Source: Lachnospiraceae bacterium
GTDB lineage: Bacteria > Bacillota > Clostridia > Lachnospirales > Lachnospiraceae
Length of the DNA stretch: 64,000 nucleotides
NCBI GenBank assembly: GCA_024403455.1
Contig: JAKSRR010000001.1
Coordinates: 1-64,000 of the forward strand
Direction: 5' to 3'
Positions 1 through 64,000 of the stretch are shown here, piece after piece. Numbering within the stretch: the stretch's first letter is position 1; every line of letters begins with the position of its first letter. A model generated the notes under the pieces. That model was not told the origin of the DNA, searched no databases, and saw only the letters and a list, made by a program, of their open reading frames with translations. Position numbers and translations under genes: made by a program.

Positions 1-47
1 AGATGTCAGAGTTAATTACTCTCTAACAACTACACTTTTATGGTACT

Positions 48-79
48 AAAAAGAGTTCGCTATATGCGAACTCTTTTTT
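48..79 (-). terminator. Rho-independent terminator of the polysaccharide operon
   Basis: A 13-bp inverted repeat (arms around AAGAGTTCGC) closes a 5-nt loop and is flanked by A- and T-runs. It lies about 25 bp past the stop codon of the clostripain-like gene, so it ends the long minus-strand operon. The A/T tracts on both sides would let it work in both directions. Positions 1-47 hold nothing recognisable. Confidence 0.9.
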
Positions 80-104
80 ATTCCAAACGGTAAAGTCTGT
101 CAGA

Positions 105-2348
105 TTACCACTCCCAATCGTCCCAGTCATCCCAGAACCAGTTATCTTCATCACCTTCGTAGTACCAGGAATCCTCATCATCGCAGGACCAGTCATCTTC
201 GTCATACCACTCATTATAGCTATCATCATAATCCCAGTCATCCCACTCAAACAGAGAATCCCAGAAACTATCCCAGTCATCATCGTCGTCATAGTAGTAG
301 CAATCGTCATCATCGCTACCCCAAGAATCCCAGTCAATGTCCCAGTCATCCCAGTCGTAGTCATCTTCATACTCATCCCAACTGAAATCCCAGTCATCGT
401 AATCATAATAATTCGAACTACCGGAGGCCTCTACAAACTTCTGTAGCCACGCAATGTAAGCACTATCCATACCAATATGGGTGAACACCGCCTCCATGTC
501 ATAATAGAAATCTCTATCGCCATAGGGTAAGGTTACAGCCATACCAGTCAGCGTATCGTCATCACCACAGCTAGCACAGTAAATGATTGTAGAAGCAATT
601 GCCGATGCTAAAGCCTGTGACTCAGGTGTATCAATCTGATTTGCCAAAGCCATAATGTCTACAATATAGTACTCTGACATATATGGTTCGTCATCATAAC
701 GTCCTCCCATTCTAAGGCTGGGCATAACACGTCCTCTGGAAGAGCGCTCCTGGCTATAGTTATTTTCTAACAAATCTTCTTCATTAGCATAAGCAAAGTC
801 CATCCATGCTAGACAAAGAAGCTTCATTTTACCTTCATCAATCACACAGAGAATGGAATCATCGCCTTCTTCGGCATCATCTTCGTTGGCCTGCACCATA
901 TCATCACAGATAATTTTTCCTAAATCCGGGGTAGGAATGGATGGATTATCATAAAGTGCTTTCATCCAGCGTGTATAATTCCAGCCAAGTCCTGACTCAA
1001 AGTCTTCGGAAAGAACTGCATAATCGCAGTAGTCATAGAATGCAATACAAGTTTCCAAGCAGGACATAATACAGCAATCCATGCCAATGAAGTCAAAATA
1101 CACACCTGCTGATGCCAGGGCATCCTTCATTTCATCTACCGCCATAACGCCATCTTCATTATATTCATCGTAACCAAATCCGTAGACAGGGCCACCGCCA
1201 TGGTCCCACATCAGAAGAATATATCGGTCCGCCGGATAATTGGCTGCACTGTACTTAATGAAGTTTGCCAGTGTATCACCATCTGTTGCATCGCACTGAC
1301 CTAAGTCATCTTTTAAAAGTGTCAGTCCACTGCCATTTAATTTATAGATCTGCGAACGCTTGGAAGAAATACCATAGTTCTGCCATTTTTTAGTTCCTAC
1401 GGTTTCTACAATAACATTAACCTGGTCAGAGGAACCTGCTTTCACCATCTCTGCCATGTCTGTCGTTGCCTCTCCATACTCTGATTCCAGATTGGATCCA
1501 TTAATATAAATCATTACGGTAACGGTATCCGTTCCATCTCCCTTTAACTGTACCTGCGGCTCTCGAATAGCATTATCCGCAAGACTTATTTCTGAATCTC
1601 CACCGACATCAGTACTACCACCTTGAGAAGGCTGCGGCGTAACATTATCGTCTGGTTCATTTATACCATTACCTGTTTCATCCCCCGTAGGATTCGTCTG
1701 CGCGGTCTGTATGGTAATCTGCGATGCCTTCTCTTTCCTGCCATCATTAATAAGATAAACCACCATACCAATAATGCCACCTAATAGAACAACACCGACA
1801 GCAATCACTGCAATGAGCCATCCCGGCACTTTCCCCTTTCCGCCCTGTGGATTGGTGTCAGTTACAGGCAACATTCCTGGAACACTCTGCGATGCCGCAT
1901 TATATGTGGGCTGCGGATTCGGCTGGTAAGTAGGAAGCGGATTCACATTCAGACCTTGCGGCTGACTAGCCTGCGGCGCATAAGAATCTAGCTGTGTCTG
2001 CTGTGATGGCGCATAGGGAGACTGCACTGCATTTCCGGCCTCCATTCCCTTCTGTGAAGGTGGCATAAATCTGGCATCCGATGCCTGCACCGGCTGCACT
2101 CTCGGCATCACCTGTCCTGGAAGCACCTGACCTGGCTGCTCTGTTTTCATCTGGCCTGGCTGCTGTGGAGTAACCACAGGAACGCTTCCTGGAACCATAC
2201 CAAGACGAACCATGGCATTTTTTGAATCCAAAGGTGCCGTCAGATTTGCAGGCATTACTGCTGCATGAGATGCACTTAAGGATGCACCACAATGATTACA
2301 AATCTGCAAATGTTCATCTACCGGTTTTCCACAACTCGAACAAAACAT
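105..2348 (-). CDS. Zinc-ribbon, membrane-anchored clostripain-like (C11) protease with Asp/Trp-rich tail
   Basis: 747 aa. The layout is an N-terminal CxxC...CxxC zinc ribbon (residues 3-20), a Pro/Gln-rich segment, one transmembrane helix (about 176-199), an extracellular linker, and a peptidase C11 domain (about 275-640). The family catalytic pair is visible: His383 in WDHGGG and Cys426 in the MDCCIMS motif. From residue 646 to the end, about 102 residues are almost only Asp, Trp, Tyr, Glu and Ser (about 40 Asp, 18 Trp). C11 enzymes are cysteine proteases cutting after Arg/Lys, often after self-processing. The ribbon-helix order places the ribbon in the cytoplasm and the protease outside. 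It is the last gene of the polysaccharide operon, 36 bp after the methyltransferase-kinase. The start has a GGGGAG ribosome binding site. The substrate and the role of the tail are unknown. Confidence 0.85.
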   Translation of the reverse strand: MFCSSCGKPVDEHLQICNHCGASLSASHAAVMPANLTAPLDSKNAMVRLGMVPGSVPVVTPQQPGQMKTEQPGQVLPGQVMPRVQPVQASDARFMPPSQKGMEAGNAVQSPYAPSQQTQLDSYAPQASQPQGLNVNPLPTYQPNPQPTYNAASQSVPGMLPVTDTNPQGGKGKVPGWLIAVIAVGVVLLGGIIGMVVYLINDGRKEKASQITIQTAQTNPTGDETGNGINEPDDNVTPQPSQGGSTDVGGDSEISLADNAIREPQVQLKGDGTDTVTVMIYINGSNLESEYGEATTDMAEMVKAGSSDQVNVIVETVGTKKWQNYGISSKRSQIYKLNGSGLTLLKDDLGQCDATDGDTLANFIKYSAANYPADRYILLMWDHGGGPVYGFGYDEYNEDGVMAVDEMKDALASAGVYFDFIGMDCCIMSCLETCIAFYDYCDYAVLSEDFESGLGWNYTRWMKALYDNPSIPTPDLGKIICDDMVQANEDDAEEGDDSILCVIDEGKMKLLCLAWMDFAYANEEDLLENNYSQERSSRGRVMPSLRMGGRYDDEPYMSEYYIVDIMALANQIDTPESQALASAIASTIIYCASCGDDDTLTGMAVTLPYGDRDFYYDMEAVFTHIGMDSAYIAWLQKFVEASGSSNYYDYDDWDFSWDEYEDDYDWDDWDIDWDSWGSDDDDCYYYDDDDDWDSFWDSLFEWDDWDYDDSYNEWYDEDDWSCDDEDSWYYEGDEDNWFWDDWDDWEW

Positions 2349-2384
2349 ACTTTCTCTCCCCGAAATATCACGAGCCCAAATGTC

Positions 2385-4463
2385 TTATCTAAATAACTTT
2401 TTCTTCTTTCCCCCGGCTGCCAGCGCCAGACGCTTTGCCATCTCCGGATGCACTGGCCATAATCTATAAATCATAGAAAGCTTTCCTCCGGTAAAACTTG
2501 ATGGAACAGCAACCGTAAAATTAGGATCCCCATGGTCAAAAAAATATTCTTTGTTTCCAGCAGGAATACCATTCATAACAAGTGCCTTTTCATCTATCAG
2601 CAGTGCCTTCCCCTGGGAATCTGTCAGTTTCATCTGTTCCAAACATATACCACATGACTCCATCGCCGGATCAAGTCTAAGGTTTACAACTCCTTCATGA
2701 ATCGGCACTTCCACATGACAGGTATCTTTCTCCTCTTCTCTTCCACGAACAGGTTCCACAAAAAAGCTCTGTGATTCTGCAAATCCGCTGCCAGTATCTT
2801 CATACACTTGTAGCATATTCTTTTTCGAATCCCCAAGAAGTGACTGCATGGTAATCACTTCGTTTCCGATCAGCAATCTGTAATCTGCCAGAGAAGGATG
2901 ATCTCCCGCAACTTTCTTTTGGAATGCAATCTCATCCTGCATTGCTTCATGCATTGGCACTGGTGCTACATCCATCATGTTTAAGAGTTCTTCAAAGGAC
3001 AACTGTCCATTTCGTTTCCCATCCTGTAGATATACAAAAGCAGTACGCTTTAATATCTCATCAGGGTTCACCGAAATCTCCTCTGTCCATTCATAATCAA
3101 TCAAATGAAAGACACCTTTATCATCCACAAGAATATTCGCGAAAATCAAATCAAAATCGGTTGCCTTTTCTTCAGCGCGGTATCTAGCAATCCCTACGAA
3201 CTTATTTAATAGTTGCGCAAAACGCTCCTTATCCCCCTTGGATAATGCTTCATCCAGTTCCTCTTCTAAAGTTCGTCCCGCAATAACAGGGAAGTATACA
3301 CCATCAGCCTCCTCTGTCACTGGACATACTACTAACTCACTTCCGAAGAATCGTTTCTTTAAAATCTTATGAGCAGTCAGAATCTTGGAGAGCTGCGCCC
3401 TTCCTTCTTCCGTGGCCGCTACTTTTCTATATCTGGCAGGGGTTCCCGTGGCGCGATTCTCTTTCACGAGTTCCGTCTTAATGGATGCCGATGCTTTTCT
3501 GTCATTAGAATATTTTACATAAATCGTTTCCTCTGCTGCTCCAATGAGTAAAACATAGGAATTTGAAAAAAGAGGAAAAACACCTTCTTCAATCACACCA
3601 TCAAATGCATTCTTCTCATCAAATAAAAGGAGACGCTCCCTATCAAAATTACGAATATTGGAAGATAGTTCTCCTCGCATAGGTAATCTGTCATCGGAAT
3701 ACAAAGTATGCATGAACTTGTAATCCGGATATGGATAATAAAAGGAGTAATTATTAATCTCTGCTTCCTTACAAAGTTTTTCCAGTCCATTTCTAGAGAA
3801 GGTCTTCGCCGGCCCTCCTGTAGGATAGTTTTCTATACCAGCAAAGTAGCTACCAAGGTGATCTTCGCGACAGCCAGCAAAATATTTCATACCCAGGCGA
3901 TTTTCTATAGCAATCACAATTTTTCCGCCAGGAGCCAGATGTTTCCGGATAATTTTTATAAATTCCACGTAAGGATTATCACTCTGAATATAAAGTCCAG
4001 CATACTCCAGTACACCAATTAGACAAATATAGTCAAAGCGGGGCAGATCTGGTTCAATGTCCTGAAAGTTCCCCACTTTAATGTAAATATTGTCTCTATC
4101 TTTATTCCTGTTTGCGTTGATCTCGCTTCGTTTCTTGGAAAGTTCTACACAAGTTACTTTCCCAGCTTTTTCAGAAAGGGTAGTTGTTATCGCCCCGCAT
4201 CCGCTACCAACCTCTAGTACAGAGTGCTCTTTGCGAATATCAAGCCACTCCACAATATTTCCTCGAAGCGGAGAAAGATGATACAAAAACTCCCATGACT
4301 TTTCTTTGGTAACAGCCTCATGGAAACGCTCTCTAGGAAGTTCTTTAACCACATTTAAAAGAGCATCTTCCGACGCTCCATCACAATAAAAATCCTCTCC
4401 TGGATAAGCTGCGTAGTCCAGTGTTACCTTTCCAATTTTCTGTATCGTTTCGCCTTGCTTCAT
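2385..4463 (-). CDS. Methyltransferase-kinase fusion, WbdD-like glycan chain terminator candidate
   Basis: 692 aa. Residues about 50-250 form a class I SAM-dependent methyltransferase (motif I VLEVGSGCG at 82-90, acidic end of strand 2 at CVELS). Residues about 305-500 resemble a small-molecule/LPS-type kinase: VKYS near 316-319 as the ATP-lysine region, then D436...N443 and the metal-binding IDYEW at 455-459. A C-terminal beta-rich domain (about 580-690) is of a kind found on glycan enzymes. Order and length match WbdD of E. coli O8/O9a, which phosphorylates and methylates the end of a polymannose chain to stop growth and license export by Wzm/Wzt. Here too the gene follows wzm and wzt directly (28-bp gap). 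Visible differences are the lack of an obvious long C-terminal coiled coil and the Gram-positive host. The end-capping role is inferred from architecture and context. Confidence 0.7.
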   Translation of the reverse strand: MKQGETIQKIGKVTLDYAAYPGEDFYCDGASEDALLNVVKELPRERFHEAVTKEKSWEFLYHLSPLRGNIVEWLDIRKEHSVLEVGSGCGAITTTLSEKAGKVTCVELSKKRSEINANRNKDRDNIYIKVGNFQDIEPDLPRFDYICLIGVLEYAGLYIQSDNPYVEFIKIIRKHLAPGGKIVIAIENRLGMKYFAGCREDHLGSYFAGIENYPTGGPAKTFSRNGLEKLCKEAEINNYSFYYPYPDYKFMHTLYSDDRLPMRGELSSNIRNFDRERLLLFDEKNAFDGVIEEGVFPLFSNSYVLLIGAAEETIYVKYSNDRKASASIKTELVKENRATGTPARYRKVAATEEGRAQLSKILTAHKILKKRFFGSELVVCPVTEEADGVYFPVIAGRTLEEELDEALSKGDKERFAQLLNKFVGIARYRAEEKATDFDLIFANILVDDKGVFHLIDYEWTEEISVNPDEILKRTAFVYLQDGKRNGQLSFEELLNMMDVAPVPMHEAMQDEIAFQKKVAGDHPSLADYRLLIGNEVITMQSLLGDSKKNMLQVYEDTGSGFAESQSFFVEPVRGREEEKDTCHVEVPIHEGVVNLRLDPAMESCGICLEQMKLTDSQGKALLIDEKALVMNGIPAGNKEYFFDHGDPNFTVAVPSSFTGGKLSMIYRLWPVHPEMAKRLALAAGGKKKKLFR

Positions 4464-4491
4464 TGCACTCTACCTAATACCTGCTGGTAAT

Positions 4492-5790
4492 TTACGATTC
4501 CTTTGTGTCCTGAACTGCAATCTCCGAGTTCATATCAAAATATCCCACTGTATTCTTTTCAGAAATAACCATTAAATCAATGGCATCATATCTTCGATGG
4601 TATACCGTGAAATTATTATTTTCATATCCCGTACATCCAAAGGAAAGTAAGTAGTCGCCACCCTGTAATGTCATTTCCTGGGTAAATGTAATTTCCTTGT
4701 CCTCGCCAGCCTTCACATTTTCTAGGAATGTCTTTTCAAACATGGTATTGGTACCGGTGATTTCAGTTCCCTTGGAATTTTTTATAGTATATGCAAAAAT
4801 CGGTGAAGAGCAGTCTTCCTTAAAGCGCACCTTCATACCGATTGTGAATCGGCTGCCTTTGATAATAGCATTGCTCTCTAAGCCATTCTCATCCTTGATA
4901 TAGCAATCATAAATCTCTGCCTTACCAGAGCCATAGTCCAGTTCTTCCGGATTGACACCAACGGGGGCTTGGTTTCCGTCTTTCTTTCCCTTCTTTTTTT
5001 CTGCATTATATTGTCCTACCAGCACCTGCTTATAGATATCAATCATCTGCTTAGGAGCGCCTTCACCAAGCTTCTTTCCCTTATCTAAAAGAATAACTCT
5101 GTCACAATACTTTGCAATTGAGGATAAATCATGGGATACAAATAGAATGGTTTTTCCAGCAGCCTTAAACTCATCGAACTTACGATAGCATTTTGCCTGG
5201 AAGAAAACATCACCAACAGAAAGAGCCTCATCGACAATTAAAATCTCAGGATCAATATTGATTGCAACGGCAAATGCAAGACGCACAAACATACCGGAAG
5301 AATAGGTCTTTACCGGCTGGTTTACAAAATCCCCAATATCTGCAAACTCTAAGATAGAATCTAACTTTGCATCAATCTCTTCCTTGGAAAAACCAATCAT
5401 GGTTCCATTCAAATATACGTTTTCAATACCGGTATATTCCATATTGAATCCGGCTCCCAATTCTAAGAGCGCGGAAATACGGCCATCTACAATAACTTCC
5501 CCTTCTGAAGGAGAAAGTACTCCGGTAATAATCTTTAGGATTGTGGACTTACCAGAACCATTGGTTCCAATGATACCTACCGTTTCTCCCTTATATATGT
5601 TCATGTCAATAGATGACAACGCATAGTGATCCTTATGTAGAGTCTTTCGTGTTAAATGAAGTGCCTCTTTTACGCGGTCTCTGTTTCGACTGTAGAGCTT
5701 GTAGATTTTGGTTAGATTCTTAACCGCAATCGCTGCTTCCTTCTGCTCCAGTTCTGTATTATCTGTATTTTTATTTTCTGTCTCTGCCAT
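4492..5790 (-). CDS. wzt: Polysaccharide ABC exporter, ATP-binding subunit Wzt with C-terminal glycan-binding domain
   Basis: 432 aa. The ABC ATPase is complete: Walker A GTNGSGKST (75-83), signature YSSGM (163-167), Walker B ILIVDE (183-188) and the switch His in FVSHD. After about residue 275 comes an extra beta-rich domain of roughly 150 residues, corresponding to the Wzt C-terminal domain. In O8/O9a systems that domain recognises the chemically capped non-reducing end of the glycan before export. Teichoic-acid type exporters (TagH) lack this form of tail. The gene sits 18 bp after wzm and 28 bp before the WbdD-like gene, so transporter and terminator are co-expressed. The domain predicts that only finished chains are exported. 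Confidence 0.9.
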   Translation of the reverse strand: MAETENKNTDNTELEQKEAAIAVKNLTKIYKLYSRNRDRVKEALHLTRKTLHKDHYALSSIDMNIYKGETVGIIGTNGSGKSTILKIITGVLSPSEGEVIVDGRISALLELGAGFNMEYTGIENVYLNGTMIGFSKEEIDAKLDSILEFADIGDFVNQPVKTYSSGMFVRLAFAVAINIDPEILIVDEALSVGDVFFQAKCYRKFDEFKAAGKTILFVSHDLSSIAKYCDRVILLDKGKKLGEGAPKQMIDIYKQVLVGQYNAEKKKGKKDGNQAPVGVNPEELDYGSGKAEIYDCYIKDENGLESNAIIKGSRFTIGMKVRFKEDCSSPIFAYTIKNSKGTEITGTNTMFEKTFLENVKAGEDKEITFTQEMTLQGGDYLLSFGCTGYENNNFTVYHRRYDAIDLMVISEKNTVGYFDMNSEIAVQDTKES

Positions 5791-5808
5791 ATTCGTACTT
5801 TCTCTGCA

Positions 5809-6804
5809 TTATAGTGTATCTGCAAAATGCGGTTTCAAACGTTTAAATACCAAGGTTCCAACGCCAAACAGGAGGGCTACAACAATCCAGAAATACATCG
5901 TAGAATAGAAGTTCTGCCAGAACCACATTTTTCCATACAAGGCATTTCTATAACCATCCACTATGTAGAACACAGGGTTCATCTTAATAAGGATTCGAAT
6001 CCACTGGGGTGCTTTAGCAATCAACTGAATATCCCAAAGAATCGGGGTTGCCCACATACCAACCTGTAATACAATACCGATAATCTGGGATAGGTCCCTG
6101 AAGAAAATCACGATTGCGCAGGTAGCGTAACTAATGGCTAGTACAAATAGGAACATACAGAAGGAGAAGTAAAGAATCTGTATCATGTAAATACTAGGCG
6201 CATTACCATACGCAAAATATAAAATCAGCATAACGCCCATAAAGAAAAGATGCGTAAAGGTAGCTGACACAATTTTAATAATGGGAAGAATACTGATTTT
6301 GAAAACAACCTTTTTAACAAGGTAGCTGTATTCCAATAATGCAGAAGTGCCCGCCCCCAATGCTTCTGAAAAGTAAAACCATGGAACCAACCCTGCCGTA
6401 AGCCACAGGACGTAGGGTACATCGGTTCCATTTAGGGATGCACGGCTTTTAAACACCACCTGGAACACAAAGTAATACAAAACAACAGTGACAATGGGCT
6501 GCACGGTTGCCCATACAACGCCCAAATAAGAGCCTGCATATCGCGTCTTAAAATCACTTTTTGCAAGTTTCCAGATAAGTTTGCGATTGTGCCAAAGTTC
6601 TACCGGCAGAGTTGTAATCTTGTCATAGAGAACCACGTAACACACCATTGCAACGATAATTACGACACCGGCAACAATCTTTTTAATTAATTCTGCTTTT
6701 GGAACAGCCAATGGATTATCGTGTAGAAACAGGATTAATAACCCTATCACACCAATTGCTAGTCCAAGAAATATACCAAGTTTTTTGGGAAAACCACGCT
6801 TCAT
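5809..6804 (-). CDS. wzm: Polysaccharide ABC exporter, permease subunit Wzm
   Basis: 331 aa from the ATG at 6804. An in-frame ATG at 6837 would add 11 residues, but the inner one is preceded by GAGAGAG at good spacing, so I prefer it. The N-terminal part has two extra hydrophobic helices, followed by an ABC-2 type membrane domain with about six helices (the segment with KSDFKTRYAGSYLG, LWLTAGLVPWFYFSEA, ISYATCAIVIFFRDLSQI and WATPILWDIQ is typical of O-antigen/teichoic-acid exporters). It forms the membrane channel with Wzt and moves a lipid-linked polysaccharide outward. The two additional N-terminal helices are unusual for plain Wzm. Confidence 0.9.
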   Translation of the reverse strand: MKRGFPKKLGIFLGLAIGVIGLLILFLHDNPLAVPKAELIKKIVAGVVIIVAMVCYVVLYDKITTLPVELWHNRKLIWKLAKSDFKTRYAGSYLGVVWATVQPIVTVVLYYFVFQVVFKSRASLNGTDVPYVLWLTAGLVPWFYFSEALGAGTSALLEYSYLVKKVVFKISILPIIKIVSATFTHLFFMGVMLILYFAYGNAPSIYMIQILYFSFCMFLFVLAISYATCAIVIFFRDLSQIIGIVLQVGMWATPILWDIQLIAKAPQWIRILIKMNPVFYIVDGYRNALYGKMWFWQNFYSTMYFWIVVALLFGVGTLVFKRLKPHFADTL

Positions 6805-6883
6805 AATAACTCTCTCATCAACAGACGCACCCAGCATATATTGCTGACCGTTCTGGCGATTACTTTTGTTTTTTGACCAAAGA

Positions 6884-7450
6884 TTATTTCTGCTTCTTAC
6901 TTTCTACGTATGCAGAAATGCCACCCCACAACTGATCCTTATCAGAAAGGGTAAGTTCCATTCCTTCCGGAATGGGCCACTCTACACCGATTTCAGGATC
7001 ATTCCATAGGAGACCACCCTCGTCGTTCGGATGATAAAAATCGGTGCATTTATAGCAAAACTCTGCATAATCAGAAAGGACAACAAAACCATGGGCAAAG
7101 TTCTTCGGAATAAAGAACTGCTTTTTATTCTCAGCGCTCAGCAAAACGCCAAACCATTTTCCAAAGGTCTTAGAGCCTTCACGTAAGTCTACGGCAACAT
7201 CAAATACTTCGCCATTTACAACACGTACTAGCTTATCCTGCGGGAACTCCTTCTGAAAGTGAAGACCACGGAGCACGCCTTTCTTGGAAGCAGACTGATT
7301 GTCCTGCACAAACTTCTCCGTGATACCAGCCTCAGCAAAATCATTATAGTTATAGGTTTCCATGAAGTAACCACGATTATCCCCAAATACCTGCGGTGTA
7401 ATGATTTTTAATCCTTCAATTTCACAAGTTTCAACTGTAATTTTTCCCAT
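6884..7450 (-). CDS. rfbC: dTDP-4-dehydrorhamnose 3,5-epimerase
   Basis: 188 aa, full length for RmlC/RfbC. The family core is visible: GLKIITPQVFGDNRGYFMET at the start, RGLHFQ with the catalytic His, KLVRV, FDVAVDLR, and FIPKNFAHGFVVLSD. It epimerises C3 and C5 of dTDP-4-keto-6-deoxyglucose, the third step toward dTDP-L-rhamnose. It lies between the GH25-like gene and wzm in the same operon. The matching reductase rfbD is not in the window. Confidence 0.95.
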   Translation of the reverse strand: MGKITVETCEIEGLKIITPQVFGDNRGYFMETYNYNDFAEAGITEKFVQDNQSASKKGVLRGLHFQKEFPQDKLVRVVNGEVFDVAVDLREGSKTFGKWFGVLLSAENKKQFFIPKNFAHGFVVLSDYAEFCYKCTDFYHPNDEGGLLWNDPEIGVEWPIPEGMELTLSDKDQLWGGISAYVESKKQK

Positions 7451-7469
7451 TGCTCTACCCTTTCTGGTC

Positions 7470-8693
7470 TTATTTAGTCATTAAATCAAGATGTACCCAC
7501 TGTGCAATACCATCCACCTGTCCATGGTCTGTATACTGCCAAAACTGAATCGTTTGACTTAGGGTCTGCTCTCCCTTGTATTCTCCATTCCATAAAACAG
7601 AAGGTGGAAGTTCTGTAAGTGTGATTCTCTCTTCTAGCATCGTTTTACTTCCAAAAATACCGGCTTCATACCCAGCAGAATCAACGCATCTAACAAAGGC
7701 TCTTGCAATATCTGTTCGCATTTCTTTTGTTAATAGTGACGCGCGCCCACTAACTTCACCGAAGGCAAGAAACAAAGGCAAATCCACCTTCGTATCCTTT
7801 GCGAGTGCTATGATGCAGCTTGCCTCTTCCACTGCTTCTAGGGGATTGATGGCCTGGCTTTCAAAATATAATCCAACCTTTAATCCCGCTGCCTTAGCGC
7901 CTGCAATATTTTCTCGAAACTTCGCATCCTCCAAAAACTTTCCATTGTCTGGATCCCTATAGCCGCAACAAATAATTGCAAAGGTGATACCACTTTCCTT
8001 CACCTTCTTCCAATCAATGGTTCCATTAGCAGAGGATACATCTACTCCTGTTTCACTTCCTGTCTGCTTTTTTACAGTGGTATCTTCCATCGCAGTTTTA
8101 TCCTGCTCACTCACATAGGTAATACCACTCTCTTTTTTTGCAACATCTGTGCGATACGCAACATCTCCTAAAGGCGAATACAGAAGTTCCTCTGGCACGG
8201 TCAAAAGAACGGGTTCATAAGGAACATGGAATCCTAACTTCGGCTTCAGCGAGACAAAGTAGTCTCCTGGGGCTATATCAGGAATCAGAATAAATCCATC
8301 CTCATCCAGGTCAGTATAGTTTTCTTTTTCTGCAACGACCTCAAACGCATATCCCTTTACAATCTGATTAGCCTCATCCACGACACACACGCGAATATCC
8401 CGCATCGCGGTAGATACTTCAATATGTAAAGTAGGATCCTCTTCTTCCACTGCCGCTATCACCTTATCTGGCTTATCAAAGAAACCCGGATCATTCAGAA
8501 AACTCTGCAGCTGTGCCCAAGATAACTGATCCTCTTCCACAGCCGTCATAGGAGATTCTGCTTCCAGAGCTTCACTGCTAGGTCCTTTGGTGTCGCCAAC
8601 TTTTTTCTGGTTAAAAAGTGCTACCGTCGCAAAAAGCAAAAGGCAAAGGAGAGATACAATAAATATGGCCTTTGTGCGAACTTTAGAGTCCAC
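7470..8693 (-). CDS. Membrane-anchored GH25-like protein with degenerate active site
   Basis: 407 aa. There is an N-terminal transmembrane anchor (about 9-27), a linker, a small beta domain of transthyretin/prealbumin type (about 92-165, with an Asp-rich DLDEDG turn), and a GH25 muramidase-like domain (about 215-407). The first catalytic-site Asp is kept (GVDVS, D218). The segment that should read PIFIDTE reads PLFLAFGE (306-313), so aligned to the neighbour at 10680-13340 both acids of the DxE motif are replaced by Ala and Gly. It is probably a non-hydrolytic glycan-binding protein. It overlaps rfbA by 11 bp, a sign of translational coupling. It is a smaller paralogue of the 886-aa GH25 protein and shares its layout. 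Confidence 0.75.
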
Positions 8694-9552
8694 CTGCCAC
8701 CTCCACTAGGTACTGTCCATAAGCAGTCTTCTTTAATGGTTCTGCCAGTTTAAGTAACTGCTCCTTATCAATAAAGCCACGCTTATACGCAATCTCTTCG
8801 ATACAAGAAATGTATAATCCCTGTCTTTTCTGAAATGCTGCTACAAAGTCTGCCGCATCTAGAAGCGCATCATGGTTGCCTGTATCTAACCATGCAAATC
8901 CTCTGCCAAGCGTTTCCACATGAAGCGTTCCGCGATTCAGATATTCATTGTTAATACTGGTAATCTCAATCTCACCTCTGGCAGAAGGTTTTACGTTCTT
9001 CGCAATTTCTACAACATCATTATCATAGAAATAGAGACCAGGTACAGCGTAGTTGCTCTTTGGATTCTGCGGTTTTTCTTCGATGGAAATAGCCATGCCA
9101 TTCTCATCAAACTCTACTACACCATATTCTCTGGGATCTCTTACATAGTATCCAAAAATCGTTGCCCCCTTGTCACGCTGGGCAACCTCCCGAAGCATCT
9201 TGGAAAAGCTTTGTCCGTAGAAAATATTATCACCAAGAATAAGTGCTACAGAATCGGTTCCGATAAAATCTGCACCAATAATAAAGGCATCAGCCAAGCC
9301 CCTAGGCTGTTCCTGAATAGCATATTCTAGTCTTAATCCAAGCTGGGATCCATCCCCAAATAGTTCTTTAAATGTCGGTAAATCACGAGGTGTAGAGATA
9401 ATCATAATCTCACGAATACCTGCAAGCATAAGAATGGACAATGGATAATAAATCATCGGTTTGTCATACACCGGCATAATCTGCTTGCTTACTGCTTTTG
9501 TTAATGGATAAAGTCTTGTGCCGCTTCCGCCAGCTAAGATAATTCCCTTCAT
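8683..9552 (-). CDS. rfbA: Glucose-1-phosphate thymidylyltransferase
   Basis: 289 aa, normal length. The nucleotidyltransferase signature [11 protein letters not shown] is at residues 8-18, followed by [35 protein letters not shown] and the EEKPQ and WLDTG motifs. It joins dTTP and glucose-1-phosphate to give dTDP-glucose, the first step to dTDP-rhamnose. It sits between rfbB (20-bp gap) and the GH25-like gene (11-bp overlap). The ATG is preceded by AAGGAGACACA. Confidence 0.96.
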
Positions 9553-9572
9553 TGTGTCTCCTTTTTAGACAA

Positions 9573-10658
9573 TTATTTATTCTTATACATATCTTCGTAG
9601 TACTTCTGATAATCACCGCTGGTAACATTCTTCATCCAGTCTTCATGTTCAAAGAACCACGCAATCGTCAGCTTAATACCATCCTTAAAGCAGGTTTCCG
9701 GCTCCCAGCCAATTTCAGCTTTAATCTTATCTGGAGCAATGGCATATCTTCTGTCATGACCCTTTCTATCCTCAACGTAAGTGATTAAATCTTTAGAAAC
9801 CAGTGCTTTTCTAGGATCACCTTCAGGAAGCATCTCCTGTAGCGTCTCTAAAATAATCTCGATAATCTGAATATTCTGTTTTTCATTGTGTCCACCTACA
9901 TTGTAGGTTTCAAACAGTCTACCCTGCTCCTGTACCATATCAATGGCCTTTGCGTGATCCATAACATATAACCAGTCACGAACATTCTTACCATCTCCGT
10001 ATACAGGAAGCTTCTTTCCCTGAAGTGCGTTGTTGATGATTAATGGAATCAGCTTTTCAGGGAACTGATAAGGGCCATAGTTATTAGAACAGTTCGTAAT
10101 ATTTGCAGGGAACTTGTAGGTATCCATATATGCTTTTACAAGCATGTCTGAGGAAGCCTTACTTGCAGAATAGGGGCTGTGAGGCTCATAGGGGCTGGTC
10201 TCATAGAAGAATGCTGTATCATCATCTGGAAGAGAACCATACACCTCATCAGTAGAAACATGCAGGAATTTCTTTCCCGCCTTAAAGGTTCCATCCGCCT
10301 GTTCCCATGCTTCCTTTGCACAGTTCAGCATCACTGCTGTACCAAGAACATTGGTCTGCACAAAAACTTCAGGATTCTTAATGGAGCGGTCCACGTGACT
10401 TTCTGCCGCAAAATGAACCACACGATCAATATCATTCTCTGCAAAAATCTTGCTGATTGCTTCCTTATCACAGATGTCTGCTTTTACAAATGTGTAATTG
10501 GGGAGGTTTTCAATGTCCTTTAAATTTTCCAGATTTCCTGCATAGGTTAGCGCATCCACATTGATAATTCGAATCTCTTCTCCATACTTCTTAAACATAT
10601 AATGGATATAGTTAGATCCAATAAAACCTGCACCACCTGTGACTAAATACGTACGCAT
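9573..10658 (-). CDS. rfbB: dTDP-glucose 4,6-dehydratase
   Basis: 361 aa, short-chain dehydrogenase/epimerase fold. The NAD-binding GGAGFIGSNY is at 8-17, HFAAESHVDRS follows, then the catalytic HVSTDEVYG and YSASKASSD (Tyr/Lys pair). It converts dTDP-glucose to dTDP-4-keto-6-deoxyglucose, the second step to dTDP-rhamnose. The spacing to rfbA is 20 bp and to the GH25 gene 21 bp, consistent with a single transcript. Confidence 0.97.
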   Translation of the reverse strand: MRTYLVTGGAGFIGSNYIHYMFKKYGEEIRIINVDALTYAGNLENLKDIENLPNYTFVKADICDKEAISKIFAENDIDRVVHFAAESHVDRSIKNPEVFVQTNVLGTAVMLNCAKEAWEQADGTFKAGKKFLHVSTDEVYGSLPDDDTAFFYETSPYEPHSPYSASKASSDMLVKAYMDTYKFPANITNCSNNYGPYQFPEKLIPLIINNALQGKKLPVYGDGKNVRDWLYVMDHAKAIDMVQEQGRLFETYNVGGHNEKQNIQIIEIILETLQEMLPEGDPRKALVSKDLITYVEDRKGHDRRYAIAPDKIKAEIGWEPETCFKDGIKLTIAWFFEHEDWMKNVTSGDYQKYYEDMYKNK

Positions 10659-10679
10659 AATAACTCTCCTTTACACTTT

Positions 10680-13340
10680 TTAGTATCCTAAATAACTAAT
10701 GTTATAATCAACTTTTCCGCTAATACCAGGGCAAGTACCATTTGCCGTATACTGCCACATATCAAAACGTCCTGTGAAGTCCGTCTTGGAAGCATACTGC
10801 GCTACCCAAATTCTATAGCCAGACAATTGGGAATAATCCACATTGTCATAGAACCAGAACTTCGAAGCATATACACCCGGCGTGTATCCCGCACTCTTTA
10901 CGGTCTCACAAAACGCCTTGCAGACCGCTGTTCTGGTCGCTTTATCCAACCGATCAGCGCGTCCCCCTGACTGTTCCGTATCAATAAAAATCGGATACGA
11001 TATACCATAGGTATTGGCTAAGGCTATTGCCATGGAGGCTTCCTCAATGGCTTCCAGCTCTGTAACCGCCTGGGTAAAGAAGTATAATCCAACCTTTATT
11101 CCAGCGGCCTTCGCCCCTTGAATATTGGTCACGAACGTCGGATCTGCAATCAATGATCCACCAGTAGATCCTCGATATCCGCAGCGGATAATCGCGAACT
11201 TCACACCAGATGCAGCAACCTTATTCCAGTCAATGGTACCATTCCACTTAGATACATCAATACCGATAATACCATTATTCTCCATCGCTAGAATCCCTTC
11301 GCTATTGAAGTGATAGGTAATTCCACCAATAATCTGATCGCCTGTTACCGGCACACCATCCTTCGTGTAATAATATGTATTGCCATTGATATTCTGCCAT
11401 CCGGTATATTTCACCTTAGCAGAATCCTTGATATAGAATGCAGAACTAGTATAGTAATCTGCATAAACGGCTTCTCGATAGTTTTCACCGTCCTTAACAT
11501 ATACCATTCTACCCTGCTTATCTTTTAGTCTAGATTCTTTATCCTGTGCAGGGTCTTTTACTACCGTGACCTTGTAACTTACTGTTTTCTCATTTCCATT
11601 TTCATCCCGGTAGGAAACTTTAATTTCGGCAGTTCCTGCTTTTTCGGCTTTTACCTTGCCACTTCCATCCACGGAAGCAATTGAAGCATCCGATGATTTA
11701 AATGTAAACTTGGCGGCATCCGTAATCTTGGTTCCATTCTGCAACGTTGCCGTAGGAACAATGGATACACTTTCGCCTTCTTTCAGTTCACCCTCGCTTT
11801 TTTCCAGTGACAGCTCTTTTACATTCTTTTCCGTAATATCTTCTTTGGGCTCTTCTCCCCCTGGCTCGTCGCTATCACCAGGTTCTTCACCATCTCCCGG
11901 TGTATCATCGCCATCCGTTGCAACAATCACCTTCTCCTGTAAAAATGCATAAAATGGCTCTGTTATTTCATTCTTTTCAATCTTTACATAAGCGCTGGAT
12001 TCATCCGTCGTCTGCGTCGATTCTACCCATTCTACAGTATCTGTACTAACCGGCTCCTCTTCAACCACTTGGTTAATTGCCGTATCTTCTACTGCAACAT
12101 TGATTTCGCTCTCTGTTTTGATTTCCTGCGCAACATCAATCTGCACATACTGCGCTTTATCTTTTACATCCACAAATTCCGGCACATCCAGAAAAACATG
12201 GTCACCGATACTTGCGATGGATACAGTATAGGATCCTGCTGCCAAGCCTTTTTTATAAATGATGCCATCCCCATCGTCGTCCGTTAAGGTAAACGTCCCT
12301 GAAGGTCCCTTAATAGTCACGGAAAACTGCGTATCCTTCATAAGCCGCCCTGTAGATACGCTGGTAAACTTAATCTTTAAATCCTGTTCAACGGAGATAA
12401 AAACCACACGCAGTTCCGTATTATCAACTTCCTCAGGAATTACAACAACCGTTTCCTGTTCTTCACTTTCTTCCTTAGCAAGGGCAATCTGTTCTGCCGC
12501 CTCTTCCATAGCTAAAACCCCCTGCATACCGGGGCGGTCCAATGCCAGAATCTGTTCTCCAAGAGCTACAAATTCTTCTCTCTGTTGCTTTATCTTTTTA
12601 TCGTGAGCCACCTTGCTCACTGCAAGAAATGCCAGCGATACAATAAGAAAAGCCAATGCGAACGCCAAAATATGCCATGGCTCTATCTTCCTAAATTTAT
12701 CCAGAATCGTCGTCTTTTGCTGCGCATGCAATTCCTTCTGTTTTTTCTGAATCAGTTTGCCCACATCTGCTTTATCTGGATACTCATCCAAATTAATCAT
12801 AGATGCGGTAATACTACCAGGAGGTAATAACGCAGGATCCCTTGGCTCTTCAACAATTGAATCTTTCGCCGCCTTAGCCTCTCTGGCTTCTAATGGCTGC
12901 ATATTTTCCAGTTCTTCATCAGAAATCAAGGTAAGTTCCGACGTTTCCGTAGATAAAACTGCCGCTGATGCATTTGCAGCCTCTGGTCTTTCTTCTGCAT
13001 CCGTTACCTGCACCGTTTCGTTTTCTTCTAAACTTCCTGGCTGAGATTCTGCAAAGGTCTCTGATTCCGTTTTCACGGAAGCTTCCTCTGTCACAACAGC
13101 TTCTGTAGTCTCGTCAAACTGGGCTTGCACTTCTTCAGACAGAGTATTTTTTTCTTCTACGTTTTCTTCCTGCAAGAAAAGGACAGCGTCTGATAAATCC
13201 GCCGTCACTGCTTCCACAAATTCATCTTCTAAAACTTCATTTGCCACCGGAAGTTTTTTCTCTACCGTTACTTCTGGTACATCAACCTGTGGAATCGTAT
13301 TCGTATTGTCTAAATCAATCAGATTAAATTCTTCTTTCAT
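10680..13340 (-). CDS. Type II membrane GH25 lysozyme with Ig-like and wall-binding repeats
   Basis: 886 aa. Residues 1-220 are a very acidic, low-complexity, probably cytoplasmic region, followed by one transmembrane helix (about 223-242). Outside come a coiled stretch, a prealbumin-like beta domain with a DDDGDG turn, an acidic Gly/Pro/Glu linker (GDGEEPGDSDEPGGEEP), a BIG2 bacterial Ig-like domain (about 515-600), choline-binding-type wall repeats (TGWQNINGNTYYY, HFNSEGIL) and a C-terminal GH25 domain (about 690-886). The catalytic acids are intact: GIDVSKWNG and PIFIDTE. GH25 enzymes are N-acetylmuramidases cutting peptidoglycan. Its position between ugd and rfbB suggests that it opens or remodels the wall where the exported polysaccharide is assembled; that role is inferred. 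Confidence 0.85.
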   Translation of the reverse strand: MKEEFNLIDLDNTNTIPQVDVPEVTVEKKLPVANEVLEDEFVEAVTADLSDAVLFLQEENVEEKNTLSEEVQAQFDETTEAVVTEEASVKTESETFAESQPGSLEENETVQVTDAEERPEAANASAAVLSTETSELTLISDEELENMQPLEAREAKAAKDSIVEEPRDPALLPPGSITASMINLDEYPDKADVGKLIQKKQKELHAQQKTTILDKFRKIEPWHILAFALAFLIVSLAFLAVSKVAHDKKIKQQREEFVALGEQILALDRPGMQGVLAMEEAAEQIALAKEESEEQETVVVIPEEVDNTELRVVFISVEQDLKIKFTSVSTGRLMKDTQFSVTIKGPSGTFTLTDDDGDGIIYKKGLAAGSYTVSIASIGDHVFLDVPEFVDVKDKAQYVQIDVAQEIKTESEINVAVEDTAINQVVEEEPVSTDTVEWVESTQTTDESSAYVKIEKNEITEPFYAFLQEKVIVATDGDDTPGDGEEPGDSDEPGGEEPKEDITEKNVKELSLEKSEGELKEGESVSIVPTATLQNGTKITDAAKFTFKSSDASIASVDGSGKVKAEKAGTAEIKVSYRDENGNEKTVSYKVTVVKDPAQDKESRLKDKQGRMVYVKDGENYREAVYADYYTSSAFYIKDSAKVKYTGWQNINGNTYYYTKDGVPVTGDQIIGGITYHFNSEGILAMENNGIIGIDVSKWNGTIDWNKVAASGVKFAIIRCGYRGSTGGSLIADPTFVTNIQGAKAAGIKVGLYFFTQAVTELEAIEEASMAIALANTYGISYPIFIDTEQSGGRADRLDKATRTAVCKAFCETVKSAGYTPGVYASKFWFYDNVDYSQLSGYRIWVAQYASKTDFTGRFDMWQYTANGTCPGISGKVDYNISYLGY

Positions 13341-13361
13341 TAGATCGACTTTTTCCGCTAC

Positions 13362-14696
13362 TTATTCTGCTTTCTTAACACCAATCTGATAGTAGTCAAA
13401 ACCATACTTCTTAAGATATGTCTTGCTATACTGATTTCGACCATCAAAAATGACAGGAGCTTTCAATCTAGCCTTAATCTCGTCAAAGTCAGGGCTTCTG
13501 AATTCTTTCCATTCCGTAACCAGAATCATTGCATCTGCGCCGGTTAATGCGTCATACTTACTTTCTACATAGGTAACTGCATCATTGCCCTTCAGATAAC
13601 ATACCTTTGCTTCTTCCATTGCCTTAGGGTCATATGCTTTTACCTTCGCGCCTACCTTTGTCAATTCCGTAATAATTGTAATCGCTGCCGCTTCACGCAT
13701 ATCATCCGTATCTGGTTTAAAAGCGAGTCCCCACACACCAAAGGTAAGTCCTGTTAAATCTTCTCCATACTTTGCCTTTATCTTATTTACAAGCACATGC
13801 TTCTGAGCATTATTTACATCCTCTACCGCGTGTAAAAGTTTGGTATCAAAGCCATACTCTGCTGCCGTCTTAATCAGTGCTTTCACATCTTTCGGGAAAC
13901 AGCTTCCGCCATATCCACAACCTGGATAAATAAAGGAATAACCAATACGGCTATCGGATCCAATTCCCTTACGGACTTTATTGACATCTGCACCTACTCG
14001 TTCACAAATATTACTGATTTCATTCATAAAAGAAATCTTGGTCGCCAGCATAGAGTTTGCAGCATACTTCGTCATTTCTGCACTCTTAACATCCATTAGG
14101 ATGAAATTATCTGTATTCAGAACATAATGCTTATATAACTCACGCATCATTTCCGCTGCATCATCACTATCTGCACCAATAACAATACGATCAGGACGCA
14201 TGCAGTCTCCAACCGCTGTACCTTCCTTCAAAAATTCAGGATTGGATATAACATCAAAAGTTAAGTCGCTGTTTCTTGCATCTAACTCTGCCTGAATGGC
14301 GTTTTTCACTTTTTCTGCAGTACCTACAGGAACTGTAGACTTATCAATAACATACATATGGTGCTTCATATTCTGTCCAATACCTTTAGCAACAGCAAGC
14401 ACATACTGCAAATCTGCACTGCCATCTTCTCCCATGGGAGTACCTACTGCGATAAAGCAGATATTTGCATGTTCCAATGCTTCTGCAATCTGGGTAGTAA
14501 ACTGAAGGGTACCATCTTTATGATTCTTAAGAACAATGTCCGTAAGGCCGGGCTCATAAATCGGAATAATACCTTTCTTTAAGTTTTCAATCTTTTCCGT
14601 GTTAGTATCTACACACCACACGGTATTACCATTGCTGGAAAAACATGCTCCTGTTACAAGCCCAACATAACCAGTTCCAATAACTGCTACTTTCAT
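13362..14696 (-). CDS. ugd: UDP-glucose 6-dehydrogenase
   Basis: 444 aa. The Rossmann motif GTGYVGLVTG is at 7-16, the active site GCGYGGSCFPKD carries the catalytic Cys, and GVWGLAFKPDTDDMREA is the family C-terminal signature. It oxidises UDP-glucose twice to UDP-glucuronate, with NAD. It is the first gene of the operon behind the promoter near 14761, so the exported glycan or a modifying side chain may contain a uronic acid or a sugar derived from it. The ribosome binding site is AGGAG with 7-nt spacing. Confidence 0.96.
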   Translation of the reverse strand: MKVAVIGTGYVGLVTGACFSSNGNTVWCVDTNTEKIENLKKGIIPIYEPGLTDIVLKNHKDGTLQFTTQIAEALEHANICFIAVGTPMGEDGSADLQYVLAVAKGIGQNMKHHMYVIDKSTVPVGTAEKVKNAIQAELDARNSDLTFDVISNPEFLKEGTAVGDCMRPDRIVIGADSDDAAEMMRELYKHYVLNTDNFILMDVKSAEMTKYAANSMLATKISFMNEISNICERVGADVNKVRKGIGSDSRIGYSFIYPGCGYGGSCFPKDVKALIKTAAEYGFDTKLLHAVEDVNNAQKHVLVNKIKAKYGEDLTGLTFGVWGLAFKPDTDDMREAAAITIITELTKVGAKVKAYDPKAMEEAKVCYLKGNDAVTYVESKYDALTGADAMILVTEWKEFRSPDFDEIKARLKAPVIFDGRNQYSKTYLKKYGFDYYQIGVKKAE

Positions 14697-14760
14697 AATT
14701 CTTCTCCTACTAATTTATTTCTATTATGGTTAACATAAATCAAAGCCTATAAGCCATATT

Positions 14761-14789
14761 ATTATACCACAAATGCCTATATTCCGAAA
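14761..14789 (-). promoter_or_regulatory. Predicted sigma-A promoter of the ugd-to-C11 operon
   Basis: Reading the minus strand there is a perfect -10 TATAAT (14761-14766) with an extended -10 TG one base upstream, and a weak -35 (TTTCGG) at 17-bp spacing. It lies 65 bp from the ugd start, and no other good promoter is seen between the ten closely packed genes downstream. The predicted transcript is about 14.7 kb. Confidence 0.5.
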
Positions 14790-14822
14790 CTTTTCGCTTT
14801 TTTCGTTTTGCGTTCATGCAAC

Positions 14823-14850
14823 AAAAAAGAGGGGCTTTCGCCCACTCTCT
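14823..14850 (-). terminator. Terminator after the TetR gene
   Basis: GAGTGGGC-GAAA-GCCCCTC hairpin followed by a T6 run on the minus strand, 45 bp past the TetR stop codon. It separates the regulator from the ugd promoter. Confidence 0.88.
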
Positions 14851-14894
14851 ATTCCGCATACCATAATTTCTTTTAAAAGGTTCTCTTTTAGACA

Positions 14895-15503
14895 CTATTT
14901 ATTTGCATAAGCCATCATTTTCAAATCCATTAGCGTGCTGGATACGAACTCCATATACTCTCCAACCTGCATGGACCCTCCTAGGTAAATTTCTCTGATT
15001 TTCTCATCAAATGTTGCATCGATTACTAACTGCAATGTCCTTTCGTTTGTACCGATTCTGAACTTTGTTCGGTCCATGGCGCCTAGTAGTCCTAGCTTCT
15101 TCTCTTCATATTGTGCTAGTCCCGCTGCAATCATCTCCTTAGCTTCCGGCGCATTTTCCAGTTTGATGTTAGCGAGTAGCAGCGGTAGTGATGCATACTT
15201 CTCCGTCATCGCAACTTTGGCTCTCTCGATGCCTTCCCTGATTTCAAAGAAGTCTCTCTCTCCCTGACGCACAGCACCTTCTAGCTCTAATGCTGCATAA
15301 CGAAGCGCATAATTCACAACAAAACTGTATAATCCCTGCTTATTCTCAAAATAATGGAACCACAGTCCCTTACTTACACCGCACTCCTTAACCATCTCAT
15401 CTGTAGAAGCCTGACGATAACCATGCCTTGCAAAAGCAGCCAATGCTCCATTAATCATTAAATCCTGCTTCTCAATCTTTTGTTGGAAAAACTTTTCATT
15501 CAT
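14895..15503 (-). CDS. TetR/AcrR family transcriptional regulator
   Basis: 202 aa. The N-terminal winged part is a classical TetR helix-turn-helix (residues about 16-60: GALAAFARHGYRQASTDEMV, then CGVSKGLWFHYFENKQGLY). The C-terminal helical domain, where the ligand would bind, is not recognisable to a specific subfamily. It is a single-gene transcription unit ended by its own terminator. A palindrome 22 bp ahead of the start codon is a likely autoregulatory operator. The target could be itself only, or the nearby polysaccharide operon; the sequence does not decide this. Confidence 0.88.
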   Translation of the reverse strand: MNEKFFQQKIEKQDLMINGALAAFARHGYRQASTDEMVKECGVSKGLWFHYFENKQGLYSFVVNYALRYAALELEGAVRQGERDFFEIREGIERAKVAMTEKYASLPLLLANIKLENAPEAKEMIAAGLAQYEEKKLGLLGAMDRTKFRIGTNERTLQLVIDATFDEKIREIYLGGSMQVGEYMEFVSSTLMDLKMMAYANK

Positions 15504-15525
15504 AGACAGTAACCCTCTTATTATT

Positions 15526-15538
15526 GACCAATTCGGTC
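15526..15538. promoter_or_regulatory. Palindromic operator candidate for the TetR regulator
   Basis: Perfect inverted repeat GACC-AATTC-GGTC, 22-34 bp upstream of the TetR start codon. The size and GACC/GGTC half-sites are typical of TetR-family operators. Confidence 0.5.
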
Positions 15539-15694
15539 TATAGCATTAGTGTACCATAGCTTTCATAAAAAAACCACCCGGAACTGCTATGGGTCTTACT
15601 GTTTTTCAACACAGACACCCTCAGTCAAGGTGGTCCTATAAATAATCATATTATCTTTGACGATATGCTTTACATCATCGTTTTCATTTACGCA

Positions 15695-16615
15695 TTACGC
15701 AAGTGCGCTCTCAATATCTTCCTTCATATCTAGCACTGCCGCACGAGCTGCATCTGCATAACCCGATTCTCCGTAGGACGCATATTTTTCCTGCTTGTAC
15801 GCTGCAATAATACCACGAGAAGAGTTAACAATCGCACCAAGTCCATCCTTGTTAAAGAAGTGTACGAGATCCTTACCCTTTCCACCCTGTGCACCATAAC
15901 CAGGAACCAGAATATAGCTCTTAGGCATGATGTCACGAAGAATTTTACCCATTTCAGGATAGGTTGCCCCTACAACAGCACCTACATAACTGTAGGAATC
16001 GCCCATGCAGTCTGCCCCCCACTTATCTACCATGGCTCCAACCATTTCATACAAAGGCTTTCCGTCAACCTTCTGGTCCTGGAATTCACCAGAGGAAGGA
16101 TTTGAGGTCTTTACAAGTACAAAAATACCTTTCTTTTCTTCCTTGCAAACATCCACAAAGGGCTTTACACCATCGGTTCCTAAATAGGGATTTACTGTAA
16201 CGAAATCTTCTTCAAAGCCACGGAAGGTCTTTCCTTCGATTTCAACTTTTCCAAGGTGTCCCGTTGCATAGGCTGCAGAAGTAGATCCGATATCGCCACG
16301 CTTTATATCACCAATAACAACAAGATCCTTACTCTTACAATAGTCTACAGTTTCCTTAAAGGCGATTAAGCCTGGAATACCAAACTGCTCATACATAGCA
16401 ATCTGGGGCTTTACAGCAGGTACAAGGTCACATACTGCATCTACAATACCCTTGTTATATTCAACAATCGCTGCTGCCACACCTTCCAAATTGGCACCCT
16501 TTTCTGCATACGCTTTTTTTACAATATGTTCAGGGATGTAGGAAAGCATAGGGTCCAAACCCACAACAATGGGTGCTCCTGTTTTCTGAATCTTGGAAAC
16601 TAATTTATTAATCAT
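15695..16615 (-). CDS. pyrF: Orotidine 5'-phosphate decarboxylase
   Basis: 306 aa, the longer PyrF type. It starts with the substrate-binding IVVGLDPML, and GDIKRGDIGSTSAAYA is the catalytic D-x-K-x-x-D signature; KPQIAMYEQFG and LVPGYGAQGGKG (phosphate-binding loop) follow. It makes UMP from OMP in pyrimidine synthesis. It stands apart from other pyr genes. An extended -10 (TGGTATAAT on the minus strand) lies at 16726-16734, giving a leader of roughly 100 nt with a possible GCCAC/GTGGC stem; no PyrR-type site was recognised. Confidence 0.95.
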   Translation of the reverse strand: MINKLVSKIQKTGAPIVVGLDPMLSYIPEHIVKKAYAEKGANLEGVAAAIVEYNKGIVDAVCDLVPAVKPQIAMYEQFGIPGLIAFKETVDYCKSKDLVVIGDIKRGDIGSTSAAYATGHLGKVEIEGKTFRGFEEDFVTVNPYLGTDGVKPFVDVCKEEKKGIFVLVKTSNPSSGEFQDQKVDGKPLYEMVGAMVDKWGADCMGDSYSYVGAVVGATYPEMGKILRDIMPKSYILVPGYGAQGGKGKDLVHFFNKDGLGAIVNSSRGIIAAYKQEKYASYGESGYADAARAAVLDMKEDIESALA

Positions 16616-16742
16616 CTGGTTCTCTTCTCCTTTTTAATATCGTCAAATATCTTAAATTCGCAACTTTGCCACTTGTCAGCCATCAACCATGTGGCACCCT
16701 GCCTAACGCAACATATGATTACATTATACCAAAAAAATCGTA

Positions 16743-18626
16743 TTATTCCATTCTGGCACTTTCAAAACGGGCACCATTTACCGCACTTTGTGGATCCAAT
16801 TTTATAGTGATGTAAATCATCTCGTTTGCTATCGTAACAACATCATTCCGTCCCCAATCATACACTTTCAATACATACCGAAAACGTACCGTATATCGTT
16901 CTCCGTCGATATCTACAATTTCAAAATCCCCTAATTCATTTGTGTAATCACAAAATCCACCAGTTCCATTTTCCCCCATATAATAATAGTTTTCCCCATT
17001 CTTCATAAAAGAAGGAGCTTCGTCAATGTTTTCACTGCCTGTTTCAAAATAGCGGTAGGCTTTCAAATCACTTTCGCTGATATACTCTGACCATTCCTCC
17101 TCTACTAATTCAAAAGGGAAATAGCAAAACATCGCCTCTCCCATGTTCACCCCAGCCATCGGAAAAGCTTCCCTGCAGTTATTGTTGCCATTAATCCTGT
17201 TTACGACTCCAGCAGGTGTATTATATGTTGCATAATACCGAATCATATTTCCCAGCTTATCATTTAATGCCGCCCAAATCTGAGCCTCCGTAATCCAGGA
17301 AGTATCTGTGTATTCACCAGAGCCTACCGTATTCTCCTGCTGTCTATATTCTTCTAACTGGCCCAACAGGTAAGACAACATGGCATTCCTATCCATCCAC
17401 TCTACATCCACACGATTCCCCTGGAAATGGGTTTCATACTTGCCCCCCACACCATAATCATCCCATCGTTCCTCATAATTCATGTCATAATCAAATTCTT
17501 CCTCGGTAACCTCTACACCATTCACATATACATGACAGCGTTCTTCCAGATGCTCACCGGTTATATAATTGTCATACGAATAATAATTATGCATAGGAAC
17601 AGCGCCACCATAACAAACAAATAATGTCGCCGTATGAACCCACTGCCCATTCATTAGGGAATATGCCTCGCAGTAATCCGACAGACCATGACTTATAAAT
17701 TCAATACTGCCGCCGTCATAAAAAGTAATCAAATCAATAGCTTCTATCAATTGGCCCGAACGGCCTCCGGATACTTCCTGAACAATTGCCTGGATTTGAT
17801 CGTTCTTTACCGTAGATATATCTGTACATCCCTCATAATCATTTGGCTTGTATGCATGAGCGATTTCAGGCACCCCATCCTTGTCAAGATCAACCAGCGC
17901 AAAGTAGTCACTATACTCACTGTATGCATAATTGTATTCTGACGGAATACCTACTACATAGTCATAATATATCTGTATCCAGGCAGGCGCTTCTTCGGTT
18001 TCTTCGTCATCCACTTCTACTACGGTTTCCTCGTCATTCGCAGAATCCGCTCCTTCATTTTCCAAATTCAATTCTTTTTCAGATTCTTCTAGTCTTTTCT
18101 TTTTTTCCTTTATTTCGTTTCGAAGATTCTCCAGGTTTTTATCTCCTGTCTCCTGGATTCCCTGTTCCAGCACTGTAATTGCTTTGGCATAGTAATCCAT
18201 TGCTAAATCAATATCGCCAGCCAGAACAGCCACCTCAGCCATCTCTGCATAAACACTAACAAGCCCTTCGTATGCATCCACATTTTTGGGATCAATTTCA
18301 ATCACTTTCATATAAGAGGCAATAGCCATCTCATACTGCATCTCATCCAAATACTGGTTTGCAATTTTCAATTCTTTTCTTGCTTTTGCTTCTGGACTAG
18401 CATGAGAAATTAAAATAATAGCAAAGGTTATAATCCCCGCTAAAAAAACCACCCCTCCCACAACAAAAGGAAGGTTTCTCCTTTTATTTTTGGTGGGATT
18501 TGATTGTCTATTACTCTCCTCTTGTGGAAAGATCGAATTTACAGCTGCGGTTCCTGTCGATTCCCCGCAGGCAATACAGAATTTTGCATCATCGTCATTT
18601 TGGGCTCCACATTTTATGCAGTACAT
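16743..18626 (-). CDS. Zinc-ribbon, single-pass membrane TPR protein of unknown function
   Basis: 627 aa. A zinc ribbon (CIKCG...CIACG, residues 3-22) is followed by a transmembrane helix (about 50-73), two or three TPR-like repeats (about 80-165: DEMQYEMAIASYMKVIEIDP is typical), a charged coiled segment (about 165-210) and a large extracellular domain of about 400 residues that I do not recognise. The extracellular part contains VDLDKDGVPEIAHAY, like calcium-binding FG-GAP/EF-type loops. It is the third ribbon-helix protein in the window, with the C11 protease and the 995-aa protein, so this fold order seems to be a house style of this genome. It is monocistronic. Confidence 0.7.
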   Translation of the reverse strand: MYCIKCGAQNDDDAKFCIACGESTGTAAVNSIFPQEESNRQSNPTKNKRRNLPFVVGGVVFLAGIITFAIILISHASPEAKARKELKIANQYLDEMQYEMAIASYMKVIEIDPKNVDAYEGLVSVYAEMAEVAVLAGDIDLAMDYYAKAITVLEQGIQETGDKNLENLRNEIKEKKKRLEESEKELNLENEGADSANDEETVVEVDDEETEEAPAWIQIYYDYVVGIPSEYNYAYSEYSDYFALVDLDKDGVPEIAHAYKPNDYEGCTDISTVKNDQIQAIVQEVSGGRSGQLIEAIDLITFYDGGSIEFISHGLSDYCEAYSLMNGQWVHTATLFVCYGGAVPMHNYYSYDNYITGEHLEERCHVYVNGVEVTEEEFDYDMNYEERWDDYGVGGKYETHFQGNRVDVEWMDRNAMLSYLLGQLEEYRQQENTVGSGEYTDTSWITEAQIWAALNDKLGNMIRYYATYNTPAGVVNRINGNNNCREAFPMAGVNMGEAMFCYFPFELVEEEWSEYISESDLKAYRYFETGSENIDEAPSFMKNGENYYYMGENGTGGFCDYTNELGDFEIVDIDGERYTVRFRYVLKVYDWGRNDVVTIANEMIYITIKLDPQSAVNGARFESARME

Positions 18627-18718
18627 CTTTTTATAATCTCCAATTTTAGTAAGTCACTTCGTAACACGTTTCGGAGTACCTAGTTTCCACCATATACCAT
18701 TCTCTCTACAAACATACA

Positions 18719-18746
18719 AATACCCACTACTAATAGTGGGTATTTG
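18719..18746 (-). terminator. Terminator-like hairpin after nrdD
   Basis: Perfect 12-bp stem AAATACCCACTA / TAGTGGGTATTT with loop CTAA, 35 bp past the nrdD stop. There is only a short T-run, so termination may be inefficient. Confidence 0.6.
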
Positions 18747-18780
18747 TATCATGCAGCCTGCTACGAATTATTAAACTTTA

Positions 18781-21174
18781 TTATACTTCGGTTAACGCTT
18801 TATCTTCCACATATTTCTTGATGTTGGAAGCATTGGCATACTTCTTTACATCCTCTCCATTCACTACTACCAGCGTAGGAGCCTGACGAACCTTATACTT
18901 TAATGCAAGTTCTGCATTTTCTTCAGCATCAATCGGAATATAGGTAGTTCCGCTCAAATACTGTTTTGCTAACTTACAGTTCGGACAGGTCTTTGTTGTG
19001 AAGAGATATCTAATCTCTGCAGGTGCCTCAAATACTGCACCGCCATCTTCCTCATCAATATCCGATAAAGTCAGTACTGTACTTACAGATCGTTTCATAG
19101 AAGAATTTGCAATATCATATTCCGTACGATTCTTGTACTCCTGGAGTTTTCCATCATTCCAGTTCTGTACAGGACGATAGTATCCAGTGATACGACTATA
19201 AATCTCTGTCTTCGCTTTGCAATGAGGACATTCCTTCACTTCTCCCGCTAAATATCCGTGGGTCTGGCAAATGGAATAGGTAGGACTCATTGTATAATAC
19301 GGCAGTTTATAGTTCTCTGCAATCTTTCTTACCAAGTTCGCCGCTGCCTTCCAGTCAGGAAGTTTCTCACCCAAGAATGCATGGAACACGGTTCCAGAAG
19401 TATACAGCGTCTGCAATTCATCCTGAATATCTAGCGCATCAAAAATATCTGTGGTGAAATCAACTGGCAAATGAGAAGAGTTCGTATAATAAGGAGCATC
19501 TCCAAGCTTTCCTGCGGTCTTAATAGAGGGCCACTTTTTCTTATCATGCTTTGCCAAACGATAGGTCGTAGACTCTGCCGGGGTTGCCTCTAAGTTATAA
19601 AGATCGCCATACTGCTCCTGATAATCAGAAAGCCTATCACGCATATGATTCAATACTTCCTTCGTGAAATCCTGCGTTTTCTGATCTGTCATATCAGCGC
19701 GAAGCCAGTTTGCATTTAATCCAACTTCATTCATACCCAAAAGACCAATGGTTGAGAAGTGATTGTTGAAGGTACCAAGATAACGCTTGGTATAAGGATA
19801 TAAGCCTTCTTCTAACAATTTGGTAATAACGCCACGCTTAATCTTCAAACTTCTTGCCGCGATATCCATCATATGATCAAGTCTCTTATAGAAATCCGAC
19901 TTATTTGCAGACAAGTAAGCAATTCTAGGCATGTTGATGGTTACAACACCCACAGAGCCTGTAGACTCTCCAGAGCCAAAGAAACCACCCGTCTTCTTGC
20001 GCAGTTCTCTTAAATCCAAACGAAGTCTACAGCACATGGAACGAACATCGGAAGGTTCCATATCAGAATTAATATAGTTGGAGAAGTAAGGAGTACCATA
20101 CTTCGCTGTCATTTCAAATAACAATCTATTATTCTCGGTATCGGACCAATCAAAATCTCTGGTAATGGAATAGGTGGGAATCGGATACTGGAAGCCTCGA
20201 CCATTGGCATCGCCTTCAATCATGGTTTCGATGAATGCCTTGTTCACCATATCCATTTCTTTCTTGCAATCCTTATACTTAAAATCCATCTCCTTGCCAC
20301 CAACAATAGCAGGGAGTTCTGCAAGGTCACCAGGTACAGTCCAATCTAAAGTAATATTTGAGAAGGGTGCCTGGGTTCCCCAACGAGAAGGGGTATTCAC
20401 ACCATAGATAAATGCCTCAATACACTTCTTTACTTCTGCATAGGAGAGATTATCAACCTTTACAAAAGGTGCTAAATAGGTATCGAAGGAAGAGAATGCC
20501 TGCGCACCAGCCCATTCATTCTGCATAATACCAAGGAAATTCACCATCTGATTACAAAGCACAGAAAGGTGCGCTGCAGGTGCAGAAGTAATCTTCCCTG
20601 TAATTCCGCCAAGGCCTTCCTTAATCAGCTGTTTTAAGCTCCAACCGGCACAGTATCCGGTTAGCATAGATAAATCGTGAATATGAATATCTGCATTTCT
20701 ATGAGCTTCTGCAATTTCCTCATCGTAAATCTCAGAAAGCCAGTAATTTGCAGTAACTGCACCAGAGTTAGAGAGAATCAAACCACCTACAGAATAGGTA
20801 ACTGTGGAATTTTCCTTAACACGCCAATCTTCTACCTTAACATAGCTATTTACAACGTCCTTGTAATCTAAGATGGTAGACTTCATAGTACGCATCTTCT
20901 CACGCTGCTTTCTATACAGAATATAAGCCTTCGCTACTTCTACATAGCCTGCCTGCTCCAGAACTTTTTCTACGCTATCCTGGATTTCTTCTACGTGAAT
21001 GGCACCATCTTTAATTTTTGACTGAAAATCTGCACTAACGCGAAGGCTTAAAAGATCCAGAATATCGTTGTTATACTGCTGGTCCGTTGCTTCAAAGGCC
21101 TTTGCAATGGCATCATTGATTTTCGTAAGTGTGAAGTCTGCTTTTTCCCCGTCTCTCTTGATTACGCTAAACAT
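18781..21174 (-). CDS. nrdD: Anaerobic (class III) ribonucleoside-triphosphate reductase with fused C-terminal redoxin domain
   Basis: 797 aa. An N-terminal ATP-cone (3-95) is followed by the ten-stranded barrel with active-site Cys175 (GYCAGWSL), a zinc site (CQTHGYL...CPHCKAK) and the glycyl-radical segment YSRITGYYRP with Gly664. From about 720 a thioredoxin/glutaredoxin-fold domain is fused (CPNC at 730-733, cis-Pro in QAPTLVVV). Class III enzymes make dNTPs without oxygen and normally use formate, or in the NrdD2/NrdD3 groups a redoxin, as reductant. The built-in CxxC domain suggests a redoxin-dependent type. The activase gene nrdG is not adjacent. The promoter carries NrdR and DnaA boxes. 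Confidence 0.93.
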   Translation of the reverse strand: MFSVIKRDGEKADFTLTKINDAIAKAFEATDQQYNNDILDLLSLRVSADFQSKIKDGAIHVEEIQDSVEKVLEQAGYVEVAKAYILYRKQREKMRTMKSTILDYKDVVNSYVKVEDWRVKENSTVTYSVGGLILSNSGAVTANYWLSEIYDEEIAEAHRNADIHIHDLSMLTGYCAGWSLKQLIKEGLGGITGKITSAPAAHLSVLCNQMVNFLGIMQNEWAGAQAFSSFDTYLAPFVKVDNLSYAEVKKCIEAFIYGVNTPSRWGTQAPFSNITLDWTVPGDLAELPAIVGGKEMDFKYKDCKKEMDMVNKAFIETMIEGDANGRGFQYPIPTYSITRDFDWSDTENNRLLFEMTAKYGTPYFSNYINSDMEPSDVRSMCCRLRLDLRELRKKTGGFFGSGESTGSVGVVTINMPRIAYLSANKSDFYKRLDHMMDIAARSLKIKRGVITKLLEEGLYPYTKRYLGTFNNHFSTIGLLGMNEVGLNANWLRADMTDQKTQDFTKEVLNHMRDRLSDYQEQYGDLYNLEATPAESTTYRLAKHDKKKWPSIKTAGKLGDAPYYTNSSHLPVDFTTDIFDALDIQDELQTLYTSGTVFHAFLGEKLPDWKAAANLVRKIAENYKLPYYTMSPTYSICQTHGYLAGEVKECPHCKAKTEIYSRITGYYRPVQNWNDGKLQEYKNRTEYDIANSSMKRSVSTVLTLSDIDEEDGGAVFEAPAEIRYLFTTKTCPNCKLAKQYLSGTTYIPIDAEENAELALKYKVRQAPTLVVVNGEDVKKYANASNIKKYVEDKALTEV

Positions 21175-21265
21175 TTTCTTTCTCCCATTGATTCTGCAGG
21201 ATATTCCTATATATGGTGGTTTATAGACATTATGTAAACTATATCTACACCATCACATAGAGATA

Positions 21266-21294
21266 ATTCTAGCAAAGCCCTTCTTTCTAGTCAA
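21266..21294 (-). promoter_or_regulatory. Sigma-A promoter of nrdD
   Basis: TTGACT (21289-21294), exactly 17 bp, TAGAAT (21266-21271) on the minus strand. The predicted start near 21259 gives a leader of about 85 nt ahead of the GGGAG ribosome binding site. Confidence 0.7.
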
Positions 21295-21300
21295 CGAAAT

Positions 21301-21348
21301 ATCGCATATTATGTAATCCACACATTATCCACACACTATATATTGTGT
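21301..21348. promoter_or_regulatory. Pair of NrdR boxes upstream of nrdD
   Basis: Positions 21333-21348 read ACACTATATATTGTGT, a near-perfect NrdR box. A weaker copy (A....ATAT..TGT) at 21301-21316 lies exactly 32 bp away. Paired boxes about three helical turns apart are the known NrdR arrangement. They sit just upstream of the -35 element. Confidence 0.75.
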
Positions 21349-21358
21349 CTGTGGATAA
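21314..21358. promoter_or_regulatory. Three DnaA boxes overlapping the NrdR site
   Basis: Two perfect TTATCCACA boxes face each other (21325-21333 on plus, 21350-21358 on minus) around the strong NrdR box, plus an 8/9 match TAATCCACA at 21314-21322. Ribonucleotide reductase promoters with DnaA sites are known in other bacteria (E. coli nrdAB). Confidence 0.6.
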
Positions 21359-21406
21359 CTCACAAAGAATCCCCTATTTACAACCTTTGAACCATTTATT
21401 AAATCT

Positions 21407-21437
21407 AAAAAAGAGGTTCACATAACATGAACCTCTT
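21407..21437 (-). terminator. Terminator after the TPR lipoprotein gene
   Basis: 10-bp stem AAGAGGTTCA / TGAACCTCTT with a 7-nt loop, followed on the minus strand by a T7 run. It lies about 100 bp downstream of the lipoprotein stop and directly before the nrdD control region. Confidence 0.9.
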
Positions 21438-21538
21438 GAAAATTTCTATGTTTTGCATAGTATCCTATATTAATTTTGTGTAATCTGCCAACAATCCTTC
21501 CAATGCATTGTTTACAGGCACTCTACGTTAGCACCATC

Positions 21539-22591
21539 CTATCTCGTCACTAAAAAGCACCATTCTTTTCCAATTTCTTCTGAAGTCGGATAAACAAGCA
21601 AATATTCTTCCAAACGCTCTCTCGCTGCTTTATAATCGTGCAAATATTCATAGCACACAATCTCATTAATCTTCAGTGTCTGCATGCAGGTATTATTTTC
21701 CAAAATCAGCTGTCCATTCTGAAATGCCTTCAGGGCATTGGCATAATCTCCCTGCTTTGCATAGCAGAGACCAATCTGATTGTACATAGTGGGATCTTTT
21801 ACTTCACTGACATATCCCTCATACACAGAAACTGCATGAGAGAAATTTCCAGTCTTCTCATAGCAGTCCCCCAACATGGTAATCATCTCCGCACTAGAAC
21901 CCTGGGCACCCTTTCTTGCCAGTTCCAGGAAATTGATTGCTGTATTATAGTCTCCCTGGTAGTAGCGCACTCTACCCTTATCATAATCCGTTACGTTCTT
22001 GTCATTGGAGGCCATAGCCACCTTATTCATATATTCCTGCGCTCTATCCACATAACCGCATTTACTCATTGCAGCATAGGCATCCAGACACAGCGAATAA
22101 TCCTTCGGTTTTAGTGCAATTGCGGCATCAAAATCTGCTGCAGCGCCTTCCACGTCCGCCATATAGAGCTTCATCGTGCCGCGCATAAAGAATGCCGTCT
22201 CGTCTTTCGTCTTTAGCTGGATGATAGAATCATACACGGCTACCGCATCTTCATACTCACCCAACTTGTAGTAGCAGACAGCCATATAATAATTGATATC
22301 GTATTCTAAATCTGATGGCGATAAATCAGCATAGGATAGTGCCGTTTTAAACGCCTTCACTGCGGCAGCGTAATCCTGCTGCCCCATATACATCAGTCCT
22401 TTTCCCCTATAAACAAGTTCCTCGTCTTCCCCGCTATTTAGCGCTTCCGAAAAAGCCCTATCTGCCGAAGCAAAATCTTCCTGCATCATAGCTGTCATTC
22501 CTGCATCCGTATGTTCCGTGGAAACTTTTCCACAGGCAACAAGGGATAGTGATAATAATGCTACTGTAGTTAATAGAGTCTTTCGTTTCAT
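21539..22591 (-). CDS. TPR-repeat lipoprotein
   Basis: 350 aa from the ATG at 22591, chosen because AAGGA stands 7 nt ahead of it; an earlier in-frame ATG lacks a site and would spoil the signal peptide. MKRKTLLTTVALLSLSLVAC is a lipoprotein signal with the lipobox LVAC, so the protein is lipid-anchored outside the membrane. The rest is about eight TPR units (repeats such as YYKLGEYEDAVAVYDSII). TPR lipoproteins scaffold envelope complexes; no partner is suggested by the neighbours. Confidence 0.85.
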   Translation of the reverse strand: MKRKTLLTTVALLSLSLVACGKVSTEHTDAGMTAMMQEDFASADRAFSEALNSGEDEELVYRGKGLMYMGQQDYAAAVKAFKTALSYADLSPSDLEYDINYYMAVCYYKLGEYEDAVAVYDSIIQLKTKDETAFFMRGTMKLYMADVEGAAADFDAAIALKPKDYSLCLDAYAAMSKCGYVDRAQEYMNKVAMASNDKNVTDYDKGRVRYYQGDYNTAINFLELARKGAQGSSAEMITMLGDCYEKTGNFSHAVSVYEGYVSEVKDPTMYNQIGLCYAKQGDYANALKAFQNGQLILENNTCMQTLKINEIVCYEYLHDYKAARERLEEYLLVYPTSEEIGKEWCFLVTR

Positions 22592-22660
22592 AAACAGGTC
22601 CTTTATTACACAATTAAAGAGCAAACTTATGTAAACATTATACTACAAATAAAACAATAA

Positions 22661-22687
22661 AAAAACTTCCAGAAAACCTGGAAGTTA
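22661..22687 (-). terminator. Terminator of the tRNA cluster
   Basis: AACTTCCAG-gttttc-CTGGAAGTT stem followed by T7 on the minus strand, just after the last tRNA. Confidence 0.9.
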
Positions 22688-22697
22688 AAATCATGAA

Positions 22698-22769
22698 CTG
22701 GGCTAGCTGGATTCGAACCAGCGAGTGCAGGGATCAAAACCCTGTGCCTTACCGCTTGGCGATAGCCCA
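22698..22769 (-). tRNA. tRNA-Gln(TTG)
   Basis: 72 nt. The acceptor stem is TGGGCTA/TAGCCCA with discriminator G, the T-loop GGTTCGAATCC is clear, and the anticodon loop TTTTGAT gives UUG. CCA is not encoded. Confidence 0.96.
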
Positions 22770-22773
22770 TTAG

Positions 22774-22848
22774 GGTGGGTAGAGGGATTCGAACCCTCGG
22801 CCTCCAGAACCACAATCTGGCGCGCTAACCAACTGCGCTATACCCACC
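22774..22848 (-). tRNA. tRNA-His(GTG)
   Basis: The acceptor is GTGGGTA/TACCCAC, with the extra 5' G(-1) opposite C73 that is typical of tRNA-His. Anticodon loop TTGTGGT gives GUG. It lies 4 bp from tRNA-Gln in the same transcript. Confidence 0.96.
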
Positions 22849-22912
22849 ATCATAGTGAATTGCCTCTATACGGCTGGAGCTATCCTTAAATCCTTGCATC
22901 AATCGATGCGAA

Positions 22913-22986
<74 letters not shown>

Positions 22987-22995
22987 ATATCCATA

Positions 22996-23043
22996 TAATA
23001 CCACTTGCACCGGTCACTTTTCGCCCGACGCAAGTGGTATTAT
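22996..23043. other. Perfect hairpin in the tRNA leader
   Basis: 14-bp inverted repeat ATAATACCACTTGC / GCAAGTGGTATTAT around a 20-nt loop. It overlaps the promoter -10 on one arm and lies between promoter and tRNA-Arg, so it would head the primary transcript. It may also end transcription from the upstream gene. Confidence 0.6.
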
Positions 23044-23068
23044 AGCAAAAAACGAAATCGAATGTCAA
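23039..23068 (-). promoter_or_regulatory. Strong sigma-A promoter of the tRNA cluster
   Basis: Consensus TTGACA (23063-23068), 18-bp spacer, consensus TATAAT (23039-23044). It sits immediately past the stop codon of the upstream gene. Confidence 0.85.
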
Positions 23069-23070
23069 GC

Positions 23071-26058
23071 CTATCTTATTGCATAATTTCCAGAACTTGT
23101 TTTCACAAAACGTTCCATTTTCTTTTTCGCAAGAAGACCCTGCTGTCCGCCAATGCTCATCGCCTTGGTGAAGTAGTTCATTGCTCTGTTGCAATCCTGC
23201 TTAACGGCGCGTCCTTCCATATAGAAGCATCCAAGAACATAGTTTGCTCCATCCTCGCCTGCCTGTAAAGCCTGCGTTGCATACTGGAAGCCCTCATCCT
23301 GCATCTCCTTAGTCGTAATAATGCCATACTCCTTATCAGGATCAGAGAGACACATACTAAGTCTGAGCATTACATAACGATCGCCAGGTGTCTTCTCCAA
23401 GAGCTTCTTATAGCTTGCAATCGCAGCGGTAGCATTCTTCTTCGTACCAATACCGAAGTCATAGCAAAGGCCAAGATTACGAAGACCATTGACACTTCCT
23501 GCATCCGCGGACTTCTGGTTCCATTCAAAGCCAAGCTTACCATCCTTACGAATACCATCACCATACATATAAGCTTTGCCTACCGTAGCCATTGCTTCCG
23601 GGTCACCAAGTTCTGCACTCTGCTGATAGTACTCAAGAGCTCTAGGAAGATTACGTTCTACGCCAATACCATCTCTGTACAGTTTTGCCATAACAGAGAA
23701 AGCTTTTCTCTTTTCAACAGTATCTTCTTCTCCTAATGCCGCTACCATTGCCTCCATGCGCTTTACTAACACGCCAGGTTCTCTGGAAATACCGGTTCTG
23801 TTTCGGAGATTCCAATCCATCTGATAAATTGCTGCTTTTGCTCTTCCCGACTCAGCCGCCTCATTAAGATAAGGTTCTGCCATCTTATAGGCTTTCTCTT
23901 TGTAATAGATAATACCAAGATATTCTTTCATGGAAAGTGCTGGCTTATCAAGGTCTGATAAATCCATATCGGGATCAGCCACTAACTCCAGTTCTGTCTT
24001 TGCCGCTAATGCAGCTTCCATCTCACTTCTTGCAGCTAATGGATCACCCTTTGCCTTCGCAAGTGCCGCTTCGGCAGACTTACGAACATTTTCATGCATG
24101 TCCATAAGTTTCTTTCTTCTTGCTTCTTCCCTCTTACGCTTTTCTTCTGCAATGCGTGCCTTATCTTTCTCAGCCTGCACAATTGCTTTAGCAATACCAT
24201 CCTCTGCTGCGCGTAATTCCTCTTCAGCCTCGCCCACTACCTTCTTTGCATCTGCAATCTTTTCATCTTCCTGTGCCTTAGTCTTCTCGATAGCAGCCTT
24301 TGCTTCCTCAATGCGAGTCACACGCTCTTCTTTCTTCTCTTCAACGTTTTTCTCTGCTTCAGCAATTTGCTCTTTACCAGTCTGAATAACATTCTCTACA
24401 TGCTGCTTAGCATCTTCAAGTCTTTGCTGACCTTTCTCCGCAACCTGTGCAACGTTTTGCTCTGCCTCAGCAACCTTTTTCTCTCCGCATTCCTGCACAA
24501 CAAGAATATTGGCTTTGGCATCCTCCACACGCTTCACATTGGCCGCTTTGGTATCTTCTATAGCCTTTTCAGCCTCTTCCACTTTTCTTCTAGCTTCATC
24601 TAAAGCTGCCTCTGCTCTTGCAAGTTCCACATCGCCAGCTTCCTTGGCAGTCTCTACAGCAGCTTCTGCCGCCTTCACATCTTCCGAAGCAGTTTGCTTC
24701 GCCACTTCAACAGCAGCCTTCGCTTCTTCTTCCTCTTTCTGTGCAAGTTCCTGTGCAGCATCTACTGCTTCTTTCGCTTTTTTCTCATCTGTTTCTGCAA
24801 CTAACTTCACTTCAACCACGCGGTTCTCTGCCTCTTTGATTGCCTCATCAGCCTTTGCCTCTACAGACTTTGCCTCTTCCTCAGATGCTTTTACGGCTTC
24901 ACGTGCCGCATTCTTTACTTCTTCCAATGCAGCAAGCGCATTTTTCTTCTTTTCTTCCTTTTCAGCCGCTACAGCCTCTGCTTCTCGTACCTGCGCATCC
25001 GGATCTTCCTCTTCGCTTTCCACATGAGATAACGGAGATGCTGTTGCTGGAACTTTAATATCTAAGGAAGTCCTCTTCGTGATAAACGCTCCCTTTTCCA
25101 CTACCGGAGCCGCTTCTTTCACAGCATCTGCAGCTGGAGCCATTTCCTGTTCTTCTACAACAGGAGCAACTTCCTCTTTCTCAATTGGCTTAATCTCTTC
25201 TTGAGAAGCAATCTCTGCTTTTACAGATACCTTCTCCACGGTATCCTTCTCCTCTGTAACAACCGATGCACTTTTATCTTTCTTCTCTTCAGAGTTACCG
25301 CCTCTTCTGGAGAACGCATTTAATGCTGTCGCGGGGAGTTTAATAAAAGGTGCAAATTTACGCTTCTTAGGTTCAGGGCTTGCCTGCTCTTCTACTACTT
25401 CTTTCACTTCTTCCTTCATAGTCATAGCAGCATCTTCAGAAACAACAGGCGTCTGCTCTGCTTCCACAGGCTGCTCCATCTTTGTCTCTTCCTGCGTACA
25501 TTCTTCTTTAGCCGGTTCTTCTTCGACTTCCTCTTTCACCAGTTCTACCACCGGTTCTTCCACTTCCGGCGATTCTTCTACCGCATCACTTTGCAGCATT
25601 TTTTCAATCTCTCCTCTGCCAGGCAGTGGAACGGTTTCCTCAAGGGTGGGATCCTCCGCTGTAGCACTTCTTCTTGCAGGAATTCTTTCCATCGGAACAT
25701 CAGATAAGTCATCCTTTTCATAAGAAAAAGAAGCATTATCCATCTGCTCAGCAGTAACTTCCATCGTTTCCATAGGAATCTCATCCTTCTTCAGGAAATC
25801 TAATTCTAAATTATCAGGGGATTCATTTTTCTTTTCATCTAAGAAAGAAAGGGAGATGCTTGCCTGAACCGTTTTACCGCAAGAAGTGCAGAATGCTGCA
25901 CCAGGCTCTATTTCGGCACTGCAATAGTTACAGTACTTTGTTGCCTTTTCTTCAACAAATGGAACACCGTTATCTTCCGAAAAACTGCTACTACCACAGT
26001 TCGTACAGAAACGATCATTCTTTCCGATTTTGCATCCACATTTTGCGCAAACCTTCAT
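23071..26058 (-). CDS. Double zinc-ribbon, long coiled-coil, Sel1-repeat protein
   Basis: 995 aa from the ATG at 26058 (GAGGGG site); an in-frame GTG three codons earlier is less likely. Two zinc ribbons lie in the first 65 residues (CAKCG/CTNCG and CNYCS/CTSCG). A Glu/Val/Pro-rich spacer runs to about 340, then an Ala/Glu/Lys heptad-rich coiled coil of about 300 residues (to about 665), and finally Sel1-like TPR repeats (about 730-990: YRDGIGVERNLPRALEYYQQ, YMYGDGIRKDGKLGFEWNQK). No signal or membrane helix is visible, so it is probably cytoplasmic. The coiled coil would form a rod of about 40 nm separating ribbon and repeat ends. It resembles an adaptor or scaffold; no specific function is recognised. 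Confidence 0.75.
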   Translation of the reverse strand: MKVCAKCGCKIGKNDRFCTNCGSSSFSEDNGVPFVEEKATKYCNYCSAEIEPGAAFCTSCGKTVQASISLSFLDEKKNESPDNLELDFLKKDEIPMETMEVTAEQMDNASFSYEKDDLSDVPMERIPARRSATAEDPTLEETVPLPGRGEIEKMLQSDAVEESPEVEEPVVELVKEEVEEEPAKEECTQEETKMEQPVEAEQTPVVSEDAAMTMKEEVKEVVEEQASPEPKKRKFAPFIKLPATALNAFSRRGGNSEEKKDKSASVVTEEKDTVEKVSVKAEIASQEEIKPIEKEEVAPVVEEQEMAPAADAVKEAAPVVEKGAFITKRTSLDIKVPATASPLSHVESEEEDPDAQVREAEAVAAEKEEKKKNALAALEEVKNAAREAVKASEEEAKSVEAKADEAIKEAENRVVEVKLVAETDEKKAKEAVDAAQELAQKEEEEAKAAVEVAKQTASEDVKAAEAAVETAKEAGDVELARAEAALDEARRKVEEAEKAIEDTKAANVKRVEDAKANILVVQECGEKKVAEAEQNVAQVAEKGQQRLEDAKQHVENVIQTGKEQIAEAEKNVEEKKEERVTRIEEAKAAIEKTKAQEDEKIADAKKVVGEAEEELRAAEDGIAKAIVQAEKDKARIAEEKRKREEARRKKLMDMHENVRKSAEAALAKAKGDPLAARSEMEAALAAKTELELVADPDMDLSDLDKPALSMKEYLGIIYYKEKAYKMAEPYLNEAAESGRAKAAIYQMDWNLRNRTGISREPGVLVKRMEAMVAALGEEDTVEKRKAFSVMAKLYRDGIGVERNLPRALEYYQQSAELGDPEAMATVGKAYMYGDGIRKDGKLGFEWNQKSADAGSVNGLRNLGLCYDFGIGTKKNATAAIASYKKLLEKTPGDRYVMLRLSMCLSDPDKEYGIITTKEMQDEGFQYATQALQAGEDGANYVLGCFYMEGRAVKQDCNRAMNYFTKAMSIGGQQGLLAKKKMERFVKTSSGNYAIR

Positions 26059-26086
26059 AGCACACACCCCTCATACAAAATATAAT

Positions 26087-26118
26087 CAAAAAACAGGATG
26101 AGCAAACACTGCTCACCC
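26087..26118 (-). terminator. Terminator after the SH3/3D protein gene
   Basis: GGGTGAGCA / TGCTCATCC stem with 5-nt loop (one mismatch) followed by TGT6 on the minus strand, about 115 bp past the stop codon. Confidence 0.8.
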
Positions 26119-26231
26119 TATTTATTATAAATGACCTATGCACTAAAAACAACTTTTTTCAGTGTTTTTTTAGTTGGTTTACATAACAGAAACACCCATT
26201 TAGAGCACTTTTTCATCACATTGCACAATAA

Positions 26232-27383
26232 TTATGGCATTATCCATACATTTAGCGTTCTACGTCCAAAACAGATAGCCGCCTGGTGTGATGCAAAGTA
26301 AACATCCAATCTATTTCCTCGAATTGCTCCACCGGTGTCCTCTGCTACAAACTCACCATACCCTTCAATATACACGTGGGTTCCATAAGGAATCACTCTT
26401 GGATCAACAGCAATGGTTCTTCCCTGAGTCGGAACGGTACCTGTTGCCGTATGAGACTCACGTCCTGTCACTTCTGGACTATAGATTCCACAGCACTGTC
26501 TGCAAGAACAATACGCTGTACATACAAATGACATGGGCGCTACTCCCAGGAATTCTACTGGTGTCGGAACACTGCCATTTAGCTCTCGTCCAGTCGGAAT
26601 GGATGGCGCTATCGTAACAGTTGTTGCCAGGGTCATCTCATCCTCACTTGTCTGCATCTGTGGAAGCGAATCGTGCTCCTGTTTTACTGGAATAACTTCC
26701 TCTGCCACCTGCGGTACCGGAACAACCTCTGGCACACTCTCCGGTACAACATTCGTTACAACCACCGGATTCTTAGGGACCTGCTGTTCCTTCTGCTGCG
26801 AGCGTACGGGACGTTCTTCATCTAATGCTTTCGCGAAAATATACCCTTCAACGCCCTTATAGCGGACATGGTAAAATCCATTTTCCCCTGCATCAATGAA
26901 TTGTACTTCCTTGCCTGCAGGCACTACTAAAATCGCTTCCGAAACCGCATTTGGCTCTTCCCTTAAATAAAGCCCCGTTAATGTTTTCACATTTCCAGTA
27001 CGAATCGTTCTTTCCGAAGGTTCCACCGCAGCAAATACTACACTCTTTTCTGCCGTTGCCTGCGCCGCATTATCCTTCTGTGATATACATCCTTCATATA
27101 TGTATCCTTTTACATCACTGAAGCTAATTAAGCAGTATCCATTGACATCCTCTGACAGAAGAGAGACAACACTTCCCTCCTGTGCCACAGCCAACACATC
27201 ACTGTCTGCGGAAGGACTCGTTCGCACGTTGGCAGTACGAAGCACTTCACATGTAATCACATTTCCTGCCTGAGCATTTGCTGGTTTCATGTTTCCAAAA
27301 CTAAGCCCCAGCATCACGCCTACGGAAAGAGCAGCAATAGCTCGCTTCCCAGTCAGGCCAACTTTCTTTTTCATAATCTTCAT
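26232..27383 (-). CDS. Secreted SH3b-repeat and 3D-domain cell-wall protein
   Basis: 383 aa. The N-terminal signal region (AIAALSVGVMLGLSFGN) is followed by two bacterial SH3 repeats (about 45-105 and 125-185; ANVRTSPSADSDVLA, GLYLREEPNAVSEAILV), a Pro/Val/Glu-rich linker, and a 3D domain (about 280-383; CTAYCSC, AVDPRVIPYGTHVYIEGYG, AEDTGGAIRGNRLDVYF). The three conserved Asp residues of the 3D fold, seen also in MltA-like lytic transglycosylases and in resuscitation-factor homologues (YocH, YabE), are present. It probably cleaves or remodels peptidoglycan. Expression is from a TTGACA/TAAAAT promoter next to a long palindrome. Confidence 0.88.
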   Translation of the reverse strand: MKIMKKKVGLTGKRAIAALSVGVMLGLSFGNMKPANAQAGNVITCEVLRTANVRTSPSADSDVLAVAQEGSVVSLLSEDVNGYCLISFSDVKGYIYEGCISQKDNAAQATAEKSVVFAAVEPSERTIRTGNVKTLTGLYLREEPNAVSEAILVVPAGKEVQFIDAGENGFYHVRYKGVEGYIFAKALDEERPVRSQQKEQQVPKNPVVVTNVVPESVPEVVPVPQVAEEVIPVKQEHDSLPQMQTSEDEMTLATTVTIAPSIPTGRELNGSVPTPVEFLGVAPMSFVCTAYCSCRQCCGIYSPEVTGRESHTATGTVPTQGRTIAVDPRVIPYGTHVYIEGYGEFVAEDTGGAIRGNRLDVYFASHQAAICFGRRTLNVWIMP

Positions 27384-27430
27384 TCCTCAATCATTTCATT
27401 TATTACATAATTATTACAAAATCATAATAT

Positions 27431-27458
27431 ATTTTACACAGATATATTATTTTGTCAA
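27431..27458 (-). promoter_or_regulatory. Sigma-A promoter of the SH3/3D gene
   Basis: TTGACA (27453-27458), 16 bp, TAAAAT (27431-27436) on the minus strand, 48 bp upstream of the start codon. Confidence 0.7.
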
Positions 27459-27459
27459 C

Positions 27460-27492
27460 ATTTCATGTAATTATAATTACATTCATGAAATT
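27460..27492. promoter_or_regulatory. Long palindromic operator candidate upstream of the SH3/3D promoter
   Basis: The core TGTAATTATAATTACA is a perfect 16-bp palindrome. With a one-base bulge it extends outward through TTTCATG / CATGAAA to about 32 bp. It abuts the upstream side of the -35 element, the usual place for an activator or dimeric repressor. Confidence 0.5.
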
Positions 27493-27535
27493 CGTCCGTC
27501 ATAGAATAAAGATTCCAATGCAAGAATTGCTAAAA

Positions 27536-27565
27536 ACAAAAAAGAGCTGGTTTACACCAGCTCTT
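27536..27565 (-). terminator. Terminator of the HPr-like gene
   Basis: AAGAGCTGG-tgtaaa-CCAGCTCTT followed by T-rich sequence on the minus strand, 20 bp past the stop codon. Confidence 0.9.
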
Positions 27566-27585
27566 ATAACCCACTCAACATTATA

Positions 27586-27828
27586 TTATTCGAAGCAACC
27601 CGCGATCTCTGTTACAGCCTTCTCTTCATCAACGCCATCCGCTACAAGGGTAAAACTCCCACCTTTGCGAAGCTGCAAAATGGTCATTCCCATAATGCTC
27701 TTCATATTAATCTTCTTGTCACCATCACTGATATGTAAAGTACATTCATAATGACATGCCGACTGTACAAGGTAAGGAATCAGCTCAGCGCCAACATCTT
27801 TAGACACGTTTACTGTTCTGGAAATCAT
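27586..27828 (-). CDS. HPr-family protein lacking the phosphoryl-accepting His15 (Crh-like)
   Basis: 80 aa, usual HPr length. The fold is clear from MISRTVNV, the LVQSA helix and especially KSIMGM (the Ser46 region) and LVADGVDEEKAV. The catalytic loop that normally reads GLHARP reads GAELIP here, so the histidine phosphorylated by enzyme I is replaced by Glu. Bacillus Crh has Gln at this place and acts only in regulation with CcpA through phospho-Ser46. This protein should not carry sugar-transport phosphate and may be a regulator. The start has GGAG 9 nt upstream. It is monocistronic and not next to PTS genes. Confidence 0.85.
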   Translation of the reverse strand: MISRTVNVSKDVGAELIPYLVQSACHYECTLHISDGDKKINMKSIMGMTILQLRKGGSFTLVADGVDEEKAVTEIAGCFE

Positions 27829-27928
27829 TTTTCTCGCCTCTCCTTTTAGCCGTATAGATACCGGCCGAATTACGTGCTACATTGTACCATTTATTCCCCA
27901 TTAGGGCAACCAACATTTTTAAGACACT

Positions 27929-29617
27929 TTATGAGTCGCTCAGTTTAATCGCGCGCTCTAATGCCGCATCAATATGTGCGCAGAAATTCTCTTCACCAAC
28001 ACGTTTTACAATTCCAGCCTTAGTAAACACCTTCATAGGCTGCTCATTTACGTGAGAGAAGATAATCTGAACGTGATTTTTCTCGCACTTATCAATAATT
28101 TTCTCCAAAGCCAATAATCCTGTGGCATCCACTGCCGGAACGCTTCGCATTCGAATAATCAAAATATCCTCATCCGTCTCGCTTGCAACCGCCATAAATT
28201 TTTCAGAAGCAGCAAAGAACATCGGACCATTAATCTCAAATACTCGAGTGTTTTTAGGAACTTGTTTTAAGTTAATATTATCCTGATCGGTCTCTTCATC
28301 AAGATCATTGTCATAAATCCAGCCATGTACATCAGTAACATCAGCCATTCTCTTCATAAATAAGAGCGCTGCCAATACAAGACCGATTGCAATTGCCACA
28401 ACAAGGTCGAACACAACCGTTAATACCAAAGTAAGCATCAGCACCAATACATCGCTCTTAGGTGACGCTTTGCAGTGGTGTGCTACGGTTCTCCAACCAG
28501 ACATATTATACGCTACCTGGAACAGGATTGCCGCAATCGTAGGCATAGGGATCAATGCTGCGTATGGCATCAAGAAAATCATTATTAATAGAAGAACAAC
28601 CGCATGAACCATACCCGCAATAGGAGTACGTCCACCATTCTTAACATTGGCTGCCGTACGTGCAATAGCTCCCGTTGCAGGAATACCGCCAAAGAAAGCG
28701 GAAGCTGTATTACCAACACCCTGTGCCACAAGCTCCATGTTGGATCTGTGTTTACTACCAATCATACCGTCAGAAACAACACAAGATAATAAGGATTCTA
28801 TCGCTGCCAGCACCGCAATCGTGAATGCATCCGGCAGCAGCTGACGAATCATGTCAAAAGAGATGTTCTCTGGCAGTCTAAAGGTAGGGAAGTGCGCCTT
28901 AATTTCATAATGAATCGTTTTATGATTTTCCATATATCCAATAGTCGCTACAGGAAGATCAAAAACTGCTACTAGTACAGATCCTACAATAACGGCAATC
29001 AGCGAAGCAGGAACAATAGACCATTTCTTGGGCCAAAGAATCAGTATCAATAAAGAAACACCGCCAATCAACAGAGCATACCAGTTAATCGTTCCAATAT
29101 TGCCTGCAATATCCTTTACTTTATCAATCGTCTCTATTCCACTGCTGGTATAGGTAAGGCCTAAGAAATCCTTTACCTGGCCAATAATAATGGTAACCGC
29201 AATACCAAAGGTAAATCCGGTTGTGATCGTTGTAGGAATATACTGAATTAAAGATCCCAGTTTTAATAATCCAAACAGGATCAGTAAAATACCAGCCATA
29301 ATGGTTGCTAGCATCAGTCCACTGGTTCCTTTGGTTGGATCTAATGCGATTCCCGCTACAATCGTTGCAAATGCAGCCGTAGGTCCTGCAATCTGCACAC
29401 GGCTACCACCTAAAAAAGAAATAATAAAGCCAGCCACAATCGCTGTGAATAGACCTTCCTCCGGACCAACACCTGATGCTAGCGCTAACGCAATCGACAA
29501 CGGCAATGCGATAATCGCAACAATGATACCGGCAATCAAATCTTTCACAAACTGCTGCTTTGTGTAAGTCTTCATGACCGAGAACAATTTCGGTTTCAGT
29601 TTTTCTTTCTTTTCCAT
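27929..29617 (-). CDS. SulP-family anion/sulfate permease with STAS domain
   Basis: 562 aa from the ATG at 29617 (GAGGAAA site). The open frame extends further up, but into the tRNA-Gly gene, so longer starts are rejected. There are about ten to twelve membrane helices; the SLC26/SulP signature is visible (PLSIALALASGVGPEEGLFTA region, GPTAAFATIVAGIA, NTASAFFGGIPATGAIARTA). The C-terminal STAS domain (about 445-555; MRSVPAVDATGLLALE) is the regulatory part in this family. The substrate cannot be told from sequence; sulfate, bicarbonate or dicarboxylates are possible. There are no cysteine or sulfur genes beside it. Confidence 0.92.
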   Translation of the reverse strand: MEKKEKLKPKLFSVMKTYTKQQFVKDLIAGIIVAIIALPLSIALALASGVGPEEGLFTAIVAGFIISFLGGSRVQIAGPTAAFATIVAGIALDPTKGTSGLMLATIMAGILLILFGLLKLGSLIQYIPTTITTGFTFGIAVTIIIGQVKDFLGLTYTSSGIETIDKVKDIAGNIGTINWYALLIGGVSLLILILWPKKWSIVPASLIAVIVGSVLVAVFDLPVATIGYMENHKTIHYEIKAHFPTFRLPENISFDMIRQLLPDAFTIAVLAAIESLLSCVVSDGMIGSKHRSNMELVAQGVGNTASAFFGGIPATGAIARTAANVKNGGRTPIAGMVHAVVLLLIMIFLMPYAALIPMPTIAAILFQVAYNMSGWRTVAHHCKASPKSDVLVLMLTLVLTVVFDLVVAIAIGLVLAALLFMKRMADVTDVHGWIYDNDLDEETDQDNINLKQVPKNTRVFEINGPMFFAASEKFMAVASETDEDILIIRMRSVPAVDATGLLALEKIIDKCEKNHVQIIFSHVNEQPMKVFTKAGIVKRVGEENFCAHIDAALERAIKLSDS

Positions 29618-29676
29618 AATCGTTTCCTCTTCCTCTTCTTTTTCCTTACCACGAACCTCTCTCTTTTCGCAATAAG

Positions 29677-29702
29677 AAAGGCCTCTACCTAAGTAGAGGC
29701 CT
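29677..29702 (-). terminator. Terminator of tRNA-Gly
   Basis: Perfect GCCTCTAC / GTAGAGGC stem with 4-nt loop, followed by CTTTCTTATT on the minus strand. It lies between the tRNA and the SulP start. Confidence 0.75.
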
Positions 29703-29704
29703 CG

Positions 29705-29777
29705 AGCGATAGACGGGACTCGAACCCGCGAGCTCAACCTTGGCAAGGTCGCGTGCTACCAACTGCACCACTATCGC
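29705..29777 (-). tRNA. tRNA-Gly(GCC)
   Basis: 73 nt, acceptor GCGATAG/CTATCGC with discriminator T, T-loop GGTTCGAGTCC, anticodon loop TTGCCAA giving GCC. Confidence 0.96.
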
Positions 29778-29897
29778 ATGTCTCACGACAAGAGATATAA
29801 TATCATGCGTTCGAAATCTTGTCAAACATTTTTTCAATATTTTTTATATTTATTTTTTCTGCAGAAAAACGGCTTAATTATTCTATAAAATAAAGCA

Positions 29898-31256
29898 CTA
29901 TTCTCCAGCATTCTGCTGCATCATATATATTCTAATCAGGGATTCCTCAATGCGCTGTTCTGTAATGGTTCCATTAGCAACAGCCGCTGCAATGGCAGCG
30001 TGCGCCAGCGTATAATCCGAAGGACACAAAATGATGTCACATCCCGCTTGCAATGCAAGCACTGCCGAATCTGCTGCAGAATACTTTGCATTAATGCTTG
30101 GTAGACTTAAATCCGCACTGACTATTACCCCAGAAAAGCCGAGCTCATTTCGAAGATTGGAAATAACGCTTTCTGAAAATGTCGCTGGTACATCTTCACC
30201 AAACGCTTCCTTATAGTAAGCCGCACTCATACGAATCATGGGTGCCTTCGCATCAATTCCTGCCTGGAATGCCAATAAATCGGTCTCCTGCATCTGCTCC
30301 AAAGTCGCATCCACATATGTTGCTTCTACACCAGGATCTGCAGTCAGTCGCCCTTCTCCAGGAAAGTCCATCAGACAGGCAAATACCATCTGGTCATTTA
30401 ATCCTCTCGTTGCAGAATTTACCATCTCAGCAACAATCTGCGCATCCTCATGGAACGCTCTTTCTCCCAGATAACAATCTTCAGTCTGCTTCACCGCACA
30501 ATTGATGCCAAAGTCGCAGGGCATTCCATAATTATGCAGAATTCTAGCTAAGTTCAGGTAACCATTATAGGCATTGGATGCATCTCCCGATGCACCAATG
30601 ACTGCAGCCGCATCTATGGCAGACTCCCCGGTAGTGGTTCCTGCAATCGTATTCATTGCCCCTTCTTCCTGTACAAAGAGCATAATATCTCTTCCATAAA
30701 TTTCCCGATACATCTCCTTTGTACCAGAAATCATTTCCTTTATTTCTTCAGCACCTGTAACATTTTTAGGCTGATACCAAAAACCACCGATGGCATTTTG
30801 TTCTAGCGCACTTCTTGTTCCATCTCCTGCAATTACCACAGGATCAACACCGGTAATAGCTTCTGGATGAATTACAAAAAGTCCTGCAATCTTTTCCTCT
30901 AGGGGCATAGAAGCAACAAGTTCCCTAACGGCTCTCTCTTCCTCTGATAATTCGTCCAAATCCACTTCTATTTCTTCTGGCGGTACTTCATCTTCTTCTA
31001 CGGGAATCTCTGGAAGCACACTTTCCGGAACAGAGTTATCTGAAACAATCGCATTTTCAGAAAGCACCGCCTCTAAATGCTGTTCTTCTCTAACATGATT
31101 TTCACTGGACATCTTTAGGAAAAACCGCACACCCATGTATCCGCCAAAACCAATTCCCACAATCAAAATCAAAAATACAACAAAAGAAATCGCCCTATTT
31201 CTGGCACGTCGTTTTCTTCTATGTTCTCTTTGTGCACCACTTTTTTTCTGCGCCAT
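29898..31256 (-). CDS. Membrane-anchored GH3 (NagZ-like) protein with degenerate catalytic residues
   Basis: 452 aa. A basic N-terminus and one transmembrane helix (about 22-45) are followed by an acidic linker and a GH3 beta-N-acetylhexosaminidase-type domain (about 105-450). The C-terminal half of the barrel is typical (GFSGVIVSADLSL, LALQAGCDIILCP). Three key places deviate from active NagZ. The KHFPGHGD loop reads MDFPGEGR, the DSH that supplies the acid/base His reads DPG, and the nucleophile segment TDxL/SDDL reads SADL. It is therefore probably inactive and may bind muropeptide or sugar. Transcription starts from a TTGCGT/TATGAT promoter 140 bp upstream, with hairpins in the leader. 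Confidence 0.75.
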   Translation of the reverse strand: MAQKKSGAQREHRRKRRARNRAISFVVFLILIVGIGFGGYMGVRFFLKMSSENHVREEQHLEAVLSENAIVSDNSVPESVLPEIPVEEDEVPPEEIEVDLDELSEEERAVRELVASMPLEEKIAGLFVIHPEAITGVDPVVIAGDGTRSALEQNAIGGFWYQPKNVTGAEEIKEMISGTKEMYREIYGRDIMLFVQEEGAMNTIAGTTTGESAIDAAAVIGASGDASNAYNGYLNLARILHNYGMPCDFGINCAVKQTEDCYLGERAFHEDAQIVAEMVNSATRGLNDQMVFACLMDFPGEGRLTADPGVEATYVDATLEQMQETDLLAFQAGIDAKAPMIRMSAAYYKEAFGEDVPATFSESVISNLRNELGFSGVIVSADLSLPSINAKYSAADSAVLALQAGCDIILCPSDYTLAHAAIAAAVANGTITEQRIEESLIRIYMMQQNAGE

Positions 31257-31287
31257 TATCTTGCCTTAATACTTTTTAGATACACGA

Positions 31288-31360
31288 GATTTCGACCTGC
31301 TTCGCACTCTCGAAATCCCTAAAAACATCCGAAACCCGCTCGTTTTCTTACGAAAACGGC
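31288..31360. repeat. Two hairpins in the leader of the GH3-like gene
   Basis: GATTTCGA / TCGAAATC (31288-31317) and CGTTTTC-TTAC-GAAAACG (31341-31358) lie side by side between the promoter and the start codon. They look like a small dispersed palindromic element or an mRNA leader structure; no second copy is in this window. Confidence 0.4.
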
Positions 31361-31396
31361 TCCTTTCTCATGTTATGTAACCTAATCTTTTCTGTA

Positions 31397-31426
31397 ATCA
31401 TACCACCAGCGCCGCCATAGACGCAA
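31397..31426 (-). promoter_or_regulatory. Sigma-A promoter of the GH3-like gene
   Basis: TTGCGT (31421-31426), 18 bp, extended -10 TGGTATGAT (TATGAT at 31397-31402) on the minus strand. It lies about 90 bp beyond the terminator of the upstream RNA gene. Confidence 0.55.
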
Positions 31427-31490
31427 GTTTAGAGCTCACAACATCACGATAAGCGCTATGTAAGCTCATTCCCTTTTCACACCAACCAAT

Positions 31491-31950
31491 AAAAAAGCCC
31501 CTGCCATCCGAATGTGTGCAAGGGCTTTCTACTTACGTTCGTCCAAAGGACTTTACCTCCTAATCATCACCAGTCTGTTTTCTCTTAAGGATGCTGGTGT
31601 ACTACTTATGCAATTGTTTTACTCTTTTCGATTCTACCTTCCAAAGAAATCTTTCCATCCAGACATACATCTTATGGTGATTATTCTTTTGTTCCTAACG
31701 GATAACCTATCTCATTCTAGCCTCATGATCCTATCATCTCTGGCGGTTGTTATCCCGGTCTTACGGAAAAATCTACTTCTTAAGTTTGATTAATGGTCCA
31801 TTGGACCGTACCTCCTTCTTCGTTTGAAAACTCATCATCAATTTATAGTAATCATACGCAATGTATGGAAGTTCCGGTTAAGGGATCCGGCACCTATTCT
31901 ATGTTTTCGTTGTTTTGTCCTCCTTATATCGTTTTATTGGTTGTTGTTAT
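31491..31950 (-). ncRNA. Candidate structured regulatory RNA with flagellin-leader mimic (possible CsrA or ribosome decoy)
   Basis: About 460 nt between a consensus promoter (31957-31984) and a strong terminator (31491-31529). Minus-strand frames hold no ORF of useful length. The 5' part has AAGGAGGACAAAACAA (31910-31925), identical over 16 nt to the ribosome-binding leader of the flagellin gene ending at 42718, but the ATG is ACG here. Two more AGGAGG motifs (31811-31816, 31556-31561) each stand 9 nt before a start-like codon of a 3- or 5-codon ORF. I count 14 GGA triplets. Hairpins include GGTCCAATGGACC, CATAC/GTATG, TGAT-AGG-ATCA, a GGATAAC/GTTATCC stem and CACCAG/CTGGTG. No RNase P, tmRNA, 6S, SRP or known riboswitch core was recognised. 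A decoy for CsrA or for initiating ribosomes is inference. The rest of the gene-free stretch 31257-32210 holds the GH3 leader and AT-rich DNA. Confidence 0.6.
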
Positions 31951-31956
31951 GTGACT

Positions 31957-31984
31957 ATTATATCTCTTCGCCATAAATTGTCAA
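31957..31984 (-). promoter_or_regulatory. Consensus sigma-A promoter of the candidate ncRNA
   Basis: Perfect TTGACA (31979-31984), 16-bp spacer, perfect TATAAT (31957-31962) on the minus strand. It is one of the two best promoters in the window; the other serves the tRNA cluster. Confidence 0.85.
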
Positions 31985-32152
31985 TACAATTCAAAATAAT
32001 TTTGTATTATTTTCTATTTTTAGTTGCTCTCACAATGTAATTGTTGTACTTTTGTGCATTTTTACAACAGCAGGGACGATTCATTTTTCACGCTTTGTCA
32101 ACATTCAACAATTTTATCGTTATTTTGACTTATTCCATTCGCGAATGTTCTA

Positions 32153-32187
32153 TAAAAAAACTCCGAAATCCCATGGATTTCGGAGTT
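32153..32187 (-). terminator. Terminator of homoserine dehydrogenase
   Basis: 13-bp perfect stem AACTCCGAAATCC / GGATTTCGGAGTT with a 3-nt loop and a T7 run on the minus strand, 24 bp past the stop codon. Confidence 0.95.
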
Positions 32188-32210
32188 CCAACAATACTCA
32201 AACTAACAAA

Positions 32211-33410
32211 TTACATTCTAATCATAGAAATCACAGAAAGACCTGCTGCCTTTGCATCGTAATCACATTCTTTCATGTTTTCTGTAAGAACAGCAAATTC
32301 ATTATCTGCCTCAGCAACCTTTACAACCTTTCCACCAGGGAATGCTGCAAGAGCTGCTGCTTCATCCGTTCCTGCAATACGAACCAGGTACTGCTGGCTC
32401 AAATCCTTATAGTTTGAAACCGCCGCTTTTTCTGCCTTCCACAGAACAGGAATGGTTCTGCCTTCGTTTTTCGCTTCTTCAATGACATCACCAACAACCG
32501 CGCTAGCAGTAGCAAGCTTTCCTGCTCCCTTTCCATAATACATGGAATCACCAAGCATATTACCCGTAACAAGAATTCCGTTAAATACATCCTGCACACA
32601 AGCAAGAGGACTCTTTGCATCCAGCAATCTAGGGGTAACTAATGCAAAGTTTCCATCTTCAGTCATCTTACTCATTGCAATTAATTTAATCTGTAAACCA
32701 AGTGCTCTCGCATAAGCAAAATCAACAGGTGTGATTTTGGTAATTCCCTCAGTATAAACATCATCATAGGAAACGGTCTGTCCCATGGCAAGAGAGGAAA
32801 GGATGGCAATCTTTCTGCCTGCATCATGACCTTCCACATCAGCTGTGGGATCTTTTTCTGCATAGCCAAGTTCCTGTGCCTTCTTTAATACATCCGCAAA
32901 ATCAGCGCCTTCATCGCTCATCTTGGTTAAAATATAATTGGTAGTACCATTTAAAATACCCTGAATTGCTTCAATCTTCTCTGCGGTAAGACAGGTAAGA
33001 AGTGGACGAATAATGGGAATACCACCGCCAACAGAAGCTTCGAAAAGATAGCTGCAGTTATTTGCTTTTGCAATTTCTAGAAGTTCAGGTCCCTTTGCCG
33101 CAACCAGCTCCTTATTAGAGGTACATACACTCTTACCAAGTTCTAATGCGCGTTTGGTAAATGTATAGGCAGGATTCACCCCTCCCATAGTCTCACAAAT
33201 TACTTTTACTTCAGGGTCATTTAAGATCACTTCAACATCGTGAACAACCTTGTCCTCCATGGGATCCCCAGGGAAATCACGAAGATCTAAAATATATGCA
33301 ACTTCCAGAGAAACGCCTGTCTTCTTAGCGATTTCCTCTGCATTCTTAACCATAACTTCCACCGCACCACTACCTACGGTACCATATCCAAATACTGCAA
33401 CTTTTGCCAT
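32211..33410 (-). CDS. hom: Homoserine dehydrogenase
   Basis: 399 aa from the ATG at 33410, which has GGAGG 7 nt ahead; the frame is open 63 nt further up but without a site. The NAD(P)-binding motif VFGYGTVGSGAVEVM is at 5-19, the catalytic region is GGGIPIIRPLL...ILNGTTNYILTKM and GYAEKDPTADVEGHDAGRK. It reduces aspartate semialdehyde to homoserine for threonine and methionine synthesis. The C-terminus is short; the regulatory ACT domain of longer relatives is reduced or absent. It stands alone, without thrB/thrC nearby. Confidence 0.95.
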   Translation of the reverse strand: MAKVAVFGYGTVGSGAVEVMVKNAEEIAKKTGVSLEVAYILDLRDFPGDPMEDKVVHDVEVILNDPEVKVICETMGGVNPAYTFTKRALELGKSVCTSNKELVAAKGPELLEIAKANNCSYLFEASVGGGIPIIRPLLTCLTAEKIEAIQGILNGTTNYILTKMSDEGADFADVLKKAQELGYAEKDPTADVEGHDAGRKIAILSSLAMGQTVSYDDVYTEGITKITPVDFAYARALGLQIKLIAMSKMTEDGNFALVTPRLLDAKSPLACVQDVFNGILVTGNMLGDSMYYGKGAGKLATASAVVGDVIEEAKNEGRTIPVLWKAEKAAVSNYKDLSQQYLVRIAGTDEAAALAAFPGGKVVKVAEADNEFAVLTENMKECDYDAKAAGLSVISMIRM

Positions 33411-33516
33411 GTTATTTCCTCCAGTCTGCGAACCATAATAAAAATGTTCGGCACAACATGAATATTTTATCAAAAAAAACGCACAAAGTCATTATAAATC
33501 CTTTGTAAATAATGCC

Positions 33517-34533
33517 TTAGGCAAGGAGCATCTGTAGCTGCTGCTCATAAACGGCCGCATATTCAGGCATTCTTTCAGCCAGGCCACTATAACAGCGAAT
33601 CAGTCCTTCCTTAGGAAGGTTCTCTCCGCACTCCTTGCTTATAATAGGAGCCGCTTCCGAGAAAGCATTCAAATACCAAATCGACGCCTCTTCCAAATCA
33701 TCTTTTCCTTCATAAAAATTACCCAAGGTCATACAAACCTCAGCACAAGGTGTGGTGGCAATATTTTTTAAGGCATATCGGAACATTTCCTCTGCATCGT
33801 TCCTAAACAGCGCACATCTTGCTAGCACACAGTAACACTCCATCTGCTCTTCTTCATCTCTTCCATTCTCTTTTAATGCCATTTTGAAGAAGTCTTCTGC
33901 CTTTAGGAAATCATCCTGTTCTCCGGAAATATAGAGTTCTCTAGCATACATATGCAGAAGTTTTTTAGACAATCGTAGCCCTTTTTCTACGGTTCTTTCA
34001 AATACCCGAAAATCACGTCCTGCATGGTTGCCCACCGGCTTATGAAGAATCTCTATGTCGCTGTCATAAACAACCGGAATTAGATTCACCGATTCATGAA
34101 TTGGATCAATCCACGTAAATCCGCGTTGTCTCTTGAAAAGCTTCGGACGCAAGTCTCTATCATAATTTTCTGTGGTATTTTCCTCCGTCGCATTTAAATA
34201 CCACATCTGCACAATCTCAACATCCGGAAGAAGTGCCTGTTTTAACTCCATAAAGCGCTGTCTGTTTAACGCATTTAATTCTTCATCTGCATCCACAGAA
34301 TAAATATAATCCATGGAACATTTGGAAAAAGCAAAATTTCTGGCATCGGCGAAGTCATCAATCCAATGATAGTCATAAATTTTGTCCGTATATTTTGACG
34401 CAATTTCCTTAGTTTGGTCCGTAGAACCTGTATCCACAATAATTAATTCTTCATACAATCCCTGTAGCGAAGACAGACATCTATCAAGAACCTGTGCTTC
34501 GTTTTTTACAATCATACAGACACTAATTGTCAT
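33517..34533 (-). CDS. Family 2 glycosyltransferase with C-terminal TPR-like repeats
   Basis: 338 aa from the ATG at 34533 (AAGGGG site), which puts the GT2 start MTISVCMIVKNE at residue 1; an upstream ATG adds 10 residues. The GT-A core shows VDTGSTDQT and the DxD-type SVDADEE. Helical TPR-like repeats follow from about 190. Such GT2-TPR proteins (SunS-like) glycosylate proteins or act in surface-glycan assembly. It is the first of seven glycan genes flanking the flagellin genes and is 33 bp downstream of the WaaL-like gene, so flagellin glycosylation is the likely role. Confidence 0.8.
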   Translation of the reverse strand: MTISVCMIVKNEAQVLDRCLSSLQGLYEELIIVDTGSTDQTKEIASKYTDKIYDYHWIDDFADARNFAFSKCSMDYIYSVDADEELNALNRQRFMELKQALLPDVEIVQMWYLNATEENTTENYDRDLRPKLFKRQRGFTWIDPIHESVNLIPVVYDSDIEILHKPVGNHAGRDFRVFERTVEKGLRLSKKLLHMYARELYISGEQDDFLKAEDFFKMALKENGRDEEEQMECYCVLARCALFRNDAEEMFRYALKNIATTPCAEVCMTLGNFYEGKDDLEEASIWYLNAFSEAAPIISKECGENLPKEGLIRCYSGLAERMPEYAAVYEQQLQMLLA

Positions 34534-34566
34534 TCTGCTTTCCCCTTCCAAAATCGCTAACATCCC

Positions 34567-36276
34567 CTATTTATGGACGTTGTTTCTATCTCGTTTCATC
34601 ACCCTCATCTCATACATCCCAAGGGCCATAAAGATAAACACCATAGGAGTACAAATGCACTGCTGATAGCAGAAAAAGTTATGTCCCAAGTAAGCAATCA
34701 CCGCTGCCATATAAGGAATCAGCCGCTTATTTTCCATAGCACGCTTTCCTGCTGCCACTAAAAAGGAAATAAATATTCCCAAATAACTGATAAGCCCCAA
34801 AACGCCTTGCGTAATTAGCATATTTAAGAATTCATTGTGGGCACAAGCTAGCTTTAATCCCTGCCAATATTGTTCTACTTCTGCGTAACAATACTTGTCC
34901 ATCGCACATGAGAAACAGTCTGGTCCTACGCCAATCATAATATCCTTAAAGGATGCATGCTGAAAGGCAGTCATGGACATTCGCCAGTTAAAGCCACGGT
35001 GATTTCCCCATAAATCCGTGAAATTAAAGAAACTCACATCATACAGTTTCTCTAAGAAAGACGGCAGTTTTCCCCGTGTGGTTAAAATGATAAGTAAAAT
35101 TACCAGCCACACTGCAATGACTCCGCCCCAAACCATTACTTTTCGCAAAATAGTTATCTTTCCTAGGAATTTTATTCCATGCTGATGAAGTAATCTAAGA
35201 ATAATGTAAATCAGTAGTACGCCCCCTAAAAGCCCCAGCATCCACGGTGAATGAATGACAAAATCTGTAATTTTCTCATCACCAGCCACCAAGGTAATCA
35301 TCCGCTGTGGAAATGCCGTGCGGAATATCCCGATAATTTTAAACGTGCCAAGACCAACAATGAGAATTTCCAAGAAGCGGAACAATTTCTCTGTAGAAGA
35401 GAGCGCAAACCAAAAGAAAACCATGAGTGCAAGCATAAATCCCACATATGCACCATCTGAGTTTGCAGTACAAAGAGAGCCAAAAGAAAGGAGAACACCT
35501 AGCATTCCTATTCCCCGCAGTAAAACCTGCCGTTTTTCCGTCATGGTTTCACCATACATATATAGATACACACTAATAGGAAAGGCCAATATCGCAAAGC
35601 TGGAATACCAGGTAGTCTGGCCCAACGTCGATACAAATTTTTCAATATACTCATCTGCTAACCAAAGGGTTGCACCGGTATACTCTGAAGCATAGGTATA
35701 CATTCCTAACGGATTGAAACAAAATCTTTGCAAGATAACTAACTGTGCCGTGAAGGCTGCCACAACAGTGATGGGCATAAAAAAGAAGGTTCCATTCTTA
35801 CAAAAGCGAGACATAAAGAAATATATTAGGACAAAAGCACTTTGGCTCACAAAGCCCATACTCCACCCCGGAAAACCAACAAGGGCAATATTCATGGTAC
35901 CTGTCGAGGTTACAACATTTTTGTATGATGAACACAGATAAGACAATAGAGAAATTAGGAAATATGCTAGTACAAAATAGTCCATAGGCATCAATTGTGA
36001 TGGCAGTTTCTTTAATTCCATCTTTTCACAATTGTTCTTCGTAAGAAACCAATTTACCCACGCAATTGCTGCTAAGCCCAAAAAGACAACGGTTGTCCAC
36101 TTAAAGAAATCATATTTAGCATTTCCCATATCAAAGTATTTATTATGGAAATACAGCGGAAATACCACCAACATTGCCAGTCCATATAGCACCATAATGG
36201 TACTAATAAAATACTCCGCCGTTTCTAACAGTGCAGCATTCTGCGCTTGTTTCAGTCTATCTTTTTTATTGGCCAT
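34567..36276 (-). CDS. O-antigen ligase/polymerase-like (WaaL/Wzy_C) membrane protein
   Basis: 569 aa with about twelve hydrophobic helices. The large loop before the last helices contains NHRGFNWRMSMTAFQ, IGVGPDCF and ACAHNEFLNMLITQGVLGL, matching the Wzy_C pattern of O-antigen ligases and of PglL-type protein O-oligosaccharyltransferases. Such enzymes move a lipid-linked glycan to lipid A, to another glycan or to protein. The neighbours are GT2 enzymes beside flagellin genes, so a surface-glycan or protein-glycan transfer is plausible. The acceptor cannot be read from sequence. Confidence 0.8.
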   Translation of the reverse strand: MANKKDRLKQAQNAALLETAEYFISTIMVLYGLAMLVVFPLYFHNKYFDMGNAKYDFFKWTTVVFLGLAAIAWVNWFLTKNNCEKMELKKLPSQLMPMDYFVLAYFLISLLSYLCSSYKNVVTSTGTMNIALVGFPGWSMGFVSQSAFVLIYFFMSRFCKNGTFFFMPITVVAAFTAQLVILQRFCFNPLGMYTYASEYTGATLWLADEYIEKFVSTLGQTTWYSSFAILAFPISVYLYMYGETMTEKRQVLLRGIGMLGVLLSFGSLCTANSDGAYVGFMLALMVFFWFALSSTEKLFRFLEILIVGLGTFKIIGIFRTAFPQRMITLVAGDEKITDFVIHSPWMLGLLGGVLLIYIILRLLHQHGIKFLGKITILRKVMVWGGVIAVWLVILLIILTTRGKLPSFLEKLYDVSFFNFTDLWGNHRGFNWRMSMTAFQHASFKDIMIGVGPDCFSCAMDKYCYAEVEQYWQGLKLACAHNEFLNMLITQGVLGLISYLGIFISFLVAAGKRAMENKRLIPYMAAVIAYLGHNFFCYQQCICTPMVFIFMALGMYEMRVMKRDRNNVHK

Positions 36277-36393
36277 TACCCTTAGTTGCCTTCCTAAATC
36301 TGCTATAATTAAAGAACTTTAACAAGTTCTATACGATTGGTTTGCAATCACATACACCATTCGTTATTTTAGCATATTTAAGGAGAATTATTT

Positions 36394-37458
36394 ATGTTTC
36401 CAATCTCTGCCTGCATTATCATGAAAAACGAAGAAAAATTTATTGAAGGCTGCCTGCAGGCTCTTCAAAAACAGGGAATTGATGAAATCAACATTGCCGA
36501 TACCGGATCAACGGACCGAAGTGTAGAGATTGCCCAAAAATACACCGACCGCATTTTTCACTTTGACTGGGTGAAAGACTTTGCTGCTGCAAAGAATTTT
36601 ATTATTTCTAAGGCTAGCCACGACCATATCGTGATTCCTGATGCCGATGAATATTTGGATGAGTGTGATCGAGGTTCGCTTGACAAAATGCTCCAAAATC
36701 AGCCTCATGCCATCACCAGAGTCTTAGTCTCACATCTCACGGAGGAAAATGGCATCCGCGGTTCTCATAATGTCTGGACAGAAAAGTTCTTCAACCGAAA
36801 AGACTATCATTTTAAAGGCGCTATTCACGAGCAGGTCGTGGCTCTTCCCGGGAAAAAATATGAAGTGTTTGACGGGCCTCTCCACATCACCCACTATGGA
36901 TATATAACCTCTTCCGAGCAGCAAAAACAAAAGGCTTTGCGAAATAATGAAATCCTGTTTAAAGAAATAGAGCGTCGTCCCAATGATCCATATTTGTATT
37001 TCCAAGTGGCGCAAAGCTATATGCTTGCTAGAGATTTAGAAAATGCTTATTCTTGGTTTAACAAAGCACTTTCTTTAGATATCGATCCTACTTTAGAATA
37101 TGTACAGATGATTGTTACCGGCTATGGCGACACTGCCCTTGCTACTGGCCGTAAGAAAGAAGCACTAGCTCTGGAGGGTATTCGCGATGTATTTGGTCAT
37201 CTTCCAGAATATGTCTTTATGATGGGACAAATCTATATGGCAAACGATATGTACTTAGAGGCCTACAAAGAGTTTCTCACCTGTCTTACTATGAAAGAAG
37301 GCCGCACCAGTGGTGTGACCTCCTACTACGCGTACCATAATATTGGTGTGATAAACGAAGCCTTTGGCAAAACAGAAGATGCCATCGCCTTCTATAAAAA
37401 AGCGGGAGATTACCCCCGCTCTGTGAACCGTTTAAAAGAACTCGGCGTACTCTCGTAA
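36394..37458 (+). CDS. Family 2 glycosyltransferase with TPR repeats
   Basis: 354 aa with AAGGAG 8 nt before the ATG. The GT2 core is ISACIIMKNEE, ADTGSTDRS and IPDADEYLD; a His-containing IHEQVV and HITHYGY follow. The TPR repeats occupy about 190-350. It is a paralogue of the proteins at 33517-34533 and 38953-40632. It is on the plus strand and its end overlaps the convergent gene at 37432 by 27 bp. Probably part of flagellin glycosylation. Confidence 0.82.
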   Translation: MFPISACIIMKNEEKFIEGCLQALQKQGIDEINIADTGSTDRSVEIAQKYTDRIFHFDWVKDFAAAKNFIISKASHDHIVIPDADEYLDECDRGSLDKMLQNQPHAITRVLVSHLTEENGIRGSHNVWTEKFFNRKDYHFKGAIHEQVVALPGKKYEVFDGPLHITHYGYITSSEQQKQKALRNNEILFKEIERRPNDPYLYFQVAQSYMLARDLENAYSWFNKALSLDIDPTLEYVQMIVTGYGDTALATGRKKEALALEGIRDVFGHLPEYVFMMGQIYMANDMYLEAYKEFLTCLTMKEGRTSGVTSYYAYHNIGVINEAFGKTEDAIAFYKKAGDYPRSVNRLKELGVLS

Positions 37459-38136
37459 TACCGCATTCCGATAGTCATTATAGCCTTTCCAAAGGTTTGT
37501 AATTCCTGTATCATGAGCAATCCACGGTTTCTTCATTTCTGGAACTACTAACTTATATCCTTTTCGTCGAAACTCAAAACTTTGAGACATATCATAGTAA
37601 CTCCATCCCTGTAGCAAATCTTCTCTCCAAGGAAGATCTGTTCTTGTCACCATCAAAAATCCTTCTAGCGTCTCAACTTCCGTAAGTCCATCTTCTGGTC
37701 TATAGGCATACCCCTCATAATGCGCATTTTCTGCATCTAGCGCATAAAGGTTTCCAACACGTGGTCCATGCCACGGCACGCCGCTGGCCGGTACCTTAGG
37801 AGAACCAAGCACTCCTATCATGCCTATTTTATTATCCATGCCAAAAATAGTTAAAACATCATTTAAGAAATTTGGATTAATAATAGAAACATCCTGATGC
37901 ATATATATTTTGATGGACGCATCTGACTGGGCAATCGCCTGATTAAAGGCATTTGCCATACTGCTTGCCCCGCGCACCGGGATAATCTCAACCGTATATC
38001 CATCCGGCACTTTAAGCTGATGAATATATAACTCCGCTTCCTTAAATAACATCTCATTAGAAACGCTAATTACAAAGCCAAACTTCTTTTTGGGTGCGGA
38101 TGGAATCAGGTGCTCCAGTCGTTCAAATAATCCCAT
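37432..38136 (-). CDS. GT2-like glycosyltransferase (short form)
   Basis: 234 aa. It has a GT-A-type core: SVSNEMLFKEAELYIHQL, PVRGASSMANAFNQAIA, YMHQDVSIINP (a DxS in place of DxD), and ETLEGFLMVTRTDLPW, consistent with the PF13712-type glycosyltransferase family. The 3' end overlaps the convergent GT gene. The upstream neighbour at 38139 is only 2 bp away, so the two are probably co-translated. Confidence 0.75.
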   Translation of the reverse strand: MGLFERLEHLIPSAPKKKFGFVISVSNEMLFKEAELYIHQLKVPDGYTVEIIPVRGASSMANAFNQAIAQSDASIKIYMHQDVSIINPNFLNDVLTIFGMDNKIGMIGVLGSPKVPASGVPWHGPRVGNLYALDAENAHYEGYAYRPEDGLTEVETLEGFLMVTRTDLPWREDLLQGWSYYDMSQSFEFRRKGYKLVVPEMKKPWIAHDTGITNLWKGYNDYRNAVLREYAEFF

Positions 38137-38138
38137 GA

Positions 38139-38828
38139 CTATACCCCCTTTGCCACACGAAGTTTTAACTGCATTTCCTCGGCCATTGCCACCAGCCTCT
38201 TTCGCTCAGCATCTCCCGTGGTTTCTTTCCCTAATATTAAATTCACCAAATATAGTGCTTCCTTATACCCCAAACGCTCTGCATATAGAGTGGCTAGCAC
38301 TTCAAAAATCCTATCCTTCTCTCCCACAGTCGAATCTAAAACAAGCTGTTCTACTGCATATACCGAAATTTTCTTTTCAGCAATGTAGCCCATAGCCTCC
38401 TCCTGTAGTGGTTTGGCTAATCCTAACTGCATACGTCTGAAATAGAAATTCATTTTACGATAAATCGTTTCAAAATGCTCTGTAAACTCAATAGAATCAA
38501 AGATGCAAGCGTCTGCCATCTTTTCCGTTTCATAGATTTTTACCGCTGTAGTAAATACCTTTAGTTCATAGTCATACTGTGCCAGGTTCTCGTACTCTTC
38601 CCCTCGCACCAGTTTGATTATTTCCTCATAGGCAGCTCTGCTACGTTCCGAAATTTTTTCATTGATGCGGCCCTTCATCGCACAAATCCCTGCAAATAAT
38701 GCCGGACGCACCTCTGCCATAGCGGAGAAATAGCTATCTGCGTAACTTCTCAGTTTCTGGTTACTTATATCCGTCCACTGACCATTCTCTTTAAATTGTT
38801 CCAAATCCACGTGGGATGCAATAACCAT
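38139..38828 (-). CDS. Helical protein of unknown function, glycan island
   Basis: 229 aa, largely alpha-helical and charged, with no signal peptide or membrane segment. I recognise no domain. It ends 2 bp before the glycosyltransferase at 37432-38136 and is likely an accessory protein for it. The sequence pattern (YEEIIKLVRG, KEALYLVNLILG) is TPR-like at the C-terminus, but this is weak. Confidence 0.6.
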   Translation of the reverse strand: MVIASHVDLEQFKENGQWTDISNQKLRSYADSYFSAMAEVRPALFAGICAMKGRINEKISERSRAAYEEIIKLVRGEEYENLAQYDYELKVFTTAVKIYETEKMADACIFDSIEFTEHFETIYRKMNFYFRRMQLGLAKPLQEEAMGYIAEKKISVYAVEQLVLDSTVGEKDRIFEVLATLYAERLGYKEALYLVNLILGKETTGDAERKRLVAMAEEMQLKLRVAKGV

Positions 38829-38850
38829 ATTTACCTCACCGAATCCTCAA

Positions 38851-38946
38851 GGCTTTTGTCCCTTGTATCTATATTATATACCATCCTTATGTTAACAACC
38901 ACCCCTGTTGTCCGCATGGCTTTTGCTCCTTGTATCATGTTATAAT
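38851..38946 (+). promoter_or_regulatory. Duplicated promoter-like segment before the plus-strand GT gene
   Basis: GGCTTTTG(Y)(Y)CCTTGTATC occurs at 38851-38869 and again at 38918-38936, each followed by an AT-rich -10-like element. The second has a consensus extended -10, TGTTATAAT (38938-38946), only 6 nt before the preferred ATG at 38953, which lacks a clear ribosome binding site. Confidence 0.4.
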
Positions 38947-38952
38947 GAATTT

Positions 38953-40632
38953 ATGAAATTTTCTTTCTGCTTAATCACAAAAAATGAAGAGAAGTATATC
39001 GATGCCTGTCTTGCGCCTTTAGCAGAAACAGGCATGCCTATTGTTGTGCTAGATACCGGCTCCACCGATCGAACAGTCGAAATTGCACGTAAATATACGA
39101 ATAACATTTTCGATTTCACTTGGCAGAATGATTTTGCCTTAGCACGCAACACCTGTGCACAGAAGGCGGCTACAGAATATGTCTACTTTATAGACGCCGA
39201 TGAAATCACCACTTTCATAAATATCAAGAAAATACTACAGCAAATCAAGGACTTCCCCGCTGCTGTTGGACAAATGAAGCGAATCAGCCTTTCCTGTTCT
39301 GGTGATGATGAAACCTGTAACAGCATCGATTATCCCGAGCGTCTGTACTCCAAAAAGTTTTTTCATTACGAAGGGCGTATCCACGAGCAGGTCACTTTTA
39401 TAGACTCTCATAAGAAAAATGAGCCGCTTCCTTACTACGAAACTCCGCTTACTACAAGGCATGAAGGCTACCTGGGTTCCATAGAGGAGCGTGAAAAAAA
39501 GGCCAGGCGCAATATTGATTTATTAATGCTTGATTTGCAGGAACATCCTGAGGATCCCTATATTTATTACCAATTGGGTCTGGCTTATCGCTTATTTAAC
39601 CATTTCGAGGAGGCAGATTCCTTCTTATCTAAGGGTGTATCTATGGTTTCTGATTATTCTCTGCGATATGTTACCGATCTCATCCTTAATTATGGACAAA
39701 ACTTACTTTCTCTCGAACGATACGCTGATGTTACTGCACTGGACCAGTACCTTCCACACTACAAAGAAAATGCGGATTTTCTTTGTATGCTTGGATATGC
39801 TTATATGAGTTTATCTAAACTGGGGGAAGCCATCTCTCTCTACACAAAGGCGACTACTGTTCCCGAAGCTTCTGTTGTGGGGAACAACAGCTCTATCCCC
39901 CATCATAATCTGGGATGCATCTACGAAGCAACAGAGAATTATTCTCTTGCCAGAAAACACTTTAAACTTGCATGCGATTATGCTAAAAGCAAAGATCGAC
40001 TTTCTGACCTCTCGCAGGATTCTACAGATGCCACACCGCAATTTTGCGTGGTTATTCCTTATACTGCACCTAATTTGGATTGGCTAGGAGACATTTTGGA
40101 AATACTATCCCATAGTACCTTCTCTTCTGATAGGTATATTCTGGCTTTGGTTGGTCCCCAAGCAGAACTTACCAGTTCTTACGAAAAACAGCATGCTGAA
40201 ACAACGCTGTTAATACATACTGATACGGAAGTCCCTATGGAAGAGGCTGTCAGGTTGGTACGTTCCTATGATATATGTATGGACGTGATTCCTCTATTTG
40301 CAAACACGATACTCTCTTATGATACACTTCGTCAATTGTATCAATATAAACAGGCTTCTGAAGCGGATGTTTGCCTATATTATGATGTAACAAAAAGCGG
40401 TGGAGACTTACTTCTCTCTGTAAACAGTGATGCAGAGCGTTTTTCTCTTTCTGCCGCAGGTCTTTTCCCTCCGCAGAACCCTAACCCAGCTCTCTTTAGC
40501 GAGAAAAGCATAAAAAAATCCCCGCAGGAAACTGCAGGGATGAATCCATCTTCCTTTATAAACGCACTGCTTCCAAATGTGCATACTGTAGCAACAATTG
40601 GAAGCACGCCCAAGGATTTTCTTCTCTCTTAA
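38953..40632 (+). CDS. Family 2 glycosyltransferase with TPR repeats and a second, degenerate GT-like domain
   Basis: 559 aa from the ATG at 38953, where the GT2 start MKFSFCLITKNEE begins. The core shows LDTGSTDRT and FIDADEI. TPR repeats occupy about 190-350. The C-terminal 200 residues (FCVVIPYTAPNLDWLGDIL onward) look like a second GT2 fold that has lost its DxD. It is longer than its two paralogues. The -10 element just upstream suggests a leaderless or nearly leaderless message. Likely part of flagellin glycosylation. Confidence 0.78.
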   Translation: MKFSFCLITKNEEKYIDACLAPLAETGMPIVVLDTGSTDRTVEIARKYTNNIFDFTWQNDFALARNTCAQKAATEYVYFIDADEITTFINIKKILQQIKDFPAAVGQMKRISLSCSGDDETCNSIDYPERLYSKKFFHYEGRIHEQVTFIDSHKKNEPLPYYETPLTTRHEGYLGSIEEREKKARRNIDLLMLDLQEHPEDPYIYYQLGLAYRLFNHFEEADSFLSKGVSMVSDYSLRYVTDLILNYGQNLLSLERYADVTALDQYLPHYKENADFLCMLGYAYMSLSKLGEAISLYTKATTVPEASVVGNNSSIPHHNLGCIYEATENYSLARKHFKLACDYAKSKDRLSDLSQDSTDATPQFCVVIPYTAPNLDWLGDILEILSHSTFSSDRYILALVGPQAELTSSYEKQHAETTLLIHTDTEVPMEEAVRLVRSYDICMDVIPLFANTILSYDTLRQLYQYKQASEADVCLYYDVTKSGGDLLLSVNSDAERFSLSAAGLFPPQNPNPALFSEKSIKKSPQETAGMNPSSFINALLPNVHTVATIGSTPKDFLLS

Positions 40633-40672
40633 CAAGTACCACCTACTACACCCAAACTGTCTTATCGTTAAA

Positions 40673-41845
40673 TTAAGTTCCAAAGACTGTTTCCAAGATT
40701 TTATTTAATAGCACGCTGTAGGTGTAATCTTTTGCAACTCTCTTGTAACCATTTAGTGCAATAGTCAGCCTCTCTCTTTCGTGCGTTAAATAGTATGAAG
40801 CTTTGTCCTTAAGTTCCTCCATACTATGATATACTTCCACCTCTTTTCCAACTTCAAAGAGTTCAAATAACTCTGGTTGTGGATCCGACAAAACAAAACC
40901 ACCAATGGATAATATATCAAAGACGCGCTGTATAACACCACTTTCGATGGATTTTAATGTTGTACTCAGACATATTTTTGAAAAGGCATTCACTCGAAAT
41001 AAATCTGTTTCATAGTTAACAGCCCCATTAACTTGTAATCCAGGAACCTCTTTTGCGACCTCTGTATCATTTGTATATACAACCGTATTAAAACATTTAC
41101 TACAGGTCGACAATATTTCTTTTCTCTCTTCTCTTGCTAACAATCTTGTTAATACCAGCACATCTTCCAGATATTCTTGTTCTATCATTGCATTAGAATT
41201 AACTACTATGCGATGCAAATCTTGTCGTAAATGTTCCCCTGCAGTTCCAAACGCAGATTCTGATGGATTATAAAAGCAAACATATTTTTTCAAATATGCA
41301 TCCAAGTCTTTCTTCCCCTCTTCCGACAAGGTAGCAAAAAATTGTTCTAAATATTTCTTTTGATAAAAATTTCCCACAAAAGAAATATCACATGTGTATT
41401 TCTTTTCATCTTCTTCTGTCAATGCAATCTGATTTGCCCTAAGTATATTGGCCGCTAACGGAGAATAAAATATATTTTTTATTCCAATTTTCTGTAACCG
41501 CCGAATCTGCACCTTATCAAACATAAAAATATAGTTTGTTTCATAAAATGCCTCCTTATCATATAGTGTTTTCTGTGGTGAATCATAAACCCAAGATATA
41601 TATTGTTTTCCTACCTGATAGCATGCCTCCGCCACAACCCTTGAAAAATTTTGTGTAAAGACAGCATCACAGCCTGGTATGATACGTATCAAATCTTGTA
41701 AAGTTTTTTCTTCATATTCATCAAGTGGAATCTGCCCATAAGGAGCTTCCACTGTAACGCCTAACTCAACGAGTCCCCAGACGATATCACCTTTCACTAT
41801 ATCAAAAGAATCAAAATAGTATACTTTTAGTTTATTCCAGTCCAT
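40673..41845 (-). CDS. CgeB-like glycosyltransferase
   Basis: 390 aa. The N-terminal half resembles the DUF3880 type (VYYFDSFDIVKGDI, VFTQNFSRVVAEACYQV, YISWVYDSPQ). The C-terminal part is a GT-B family 1 domain with SIESGVIQRVFDILSIGGFVLSD and ELFEVGKEVEVYHSMEEL. It is a paralogue of the protein at 54663-55838. It lies directly after the flagellin-A terminator, and the AGGAG ribosome site immediately follows the terminator T-run, so it can be translated from flagellin read-through. A role in flagellin glycosylation is likely. Confidence 0.82.
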   Translation of the reverse strand: MDWNKLKVYYFDSFDIVKGDIVWGLVELGVTVEAPYGQIPLDEYEEKTLQDLIRIIPGCDAVFTQNFSRVVAEACYQVGKQYISWVYDSPQKTLYDKEAFYETNYIFMFDKVQIRRLQKIGIKNIFYSPLAANILRANQIALTEEDEKKYTCDISFVGNFYQKKYLEQFFATLSEEGKKDLDAYLKKYVCFYNPSESAFGTAGEHLRQDLHRIVVNSNAMIEQEYLEDVLVLTRLLAREERKEILSTCSKCFNTVVYTNDTEVAKEVPGLQVNGAVNYETDLFRVNAFSKICLSTTLKSIESGVIQRVFDILSIGGFVLSDPQPELFELFEVGKEVEVYHSMEELKDKASYYLTHERERLTIALNGYKRVAKDYTYSVLLNKILETVFGT

Positions 41846-41855
41846 CGAATCTCCT

Positions 41856-41886
41856 AAAAAAAAGGAGAGCCGAAGCTCTCCTTTTT
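41856..41886 (-). terminator. Terminator after flagellin A
   Basis: AAAAAGGAGAGC-TTCG-GCTCTCCTTTTTTTT hairpin on the minus strand. Its end touches the ribosome binding site of the CgeB-like gene. Confidence 0.93.
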
Positions 41887-41899
41887 GCCAATTTTATAA

Positions 41900-42718
41900 T
41901 TAACCAAGAAGGGACATAACACCCTGGTTAGACTGGTTAGCCTGTGCCAACATAGAAGTACCAGCCTGTGCAAGGATCTGGTTGTTGGAGTAGGTAACCA
42001 TCTCTTTAGCCATATCTGTATCACGAATTGCAGATTCAGCTGCTGTGGTATTTTCAACAACATTATCCAGGTTCTTAATAGTATGCTCAAGTCTGTTCTG
42101 TACAGCACCGAGATCAGATCTCTGCTTAGATACCTTCGCAAGCGCGGACTTAATCATGGAAATCGCTTTCTGAGCCTTTGTATTGTCTGTACCAGATACT
42201 GCTACGCCATCAATACCGATAGCAGATGCTCTCATCTCAGCAATCGACATGCCGATAAACTGGCCAGCTTCTGCACCTACCTGAAGATTCTTTCCTGTAA
42301 AGGATCCATCTAATAGGTTCTGCTCATTAAAGGTAGTCGTGGAAGCTACACGATCAATTTCAGAAACAAGTGCCTGTACTTCACTATCAATATATCCACG
42401 GTCTACACTAGTCATAGTATCATTAGATGCCTGGATAGCCAGAGTGTTCATTCTCTGAAGCATATCATGCACTTCTGCCAGAGCACCTTCTGCAGTCTGT
42501 ACGCAGGAGATACCATCCTGTGCATTTGCAGATGCCTGGGTTAAACCTTTGATCTGACGTCTCATCTTCTCAGAGATTGCAAGACCAGCTGCATCATCTG
42601 CTGCACGGTTAATTCTATAACCTGAGGAAAGCTTCTCTGTTGACTTAGCCTGAGAGCCAGTCGTAACATTAAGCATTCTGTTACTATTCATTGCCTGTAA
42701 ATTGTGCTGAACTACCAT
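41900..42718 (-). CDS. fliC: Flagellin A (contains a cysteine)
   Basis: 272 aa, a short flagellin with only the D0/D1 core. The N-terminal [35 protein letters not shown] and the C-terminal [17 protein letters not shown] are conserved. It differs from flagellin B at 12 positions, one of which is Cys72 ([10 protein letters not shown]) in the D1 helix. Flagellins almost never carry Cys. It is exported by the flagellar type III system and assembled into the filament. The FliA-type promoter is at 42811-42837, and the ribosome site is AAGGAGG followed by ACAAAACA. Confidence 0.97.
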
Positions 42719-42810
42719 TGTTTTGTCCTCCTTGAATATGACATTCCTATTTTTATCTGCATATGGTATTATCTGGCATCCGGTCTGTTCCGTCTTGCCT
42801 TACAATACAT

Positions 42811-42837
42811 ATATCGGCACTTTCTGTAAACACTTTA
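42811..42837 (-). promoter_or_regulatory. FliA (sigma-28/sigma-D) promoter of flagellin A
   Basis: TAAA (42834-42837), 15 bp, GCCGATAT (42811-42818) on the minus strand, a perfect match to the sigma-D consensus. Confidence 0.92.
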
Positions 42838-42866
42838 TAGTCCTCAGAAAAATTTTTTCAAAAAGC

Positions 42867-42896
42867 AAAGTGGCCACCATACGGTGGCCACTTAAA
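42867..42896 (-). terminator. Terminator after flagellin B
   Basis: Perfect AGTGGCCACC / GGTGGCCACT stem with 4-nt loop and a T-rich tail on the minus strand. Confidence 0.88.
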
Positions 42897-42922
42897 TGGT
42901 AGTTTGATTACAGATTTACGAA

Positions 42923-43741
42923 TTAGCCAAGAAGGGAAAGTACACCCTGGTTGCTCTGGTTAGCCTGAGCCAACATAGAAGTACCAGCCTGTGCAAGGAT
43001 CTGGTTGTTGGAGTAGGTAACCATTTCTTTAGCCATATCTGTATCACGGATTGCAGATTCAGCTGCTGTAGTGTTCTCAACTACGTTGTCAAGATTCTTG
43101 ATTGTGTGCTCAAGTCTGTTCTGAACAGCACCAAGATCAGATCTCTGCTTAGATACGTTAGCAAGAGCGGTCTTAATCATGGAGATTGCCTTCTGAGCCT
43201 TAGTATTGTCTGTACCAGATACAGATACACCATCAATACCGATAGCAGATGCTCTCATCTCAACGATAGAGATACCAATAAACTGACCCTTTTCTGCACC
43301 AACCTGAAGGTTCTTGCCAGTGAAGGAACCATCCAGTAAGTTCTGCTCATTGAAGGTGGTGGTGGAAGCTACACGATCGATTTCAGAAACAAGTGCCTGA
43401 ACTTCGCTATCGAGATATCCACGGTCTACGCTAGTCATGGTATCGTTAGATGCCTGAATAGCCAGAGTGTTCATTCTCTGAAGCATATCGTGTACTTCTG
43501 CTAATGCACCTTCTGCAGTCTGTACTGCGGAGATACCATCCTGTGCGTTTGCAGATGCCTGGGTTAAACCTTTGATCTGACGTCTCATCTTCTCGGAGAT
43601 TGCAAGACCTGCTGCATCATCTGCTGCACGGTTAATCTTGTAACCGGAAGACAACTTCTCAGTGGACTTTGCCTGAGCGCCAGTCGTCACGTTTAACATT
43701 CTGTTGCTGTTCATTGCTTTTAAATTGTGCTGTACTACCAT
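42923..43741 (-). CDS. fliC: Flagellin B
   Basis: 272 aa and nearly identical to flagellin A (12 substitutions), but with Ala72 in place of Cys. The [16 protein letters not shown] start and conserved D0/D1 helices mark it as flagellin. It has its own FliA-type promoter (43831-43857) and terminator, so the two are transcribed separately. The leader has a GC hairpin with an AGGGA loop ahead of the AAGGAGG site, resembling the CsrA-binding layout of the Bacillus hag leader. Confidence 0.97.
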   Translation of the reverse strand: MVVQHNLKAMNSNRMLNVTTGAQAKSTEKLSSGYKINRAADDAAGLAISEKMRRQIKGLTQASANAQDGISAVQTAEGALAEVHDMLQRMNTLAIQASNDTMTSVDRGYLDSEVQALVSEIDRVASTTTFNEQNLLDGSFTGKNLQVGAEKGQFIGISIVEMRASAIGIDGVSVSGTDNTKAQKAISMIKTALANVSKQRSDLGAVQNRLEHTIKNLDNVVENTTAAESAIRDTDMAKEMVTYSNNQILAQAGTSMLAQANQSNQGVLSLLG

Positions 43742-43769
43742 AGTTTTATCCTCCTTGATAATAGATAGT

Positions 43770-43787
43770 AGCCGCTTCCCTGCGGCT
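43770..43787 (-). promoter_or_regulatory. Leader hairpin with AGGGA loop (CsrA site candidate)
   Basis: AGCCGC-AGGGAA-GCGGCT stem-loop in the flagellin B leader, about 20 nt upstream of the AAGGAGG ribosome site. The loop contains an ANGGA motif, the known CsrA target; a second lies in the ribosome site. This is the two-site arrangement used for hag in Bacillus. Confidence 0.55.
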
Positions 43788-43830
43788 GTTATTAAGTTAC
43801 AGAGAAGAAGAACTCTTCCCTTGTATTAAT

Positions 43831-43857
43831 TATATCGGAAAAAGTTCCCGATATTTA
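43831..43857 (-). promoter_or_regulatory. FliA-type promoter of flagellin B
   Basis: TAAA (43854-43857), 15 bp, CCGATATA (43831-43838) on the minus strand. Confidence 0.88.
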
Positions 43858-43931
43858 ATACCAAAATGAATATTTTCGAAAATTTTTAATTTTTGTTGAT
43901 TTTCGCCAATTCGCAACATAACTTTTGGCAA

Positions 43932-44420
43932 TTATTCCTTTTTGTCCATGAGCTGCGGATCAATATGATTAATCCGGTTCATGGCATTGTAATAACTGTT
44001 GGTTGCCTTCGTTGCACTGCGCTGCTGACTAAACTTTTTCTTTTCTGCTTGAAAACGTGCTGTAACAAGTGCTTTATTCCGTTCTTCCGCCGCCATAAGA
44101 GAGGTACTCCGATCCGTCACTTCCTTAATAAGGCGTTGCATCTCCTGAATATCAGCCTTGTAATAATCCTTATCCTTTTGCAAGTTTTCTCGTATTCTGT
44201 CATAAACAGCAGTAAATCCACTGTCTAAACCTTCTAATTTTTCAATTAAAGCAGCCTTATCGTCAACCGTCTGATCGAAAGCATCCCAGTCCATCTTATC
44301 TGCTTCCACCATACTCTTTTGCTGCACTGTGTATAGAAGAATTTCATCCAGAAGCTTTTTCTTCTGCTCCAGTGAATCCTTCAGCATATCCATGTACCTA
44401 TCTGTCATTGGATCCCCCAC
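43932..44420 (-). CDS. FliT-like flagellar chaperone candidate
   Basis: 162 aa, nearly all helical, acidic and coiled-coil in type (MLKDSLEQKKKLLDEILLYT, then QTVDDKAALIEKLEGLDSGF), consistent with a FliT/FlgN-style export chaperone. It directly follows fliS (8-bp gap), the usual place of FliT, which holds FliD in check. Sequence conservation in this family is low, so the assignment rests on length, helix pattern and context. Confidence 0.6.
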   Translation of the reverse strand: MGDPMTDRYMDMLKDSLEQKKKLLDEILLYTVQQKSMVEADKMDWDAFDQTVDDKAALIEKLEGLDSGFTAVYDRIRENLQKDKDYYKADIQEMQRLIKEVTDRSTSLMAAEERNKALVTARFQAEKKKFSQQRSATKATNSYYNAMNRINHIDPQLMDKKE

Positions 44421-44428
44421 AACTCACC

Positions 44429-44815
44429 TCACGCCTGCTGGCTCTTAACCTTCTTCATAACCTCTTTCCAGTTATCACGCATGGAACGGAGGTGCATCAC
44501 AACTTCTTCCATAATCTCTGGATCCTTGGAAACATTGGCCTCCAAAAGTCTCTTAAGCAGGTATCGATACACTTTATCAAACTCCTCTGCGATAGGATAC
44601 TTGAAATTTAATGTAGCACGGAACTCATCAATAATCTTCTGGGTACGAATAACATTGTAATGTGCCTTCTGCACATCTTTGTCCTTCATCGCCTGGGTTG
44701 CAATGTTACCGAACTTAATAGCTCCTTCATAAAGCATTAATGTAAGTTCTGCAGGAGATGCCGTTAAAATCTTACTGTTATTATATTGTGCATAAGGATT
44801 ATTCATCATAGCCAT
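44429..44815 (-). CDS. fliS: Flagellar export chaperone FliS
   Basis: 128 aa, the usual FliS size. MNNPYAQYNNSKILTASPAELTLMLYEGAIKF is recognisable in parts (YAQYNNSKILTASPAELTLM), and HYNVIRTQKIIDEFRATLNF is the conserved helix. It binds the flagellin C-terminus in the cytoplasm to prevent early polymerisation. It sits between fliD (27-bp gap) and the FliT-like gene. Confidence 0.95.
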   Translation of the reverse strand: MAMMNNPYAQYNNSKILTASPAELTLMLYEGAIKFGNIATQAMKDKDVQKAHYNVIRTQKIIDEFRATLNFKYPIAEEFDKVYRYLLKRLLEANVSKDPEIMEEVVMHLRSMRDNWKEVMKKVKSQQA

Positions 44816-44842
44816 GGTATGCTACACTCCTGTTCAAATTAT

Positions 44843-46378
44843 TTAGTTAGAATAACCTAGCATTCCTGAAACTGCCGTCTGCTTACCATTTAGGTTCGCA
44901 ATTGCCTTTTCCATGGAAGCAAATCGATCATAATACTTGTCTTCCATATCAGAGACCTTCTGCTCCAGTTCTGCAATCTTCTTTTCCCAGTCTTTCTCTT
45001 CTGTAGCAAGTTGCTTATCATTATAAACCTTATAGATACTGCTCATAGAAGAGGAGCCCATCTTCGCATAGAGATTTTTATACAGTTCACCGGAAAGTTG
45101 CGAGAAGAACTTAGTTACTGTCTCGGGATCAGAGGCAATCATCGTCTTCAGTTTATCTTTATTACCTGCTGTTGCAGAGTCATCACTATCTCCATCAATA
45201 TGAAGCGCATAACGCTCATTCTTTTCAGAAGAGAAATACCCAAGGGTAGCGATACCAAAATCTGCCAAATACATATTCTTTCCGCCAACATTAATCCCTT
45301 TGTTCATGGTGGAAGTCATAGCATCCATAACGCCAAACAGGGTATCGTCATTTCGAAGAAGAGAATCTTTAATCTTATTTTCCCAATCTTCAATTTCCTT
45401 CTCTGTCATTGCTTCCTTCTGCTCATCTGTCAGAGGCTCATAGCCTTTTGAAGAATCCGCGTTATAAAGCTTACTCATCTCATTAATGAGATCGTTATAC
45501 TCTTTGAGCATATCCTTCACAACATCATATACCGCATCATAATCTGCGGAAGTTGTAACAGAAATCATTTCATTCTTATCTGCCGGCATAGCATTGATGG
45601 TATAGGTAGAGCCATTAATGGTAAAGGTATTGGTGTTAGACTCAAACATGGCACCATTTAACTCAAGCATTGCATTCTGACCGTCAATCTTGCTGGCTGC
45701 CTTGTATCCTGTTGCATCGGGCAGAGTACTTAACTGGTCAGCAGATGCAATTCCCAACTTAGCTAATGCAGTAATATCTCCCTCAAAGCTAAAGTCATTC
45801 GCTTTTCCTGTATCCTTGCCACTAATAAACAAACGCTGATTACCAGCATCAAAGTTCGCATTAAAACCTGCCTTCTTTATGGCTGCTGTCAGTTTGTCCA
45901 TGGTATTTACCTGACCTTCACCACTACCAATGGTAATATCAACAGTAGAATTATCTGCCTTACGAAGAGTAATGGTGGATCCTTCTGCAATACCAAGCTT
46001 TTCTGTCAGTTTCTCATCGCCTTTCTTTATATCCACCTTAGAACCTGTTAAGTAAGCCGCTGTTGCCTGCTGTTCAATACGAGCAGACTGAATACCATTC
46101 ACTGCACTCTTTCCAGCTACTACAGAAAGAGCACTATTGGACGTAGTCACCTTCTGTTTGGAATAGGCAGTACTTAATCGATTGGTAGACAACGTATTTG
46201 CATAAAAGCTATATATCTTTTTATTTAAATCCTGCCATGCAGTCTGGGTCCACTTATTCTTGGTAAGGGAATTCTTCGCATCCGTTACTCGCTTGGTCGC
46301 TTTCGATGTATAAGCACTAATAATGCTTTCTGTATCTAAACCGGAATTTAATCCAGTCATACGAATCAAATCACTCAT
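44843..46378 (-). CDS. fliD: Flagellar filament cap protein FliD
   Basis: 511 aa. The N-terminus has IRMTGLNSGLDTESIISAYTS, the FliD_N signature; the C-terminal coiled region (KIAELEQKVSDMEDKYYDRF then MEKAIANLNGK) matches FliD_C, which forms the cap under which flagellin monomers fold. Order flaG-fliD-fliS is classical. It starts 27 bp after flaG. Confidence 0.95.
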   Translation of the reverse strand: MSDLIRMTGLNSGLDTESIISAYTSKATKRVTDAKNSLTKNKWTQTAWQDLNKKIYSFYANTLSTNRLSTAYSKQKVTTSNSALSVVAGKSAVNGIQSARIEQQATAAYLTGSKVDIKKGDEKLTEKLGIAEGSTITLRKADNSTVDITIGSGEGQVNTMDKLTAAIKKAGFNANFDAGNQRLFISGKDTGKANDFSFEGDITALAKLGIASADQLSTLPDATGYKAASKIDGQNAMLELNGAMFESNTNTFTINGSTYTINAMPADKNEMISVTTSADYDAVYDVVKDMLKEYNDLINEMSKLYNADSSKGYEPLTDEQKEAMTEKEIEDWENKIKDSLLRNDDTLFGVMDAMTSTMNKGINVGGKNMYLADFGIATLGYFSSEKNERYALHIDGDSDDSATAGNKDKLKTMIASDPETVTKFFSQLSGELYKNLYAKMGSSSMSSIYKVYNDKQLATEEKDWEKKIAELEQKVSDMEDKYYDRFASMEKAIANLNGKQTAVSGMLGYSN

Positions 46379-46405
46379 AGTATCCGTCCTTTCTATGCGT
46401 TCTGA

Positions 46406-46858
46406 TTAGCGTTTTTCATCAACAAGGAGACCTGAACTCTCCCAAATTTTCGCAATCATATCTAGCATCTTCTCAGGTGGTAATTCCTTGATAACTTCTT
46501 TTGTCTTTTTATCAACAATCTTAATGGTAATACGATTTGTCTTCTCATGAATACCGAATTCAGACGTAACACTGGTAGCTTTCTTATTCAGCTCTTCCAG
46601 TGCCTTACGCATCATCTCATTATCTGCAGCATTAGCGCCAGGATTACCGTTACTTCCCTGGTCCTGTGCTGCGCCCTCTTCATTTTCCGCAAGTTTTGTC
46701 ACAGCAAGGGTATCTTCATCCACTCTCGCTACACTTGCATCCATGTTCTGTCCATCCGTGGACTCAGGAATCGTCGTGGTTACTGGCGCAGTTGCCGCTG
46801 CCTGGGTAGGCTGGGCTGCGTATGTCATGATGGTTCCTAAAGGTTCAATTCCTGCCAT
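46406..46858 (-). CDS. flaG: FlaG family flagellar protein
   Basis: 150 aa from the ATG at 46858, which has GGAGGTG 7 nt ahead; the longer frame to 46915 lacks one. The FlaG core is near the end (FGIHEKTNRITIKIVDKKT, EVIKELPPEKMLDMIAKIWE). FlaG affects filament length. It leads the flaG-fliD-fliS-fliT-like operon behind a FliA-type promoter. Confidence 0.9.
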   Translation of the reverse strand: MAGIEPLGTIMTYAAQPTQAAATAPVTTTIPESTDGQNMDASVARVDEDTLAVTKLAENEEGAAQDQGSNGNPGANAADNEMMRKALEELNKKATSVTSEFGIHEKTNRITIKIVDKKTKEVIKELPPEKMLDMIAKIWESSGLLVDEKR

Positions 46859-46934
46859 AATACTCACCTCCGTGTGAAATTCGCGATTGCCTATCTGTAC
46901 AATTAGTGCAATCAAAAATAGAGTTCTTACATCC

Positions 46935-46961
46935 TATATCGGATACTTTTCCTAAATTTTA
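46935..46961 (-). promoter_or_regulatory. FliA-type promoter of the flaG-fliD-fliS operon
   Basis: TAAA (46958-46961), 15 bp, CCGATATA (46935-46942) on the minus strand. Confidence 0.88.
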
Positions 46962-46983
46962 ACACTTTTTACTAAAATTTCTT

Positions 46984-47016
46984 AAAAATAGAGGGGCGTC
47001 CCAAAAGACGCCCTCT
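46984..47016 (-). terminator. Terminator after csrA
   Basis: GAGGGCGTC-TTTTGG-GACGCCCCTC stem (one bulge) then TATTTTT on the minus strand, about 18 bp past the csrA stop codon. Confidence 0.88.
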
Positions 47017-47032
47017 CCGCACATATGTTATG

Positions 47033-47251
47033 TTAACCAAATAATTTCTTCAATGCATCTGGTGATGGTTCCGTCATAGCAGCCTTATTCGCTTCCTGAA
47101 TCTGCTGATATACTTCCTGTCTATAAATAGGAACATCCTTAGGTGCCGCAATACCAAGCTTCACCTGATCTCCTTTAACGTCTAACACGGTAATTTCAAT
47201 ATTGTTATTAATAATCAAGGACTCGCCTTTTTTTCTAGATAAAGCTAACAT
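47033..47251 (-). CDS. csrA: Translational regulator CsrA
   Basis: 72 aa from the ATG at 47251, one base past the fliW stop codon, with GGTGAG ahead. [20 protein letters not shown] is the family start, with L4 and R6 of the RNA-binding strand; [13 protein letters not shown] holds the conserved Arg near 44. CsrA binds GGA motifs and blocks translation of flagellin mRNA in Bacillus; FliW releases it. The fliW-csrA overlap and the flagellin leaders here support the same circuit. The extra C-terminal tail after the core is short. Confidence 0.96.
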
Positions 47252-47252
47252 A

Positions 47253-47717
47253 TTACTCACCATCCTTTCTGGCTTCTCTTCTCGCCTGAAGAATGTCGTA
47301 AATATAATATTTAACCGGAACGTCCTCATCAAGAATAAGTTGTACCGCTTTGCAAGTTTCTGCATTAATAATCAGTGGAGCCTTTAAGTTCACACTCATC
47401 TTTGTAAGATCTGCCGGGACAGAAATCGTAACAAGCACTAACATTTCTTCGCTAATACCACCAATGGGTGCCAACAAATCATCATTTACCATAGGATTGT
47501 AGTCCTCTTTTGCAATCTTAGGATCAATCACTGGCATTGCAAAATTAGGTTCCTGTACAGACTGCAGCCAACGAATGCCGCCCTGATTTCCCTGCTCAAT
47601 ATCATGAATCAGCGCAAAATCCACCAAATCAGGAAAACCTACGATTCCACTCGGAAATTTAATCATCTTATCATCATCAATGGTAACTTCGCCAAATATT
47701 CTGGTATTAATTTTCAT
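47253..47717 (-). CDS. fliW: Flagellar assembly factor FliW, CsrA antagonist
   Basis: 154 aa from the ATG at 47717 (GGAGG 8 nt ahead); a longer frame to 47798 lacks a site. [20 protein letters not shown] and [19 protein letters not shown] are the family signature; the end [20 protein letters not shown] is conserved. It binds CsrA or flagellin, linking flagellin stock to translation. Its leader of about 80 nt can fold around AAACCC/GGGTTT and CCTCT/AGAGG. Confidence 0.96.
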
Positions 47718-47838
47718 CTTTGCAACCTCCTGTGTTTTCGAAGAAAACCCGAGCCTCTTATGGTAAGGAGAGGTTTCCCGCCTGTTTCTGGGTTTCACTT
47801 ACTTATAGTATAACACGACTACCGCATGCCTGCATATT

Positions 47839-49353
47839 CTACAGGTAGTCAAGTAACGTTTTCTGAATCATATCAGCAGTTGCAGAAAGCGCCGCCTGAT
47901 AACTTACCTGGGTGGAAGACAACTGTACTGCAACTTCAGTCTCATCCACATCCTCATTCTCGCTTTGTAGGGTTCTGAATGTTGTGGACTGATCCTCCAA
48001 GCGATTCTCCACAAGTTCTAACCTGGACGCTCTGTTTCCTATCGTTGTTAGTGCTTCATTGGCAGAATTCAAGTACCCCTGCATCTTTGTAATATAGTGA
48101 CTAAACGTCTTCTGAAGCTGGTCTCTCAGATATGTCTGTGCCTTCTTCGCTGCATCCAAATCTTTCCCGATATTTGCTAACTGATCTGTATCATAGTTTG
48201 CTTCATCTTTCTGCATTGCTTCCAGTTTCGCAACAACGTTCTCTATATCTGTCAGCTTATCTGCCAGATCAACAACCTCATCCACATCTCGTCCAATACC
48301 ATGTTTGAAGATTTCTTCCGGATAACTATTAATTTGAATGTGCTGGTTAAATCCAACCTGATATTTGATTTCCTGTCCCAAGGTACCAGTTGTAGGATAA
48401 TCCTCATTATAAGGAATCACACCCACAATAGGATCCGTTGTTTCACAAGCGAAGTAATGCTGCGGACGAAGATCACCTTTCTCCCACTTTTCTTTGTGGT
48501 AATCAAAAGTTGCCGTATTATCCACATTCTTCATCTGCTCATAAGCATTTTTCCCTAGCACCAGTTCTCCTGTGGATGGTACAAAAATTACCGCATCATC
48601 ATCTGTCTGTGCCTGGGCATAGGCAGCTTCCGCATCTGTTTCTGTAGTAGTCGTAAAGGATGTCACTGCCCCAGCCTTATCGGTTACGTTTAAGGAACCT
48701 GTTCCTGCATCCATCAAATTGTCATAGGCCAGCTGAATACGATAATACTTTGTTTCCTGCACATCTGTTTCCGACGCCAACGCACTACCAGTATTTTCAT
48801 AATTCTGTTCATTAATTTCCCCAAGAGCACCTGTGGAAATAAAGCTTTTTTCTTCCACATCCATATAGTTAAACTTCTGGGTAATATGATAATCCTGGGT
48901 TGTCGCTTCCGGAAACTTTAGGGAAGTATCCGTACGATACCCCGTAAAAATATAACGTCCAGCGTAATCCGCATCACCAGTAGCATATACTTCGTTCTTT
49001 AATTCCTTCATCGCATTGATGATAATTTTGCGGTCATCCGTTGTTAAAGTGTCAGAAGAGCCTTTTTCACACTTCTCTATCAAATCCTTGATTACAGAAA
49101 TAGATGTCTTTGCTGCGCTTTCGGTAAGTTCCAGCCAGCTCTTCGCATCCGGAACATTTTTCTTATAATACTGATTCACATCATTAACATCACTGGCAAG
49201 ACGCAGTGCTCTGATAGCAACCACCGGATCCTCAGATGGACGAAGAATCTTTTTACCAGTAGCAAGTTGGGTATTTAACTGATCGGTCAGTTCTTTGTTG
49301 CGGTTAATATTGGTAAGGGCGTTATTCTGCATAACTTTATTCGTAATACGCAT
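47839..49353 (-). CDS. flgL: Flagellar hook-filament junction protein FlgL
   Basis: 504 aa. MRITNKVMQNNALTNINRNK is the FlgL start; SNENEDVDETEVAVQLSSTQ-type C-terminus and the flagellin-like ends are visible, with a long variable middle. It joins FlgK to filament. AAGGTGATTTT precedes the ATG. It has its own FliA-type promoter nested in the flgK terminator. Confidence 0.93.
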   Translation of the reverse strand: MRITNKVMQNNALTNINRNKELTDQLNTQLATGKKILRPSEDPVVAIRALRLASDVNDVNQYYKKNVPDAKSWLELTESAAKTSISVIKDLIEKCEKGSSDTLTTDDRKIIINAMKELKNEVYATGDADYAGRYIFTGYRTDTSLKFPEATTQDYHITQKFNYMDVEEKSFISTGALGEINEQNYENTGSALASETDVQETKYYRIQLAYDNLMDAGTGSLNVTDKAGAVTSFTTTTETDAEAAYAQAQTDDDAVIFVPSTGELVLGKNAYEQMKNVDNTATFDYHKEKWEKGDLRPQHYFACETTDPIVGVIPYNEDYPTTGTLGQEIKYQVGFNQHIQINSYPEEIFKHGIGRDVDEVVDLADKLTDIENVVAKLEAMQKDEANYDTDQLANIGKDLDAAKKAQTYLRDQLQKTFSHYITKMQGYLNSANEALTTIGNRASRLELVENRLEDQSTTFRTLQSENEDVDETEVAVQLSSTQVSYQAALSATADMIQKTLLDYL

Positions 49354-49428
49354 AAAATCACCTTGTCCTTTCTCTTACTACGCAACTTCCTGTCGCTTCT
49401 TCCCATCCATGATGCAAGTTTCAAAATA

Positions 49429-49466
49429 TATATCGGTTAAAAAAGGGGCTCTCTTAAGCCCCTTTT
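49429..49466 (-). promoter_or_regulatory. FliA-type promoter of flgL overlapping the flgK terminator
   Basis: Terminator AAGGGGCT / AGCCCCTT with T-run (about 49437-49466) and promoter TAAG (49453-49456), 16 bp, CCGATATA (49429-49436). The -35 lies in the terminator loop. Confidence 0.8.
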
Positions 49467-49486
49467 CCTTTGGAATCGTTTTTATT

Positions 49487-51463
49487 TTATACGCCCGTCT
49501 GCAAAATCAATCTGTCATATACTTCAGACAGAGTCTGAATCATCTTGGATGCCAGATTGTACTGCTGCTGGAATTTATTCAGATTGATTGCTTCCTCTTC
49601 GGAATCTACACCACTGACAGATAGTCTCTGGTTCTGAATACCTGTGCCAAGCACTTCATAATTCTGTGTAAAATTCTTTGCACGCTGTGTATTTAAGGAT
49701 ACATCAGACATTACGCATACTAAGAACTGATCTGCAGAGCAGCTTCGGTAGCTCATACGATTCTGGTTTGTTTTCAGGTCAATAATATCCTCTACTAGCG
49801 TATTGTCCTCATCGCCAGAATACTGTTTCCTTCTAGTCGCAAATAGGGAGGGATCCTTTGTAAGTTCATCCGCGATGGATATATTACCAGCATTCATAAG
49901 CACATAACTGTTATCTGTGCTGCCTACTACAATGGTACTCGTTCCATCACCCTTCAGTGCCACCTTGGTATCGCCTGTTCCACCAAGTGTTTCACCCTCG
50001 TTTAGCCTGTCGCCATTTGCTAGGTACGCAGTGAAAAGATCTCTTCCTTCATCACCATTATCCAAAACACCCGCATGAAGAATCTCATTATATGCCTGGG
50101 AGTAACTTCTTACCCACTCATTCATCTGAGACATATAGTAAGGAATACCCTGATAGATAAGATTGGTTCCGATTTCCACGTTCTGTTCCTTGGTCGCTGC
50201 AGACTGCTGTACCTGGTGCTTACCATTCAGTCCCTGGTTTAGTTGGAAAGTATAACTGCAGTCACCAGTATTTTCATCCATCGTATAGGTCCACGCACTG
50301 TAATAATAACGCTGGCTGCCTATATTAATAGTTCCTCCCGTTGTGTAGTAGTTACCATTCTGATCCACTTCTCCACCGCTGGGGAGATTACACTTTGTAA
50401 GGTCCATTAGATAGTCTGCTTTAACCTTGACGGTAACCTGCTGCAAACCAACATCTACTGCTGAAACCGTTCCCTTAAAATTTTCTCCATTGCATCCATC
50501 ACGCATCTGGATAAGTCCTTGCAGCTTTCCACCCGTTGTCGGAGAGTATACATTCAGCATATCACCCTTGGTTCTATAGTCCTCTGTGGTCCAATCGGCC
50601 TGCCCTCTAAAGTAAATATCATAGAGGCCATCAATATCACTATCATACACCCTTTCATAATTCTCACGAGGTACATACTGCAGTGTCTTGTAAGTACTAT
50701 CATCCACCAAAGTCTGGCCACAGATCTTAACGATATATCTTGTACCGCCGGTCACTCGGTCCGGATCGTTTGAATCGATAACCTTACGTTCTTCCACATC
50801 GACACCACATATTTCAGACAGTTCATCAATAAGTTTATCTCGCTGGTCACGAAGCTCATTGGCATGGGCACCACTATTCATCTCGATGACATTAATTTGC
50901 TTGTTCAGCGCAGAAACCTCTTCTGCAATCGCATTGATTCGATCCACATTAACCTTCACCTCAGAATTCACATCTCTCTGCAATTTCTGAAGATTCGTGT
51001 ACATATCATTGAAATAGGTGGTTAAATTCTGCGCATAACCTATCGATTGCTGGCGAACCGTATTGTCTGCAGGATTCTTGGCCAATTCACTAATGGTATT
51101 GTAGTACTCATTAAAGATTGTGTTAAAACCTTTTACGGTTTTATTGTCTGTAAAGTACTCTTCAATAGTCTTCATATAGTACTCTTTAGACTCATATTCA
51201 CCAAGTTTGCTCTGGTTTGCCCAATATTTTTCATCATAAAAAATATCTCTTACTCGCTCGATGGCTAATGTTTCTACACCGGCACCAACGCAGCCATACG
51301 TGGTAAAAGAACGAATTGCATTCGCCGCCTGGGTAGATACTTCCTGTCGGCTATAGCCCTCCGTTTCAATGTTAGAGATATTGTTTGCAGTTGTATTTAA
51401 GGATGCCTGCGCTGCCTGCAATCCTGAGTATGCGGTATTTAATCCAAGAAATGTTGAGGACAT
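49487..51463 (-). CDS. flgK: Flagellar hook-associated protein FlgK (copy 1)
   Basis: 658 aa, flagellar rod/hook family. The start LGLNTAYSGLQAAQASLNTT, NNISNIETEGYSRQEV and the C-terminal SEEEAINLNKFQQQYNLASK are diagnostic of FlgK/HAP1. It is followed in the genome direction by flgL. Its FliA-type promoter (-10 at 51563-51570) is inside the terminator of the second flgK. FlgK forms the first junction ring between hook and filament. Confidence 0.93.
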   Translation of the reverse strand: MSSTFLGLNTAYSGLQAAQASLNTTANNISNIETEGYSRQEVSTQAANAIRSFTTYGCVGAGVETLAIERVRDIFYDEKYWANQSKLGEYESKEYYMKTIEEYFTDNKTVKGFNTIFNEYYNTISELAKNPADNTVRQQSIGYAQNLTTYFNDMYTNLQKLQRDVNSEVKVNVDRINAIAEEVSALNKQINVIEMNSGAHANELRDQRDKLIDELSEICGVDVEERKVIDSNDPDRVTGGTRYIVKICGQTLVDDSTYKTLQYVPRENYERVYDSDIDGLYDIYFRGQADWTTEDYRTKGDMLNVYSPTTGGKLQGLIQMRDGCNGENFKGTVSAVDVGLQQVTVKVKADYLMDLTKCNLPSGGEVDQNGNYYTTGGTINIGSQRYYYSAWTYTMDENTGDCSYTFQLNQGLNGKHQVQQSAATKEQNVEIGTNLIYQGIPYYMSQMNEWVRSYSQAYNEILHAGVLDNGDEGRDLFTAYLANGDRLNEGETLGGTGDTKVALKGDGTSTIVVGSTDNSYVLMNAGNISIADELTKDPSLFATRRKQYSGDEDNTLVEDIIDLKTNQNRMSYRSCSADQFLVCVMSDVSLNTQRAKNFTQNYEVLGTGIQNQRLSVSGVDSEEEAINLNKFQQQYNLASKMIQTLSEVYDRLILQTGV

Positions 51464-51546
51464 ACGTTCTACCTCTTTCCTAAAGACATCTTGCCGGTTC
51501 CTTCCGCCTCGTCTTTTCTTTTCTGCGAGATCCTTCTCTAATAAAA

Positions 51547-51590
51547 ATAGCGTTCTACCTTTTATATCGGTAGAACGCTAAAAAATCTTA
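51547..51590 (-). promoter_or_regulatory. Terminator of flgK copy 2 containing the FliA-type promoter of flgK copy 1
   Basis: 12-bp stem TAGCGTTCTACC / GGTAGAACGCTA (51548-51580) with a T-run. The loop is GATATAAAA, and the CCGATATA -10 spans stem and loop (51563-51570). The -35 TAAG is at 51587-51590, 16 bp away. Confidence 0.82.
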
Positions 51591-51605
51591 ATCCATCGTC
51601 CCAGA

Positions 51606-53336
51606 TTATGAACCAAGTGTATTGATTACATGTTCCAGCATCTCATCAATCACATTAATATAACGGCTACTTGCATTATATGCATTCTGAAAACGGATCA
51701 TATTAGATAACTCTTCATCCGTTGATACACCAATCGTTCCCTGACGAGAAGCTTCAATAGACTCTACCGTCATTTTCTGGTGTTCCTGTAAGCTCATATA
51801 GATATTACCAGAGTTCGCAATTTGCGCCACCATAGCATTGTAAAATTCAGGGATGCTGATACCATTGGTTAAGGTCGGATTCAGGGTATATTTTTCCTCT
51901 TGAAAAGCCTTTTCCAAATCTTTGGCCGTTGTATAGTCCACGCTGCCGTCTGGCATCATAAAGCTCAGGTGACTGGGATACTGCAACAAATCCTGATTAA
52001 TAATAATCCCTAAGCTTGTGTACCAAGTAGAAGAATTCTCCGGATCCTCCGCTGTCTGCTGCCATACCATATTTCCGAGGCCATCATCCACCTGCTCAGC
52101 CAAATCACAGGTACCACGCTGAAACAGTTCTACAGGGATATATGATGTAGGATCATTCTGATCTGCCAAAGTACAAAGATATCCCGTCTTCGTATCTGCA
52201 TGCTCTTTAAGCACATTGTTCACAGCTGTAACAATCTTATTTACCAGGCCATCAAATTCCGCCATGGTATTCATCATAATGGAATCCTGCACTGCCGGGT
52301 GCGCCGTCAATGCGCGGCCTCTGGCATCCTTGGGCTGCTCCGTATAAGCTTCCTCTGTTGCCAAATCCTGATATGTTCCTCTGTGGTCACCTCTGGCTAA
52401 TAAAGCAGCCTTCAGTTCGCCCACATCTGTATCTTTTACCGAAGAAATCTCTACACTGAAGTCAAAAACCGGTGCGCTATCTGGCTTATACACTTTATTT
52501 CCAAAGCTGTCATAAAAACTTTCCGCACTATCTGGCCAGAATACAGCATAAAATCCCGCATCTCCATCCACCATATAAGACATCACATTCGTCTTGTCCT
52601 GGAGTACTAAATCATGCGTTTCAAACTTAACCAGGACATTTCCATAAGCATCATTTTTAAATTCTGTATTGCCAAGTCCTGACAACTCATCCATCAAGCG
52701 GTTACGCTGATCCTTTAAGTCATTGGCATTCTCTATGCCACCTGTTTCAATCGCTCTAATCTGTTCGTTTAATTTCCAGATTTTATTAGCAATCTCGTTA
52801 ACGCGATCAACATTCTCGCGTACTTTTAAGTTCAACTTATCCTGATAATCCGAGAAATCCTGATATACATTATGTGCCGCTTCCACAAAACTCTGCGCGT
52901 ACTGTACCAGCATAGACTGCGTTACTTCACTGGAAGGATCTTTTACTAATTCCTCAATCGCCGTCCACAGGGAATTTACAGAATCCGAGAAGGTTGCGCC
53001 ATCTAGTTCGCCCAGAATTTCCTCAATCTCTTCAATCGCGCCATAGGAAACATCATAAAAGCCCTGTCTACCAAACTCTTCTCTATAAGAAGCATCCAAA
53101 AACCTGTCTCTTACCTGTCTAACTTCAGCAATATTTACACCCAGACCCGTCTGTTTCTGAGCAACACCAGTCGTATTAACATCGATTTTATTGTAACGAA
53201 GTGCTGCATTCTGTACCTGTTGACGCACATAACCAGGCGTCTCAGCATTTGTTACGTTATGCGCAACAACGTTGAGTGCCTCCTGTCCAGCCTGTAATCC
53301 AGTTCTTCCTACATGTAAATCTGCAAATAATGGCAT
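51606..53336 (-). CDS. flgK: Flagellar hook-associated protein FlgK (copy 2, divergent paralogue)
   Basis: 576 aa. The start HVGRTGLQAGQEALNVVAHN, VTNAETPGYVRQQV and the C-terminal MIRFQNAYNASSRYINVIDE are typical of FlgK. It is clearly different from the 658-aa copy downstream, not a recent duplicate. This copy is closer to standard length and directly follows flgN. Its promoter is a perfect TAAA-N15-GCCGATAT. Two tandem FlgK proteins are unusual. Confidence 0.92.
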   Translation of the reverse strand: MPLFADLHVGRTGLQAGQEALNVVAHNVTNAETPGYVRQQVQNAALRYNKIDVNTTGVAQKQTGLGVNIAEVRQVRDRFLDASYREEFGRQGFYDVSYGAIEEIEEILGELDGATFSDSVNSLWTAIEELVKDPSSEVTQSMLVQYAQSFVEAAHNVYQDFSDYQDKLNLKVRENVDRVNEIANKIWKLNEQIRAIETGGIENANDLKDQRNRLMDELSGLGNTEFKNDAYGNVLVKFETHDLVLQDKTNVMSYMVDGDAGFYAVFWPDSAESFYDSFGNKVYKPDSAPVFDFSVEISSVKDTDVGELKAALLARGDHRGTYQDLATEEAYTEQPKDARGRALTAHPAVQDSIMMNTMAEFDGLVNKIVTAVNNVLKEHADTKTGYLCTLADQNDPTSYIPVELFQRGTCDLAEQVDDGLGNMVWQQTAEDPENSSTWYTSLGIIINQDLLQYPSHLSFMMPDGSVDYTTAKDLEKAFQEEKYTLNPTLTNGISIPEFYNAMVAQIANSGNIYMSLQEHQKMTVESIEASRQGTIGVSTDEELSNMIRFQNAYNASSRYINVIDEMLEHVINTLGS

Positions 53337-53429
53337 ATATTCGTCTCCAACCTGCGGGAAGCACGCCTCAGCATACTCCCCGCAGATTCAATGAAGTCTG
53401 TATTAATCCTATGATAGGATACCAATGAT

Positions 53430-53488
53430 ATAAAAAAACCGATACTGCTTTGTTATAAGTAATATCGGCTTTTTACGCTTTTTCTTTA
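53430..53488 (-). promoter_or_regulatory. Terminator after flgN with nested FliA promoter of flgK copy 2
   Basis: Promoter: TAAA (53485-53488), 15 bp, GCCGATAT (53462-53469), perfect. The same CCGATA is the 5' arm of a terminator-like stem pairing with TATCGG, followed by T7 (53431-53437). Confidence 0.82.
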
Positions 53489-53509
53489 GTTTCTCGGCCA
53501 AACTTTCTC

Positions 53510-54025
53510 TTATTGTTTGGAGTCAAATCGCTTTGTTCCACTTCCCATGGTGTTTCCCGCTGCATAAGCACGTCTGGTATAGTCAGCTGTTTCCGGTGCT
53601 TTCTTCATTGTCTGCAGGAGACTCATTTCAAACTCCACCATTTCTAAGGAATTCTTAAGTAGCTCCCTGTTTTGGTTATTCACCTTTACCATACCGGAAA
53701 GTGTTTGCTTGAGAGCATCATGCACCTTTGCAAGTGCATCCCGTTCCTTCAGACGGTTCCCCATTTTTTCAATCAGCTGTGGCAGCGTTAATTCTTCTTT
53801 TGCTCCCATAATTCCAGAGATTTCTTTCATCGTCTGCATCCGATCCTTTTCTAGTTTCTGAATCGTTGCCACCACTTCCTGCTCTGCCATGGTGATTTTC
53901 TCCAGGCTCTCCAAATCGCCCTTTATAATCACTGGGGTTTTCGCCGTAGAAAGTTCATATAAAACACCATATTCCGTATTTTCTCGTTCTAATGTATATA
54001 TCAGCGTCTCTATCAGACTAGCCAT
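53510..54025 (-). CDS. flgN: FlgN-type export chaperone
   Basis: 171 aa, helical, FlgN family by pattern: an N-terminal LIETLIYTLERENTEYGVLY helix, then ESLEKITMAEQEVVATIQKL, ending in a basic flexible tail. FlgN keeps FlgK/FlgL export-ready in the cytoplasm. Its place between flgM and flgK fits. Confidence 0.88.
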   Translation of the reverse strand: MASLIETLIYTLERENTEYGVLYELSTAKTPVIIKGDLESLEKITMAEQEVVATIQKLEKDRMQTMKEISGIMGAKEELTLPQLIEKMGNRLKERDALAKVHDALKQTLSGMVKVNNQNRELLKNSLEMVEFEMSLLQTMKKAPETADYTRRAYAAGNTMGSGTKRFDSKQ

Positions 54026-54107
54026 AGCATATGTCCTTTCTTTTTCAGCACATTCTATTTAAATGATGCTAGGCCCAAAAACCTTTTGCTCCCAACATCA
54101 TTTAAAT

Positions 54108-54136
54108 GAAAAAGGCGTCTGCACTTGCAGACACCT
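54108..54136 (-). terminator. Terminator after flgM
   Basis: GGTGTCTGC-AAGT-GCAGACGCC followed by T5 on the minus strand. A second long inverted repeat (TTTAAATGATG / CATCATTTAAA, 54057-54104) lies just downstream. Confidence 0.85.
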
Positions 54137-54156
54137 GTTTCACAAAAACAAACAAT

Positions 54157-54447
54157 TTAGAAAATAGCAGTTTCTGTAGCCTTCTCCAGAAGCTTGTCAG
54201 CAAGATCACTGGTACTTACCTGATAAGTACCTGCCTCATAAGCACTCTTTAAAGCTGCAATCTTATCTGCGCGTACATCAGGAGTCTGTGCAAGACCTGC
54301 ACGAACGACCTGCATATCCTTTCCAGCATCAGAGAGCTGGAGCTTATCCATAAAGCTACCACCCTTGCCTACCTGGGGCTTTGCTGTCGCCACCTTCTGT
54401 GTATTATTGTAAAGCTGCTGGATCTGAGAATAACTATCAATTCTCAT
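54157..54447 (-). CDS. flgM: Anti-sigma-28 factor FlgM
   Basis: 96 aa, usual length. MRIDSYSQIQQLYN, DKLQLSDAGKDMQVVRAGLA, VRADKIAALKSAYEAGTYQV and DLADKLLEKA match the family. It holds FliA inactive until it is exported after hook completion. It is under a FliA-type promoter itself, giving feedback. It is the most upstream gene of the late flagellar run in this window; fliA is not present here. Confidence 0.95.
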   Translation of the reverse strand: MRIDSYSQIQQLYNNTQKVATAKPQVGKGGSFMDKLQLSDAGKDMQVVRAGLAQTPDVRADKIAALKSAYEAGTYQVSTSDLADKLLEKATETAIF

Positions 54448-54492
54448 AATAAATCCCTCCTTTGACTTAGCTCCTACATACTTTCTGTAACA

Positions 54493-54520
54493 TATATCGG
54501 TAAATCTTTCGGAAACTTAA
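54493..54520 (-). promoter_or_regulatory. FliA-type promoter of flgM
   Basis: TTAAG (-35 near 54516-54520), 15 bp, CCGATATA (54493-54500) on the minus strand. A second CCGATAT with weaker -35 (TTAA) lies at 54595-54620. Confidence 0.82.
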
Positions 54521-54563
54521 CCCTTTTTACAAAGAATATTTATAAATTTTGCTTAGCATCATT

Positions 54564-54593
54564 TTGCCATCTCTGGGCCTGTTCCCTTATAAT
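54564..54593 (+). promoter_or_regulatory. Sigma-A promoter of the plus-strand CgeB-like gene
   Basis: TTGCCA (54564-54569), 18 bp, TATAAT (54588-54593) on the plus strand, about 70 bp before the ATG. It is directly back-to-back with the FliA-type sites on the other strand. Confidence 0.6.
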
Positions 54594-54662
54594 AAACATA
54601 TCGGCAGATTTATGCAAATATTAACAGCTTTATAAAAGTTTACATAAAACAAGGGAATTGCT

Positions 54663-55838
54663 ATGGAAATTCTATATTATCGTTATGGCAGCATCTGTGA
54701 ACCAGCTACCATAAAATGTTTCGAAAAGATGGGGATTACTGTGTTAGAAGACACCGCACAGATTACCAAGAAGAATGTTTCTCCGCAGGAAATCGTCGAA
54801 AATGTTTCTGATACCTTAAAAAAGCATCACCCTCTTTTTGTTTTCTCCATTAATTATTTTCCGGTCCTTTCCAAGGTCTGCAACCTCTTCCAGATTCCTT
54901 ATGTATGCTGGACAGTAGATGCCCCCGTTCTGGAACTTTTCTCAGAAGCTCTGGCACTTCCCTGTAACCGCGTATTTCTTTTCGATAGAGCTCAGTATGA
55001 ATATTTCAGCAAGCGTGCACCAGGGAACTGCTTTTATCTCCCACTTGCTACTGATGTATCCCTATGGAATCAGACCACCAGTTCTGCCTCCCTAGCGAAT
55101 TTATCAAAGTTCACATCCGACATATCCTTTGTAGGTTCTCTCTATACCGAAAAAGATCCTTTCGCAAAAATAAAAGGGCTCTCACAGCATGCCCTCGGCT
55201 TTGCCGATGGACTCCTCGCTGCCCAAAAAGCGGTCTATGGTTACAACTTCCTTGAAGAAAGTCTGACACCCGAAATCATCGATGAGTTTGGTAAGGTTGT
55301 CCCTGATATGTATCGGGATGATTACCACCCTTCTCCTTCCTATGTTTTGGCACATACCATTTTGGGTTATCATTTGGCTGCTATAGAACGAGAAGAAACC
55401 CTTAATCTGCTTGGTTCCACATACAACGTAAGTCTATATACACGCAGTGACACTTCCCCGCTACAGGGCATAACAAACAAGGGCGGGGCTAAGACCTTAA
55501 CCGAGATGCCTCTCATTTTTCATCAGAGCAAAATCAATTTAAACATGACCATTCGCCCCATCCAGACTGGACTTCCTCAGCGTATTTTTGACATCTGCGG
55601 CTGCGGTGGTTTTCTAATGACAAATTATCAGAGTGAGCTTCCCGAATATTATGAGCTTGGAAAAGAGGTAATTGCATTTACGTCTTTGGAAGAGCTTCAC
55701 GAACTATGCGGATATTTCCTCACTCATGAAGAGGAGCGGGCTAAAATCGCTCAGGCTGGATACGAAAGAACAAAAAATGAGCACACCTATGAAAAACGGA
55801 TCACCGAAATGATCCGTCTTGTTAATACAAGTATTTAG
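54663..55838 (+). CDS. CgeB-like glycosyltransferase
   Basis: 391 aa. The N-terminal domain (FSINYFPVLSKVCNLFQIPY, CWTVDAPVLELFSEAL) and C-terminal GT-B part (LNMTIRPIQTGLPQRIFDIC, GCGGFLMTNYQSELPEYYEL) match the protein at 40673-41845. It is divergent from flgM and is expressed separately. Probably a sugar transferase in flagellin glycosylation. Confidence 0.82.
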   Translation: MEILYYRYGSICEPATIKCFEKMGITVLEDTAQITKKNVSPQEIVENVSDTLKKHHPLFVFSINYFPVLSKVCNLFQIPYVCWTVDAPVLELFSEALALPCNRVFLFDRAQYEYFSKRAPGNCFYLPLATDVSLWNQTTSSASLANLSKFTSDISFVGSLYTEKDPFAKIKGLSQHALGFADGLLAAQKAVYGYNFLEESLTPEIIDEFGKVVPDMYRDDYHPSPSYVLAHTILGYHLAAIEREETLNLLGSTYNVSLYTRSDTSPLQGITNKGGAKTLTEMPLIFHQSKINLNMTIRPIQTGLPQRIFDICGCGGFLMTNYQSELPEYYELGKEVIAFTSLEELHELCGYFLTHEEERAKIAQAGYERTKNEHTYEKRITEMIRLVNTSI

Positions 55839-55874
55839 TAATACAAATTCCTTTAAAACTGATTAATAGTCAAA

Positions 55875-57203
55875 CTATTCCTCCTGCAGCATGGCAATGG
55901 TACACAGAAGCACTTCTTCTAGTTTCTCATCCATTAATTTTTCTACCATTTCCACAACCAAAACGTCTGTATTTCTTACATCTTCACCAATCTCTGTATT
56001 GGCAATATTCGTAGTACATTCCATAGAGAGATATGCAAAATCCTTTTCCAAATACTCGCGCATAAATAATCTAAAGGAGTCTCCTAAAATCGTCAGTCTA
56101 AGCGGTGTTTCCCCTTCCGAATGGCTTCGATAAATACCTTCCCCCTGGGTTTCTCCTTCGCTTTCAAGAATCTGCACGTCTGGCTTATAGTTTACATAAT
56201 AATTAACATCTTCCCCCATATCACCATCTTCATATCCAGCCATTAGCATGAGGTCACCATACGTTTTCACCGTGGGAACAACCGCTAAATCCTCAAGTGG
56301 AATCTGATTAGGAACTATCGCCGTACCAAGCTGTCTATACAATGCTAACGTACCTAAATAGCCTCCCACCGGTGTATAATGGGTATCCAATCTAAAATAG
56401 GTTTGGTACTGCTGCTTACCATAATATAAATCATCTCTGGGATATACCACCTCTAAAGTGGAATTCTCTCTCAAATAGTCCACAAAACGGTCAATCCGTC
56501 GGTAGCTATCCACAATCTCATAACTGGGCATATATTCAGAATAAATCTGTGCTTTATTAGGATAGAACAGGTATACCAGACGAATTCCTTTCGCATCACA
56601 CAAATCCTGTAGCTGTTGCATTAATGCCATGTAGCGATCCATGGTTCCCTGCTCCCACTGGTACTCACCAGTATAATCTACCACTGTATTGAAGGGTGCA
56701 AAAAAGAGCCATCCGTCTCGTCCAGTAATGACTGTATCGTTAACAACATAGGGCGCAAAATAGGGAAGTTTGCTTATTTCCTGCATTTGCTGTTTTGCCG
56801 ATTCTGAGTGATGTTCTCCCTCTGCAATAGATTCCATTCGCATATTATGAAGTTTCGGAAGAACATTTCTTACATAAAAGCCGTCCAGTACAGCGCTCCA
56901 TTTTCTATTTAGTGCTAATAATTGTGACCGGAAAGGCACACGATCATTATAGCAATCCTCCAGTTCCGTCGTAATGGTTGCAATGGTAGCAGTCCCAGAA
57001 AGTCTGTTTAAATTACGATTTTCCCCACTATCCATGTGAACCCACGCATCCAATGATGCATTCCCTTTCGCCGCAAGATTCAGACCTCCCCATGCAATCC
57101 ATGGAAGAATAAATAAAGATGCAAACAAAACGATGGAAACCACCATAAATTTCCTCGGAGGTGCTTTATATTCTGTTGTTTCTTCTATCTTATTATCTTT
57201 CAT
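55875..57203 (-). CDS. AlgX/AlgJ-like membrane-anchored O-acetylation protein
   Basis: 442 aa. One transmembrane anchor (about 19-40) precedes a SGNH-like extracellular domain. LDTHYTPVGGYLG gives the DxH pair, and TILGDSF the GDS serine motif, of the AlgJ/AlgX/DHHW family. It follows the MBOAT gene (85-bp gap), the usual two-component system in which MBOAT moves acetyl groups across the membrane and the SGNH-like protein hands them to a polysaccharide. Confidence 0.82.
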   Translation of the reverse strand: MKDNKIEETTEYKAPPRKFMVVSIVLFASLFILPWIAWGGLNLAAKGNASLDAWVHMDSGENRNLNRLSGTATIATITTELEDCYNDRVPFRSQLLALNRKWSAVLDGFYVRNVLPKLHNMRMESIAEGEHHSESAKQQMQEISKLPYFAPYVVNDTVITGRDGWLFFAPFNTVVDYTGEYQWEQGTMDRYMALMQQLQDLCDAKGIRLVYLFYPNKAQIYSEYMPSYEIVDSYRRIDRFVDYLRENSTLEVVYPRDDLYYGKQQYQTYFRLDTHYTPVGGYLGTLALYRQLGTAIVPNQIPLEDLAVVPTVKTYGDLMLMAGYEDGDMGEDVNYYVNYKPDVQILESEGETQGEGIYRSHSEGETPLRLTILGDSFRLFMREYLEKDFAYLSMECTTNIANTEIGEDVRNTDVLVVEMVEKLMDEKLEEVLLCTIAMLQEE

Positions 57204-57288
57204 ATGTTATCTCTCACATACCACACAAGGAAGCAAAGCGCTTACCTGATATACTTACCCCGCGCTCGCTGATTTTCTCAGCTCGTAC

Positions 57289-58776
57289 CTAGAATCTAAA
57301 ATACAGGAATGGATTAAAGGAGCCACACACTAGTACAAAAATGCTGTAGGCTACTAGTACAAGCTGCAATGTAACATCCAATACCTGAACGGCACGGTTT
57401 TGCGCTGCTCTCTTCCAAATTTTTGCAAGAGGTCTTTGCACCACACCACAGAACAATACGCCAAAAATTAATGCTACAATCAGTTCCATGTTTAATACTG
57501 TCGCAAAGGAATATTTTGCTTCGCTATGGCTAAACATCTGTCCCAGGTAAAATTTTGCATCTGCAAAATTATCTGCTCTAAAGAATACAAGGCTGACGCA
57601 GAAATTGAAAAATACCCATATAACATTCAGCGGCTTTACCGGATTCTTATCTAGGATTTTTCCGAACCACAAACGTTCCAAAACCAATAGAATTCCATGA
57701 TACATACCCCATGCTATGAAAGTAAAGTTTGCACCATGCCACATACCAGTCAGAAGAAATACCAGAAGAAGATTTATATAGGTTCTGACCTTTCCTTTTC
57801 GATTGCCGCCAAGCGGTATATACACATACTCCGTAAACCATGTATTTAAGGAAATATGCCATCTGCGCCACAAATCACGAATCGAGGTCGCTGTAAACGG
57901 ATAATTGAAATTCTCCTGAAAATGGAATCCCAGCATCCGTCCAATACCAATGGCCATATCAGAATATCCCGAAAAATCATAATATATCTGCAATGCATAT
58001 ACAAAGATGCCAAACCAGGCCATGGCCGGCCCTAGAGAATTAAAATCCAGGCTCCATATCAAAACAGATGCTTTTCCAAAAGTATTAGCAAGCAGCACCT
58101 TCTTCGCAAGACCATAGGCAAATCGCTTTTGTCCAGAGAAAAACAATTCCAAAGACTCTTTACGCTCATTAATGTCTTTGGCCACCTCATTATACTTAAC
58201 AATAGGACCAGCAATCAGCTGCGGAAACAACGCAACATACAAGCCAAAATATAATATATTTTTCTGTAGCGGTGCTTTCCCCCTATAAACGTCAATGACA
58301 TAACTCATAGACTGAAAAGTGAAGAAAGAAATACCAATGGGGAGCACCACTTCTTTTACCAGAATGGCTCCTGTTCTGGTCATGCGTGACATATGGGCAA
58401 TGATACTATGAAGACTGCTGCCTTCTTCCGTTATCGCTTCAATCACCAATATGAACATATTGAAATATTTAAAATAGAATAATAGTAGCAGGTTCAGTAC
58501 CACCGCAATGGCTACCGTCATCTTCCGCTGCCCTTTAGAAGAACACTTCTCTTCTAGAATCCTGCCTGCCGTGTAATTTAGCAAAATGGATCCCACCATA
58601 ATGAACACATAATAAATACCACCCCAAGCATAAAATGCCAGGCTGGCAACTAGCAAAAAGATATTCTTTACACAAATCTTTTTTTCATTTGTAAGTGGAA
58701 GAAGTCCTAGCAGGAAGTTTCCCCCGATCACAATCGGAAAAAACAACCACAGGAACAACATGGATGAAAATACCAC
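57289..58776 (-). CDS. MBOAT-family O-acyltransferase (AlgI/DltB-like)
   Basis: 495 aa, about ten to twelve membrane helices. The family signatures are intact: RDLWRRWHISLNTWFTEYVY with IPLGGNRKG, and LTGMWHGANFTFIAWGMYHG with the conserved His. It moves acyl groups, usually acetyl, from cytoplasmic CoA to the outside. Partner is the AlgX-like protein downstream. The glycan acceptor is not known. Confidence 0.93.
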   Translation of the reverse strand: MVFSSMLFLWLFFPIVIGGNFLLGLLPLTNEKKICVKNIFLLVASLAFYAWGGIYYVFIMVGSILLNYTAGRILEEKCSSKGQRKMTVAIAVVLNLLLLFYFKYFNMFILVIEAITEEGSSLHSIIAHMSRMTRTGAILVKEVVLPIGISFFTFQSMSYVIDVYRGKAPLQKNILYFGLYVALFPQLIAGPIVKYNEVAKDINERKESLELFFSGQKRFAYGLAKKVLLANTFGKASVLIWSLDFNSLGPAMAWFGIFVYALQIYYDFSGYSDMAIGIGRMLGFHFQENFNYPFTATSIRDLWRRWHISLNTWFTEYVYIPLGGNRKGKVRTYINLLLVFLLTGMWHGANFTFIAWGMYHGILLVLERLWFGKILDKNPVKPLNVIWVFFNFCVSLVFFRADNFADAKFYLGQMFSHSEAKYSFATVLNMELIVALIFGVLFCGVVQRPLAKIWKRAAQNRAVQVLDVTLQLVLVAYSIFVLVCGSFNPFLYFRF

Positions 58777-58804
58777 TTCTGTTTCCTCATTCGTTATTAT
58801 AATT

Positions 58805-58890
58805 GGTATACTCGCAACCGCTTCGCTTGTTGCTCGTTAATACAATGGGTATACTCGCAACTGCTTCGCTTGTTGCTCGTTAATGTAATG
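58805..58890. repeat. Tandem 43-bp direct repeat
   Basis: Two copies (58805-58847 and 58848-58890) differ at 3 of 43 positions. Each contains a GCAAC / GTTGC inverted pair around CGCTTCGCTT. Situated between the MBOAT and RsmJ-like genes. Confidence 0.85.
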
Positions 58891-58921
58891 TATTGTCGCT
58901 TTGCGACAACACATTACATTA
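58881..58921. repeat. 19-bp-arm palindrome
   Basis: TAATGTAATGT(A)TTGTCGC, loop TTT, and its complement with one mismatch. It partly overlaps the second 43-bp repeat. No T-run follows, so it is not a standard terminator. Confidence 0.8.
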
Positions 58922-58939
58922 TACTACAAAGCTCCTATC

Positions 58940-59755
58940 CTATAAAACCAGACAATCATAGCGTACCGTCTTCCCAGAAATGCTATAACTTGGTTTGCGT
59001 CCCGCTAAAAATGGTCCCTTTGCGGGTCTTTTGATAATAATACGCTCCGGTCTCGCTTCTATAGCTGCCGTTAGCAGTTTTTCTTCCTCTGCGCAGGGAT
59101 CTTCCAGCTGATGAATCATCTGAAACTTCTTCTTTACTAATCCCGACTTATTTCTTCCAGGAAACATGGGATCAAGGTAAATCATATCTGGTTTCCATTC
59201 TTCCTGATGATTTGCTATAGCATGCAGAATCTGAATGCTATCTCCTTCACATACCTGCATTCTGCCCGCAATCTCCTGCAGTGCCTCCTCCTGCCTCGCT
59301 CGCCTTAATGCATCCTGTAGGAGCAGTGCAATCACTGGATCTCGTTCAACCATTCGAACTTCATGGCCAGCGGCCGCTAGGAGCAGGGAATCCTCTCCCA
59401 ATCCCGCTGTCGCATCCAAAACCCGCAGTGGACATAGGACACCTTTTCTCTTCGTTGCCTTCACTAACATCTCACCCATGAGATTGTTGGGCTTTAATCT
59501 GGGAAGCATTTTAGAGAGATCACCTTTCATATGCTGTCCTGCCCCAGACAGTCTGATTCCCGCCTTCGCAAAAATAAGCACCAGATCTTCTTCCTTTTGT
59601 GCCTCCGCTGCAATAATAGGTATATTCTCTTTTCTTGAGAAGGCAAGGGCTTCCTCTTGCATCTCGCCGTCTTCTATAATGATTTTTAGACTCTGTTCAG
59701 CCACTACATGCTCCCACAAACACCTTCTAATATCATTCCAAACTTCTGCCAACAC
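58940..59755 (-). CDS. RsmJ-like class I SAM-dependent methyltransferase
   Basis: 271 aa with GTG start at 59755 (start uncertain, weak site). LDATAGLGEDSLLLAAAGHE is the SAM motif; MVERDPVIALLLQDALRRA, YLDPMFPGRNKSGLVKKKF and the RYDCLVL end match RsmJ, which methylates N2 of G1516 in 16S rRNA in E. coli. It lies 5 bp after the deacetylase gene. A tRNA or rRNA base is the likely target; a full check would compare the catalytic motif. Confidence 0.8.
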   Translation of the reverse strand: MLAEVWNDIRRCLWEHVVAEQSLKIIIEDGEMQEEALAFSRKENIPIIAAEAQKEEDLVLIFAKAGIRLSGAGQHMKGDLSKMLPRLKPNNLMGEMLVKATKRKGVLCPLRVLDATAGLGEDSLLLAAAGHEVRMVERDPVIALLLQDALRRARQEEALQEIAGRMQVCEGDSIQILHAIANHQEEWKPDMIYLDPMFPGRNKSGLVKKKFQMIHQLEDPCAEEEKLLTAAIEARPERIIIKRPAKGPFLAGRKPSYSISGKTVRYDCLVL

Positions 59756-59760
59756 CCACG

Positions 59761-60447
59761 CTATAGTAGAACTTCCTGATTCGTACCATAGAACAGGTCT
59801 TTATTCCCTGCCAGTTTTTCACAGATCCGTTCGATGTGATCCCAGTTTTCTTTTCCTTCAAATTCATAGCTGTGCCCCCATATATAAAGAAGCCTTGGCG
59901 TCTGGGTTTCTTCCATCAAAAATCGGTCAATTAGGGAAAATATCTGTTCCTGGTCATGATGGCAGGTCGGTCTGAAATTTTTTAAATCTACTGGCACCGA
60001 GAAATCTAGAGACTCCCACACACCTCTTCCGTAGCGAAGTCCAGCCCGCTCCATTAATTTTCCTACCATATCACTATAGGTTCCATAGGGGTGCGCCATA
60101 CCAACAGGTCTTTTCCCAAAGATTTCAGTGAGTCTGTCTGCATCCTCACTGATTTCCTTCCAGGCATCCTCTTCTAAGCATTTCGTTAAATCCGGGTGTG
60201 TCGAAGTGTGCACTGCAATTTCATGCCCTGCATAGATTTCTTTCGACTCCAAAAGATTCAGCCGATTTACTTTAATTTTATCCATATACACCCAGGAGCC
60301 ATTTTCTGCGTTTAATCCACTATTCAAATTAAAGGTGCATTTCATTCCATAGCGATCAAAAATTTCCACGAGCCGAATATCCTGCTCGTTTCCATCATCA
60401 TAACTAAACGTCACTGCCTTTTTGTATTTTTTTGTCCACTCCGGCAT
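59761..60447 (-). CDS. Polysaccharide deacetylase (CE4/NodB homology)
   Basis: 228 aa from the ATG at 60447 (AGAGGG site). TFSYDDGNEQD carries the catalytic and metal Asp, VHTSTHPDL the two metal His, and AHPYGTYSD the arginine-motif equivalent. There is no signal peptide or anchor, so it may be cytoplasmic, unlike typical peptidoglycan deacetylases. It is 5 bp from the RsmJ-like gene. Substrate unknown. Confidence 0.85.
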   Translation of the reverse strand: MPEWTKKYKKAVTFSYDDGNEQDIRLVEIFDRYGMKCTFNLNSGLNAENGSWVYMDKIKVNRLNLLESKEIYAGHEIAVHTSTHPDLTKCLEEDAWKEISEDADRLTEIFGKRPVGMAHPYGTYSDMVGKLMERAGLRYGRGVWESLDFSVPVDLKNFRPTCHHDQEQIFSLIDRFLMEETQTPRLLYIWGHSYEFEGKENWDHIERICEKLAGNKDLFYGTNQEVLL

Positions 60448-60517
60448 ATGTGTCCCTCTTTCGTAATCCTCACACAAAATATTACACTACCTGCTTTATT
60501 TCTACAGCATAGACGCA

Positions 60518-61990
60518 TTAACCATGGTCGGCCGCGCTATTTTGCAATCCTTTTCGAACCAATCTCTGCATCACTTTTTCAGGGTCCTGTGGAATGCCCT
60601 CTGGCTCTGCCTCTATAACGTCTGACACGGATGCGCCGCCACGTAGCATCAAAAGCGCACAACGAGCTGCAATTTCCGAAACAGTTTCTCTATCAATATT
60701 GGTTTCTGCCCCAAGAAGAACCACTACAAGGTCATGCTTCTGTCCCTCATACTCCGCTTCCAATAATGTTACCAGACAGGCTCCCGCTTTATTCGTTGTT
60801 CCCGTTTTTAGTCCCTTTGCTTCCGGAATATTATATAAGAGCGGATTGGTGTTTTTCACATACTGTCCTAAAGTAGGAAGGTTTGCCTCCCTTCGACTAG
60901 TGATTTCCCGAATCTGCGGATATTCCCGCAAGATGTAACCAGTTAGTGTAAACATATCAGCTGCTGACATGTGATTCTGTACTTTTCCTGGAATCAACTG
61001 CTCAGTGTATAAGGGGAGGCCATGGGCATTATAAAAGTACGCTGAGTCTAATCCAAGTTCTTTCGCTTTTTCGTTCATCCGTTTTGCAAATGCTTCTTCA
61101 CTTCCCGCCACATATACGGAAAGCATGTATCCACACTCGTTGCTGGAAGGGAGAAGTAGCCCCAAAAGCAGTTCCTCCAGAGGCACCTGCCACCCTGCCA
61201 TCATTGGAATAGTGCCATCTACACCTTTGGATATTTTTTCTGCCTCAGGTGTAATTGTCACGAAATCATTTGCGCCGATTTCCCCCTCACTAATTGCCTC
61301 CTGAACCAAAAGATAGGTCATTAATTTGGTGGTACTGGCAATGGCAAAGGCTTTTTCTGCATCGTAGGAAAGATAAATATCCCCCGTAGTAGCATCTCCA
61401 ATAACAAGTCCATTGACCCCCTGCAGATATCCTGATGCAACAATCTGCTCCGGCGTCACTGCAAAATCCTTTGTGGTATCAATATAAATAACATCTTCTC
61501 TAATATCCATGGAAAGATTTAGCATCATTGCAACATCAATTAAAGAATAAAAATAATCCAGACTACCATCTGGCATCCCTTTTTTCACTGAGTAATACTT
61601 TCGTTCCTCATCATTAATAAAAAGCTTGTGTCTGGCAACATCTACACGAAACGGATTTGCTATCTCTTCTTCTGGCCAAACATAGGCACTTCCCTGATGA
61701 TTGACACCTGTTCTCACGTGAATCTCACCATTATAACACTCCACTGCATAAGCCTTCGATGTTCCTACAAGAGTGGCTGCAATACTTTTTAACGGAACAT
61801 ACACATCGTGATCATAATAATAATCAAAGGTCATAATCGCCCCCATATCATGACCGTCCACTACTACATGACGATTGCATGGCATTTCAAAATCTGTGGC
61901 ATAGCTCTGCATTGGAAAGAGTAGTACAACAAAAACGATAGACATAAAAAAAGCAATCACTCTGCCACCCATTTTCTTCTTACTGGTCAT
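60518..61990 (-). CDS. D-alanyl-D-alanine carboxypeptidase (S11, low-molecular-mass PBP) with N-terminal beta domain
   Basis: 490 aa from the ATG at 61990 (GGGGAGGTG site); an upstream ATG has none. The signal peptide (VIAFFMSIVFVVLLFPMQSY) is followed by a copper-amine-oxidase-like N-terminal domain (about 30-165) and an S11 peptidase domain: STTKLMT (SxxK), SSNEC (SxN) and KTGTTNKAG. It removes the terminal D-Ala from peptidoglycan stem peptides. The start overlaps the preceding gene by 11 bp. Confidence 0.93.
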   Translation of the reverse strand: MTSKKKMGGRVIAFFMSIVFVVLLFPMQSYATDFEMPCNRHVVVDGHDMGAIMTFDYYYDHDVYVPLKSIAATLVGTSKAYAVECYNGEIHVRTGVNHQGSAYVWPEEEIANPFRVDVARHKLFINDEERKYYSVKKGMPDGSLDYFYSLIDVAMMLNLSMDIREDVIYIDTTKDFAVTPEQIVASGYLQGVNGLVIGDATTGDIYLSYDAEKAFAIASTTKLMTYLLVQEAISEGEIGANDFVTITPEAEKISKGVDGTIPMMAGWQVPLEELLLGLLLPSSNECGYMLSVYVAGSEEAFAKRMNEKAKELGLDSAYFYNAHGLPLYTEQLIPGKVQNHMSAADMFTLTGYILREYPQIREITSRREANLPTLGQYVKNTNPLLYNIPEAKGLKTGTTNKAGACLVTLLEAEYEGQKHDLVVVLLGAETNIDRETVSEIAARCALLMLRGGASVSDVIEAEPEGIPQDPEKVMQRLVRKGLQNSAADHG

Positions 61991-62522
61991 AGCGCACCTC
62001 CCCTTCATACTGCTGGCGGAGCTGTTCCGCAGTCGGCAGTAACGTCACCTGCGACTTTAAATACTCTTTCATGCTAATCCCGTAGCAATCCACCATTAGC
62101 CGATTTAAGGAGTCCGAGTCCACATTTCCCGTGTACCCTTCTGCCTGCAGGCGGTATGTCAATACACCTTCATATAATAGGAGAAATTTTTCTTCCGCTA
62201 ACTGCAGCGCTTTCTCCACTGAGCCTTCATCAAACTTTCTTTCGTATACGCCCCGCTCTTTGGTGGGTGTTTCCGTACAATCTATTTTCACTTCTGCCAT
62301 AGCTTCCTTAACGTTTGCATATGTAATACCATTTTCTTCTATTTGAGAAAGAAAGATATACGCATTCGCCGCCGCCTGTTCCGAAAGATCTACCTGTGTA
62401 TGAAGCACACGTTTTCTATCCTTCATCCAGAAAAACAAAAGAACAGCAATCACTGCAAGAAGCACAATAATCGCTGCAATTAATATCCTTTGAATCAGTT
62501 TTCTTTTCTGTTTTTTGGTCAT
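61980..62522 (-). CDS. Small membrane-anchored protein of unknown function
   Basis: 180 aa. A basic N-terminus and one transmembrane helix (about 12-33) precede an extracellular helical domain. Three-quarters resembles the N-terminal part of foldases of the SurA/PrsA kind in helix pattern, but no motif is certain. Its end overlaps the start of the carboxypeptidase gene, so the two are co-translated. Confidence 0.65.
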   Translation of the reverse strand: MTKKQKRKLIQRILIAAIIVLLAVIAVLLFFWMKDRKRVLHTQVDLSEQAAANAYIFLSQIEENGITYANVKEAMAEVKIDCTETPTKERGVYERKFDEGSVEKALQLAEEKFLLLYEGVLTYRLQAEGYTGNVDSDSLNRLMVDCYGISMKEYLKSQVTLLPTAEQLRQQYEGEVRYDQ

Positions 62523-62544
62523 AAATCCGTCTCTCCATACAGAA

Positions 62545-62573
62545 AAGTAGTGAGCAAAAAACGCTCACTACTT
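62545..62573 (-). terminator. Terminator of the lipoprotein gene
   Basis: AAGTAGTGAGC-gtttttt-GCTCACTACTT hairpin followed by TTCTG on the minus strand, about 50 bp past the stop. Confidence 0.75.
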
Positions 62574-62622
62574 CTTTCAATCCGTTACCGCAAATATTTT
62601 TCGCATGCAGCTATGCACCACG

Positions 62623-63231
62623 CTACTGTCCAATCACGCCTTCTGCAACAATCTTGGCACCAGGATACAATGTAGTCGCTGTATTCTGACACTCTTTCAA
62701 GATATCATCCGCACCAAACAAGGTTAATACATAGCTATCATTTAAACTCATAACGACTACTCTATCAGGAATTCCGCACATCCACATATTGTTCTGGGCG
62801 TTTTCTACATAAGCCTTTGCAAATGCCTCTTTATCCTCTGCATTTACAAGATGGAACACGCCTGCTGTAAAGGTATTCTGGTTCATGGCGTGTACCATGG
62901 ACGCACCATCATCTACCTTTGCAATCTGATCTTCTGGAACAAGCACAAGAAATTTGATTGCAGCAGATTCATCTTCGTCCGTTGCCGGGTCATCTGCAAC
63001 AAGCATAGCCCCTGGAACACCATCCGTCATGTTGGCATAATCGCCACCCATAATGCTAAACTTCTCTCCTTCATAATTATCCCAGATATTATTCATCGCT
63101 TCGATTGCAGAGCCAATGGAAACGGTTTCTTCCACTTCGTTTCCTACTGTATTATTAACATCTTTTCCACAGCCCATGGTCACCATACCCACCATTACGG
63201 CCATCATAATTCCCAAAACTCTCTTCTTCAT
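62623..63231 (-). CDS. Lipoprotein of unknown function
   Basis: 202 aa. MKKRVLGIMMAVMVGMVTMGC is a lipoprotein signal with the lipobox VTMGC. The mature part is an alpha/beta domain with FHLVNAEDKEAFAKAYVENA, resembling small lipoproteins of the DUF4358 type, but I cannot confirm this. GAGGT precedes the ATG by 8 nt. It is monocistronic. Confidence 0.65.
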   Translation of the reverse strand: MKKRVLGIMMAVMVGMVTMGCGKDVNNTVGNEVEETVSIGSAIEAMNNIWDNYEGEKFSIMGGDYANMTDGVPGAMLVADDPATDEDESAAIKFLVLVPEDQIAKVDDGASMVHAMNQNTFTAGVFHLVNAEDKEAFAKAYVENAQNNMWMCGIPDRVVVMSLNDSYVLTLFGADDILKECQNTATTLYPGAKIVAEGVIGQ

Positions 63232-63371
63232 AGTCTTTACCTCATTTCTTATATCAAAATTATATATCTATTTTAAAATTAACTCTCCCTGCATTTCTGC
63301 CCGTTTGTTAACATAATGCCCTCTTTATATAATTATTGCATAATAAAAAATAAATGCAAGAACTTTCCTAT

Positions 63372-63400
63372 GAAAAAAGGCCGGGAAACTCCCGGCCTTC
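63372..63400 (-). terminator. Terminator of the cell-wall-anchored protein gene
   Basis: AAGGCCGGG-agttt-CCCGGCCTT with a T6 run on the minus strand, about 18 bp past the stop. Confidence 0.92.
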
Positions 63401-63417
63401 AAATACTGATTATTCCT

Positions 63418-64000
63418 TTAGTCTTCCTTATTCTTTCTGAGATTCATTACAACACCGAATCCGCACACAAGCAGGAAGATCGCAGTTCCACCTACAACGA
63501 AGAGCGTATTATCACCAGTCGTAGGCACGTAATCTAACTCTTCAATTTCTAACCCGTCATCAGCTGCTGCCTGAGAGCGATTGATGAAGATTGGATAATC
63601 GGAAGGTGTACCTGTAATAATATCGATAAAGGTCACAACTACTTTTCCTGAGATAGGATCCTTGGTAACCGATACCAAAAACCATACATCTACTTCTTCA
63701 CTATAGTTCTTGTCTGTAGGCTGAATAGCCTCTCTTAGGTAATAGAAGTAAGTCTCATCTGCAGGAGGTACATCCAAATCAAATGCGGTTCTTGCTTCCC
63801 CTTCCTTTATATAGTTCGGGAATACACTCTGAATCTCTCCACCATCCTTGTCATACAGGGTCACAACCGTAGAAGGAATCAGTTCCCGTGTCTTTTCTGC
63901 ATCTGCATCAACATAGATAACAACTACCGGTACAGATACCTTGGTTCCATCTTCCGATACCGTAGGAATCACAGGGATCGTAGGATCCGGGGTAGGGGTT
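63418..64000 (-). CDS. Cell-wall-anchored surface protein, 3' end (5' part outside the window)
   Basis: Open frame through the window edge: upstream of the internal GTG at 63972 the frame continues as a Thr/Pro repeat (TPTPDPTIP). The end has the LPXTG-like sorting signal YVPTTGD, a hydrophobic helix (FVVGGTAIFLLVCGFGVVM) and a basic tail (NLRKNKED), so sortase would anchor it in the wall. The visible domain (about 150 aa, TELIPSTVVTLYDKDGGEI) is beta-rich, like pilin or surface-repeat modules. The N-terminus is missing by truncation, not by mutation. Confidence 0.8.
   Translation of the reverse strand, partial: TPTPDPTIPVIPTVSEDGTKVSVPVVVIYVDADAEKTRELIPSTVVTLYDKDGGEIQSVFPNYIKEGEARTAFDLDVPPADETYFYYLREAIQPTDKNYSEEVDVWFLVSVTKDPISGKVVVTFIDIITGTPSDYPIFINRSQAAADDGLEIEELDYVPTTGDNTLFVVGGTAIFLLVCGFGVVMNLRKNKED

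Follow-up and report, generated by a model that had tools for sequence, protein, structure and literature searches.

We describe here a predicted RNA encoded in the genome of a Lachnospiraceae bacterium that belongs to a stand-alone, structured and apparently so far undescribed RNA family, and that, with the chances about evenly balanced, serves to dock ribosomes serially, as a decoy or as a sensor. The unit of this family is a strong Shine-Dalgarno (SD) sequence followed by GGUAYRGWCCR and a micro-ORF frame, and the RNAs have consensus promoters. Most inner units have no start codon but keep an in-frame stop, while the last unit has UUG or AUG, an Asp or Glu codon, and a stop abutting the terminator. 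Taken as a whole, the RNA looks made for engaging ribosomes, and not CsrA, the flagellar regulator.

The window, by which we mean the entire 64,000-nt stretch of DNA that was analyzed, carries the RNA between genes for homoserine dehydrogenase and a GH3 hydrolase (Pfam). Its features are collected in Table 1. An earlier note on this DNA had described a promoter-terminator unit without a real ORF, and this description was confirmed: a TTGACA/TATAAT promoter and a stem with a T-run enclose the unit, and no sense ORF of at least 60 aa lies inside it. A 93-aa ORF at 31512-31793 is on the opposite strand. The two micro-ORFs, of 3 and 5 codons and each starting 9 nt after an AGGAGG, also read as had been reported.

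Table 1. Features of the RNA locus in the window (31491-31984, minus strand).
Feature	Position	Strand	Remarks
Sigma-A type promoter	31957..31984	-	TTGACA 31984-31979, spacer 16 nt, TATAAT 31962-31957
Expected transcription start of the RNA	near 31950	-	from promoter position
Whole RNA, ~460 nt	31491..31950	-	promoter and terminator; same layout in genus homologues
AAGGAGGACAAAACAA, flagellin-leader-like 16-mer	31910..31925	-	within an insertion; 14 aligned relatives lack the insertion
Internal unit, AGGAGGTACGGTCCA + ATG GAC CAT TAA	31790..31816 (micro-ORF 31801-31790)	-	second copy of the 3' model
Final unit, AGGAGGTAAAGTCCT + micro-ORF	31529..31561	-	start codon inside GUCC-NUU-GGAC hairpin
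Final micro-ORF, TTG GAC GAA CGT AAG TAG (M-D-E-R-K)	31546-31529	-	
Intrinsic terminator stem-loop, AAAGCCCTTGC...GCAGGGGCTTT, T-run after stem	31494..31528	-	stem directly 3' of the micro-ORF stop

In this RNA the SD-like sites are unusual and the number of GGA triplets is ordinary. AGGAGG is present three times, as the earlier note had it (31924-31919, 31816-31811 and 31561-31556), and three or more copies arose in only 4 of 2000 dinucleotide shuffles (shuffle mean 0.29). Allowing up to 2 mismatches, AGGAGGTANRGTCCNNNGGAC occurred at two places in the window, both within the RNA (0.01 expected), and the internal unit matched a covariance model of the 3' module as a second copy (31766-31827, E 2.8e-5). 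We counted 15 GGA in 31491-31950 rather than the 14 previously given, with 12.6 ± 2.3 expected; 412 of 2000 dinucleotide shuffles had at least 15. The proposal that the point of this non-coding transcription unit lies in its ribosome-site-like motifs held up. The 16-nt match to the flagellin A leader is real and exact: with at most 1 mismatch, AAGGAGGACAAAACAA was found in the window only within the RNA and at 42718-42733, before the flagellin ATG. None of the 14 aligned relatives, which lack the insertion that contains it, has a GGA there, and most have an AACAAC..GUUGUU hairpin at the site, so the suggested flagellin mimicry was not upheld.

An initial DNA search of 60 genomes (the window's own included) gave two short matches beyond the window, both with the same layout. 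GGAGGTANRGTCCNNNGGAC was found exactly in 15 of 35 genus genomes, again counting the window's own, with 0 for the reversed control; none of a further 294 genomes from the order contained it, and a covariance model was needed to see the RNA family. The 15 genus sequences (alignment A1) align from promoter to terminator, with TTGACA invariant in all rows and with the SD, the TTG GAC start, the in-frame stop and the stem directly after the stop all kept. Scanning a collection of 84,980 species with GGAGGTANRGTCCNTTGGAC yielded 52 stretches, five of which (L020, L036, L052, L061 and L065) were dropped as chance. The remaining 47 came from Lachnospiraceae or from MAGs so labelled, one being titled Eubacteriales and one only Bacterium D16-50, and carriers included Anaerobutyricum hallii, Acetatifactor muris and a Blautia MAG. 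These stretches hold 49 motif places, 46 of which have a TTGACA..TANNNT box no more than 700 nt upstream; in A. hallii the box lies further upstream, and the other two stretches (L045, L050) begin too near the motif for its presence to be judged.

We then used R1, a covariance model of the 3' module made from 29 sequences. Within the genus it matched 32 of 35 genomes at E≤0.1 and 26 of 35 at E≤1e-6, some of these having trained the model, and four genus matches (L098-L101, E 5e-4 to 0.03) were dropped as not family-like on reading. Among 299 Lachnospiraceae genomes from 298 genera, 95 matched R1 at E≤0.01. A broader model of 75 rows, R2, was run on 40 R1-negative genomes and matched 27 of them at E≤0.1, seven at E<1e-3. 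Thirteen R2 loci were read: the multi-unit layout was seen in the seven loci with E<1e-3 and in L152, four loci (L150, L151, L154 and L156) resemble chance matches, and units without a proper 3' end were seen in L153. Beyond Lachnospiraceae, the RNA is carried by three genomes of one genus of a neighboring family that we label f8. Order matches outside Lachnospiraceae numbered seven, of which five were read and one was real; a further outside search gave 16 positive genomes, and reading one match in each of 10 gave 3 real ones, in f8. A phage origin was rejected: there was no match among phages and the start-less pattern occurred in 0 viral contigs, while the final-unit pattern occurred in 4 (two with the same flanks), at other sites and with the layout absent. 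Some genomes hold two copies of the RNA, as in L026, L030 and L063 (3.4 kb apart on one contig; 0.9 kb apart; an opposite-strand pair).

Rfam 15 contained no match to the RNA of the window up to E=10, so the RNA belongs to no known family there. Rfam likewise had no family for the RNA of the first two relatives and none at gathering score for 20 homologous loci; the A. hallii RNA matched sbrA only, on the opposite strand and at 18.6 bits versus a cut-off of 45.

The start codon of the last unit lies about 9 nt 3' of the SD, in a GUCC-NUU-GGAC hairpin that shows some covariation. Across 75 model-aligned modules (alignment A5) the start was TTG in 62 and ATG in 13, and codon 2 encoded Asp or Glu in 74, the exception being AAC (Asn) in L097. 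Measured from the terminator stem, which was looked for as far as 45 nt past the start, the stop codon lay at -2 to +6 nt in all 75. A set of 90 unique pattern-matched modules had TTG in 77 and ATG in 13, with GAC (57), GAT (25), GAG (6) or GAA (2) as codon 2; because the pattern demanded T/ATG followed by the G of GAN and, in one search, a stem near the stop, the start, the G of codon 2 and the nearby stem are there by selection. Their micro-ORFs have 5-11 codons and end in TGA (37), TAG (30) or TAA (23), with a final Val in 33 of 90; over the family as a whole the length of the last ORF runs from 4 codons (f8) to about 11. Weak members break these rules, with ATT as codon 2 in L147 and GGA in L152, and with a last ORF that extends into the terminator stem in L148.

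The reading frame of the last unit is constrained. In 113 related pairs, all 42 changes in codon 2 were at position 3. A frame-0 stop within 33 nt was present in 45 of 45 unique exact-motif modules (the cut-off L071 and repeated modules having been dropped), compared with 27 and 26 modules for the two other frames and a mean of 23.8 and maximum of 36 in shuffles, which ignore kinship. Past codon 2, changes at positions 1, 2 and 3 numbered 86, 124 and 131, and 63 codon differences were synonymous and 168 non-synonymous, both counts being over non-independent pairs. There is thus no third-position excess beyond codon 2, and the body of the peptide is not visibly constrained.

A redundant set of 99 RNAs gave 155 distinct units, 82 with a start codon and 73 without. 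In 54 of the 73 start-less units the start is replaced by CCN, whose CC is complementary to the GG of the SD. An in-frame stop was nonetheless kept within 18 nt in 63 of the 73, against 31 ± 4.2 and a maximum of 45 in shuffles (kinship ignored). Since these shuffle controls take no account of kinship, the strength of the comparisons comes from the agreement across many genera. The internal unit of the window has start-less counterparts in the 14 aligned relatives, with CCN (12) or AAG (2) in place of its ATG and with the in-frame TAA. The longest array that we read, that of A. hallii, consists of eight start-less units and then the last unit, and six of the eight correspond roughly to a 55-bp tandem repeat (6.3 copies). 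In the f8 RNAs, by comparison, all three units have ATG or TTG micro-ORFs in all three genomes; between two of these (G186 and G119) the micro-ORFs differ by four synonymous changes (GAG/GAA, TCC/TCT, CGT/CGG and TAA/TAG) and two non-synonymous ones (GTA/ATG and TGC/ATC). The predicted accessibility of the SD averaged 0.35 in start-less units versus 0.45 in units with a start codon. Folding of GG..CC could, by prediction, hide the SD in many start-less units (mean own-hairpin pairing 0.43, 39 units), and some of these units have GGAAGG or GGAUGG, a weaker SD. In one RNA (L127, genome G466), GCARUACNNNARGUARUGY-like repeats form an array in the stretches that separate the units.

The family RNA is structured and its body diverges fast. 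The layout is kept in related Lachnospiraceae, and the terminator stem and start hairpin covary. All 9 terminator pairs showed two-sided changes in A5, which was fitted to the model, with 98.5% of cells paired; for the terminator stem and start hairpin together, in the same model-fitted alignment, 97.8% of cells were paired and two-sided change was seen in 222 cells versus 62.5 shuffled. One sub-group has a GUAACG/CGUUAC helix and then a GUAC-loop-GUAC hairpin (variants GUAU/AUAC and GUGC/GCAC); in 15 rows picked by the helix itself, 2 of its 6 pairs had two-sided change, in 4 cells versus 0.6. One locus, L131, was left out of alignment A6 for its long insertion. We also counted motifs in 71 non-redundant RNA bodies (23.6 kb, and including L138, E 7e-5, although it is unlike the RNA on reading) against shuffles that ignore kinship. 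GGAGGTAC occurred 37 times versus 0.5, an excess of about 70-fold, GUACNNAAGA 30 times versus 1.1, AACTGAAT 16 times versus 0.5, and GUAC 202 times versus 57.5. With the units cut out, GUAC was still found 149 times versus 49, and AGGAGG 32 times versus 15. A AACTGAATA-like sequence lies upstream of the last SD in many family RNAs, f8 included.

The anatomy of the RNA, its conservation and the constraint on its frames are established by these comparisons, and from them we infer that it engages ribosomes. We prefer a ribosome-docking RNA because frames are preserved whether or not a unit has a start codon, which visiting ribosomes explain best. The units would bind 30S subunits, which the earlier note had also named as a possible target; start-less units would hold the subunits or pass them along without initiation, and the last unit would initiate, make a throw-away peptide and release the ribosome at the 3' end of the RNA. 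The RNA would thereby act as a decoy or as a gauge of free ribosomes, and the passage of ribosomes over the last ORF could set its 3'-end folding or its stability. Against docking, many of the inner SDs may be hidden in hairpins, the GUAC repeats and AACTGAAT are unexplained by it, and the peptide body is free. The more specific idea, that tandem initiation-incompetent SD units plus one translated micro-ORF buffer or sense free 30S in a major gut-bacterial family, is one that we put forward tentatively, as a good deal less than an even bet.

The main rival, which we regard as rather unlikely, is a sponge for an RNA-binding protein that recognizes the unit, for example as a GG-A-GGU/ACC-A-CC hairpin with an ACRG loop, and competes there with ribosomes; free sponge would then be reported or limited through translation of the last micro-ORF. 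A variable number of units, up to 8 of them start-less, with a fixed motif would suit a sponge, as would the predicted own-hairpin pairing of many start-less units, the CC complementary to the GG of the SD in most of them, and the repetition of GUAC. Binding of a protein, however, needs neither kept in-frame stops nor the micro-ORFs with start codons seen in f8. Furthermore, GAGGTAYRGWCC occurred 47 times over 16 whole genomes, the RNAs' own copies included, versus 60 for the reversed pattern. With no genome-wide excess, no set of mRNA targets sharing the site is visible, so that we rejected such targets and consider a sponge with matching targets weakened.

It is also conceivable, at a clearly lower level of probability, that the locus is a micropeptide gene, in which what matters is a short peptide M-(D/E)-..., whose translation the long upstream part regulates. 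The start, the Asp or Glu codon, the stop and often the final Val are kept, while TTG and ATG starts and the three stop codons swap between modules. Such a gene is hard to reconcile with the lack of a third-position excess after codon 2, with lengths that vary from 5 to 11 codons in the 90 modules and reach 4 in f8, with inner units that are mostly start-less, and with neighborhoods that share no common gene cluster.

The function that the earlier note had favored, titration of CsrA by a CsrB/RsmZ-like decoy RNA that would release flagellin translation, is very improbable, and CsrA/flagellin mimicry is an unlikely role for the RNA. A csrA gene lies in the window at 47093-47251, and RNA and CsrA co-occur somewhat beyond expectation. 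CsrA was over the cut-off in 152 of 299 Lachnospiraceae genomes; at E≤1e-4, genomes with the RNA comprised 39 CsrA-positive and 23 CsrA-negative ones, versus 113 and 124 without it (odds ratio 1.9, p 0.045, kinship ignored). The association was 30 versus 13 at E≤1e-5 (odds ratio 2.5, p 0.008) and 55 versus 40 at E≤0.01 (odds ratio 1.5, p 0.11), kinship again being ignored, and is compatible with a secondary link. Nevertheless, 23 of 62 carriers are without CsrA, as are 10 of the 30 genomes reached via 30 of the 47 loci of the scan (the other 20 have it), and the A. hallii genome has no CsrA match. Incomplete drafts may hide some CsrA genes, but several of the CsrA-negative carriers are 97-99% complete. 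Of the 15 GGAs in the RNA of the window, only 2 hold their alignment position in all 14 relatives, and both belong to the SD/start element; for 6 more, a GGA lies within 6 columns in 9-13 of the 14. The GGA motifs are thus not conserved as titration would lead one to expect. Family-wide enrichment of GGA is real but small, about 15-16%, and far below that of the unit, as the roughly 70-fold value for GGAGGTAC illustrates. In the 71 RNA bodies GGA was counted 651 times versus 568 ± 16 in shuffles and ANGGA 291 times versus 227 ± 15; outside the SD units the figures were 588 versus 508 ± 16 and 241 versus 198 ± 13. This modest excess leaves room for a side role of CsrA. Altogether, the sequence observation of the earlier note was confirmed and its interpretation was partly supported. 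The genome of L045 (G606, the Blautia MAG) has six CsrA-domain matches, several of them in frames of 120-209 aa.

Least probable of all is a cis-acting leader or attenuator whose terminator is blocked when the micro-ORF is translated, so that transcription enters the next gene: the stop touches the terminator stem as in attenuator leader peptides, and a same-strand GH3 homologue comes next in 18 of 49 scan places (second in one more), but in 16 of the 49 the nearest ORF downstream with 100 aa or more runs on the opposite strand (same strand in 27, none within the available sequence in 6) and the neighbors other than GH3 differ. A leader role is thus unlikely as the shared function. The uORF attenuators treated in the consulted part of PMC11109978, which covers ilvB and fthC uORF motifs, resemble the RNA in having an SD and a short ORF with its in-frame stop next to an intrinsic terminator. 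As in uORFs, SD, start and stop are conserved here, whereas a constant downstream gene on the same strand is lacking. Compared with the attenuators in that part of PMC11109978, the family often has several units per RNA, its inner units are mostly start-less, and no run of regulatory codons was seen.

Other systems share parts of this design. CsrB, CsrC, RsmY and RsmZ are stand-alone RNAs that titrate CsrA through repeated SD-like motifs. The RNA of the window resembles them in standing alone and in repeating SD-like motifs, with a modest excess of GGA; unlike them, its family strongly repeats GGAGGUAYRGWCCR together with a micro-ORF frame, is present in genomes without csrA, and ends in a conserved micro-ORF. 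SgrS/SgrT and SR1/SR1P are dual-function RNAs, in which a regulatory RNA also holds an ORF, and an ORF within a candidate regulatory RNA is what we see here too, but one of 4-11 codons, with serial units and a largely free peptide. The large structured ncRNAs OLE, ROOL, GOLLD and HEARO are long, stand-alone and lineage-wide, and the present RNAs are like these and raiA/ModT in being long, stand-alone, structured and lineage-wide; they differ from all five in their unit architecture and have no Rfam match.

Lachnospiraceae are prominent bacteria of the human gut and the rumen, and roughly one in three of the genera sampled has the RNA, preceded by a consensus promoter. Should the RNA dock ribosomes, it would represent a regulatory RNA of a new type, with the initiating ribosome as its ligand; should it not, some other reason must be sought for a series of start-less micro-ORF frames whose stops are preserved. 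Carriers are available in culture (A. hallii DSM 3353 and Acetatifactor muris DSM 23669), making a direct test feasible. The parts of the literature consulted, including those of PMC11109978, PMC8040213 and PMC2864571, describe no such RNA, although an unlabelled candidate in supplementary lists is possible.

Between the terminator and the GH3 gene, close to the former, the window also has a match to the Rfam Clostridiales-1 RNA (RF01699) at 31278-31443 on the minus strand, with 48.2 bits versus a cut-off of 48. The consulted part of PMC2864571 lists this RNA as 'Clostridiales, human gut'.
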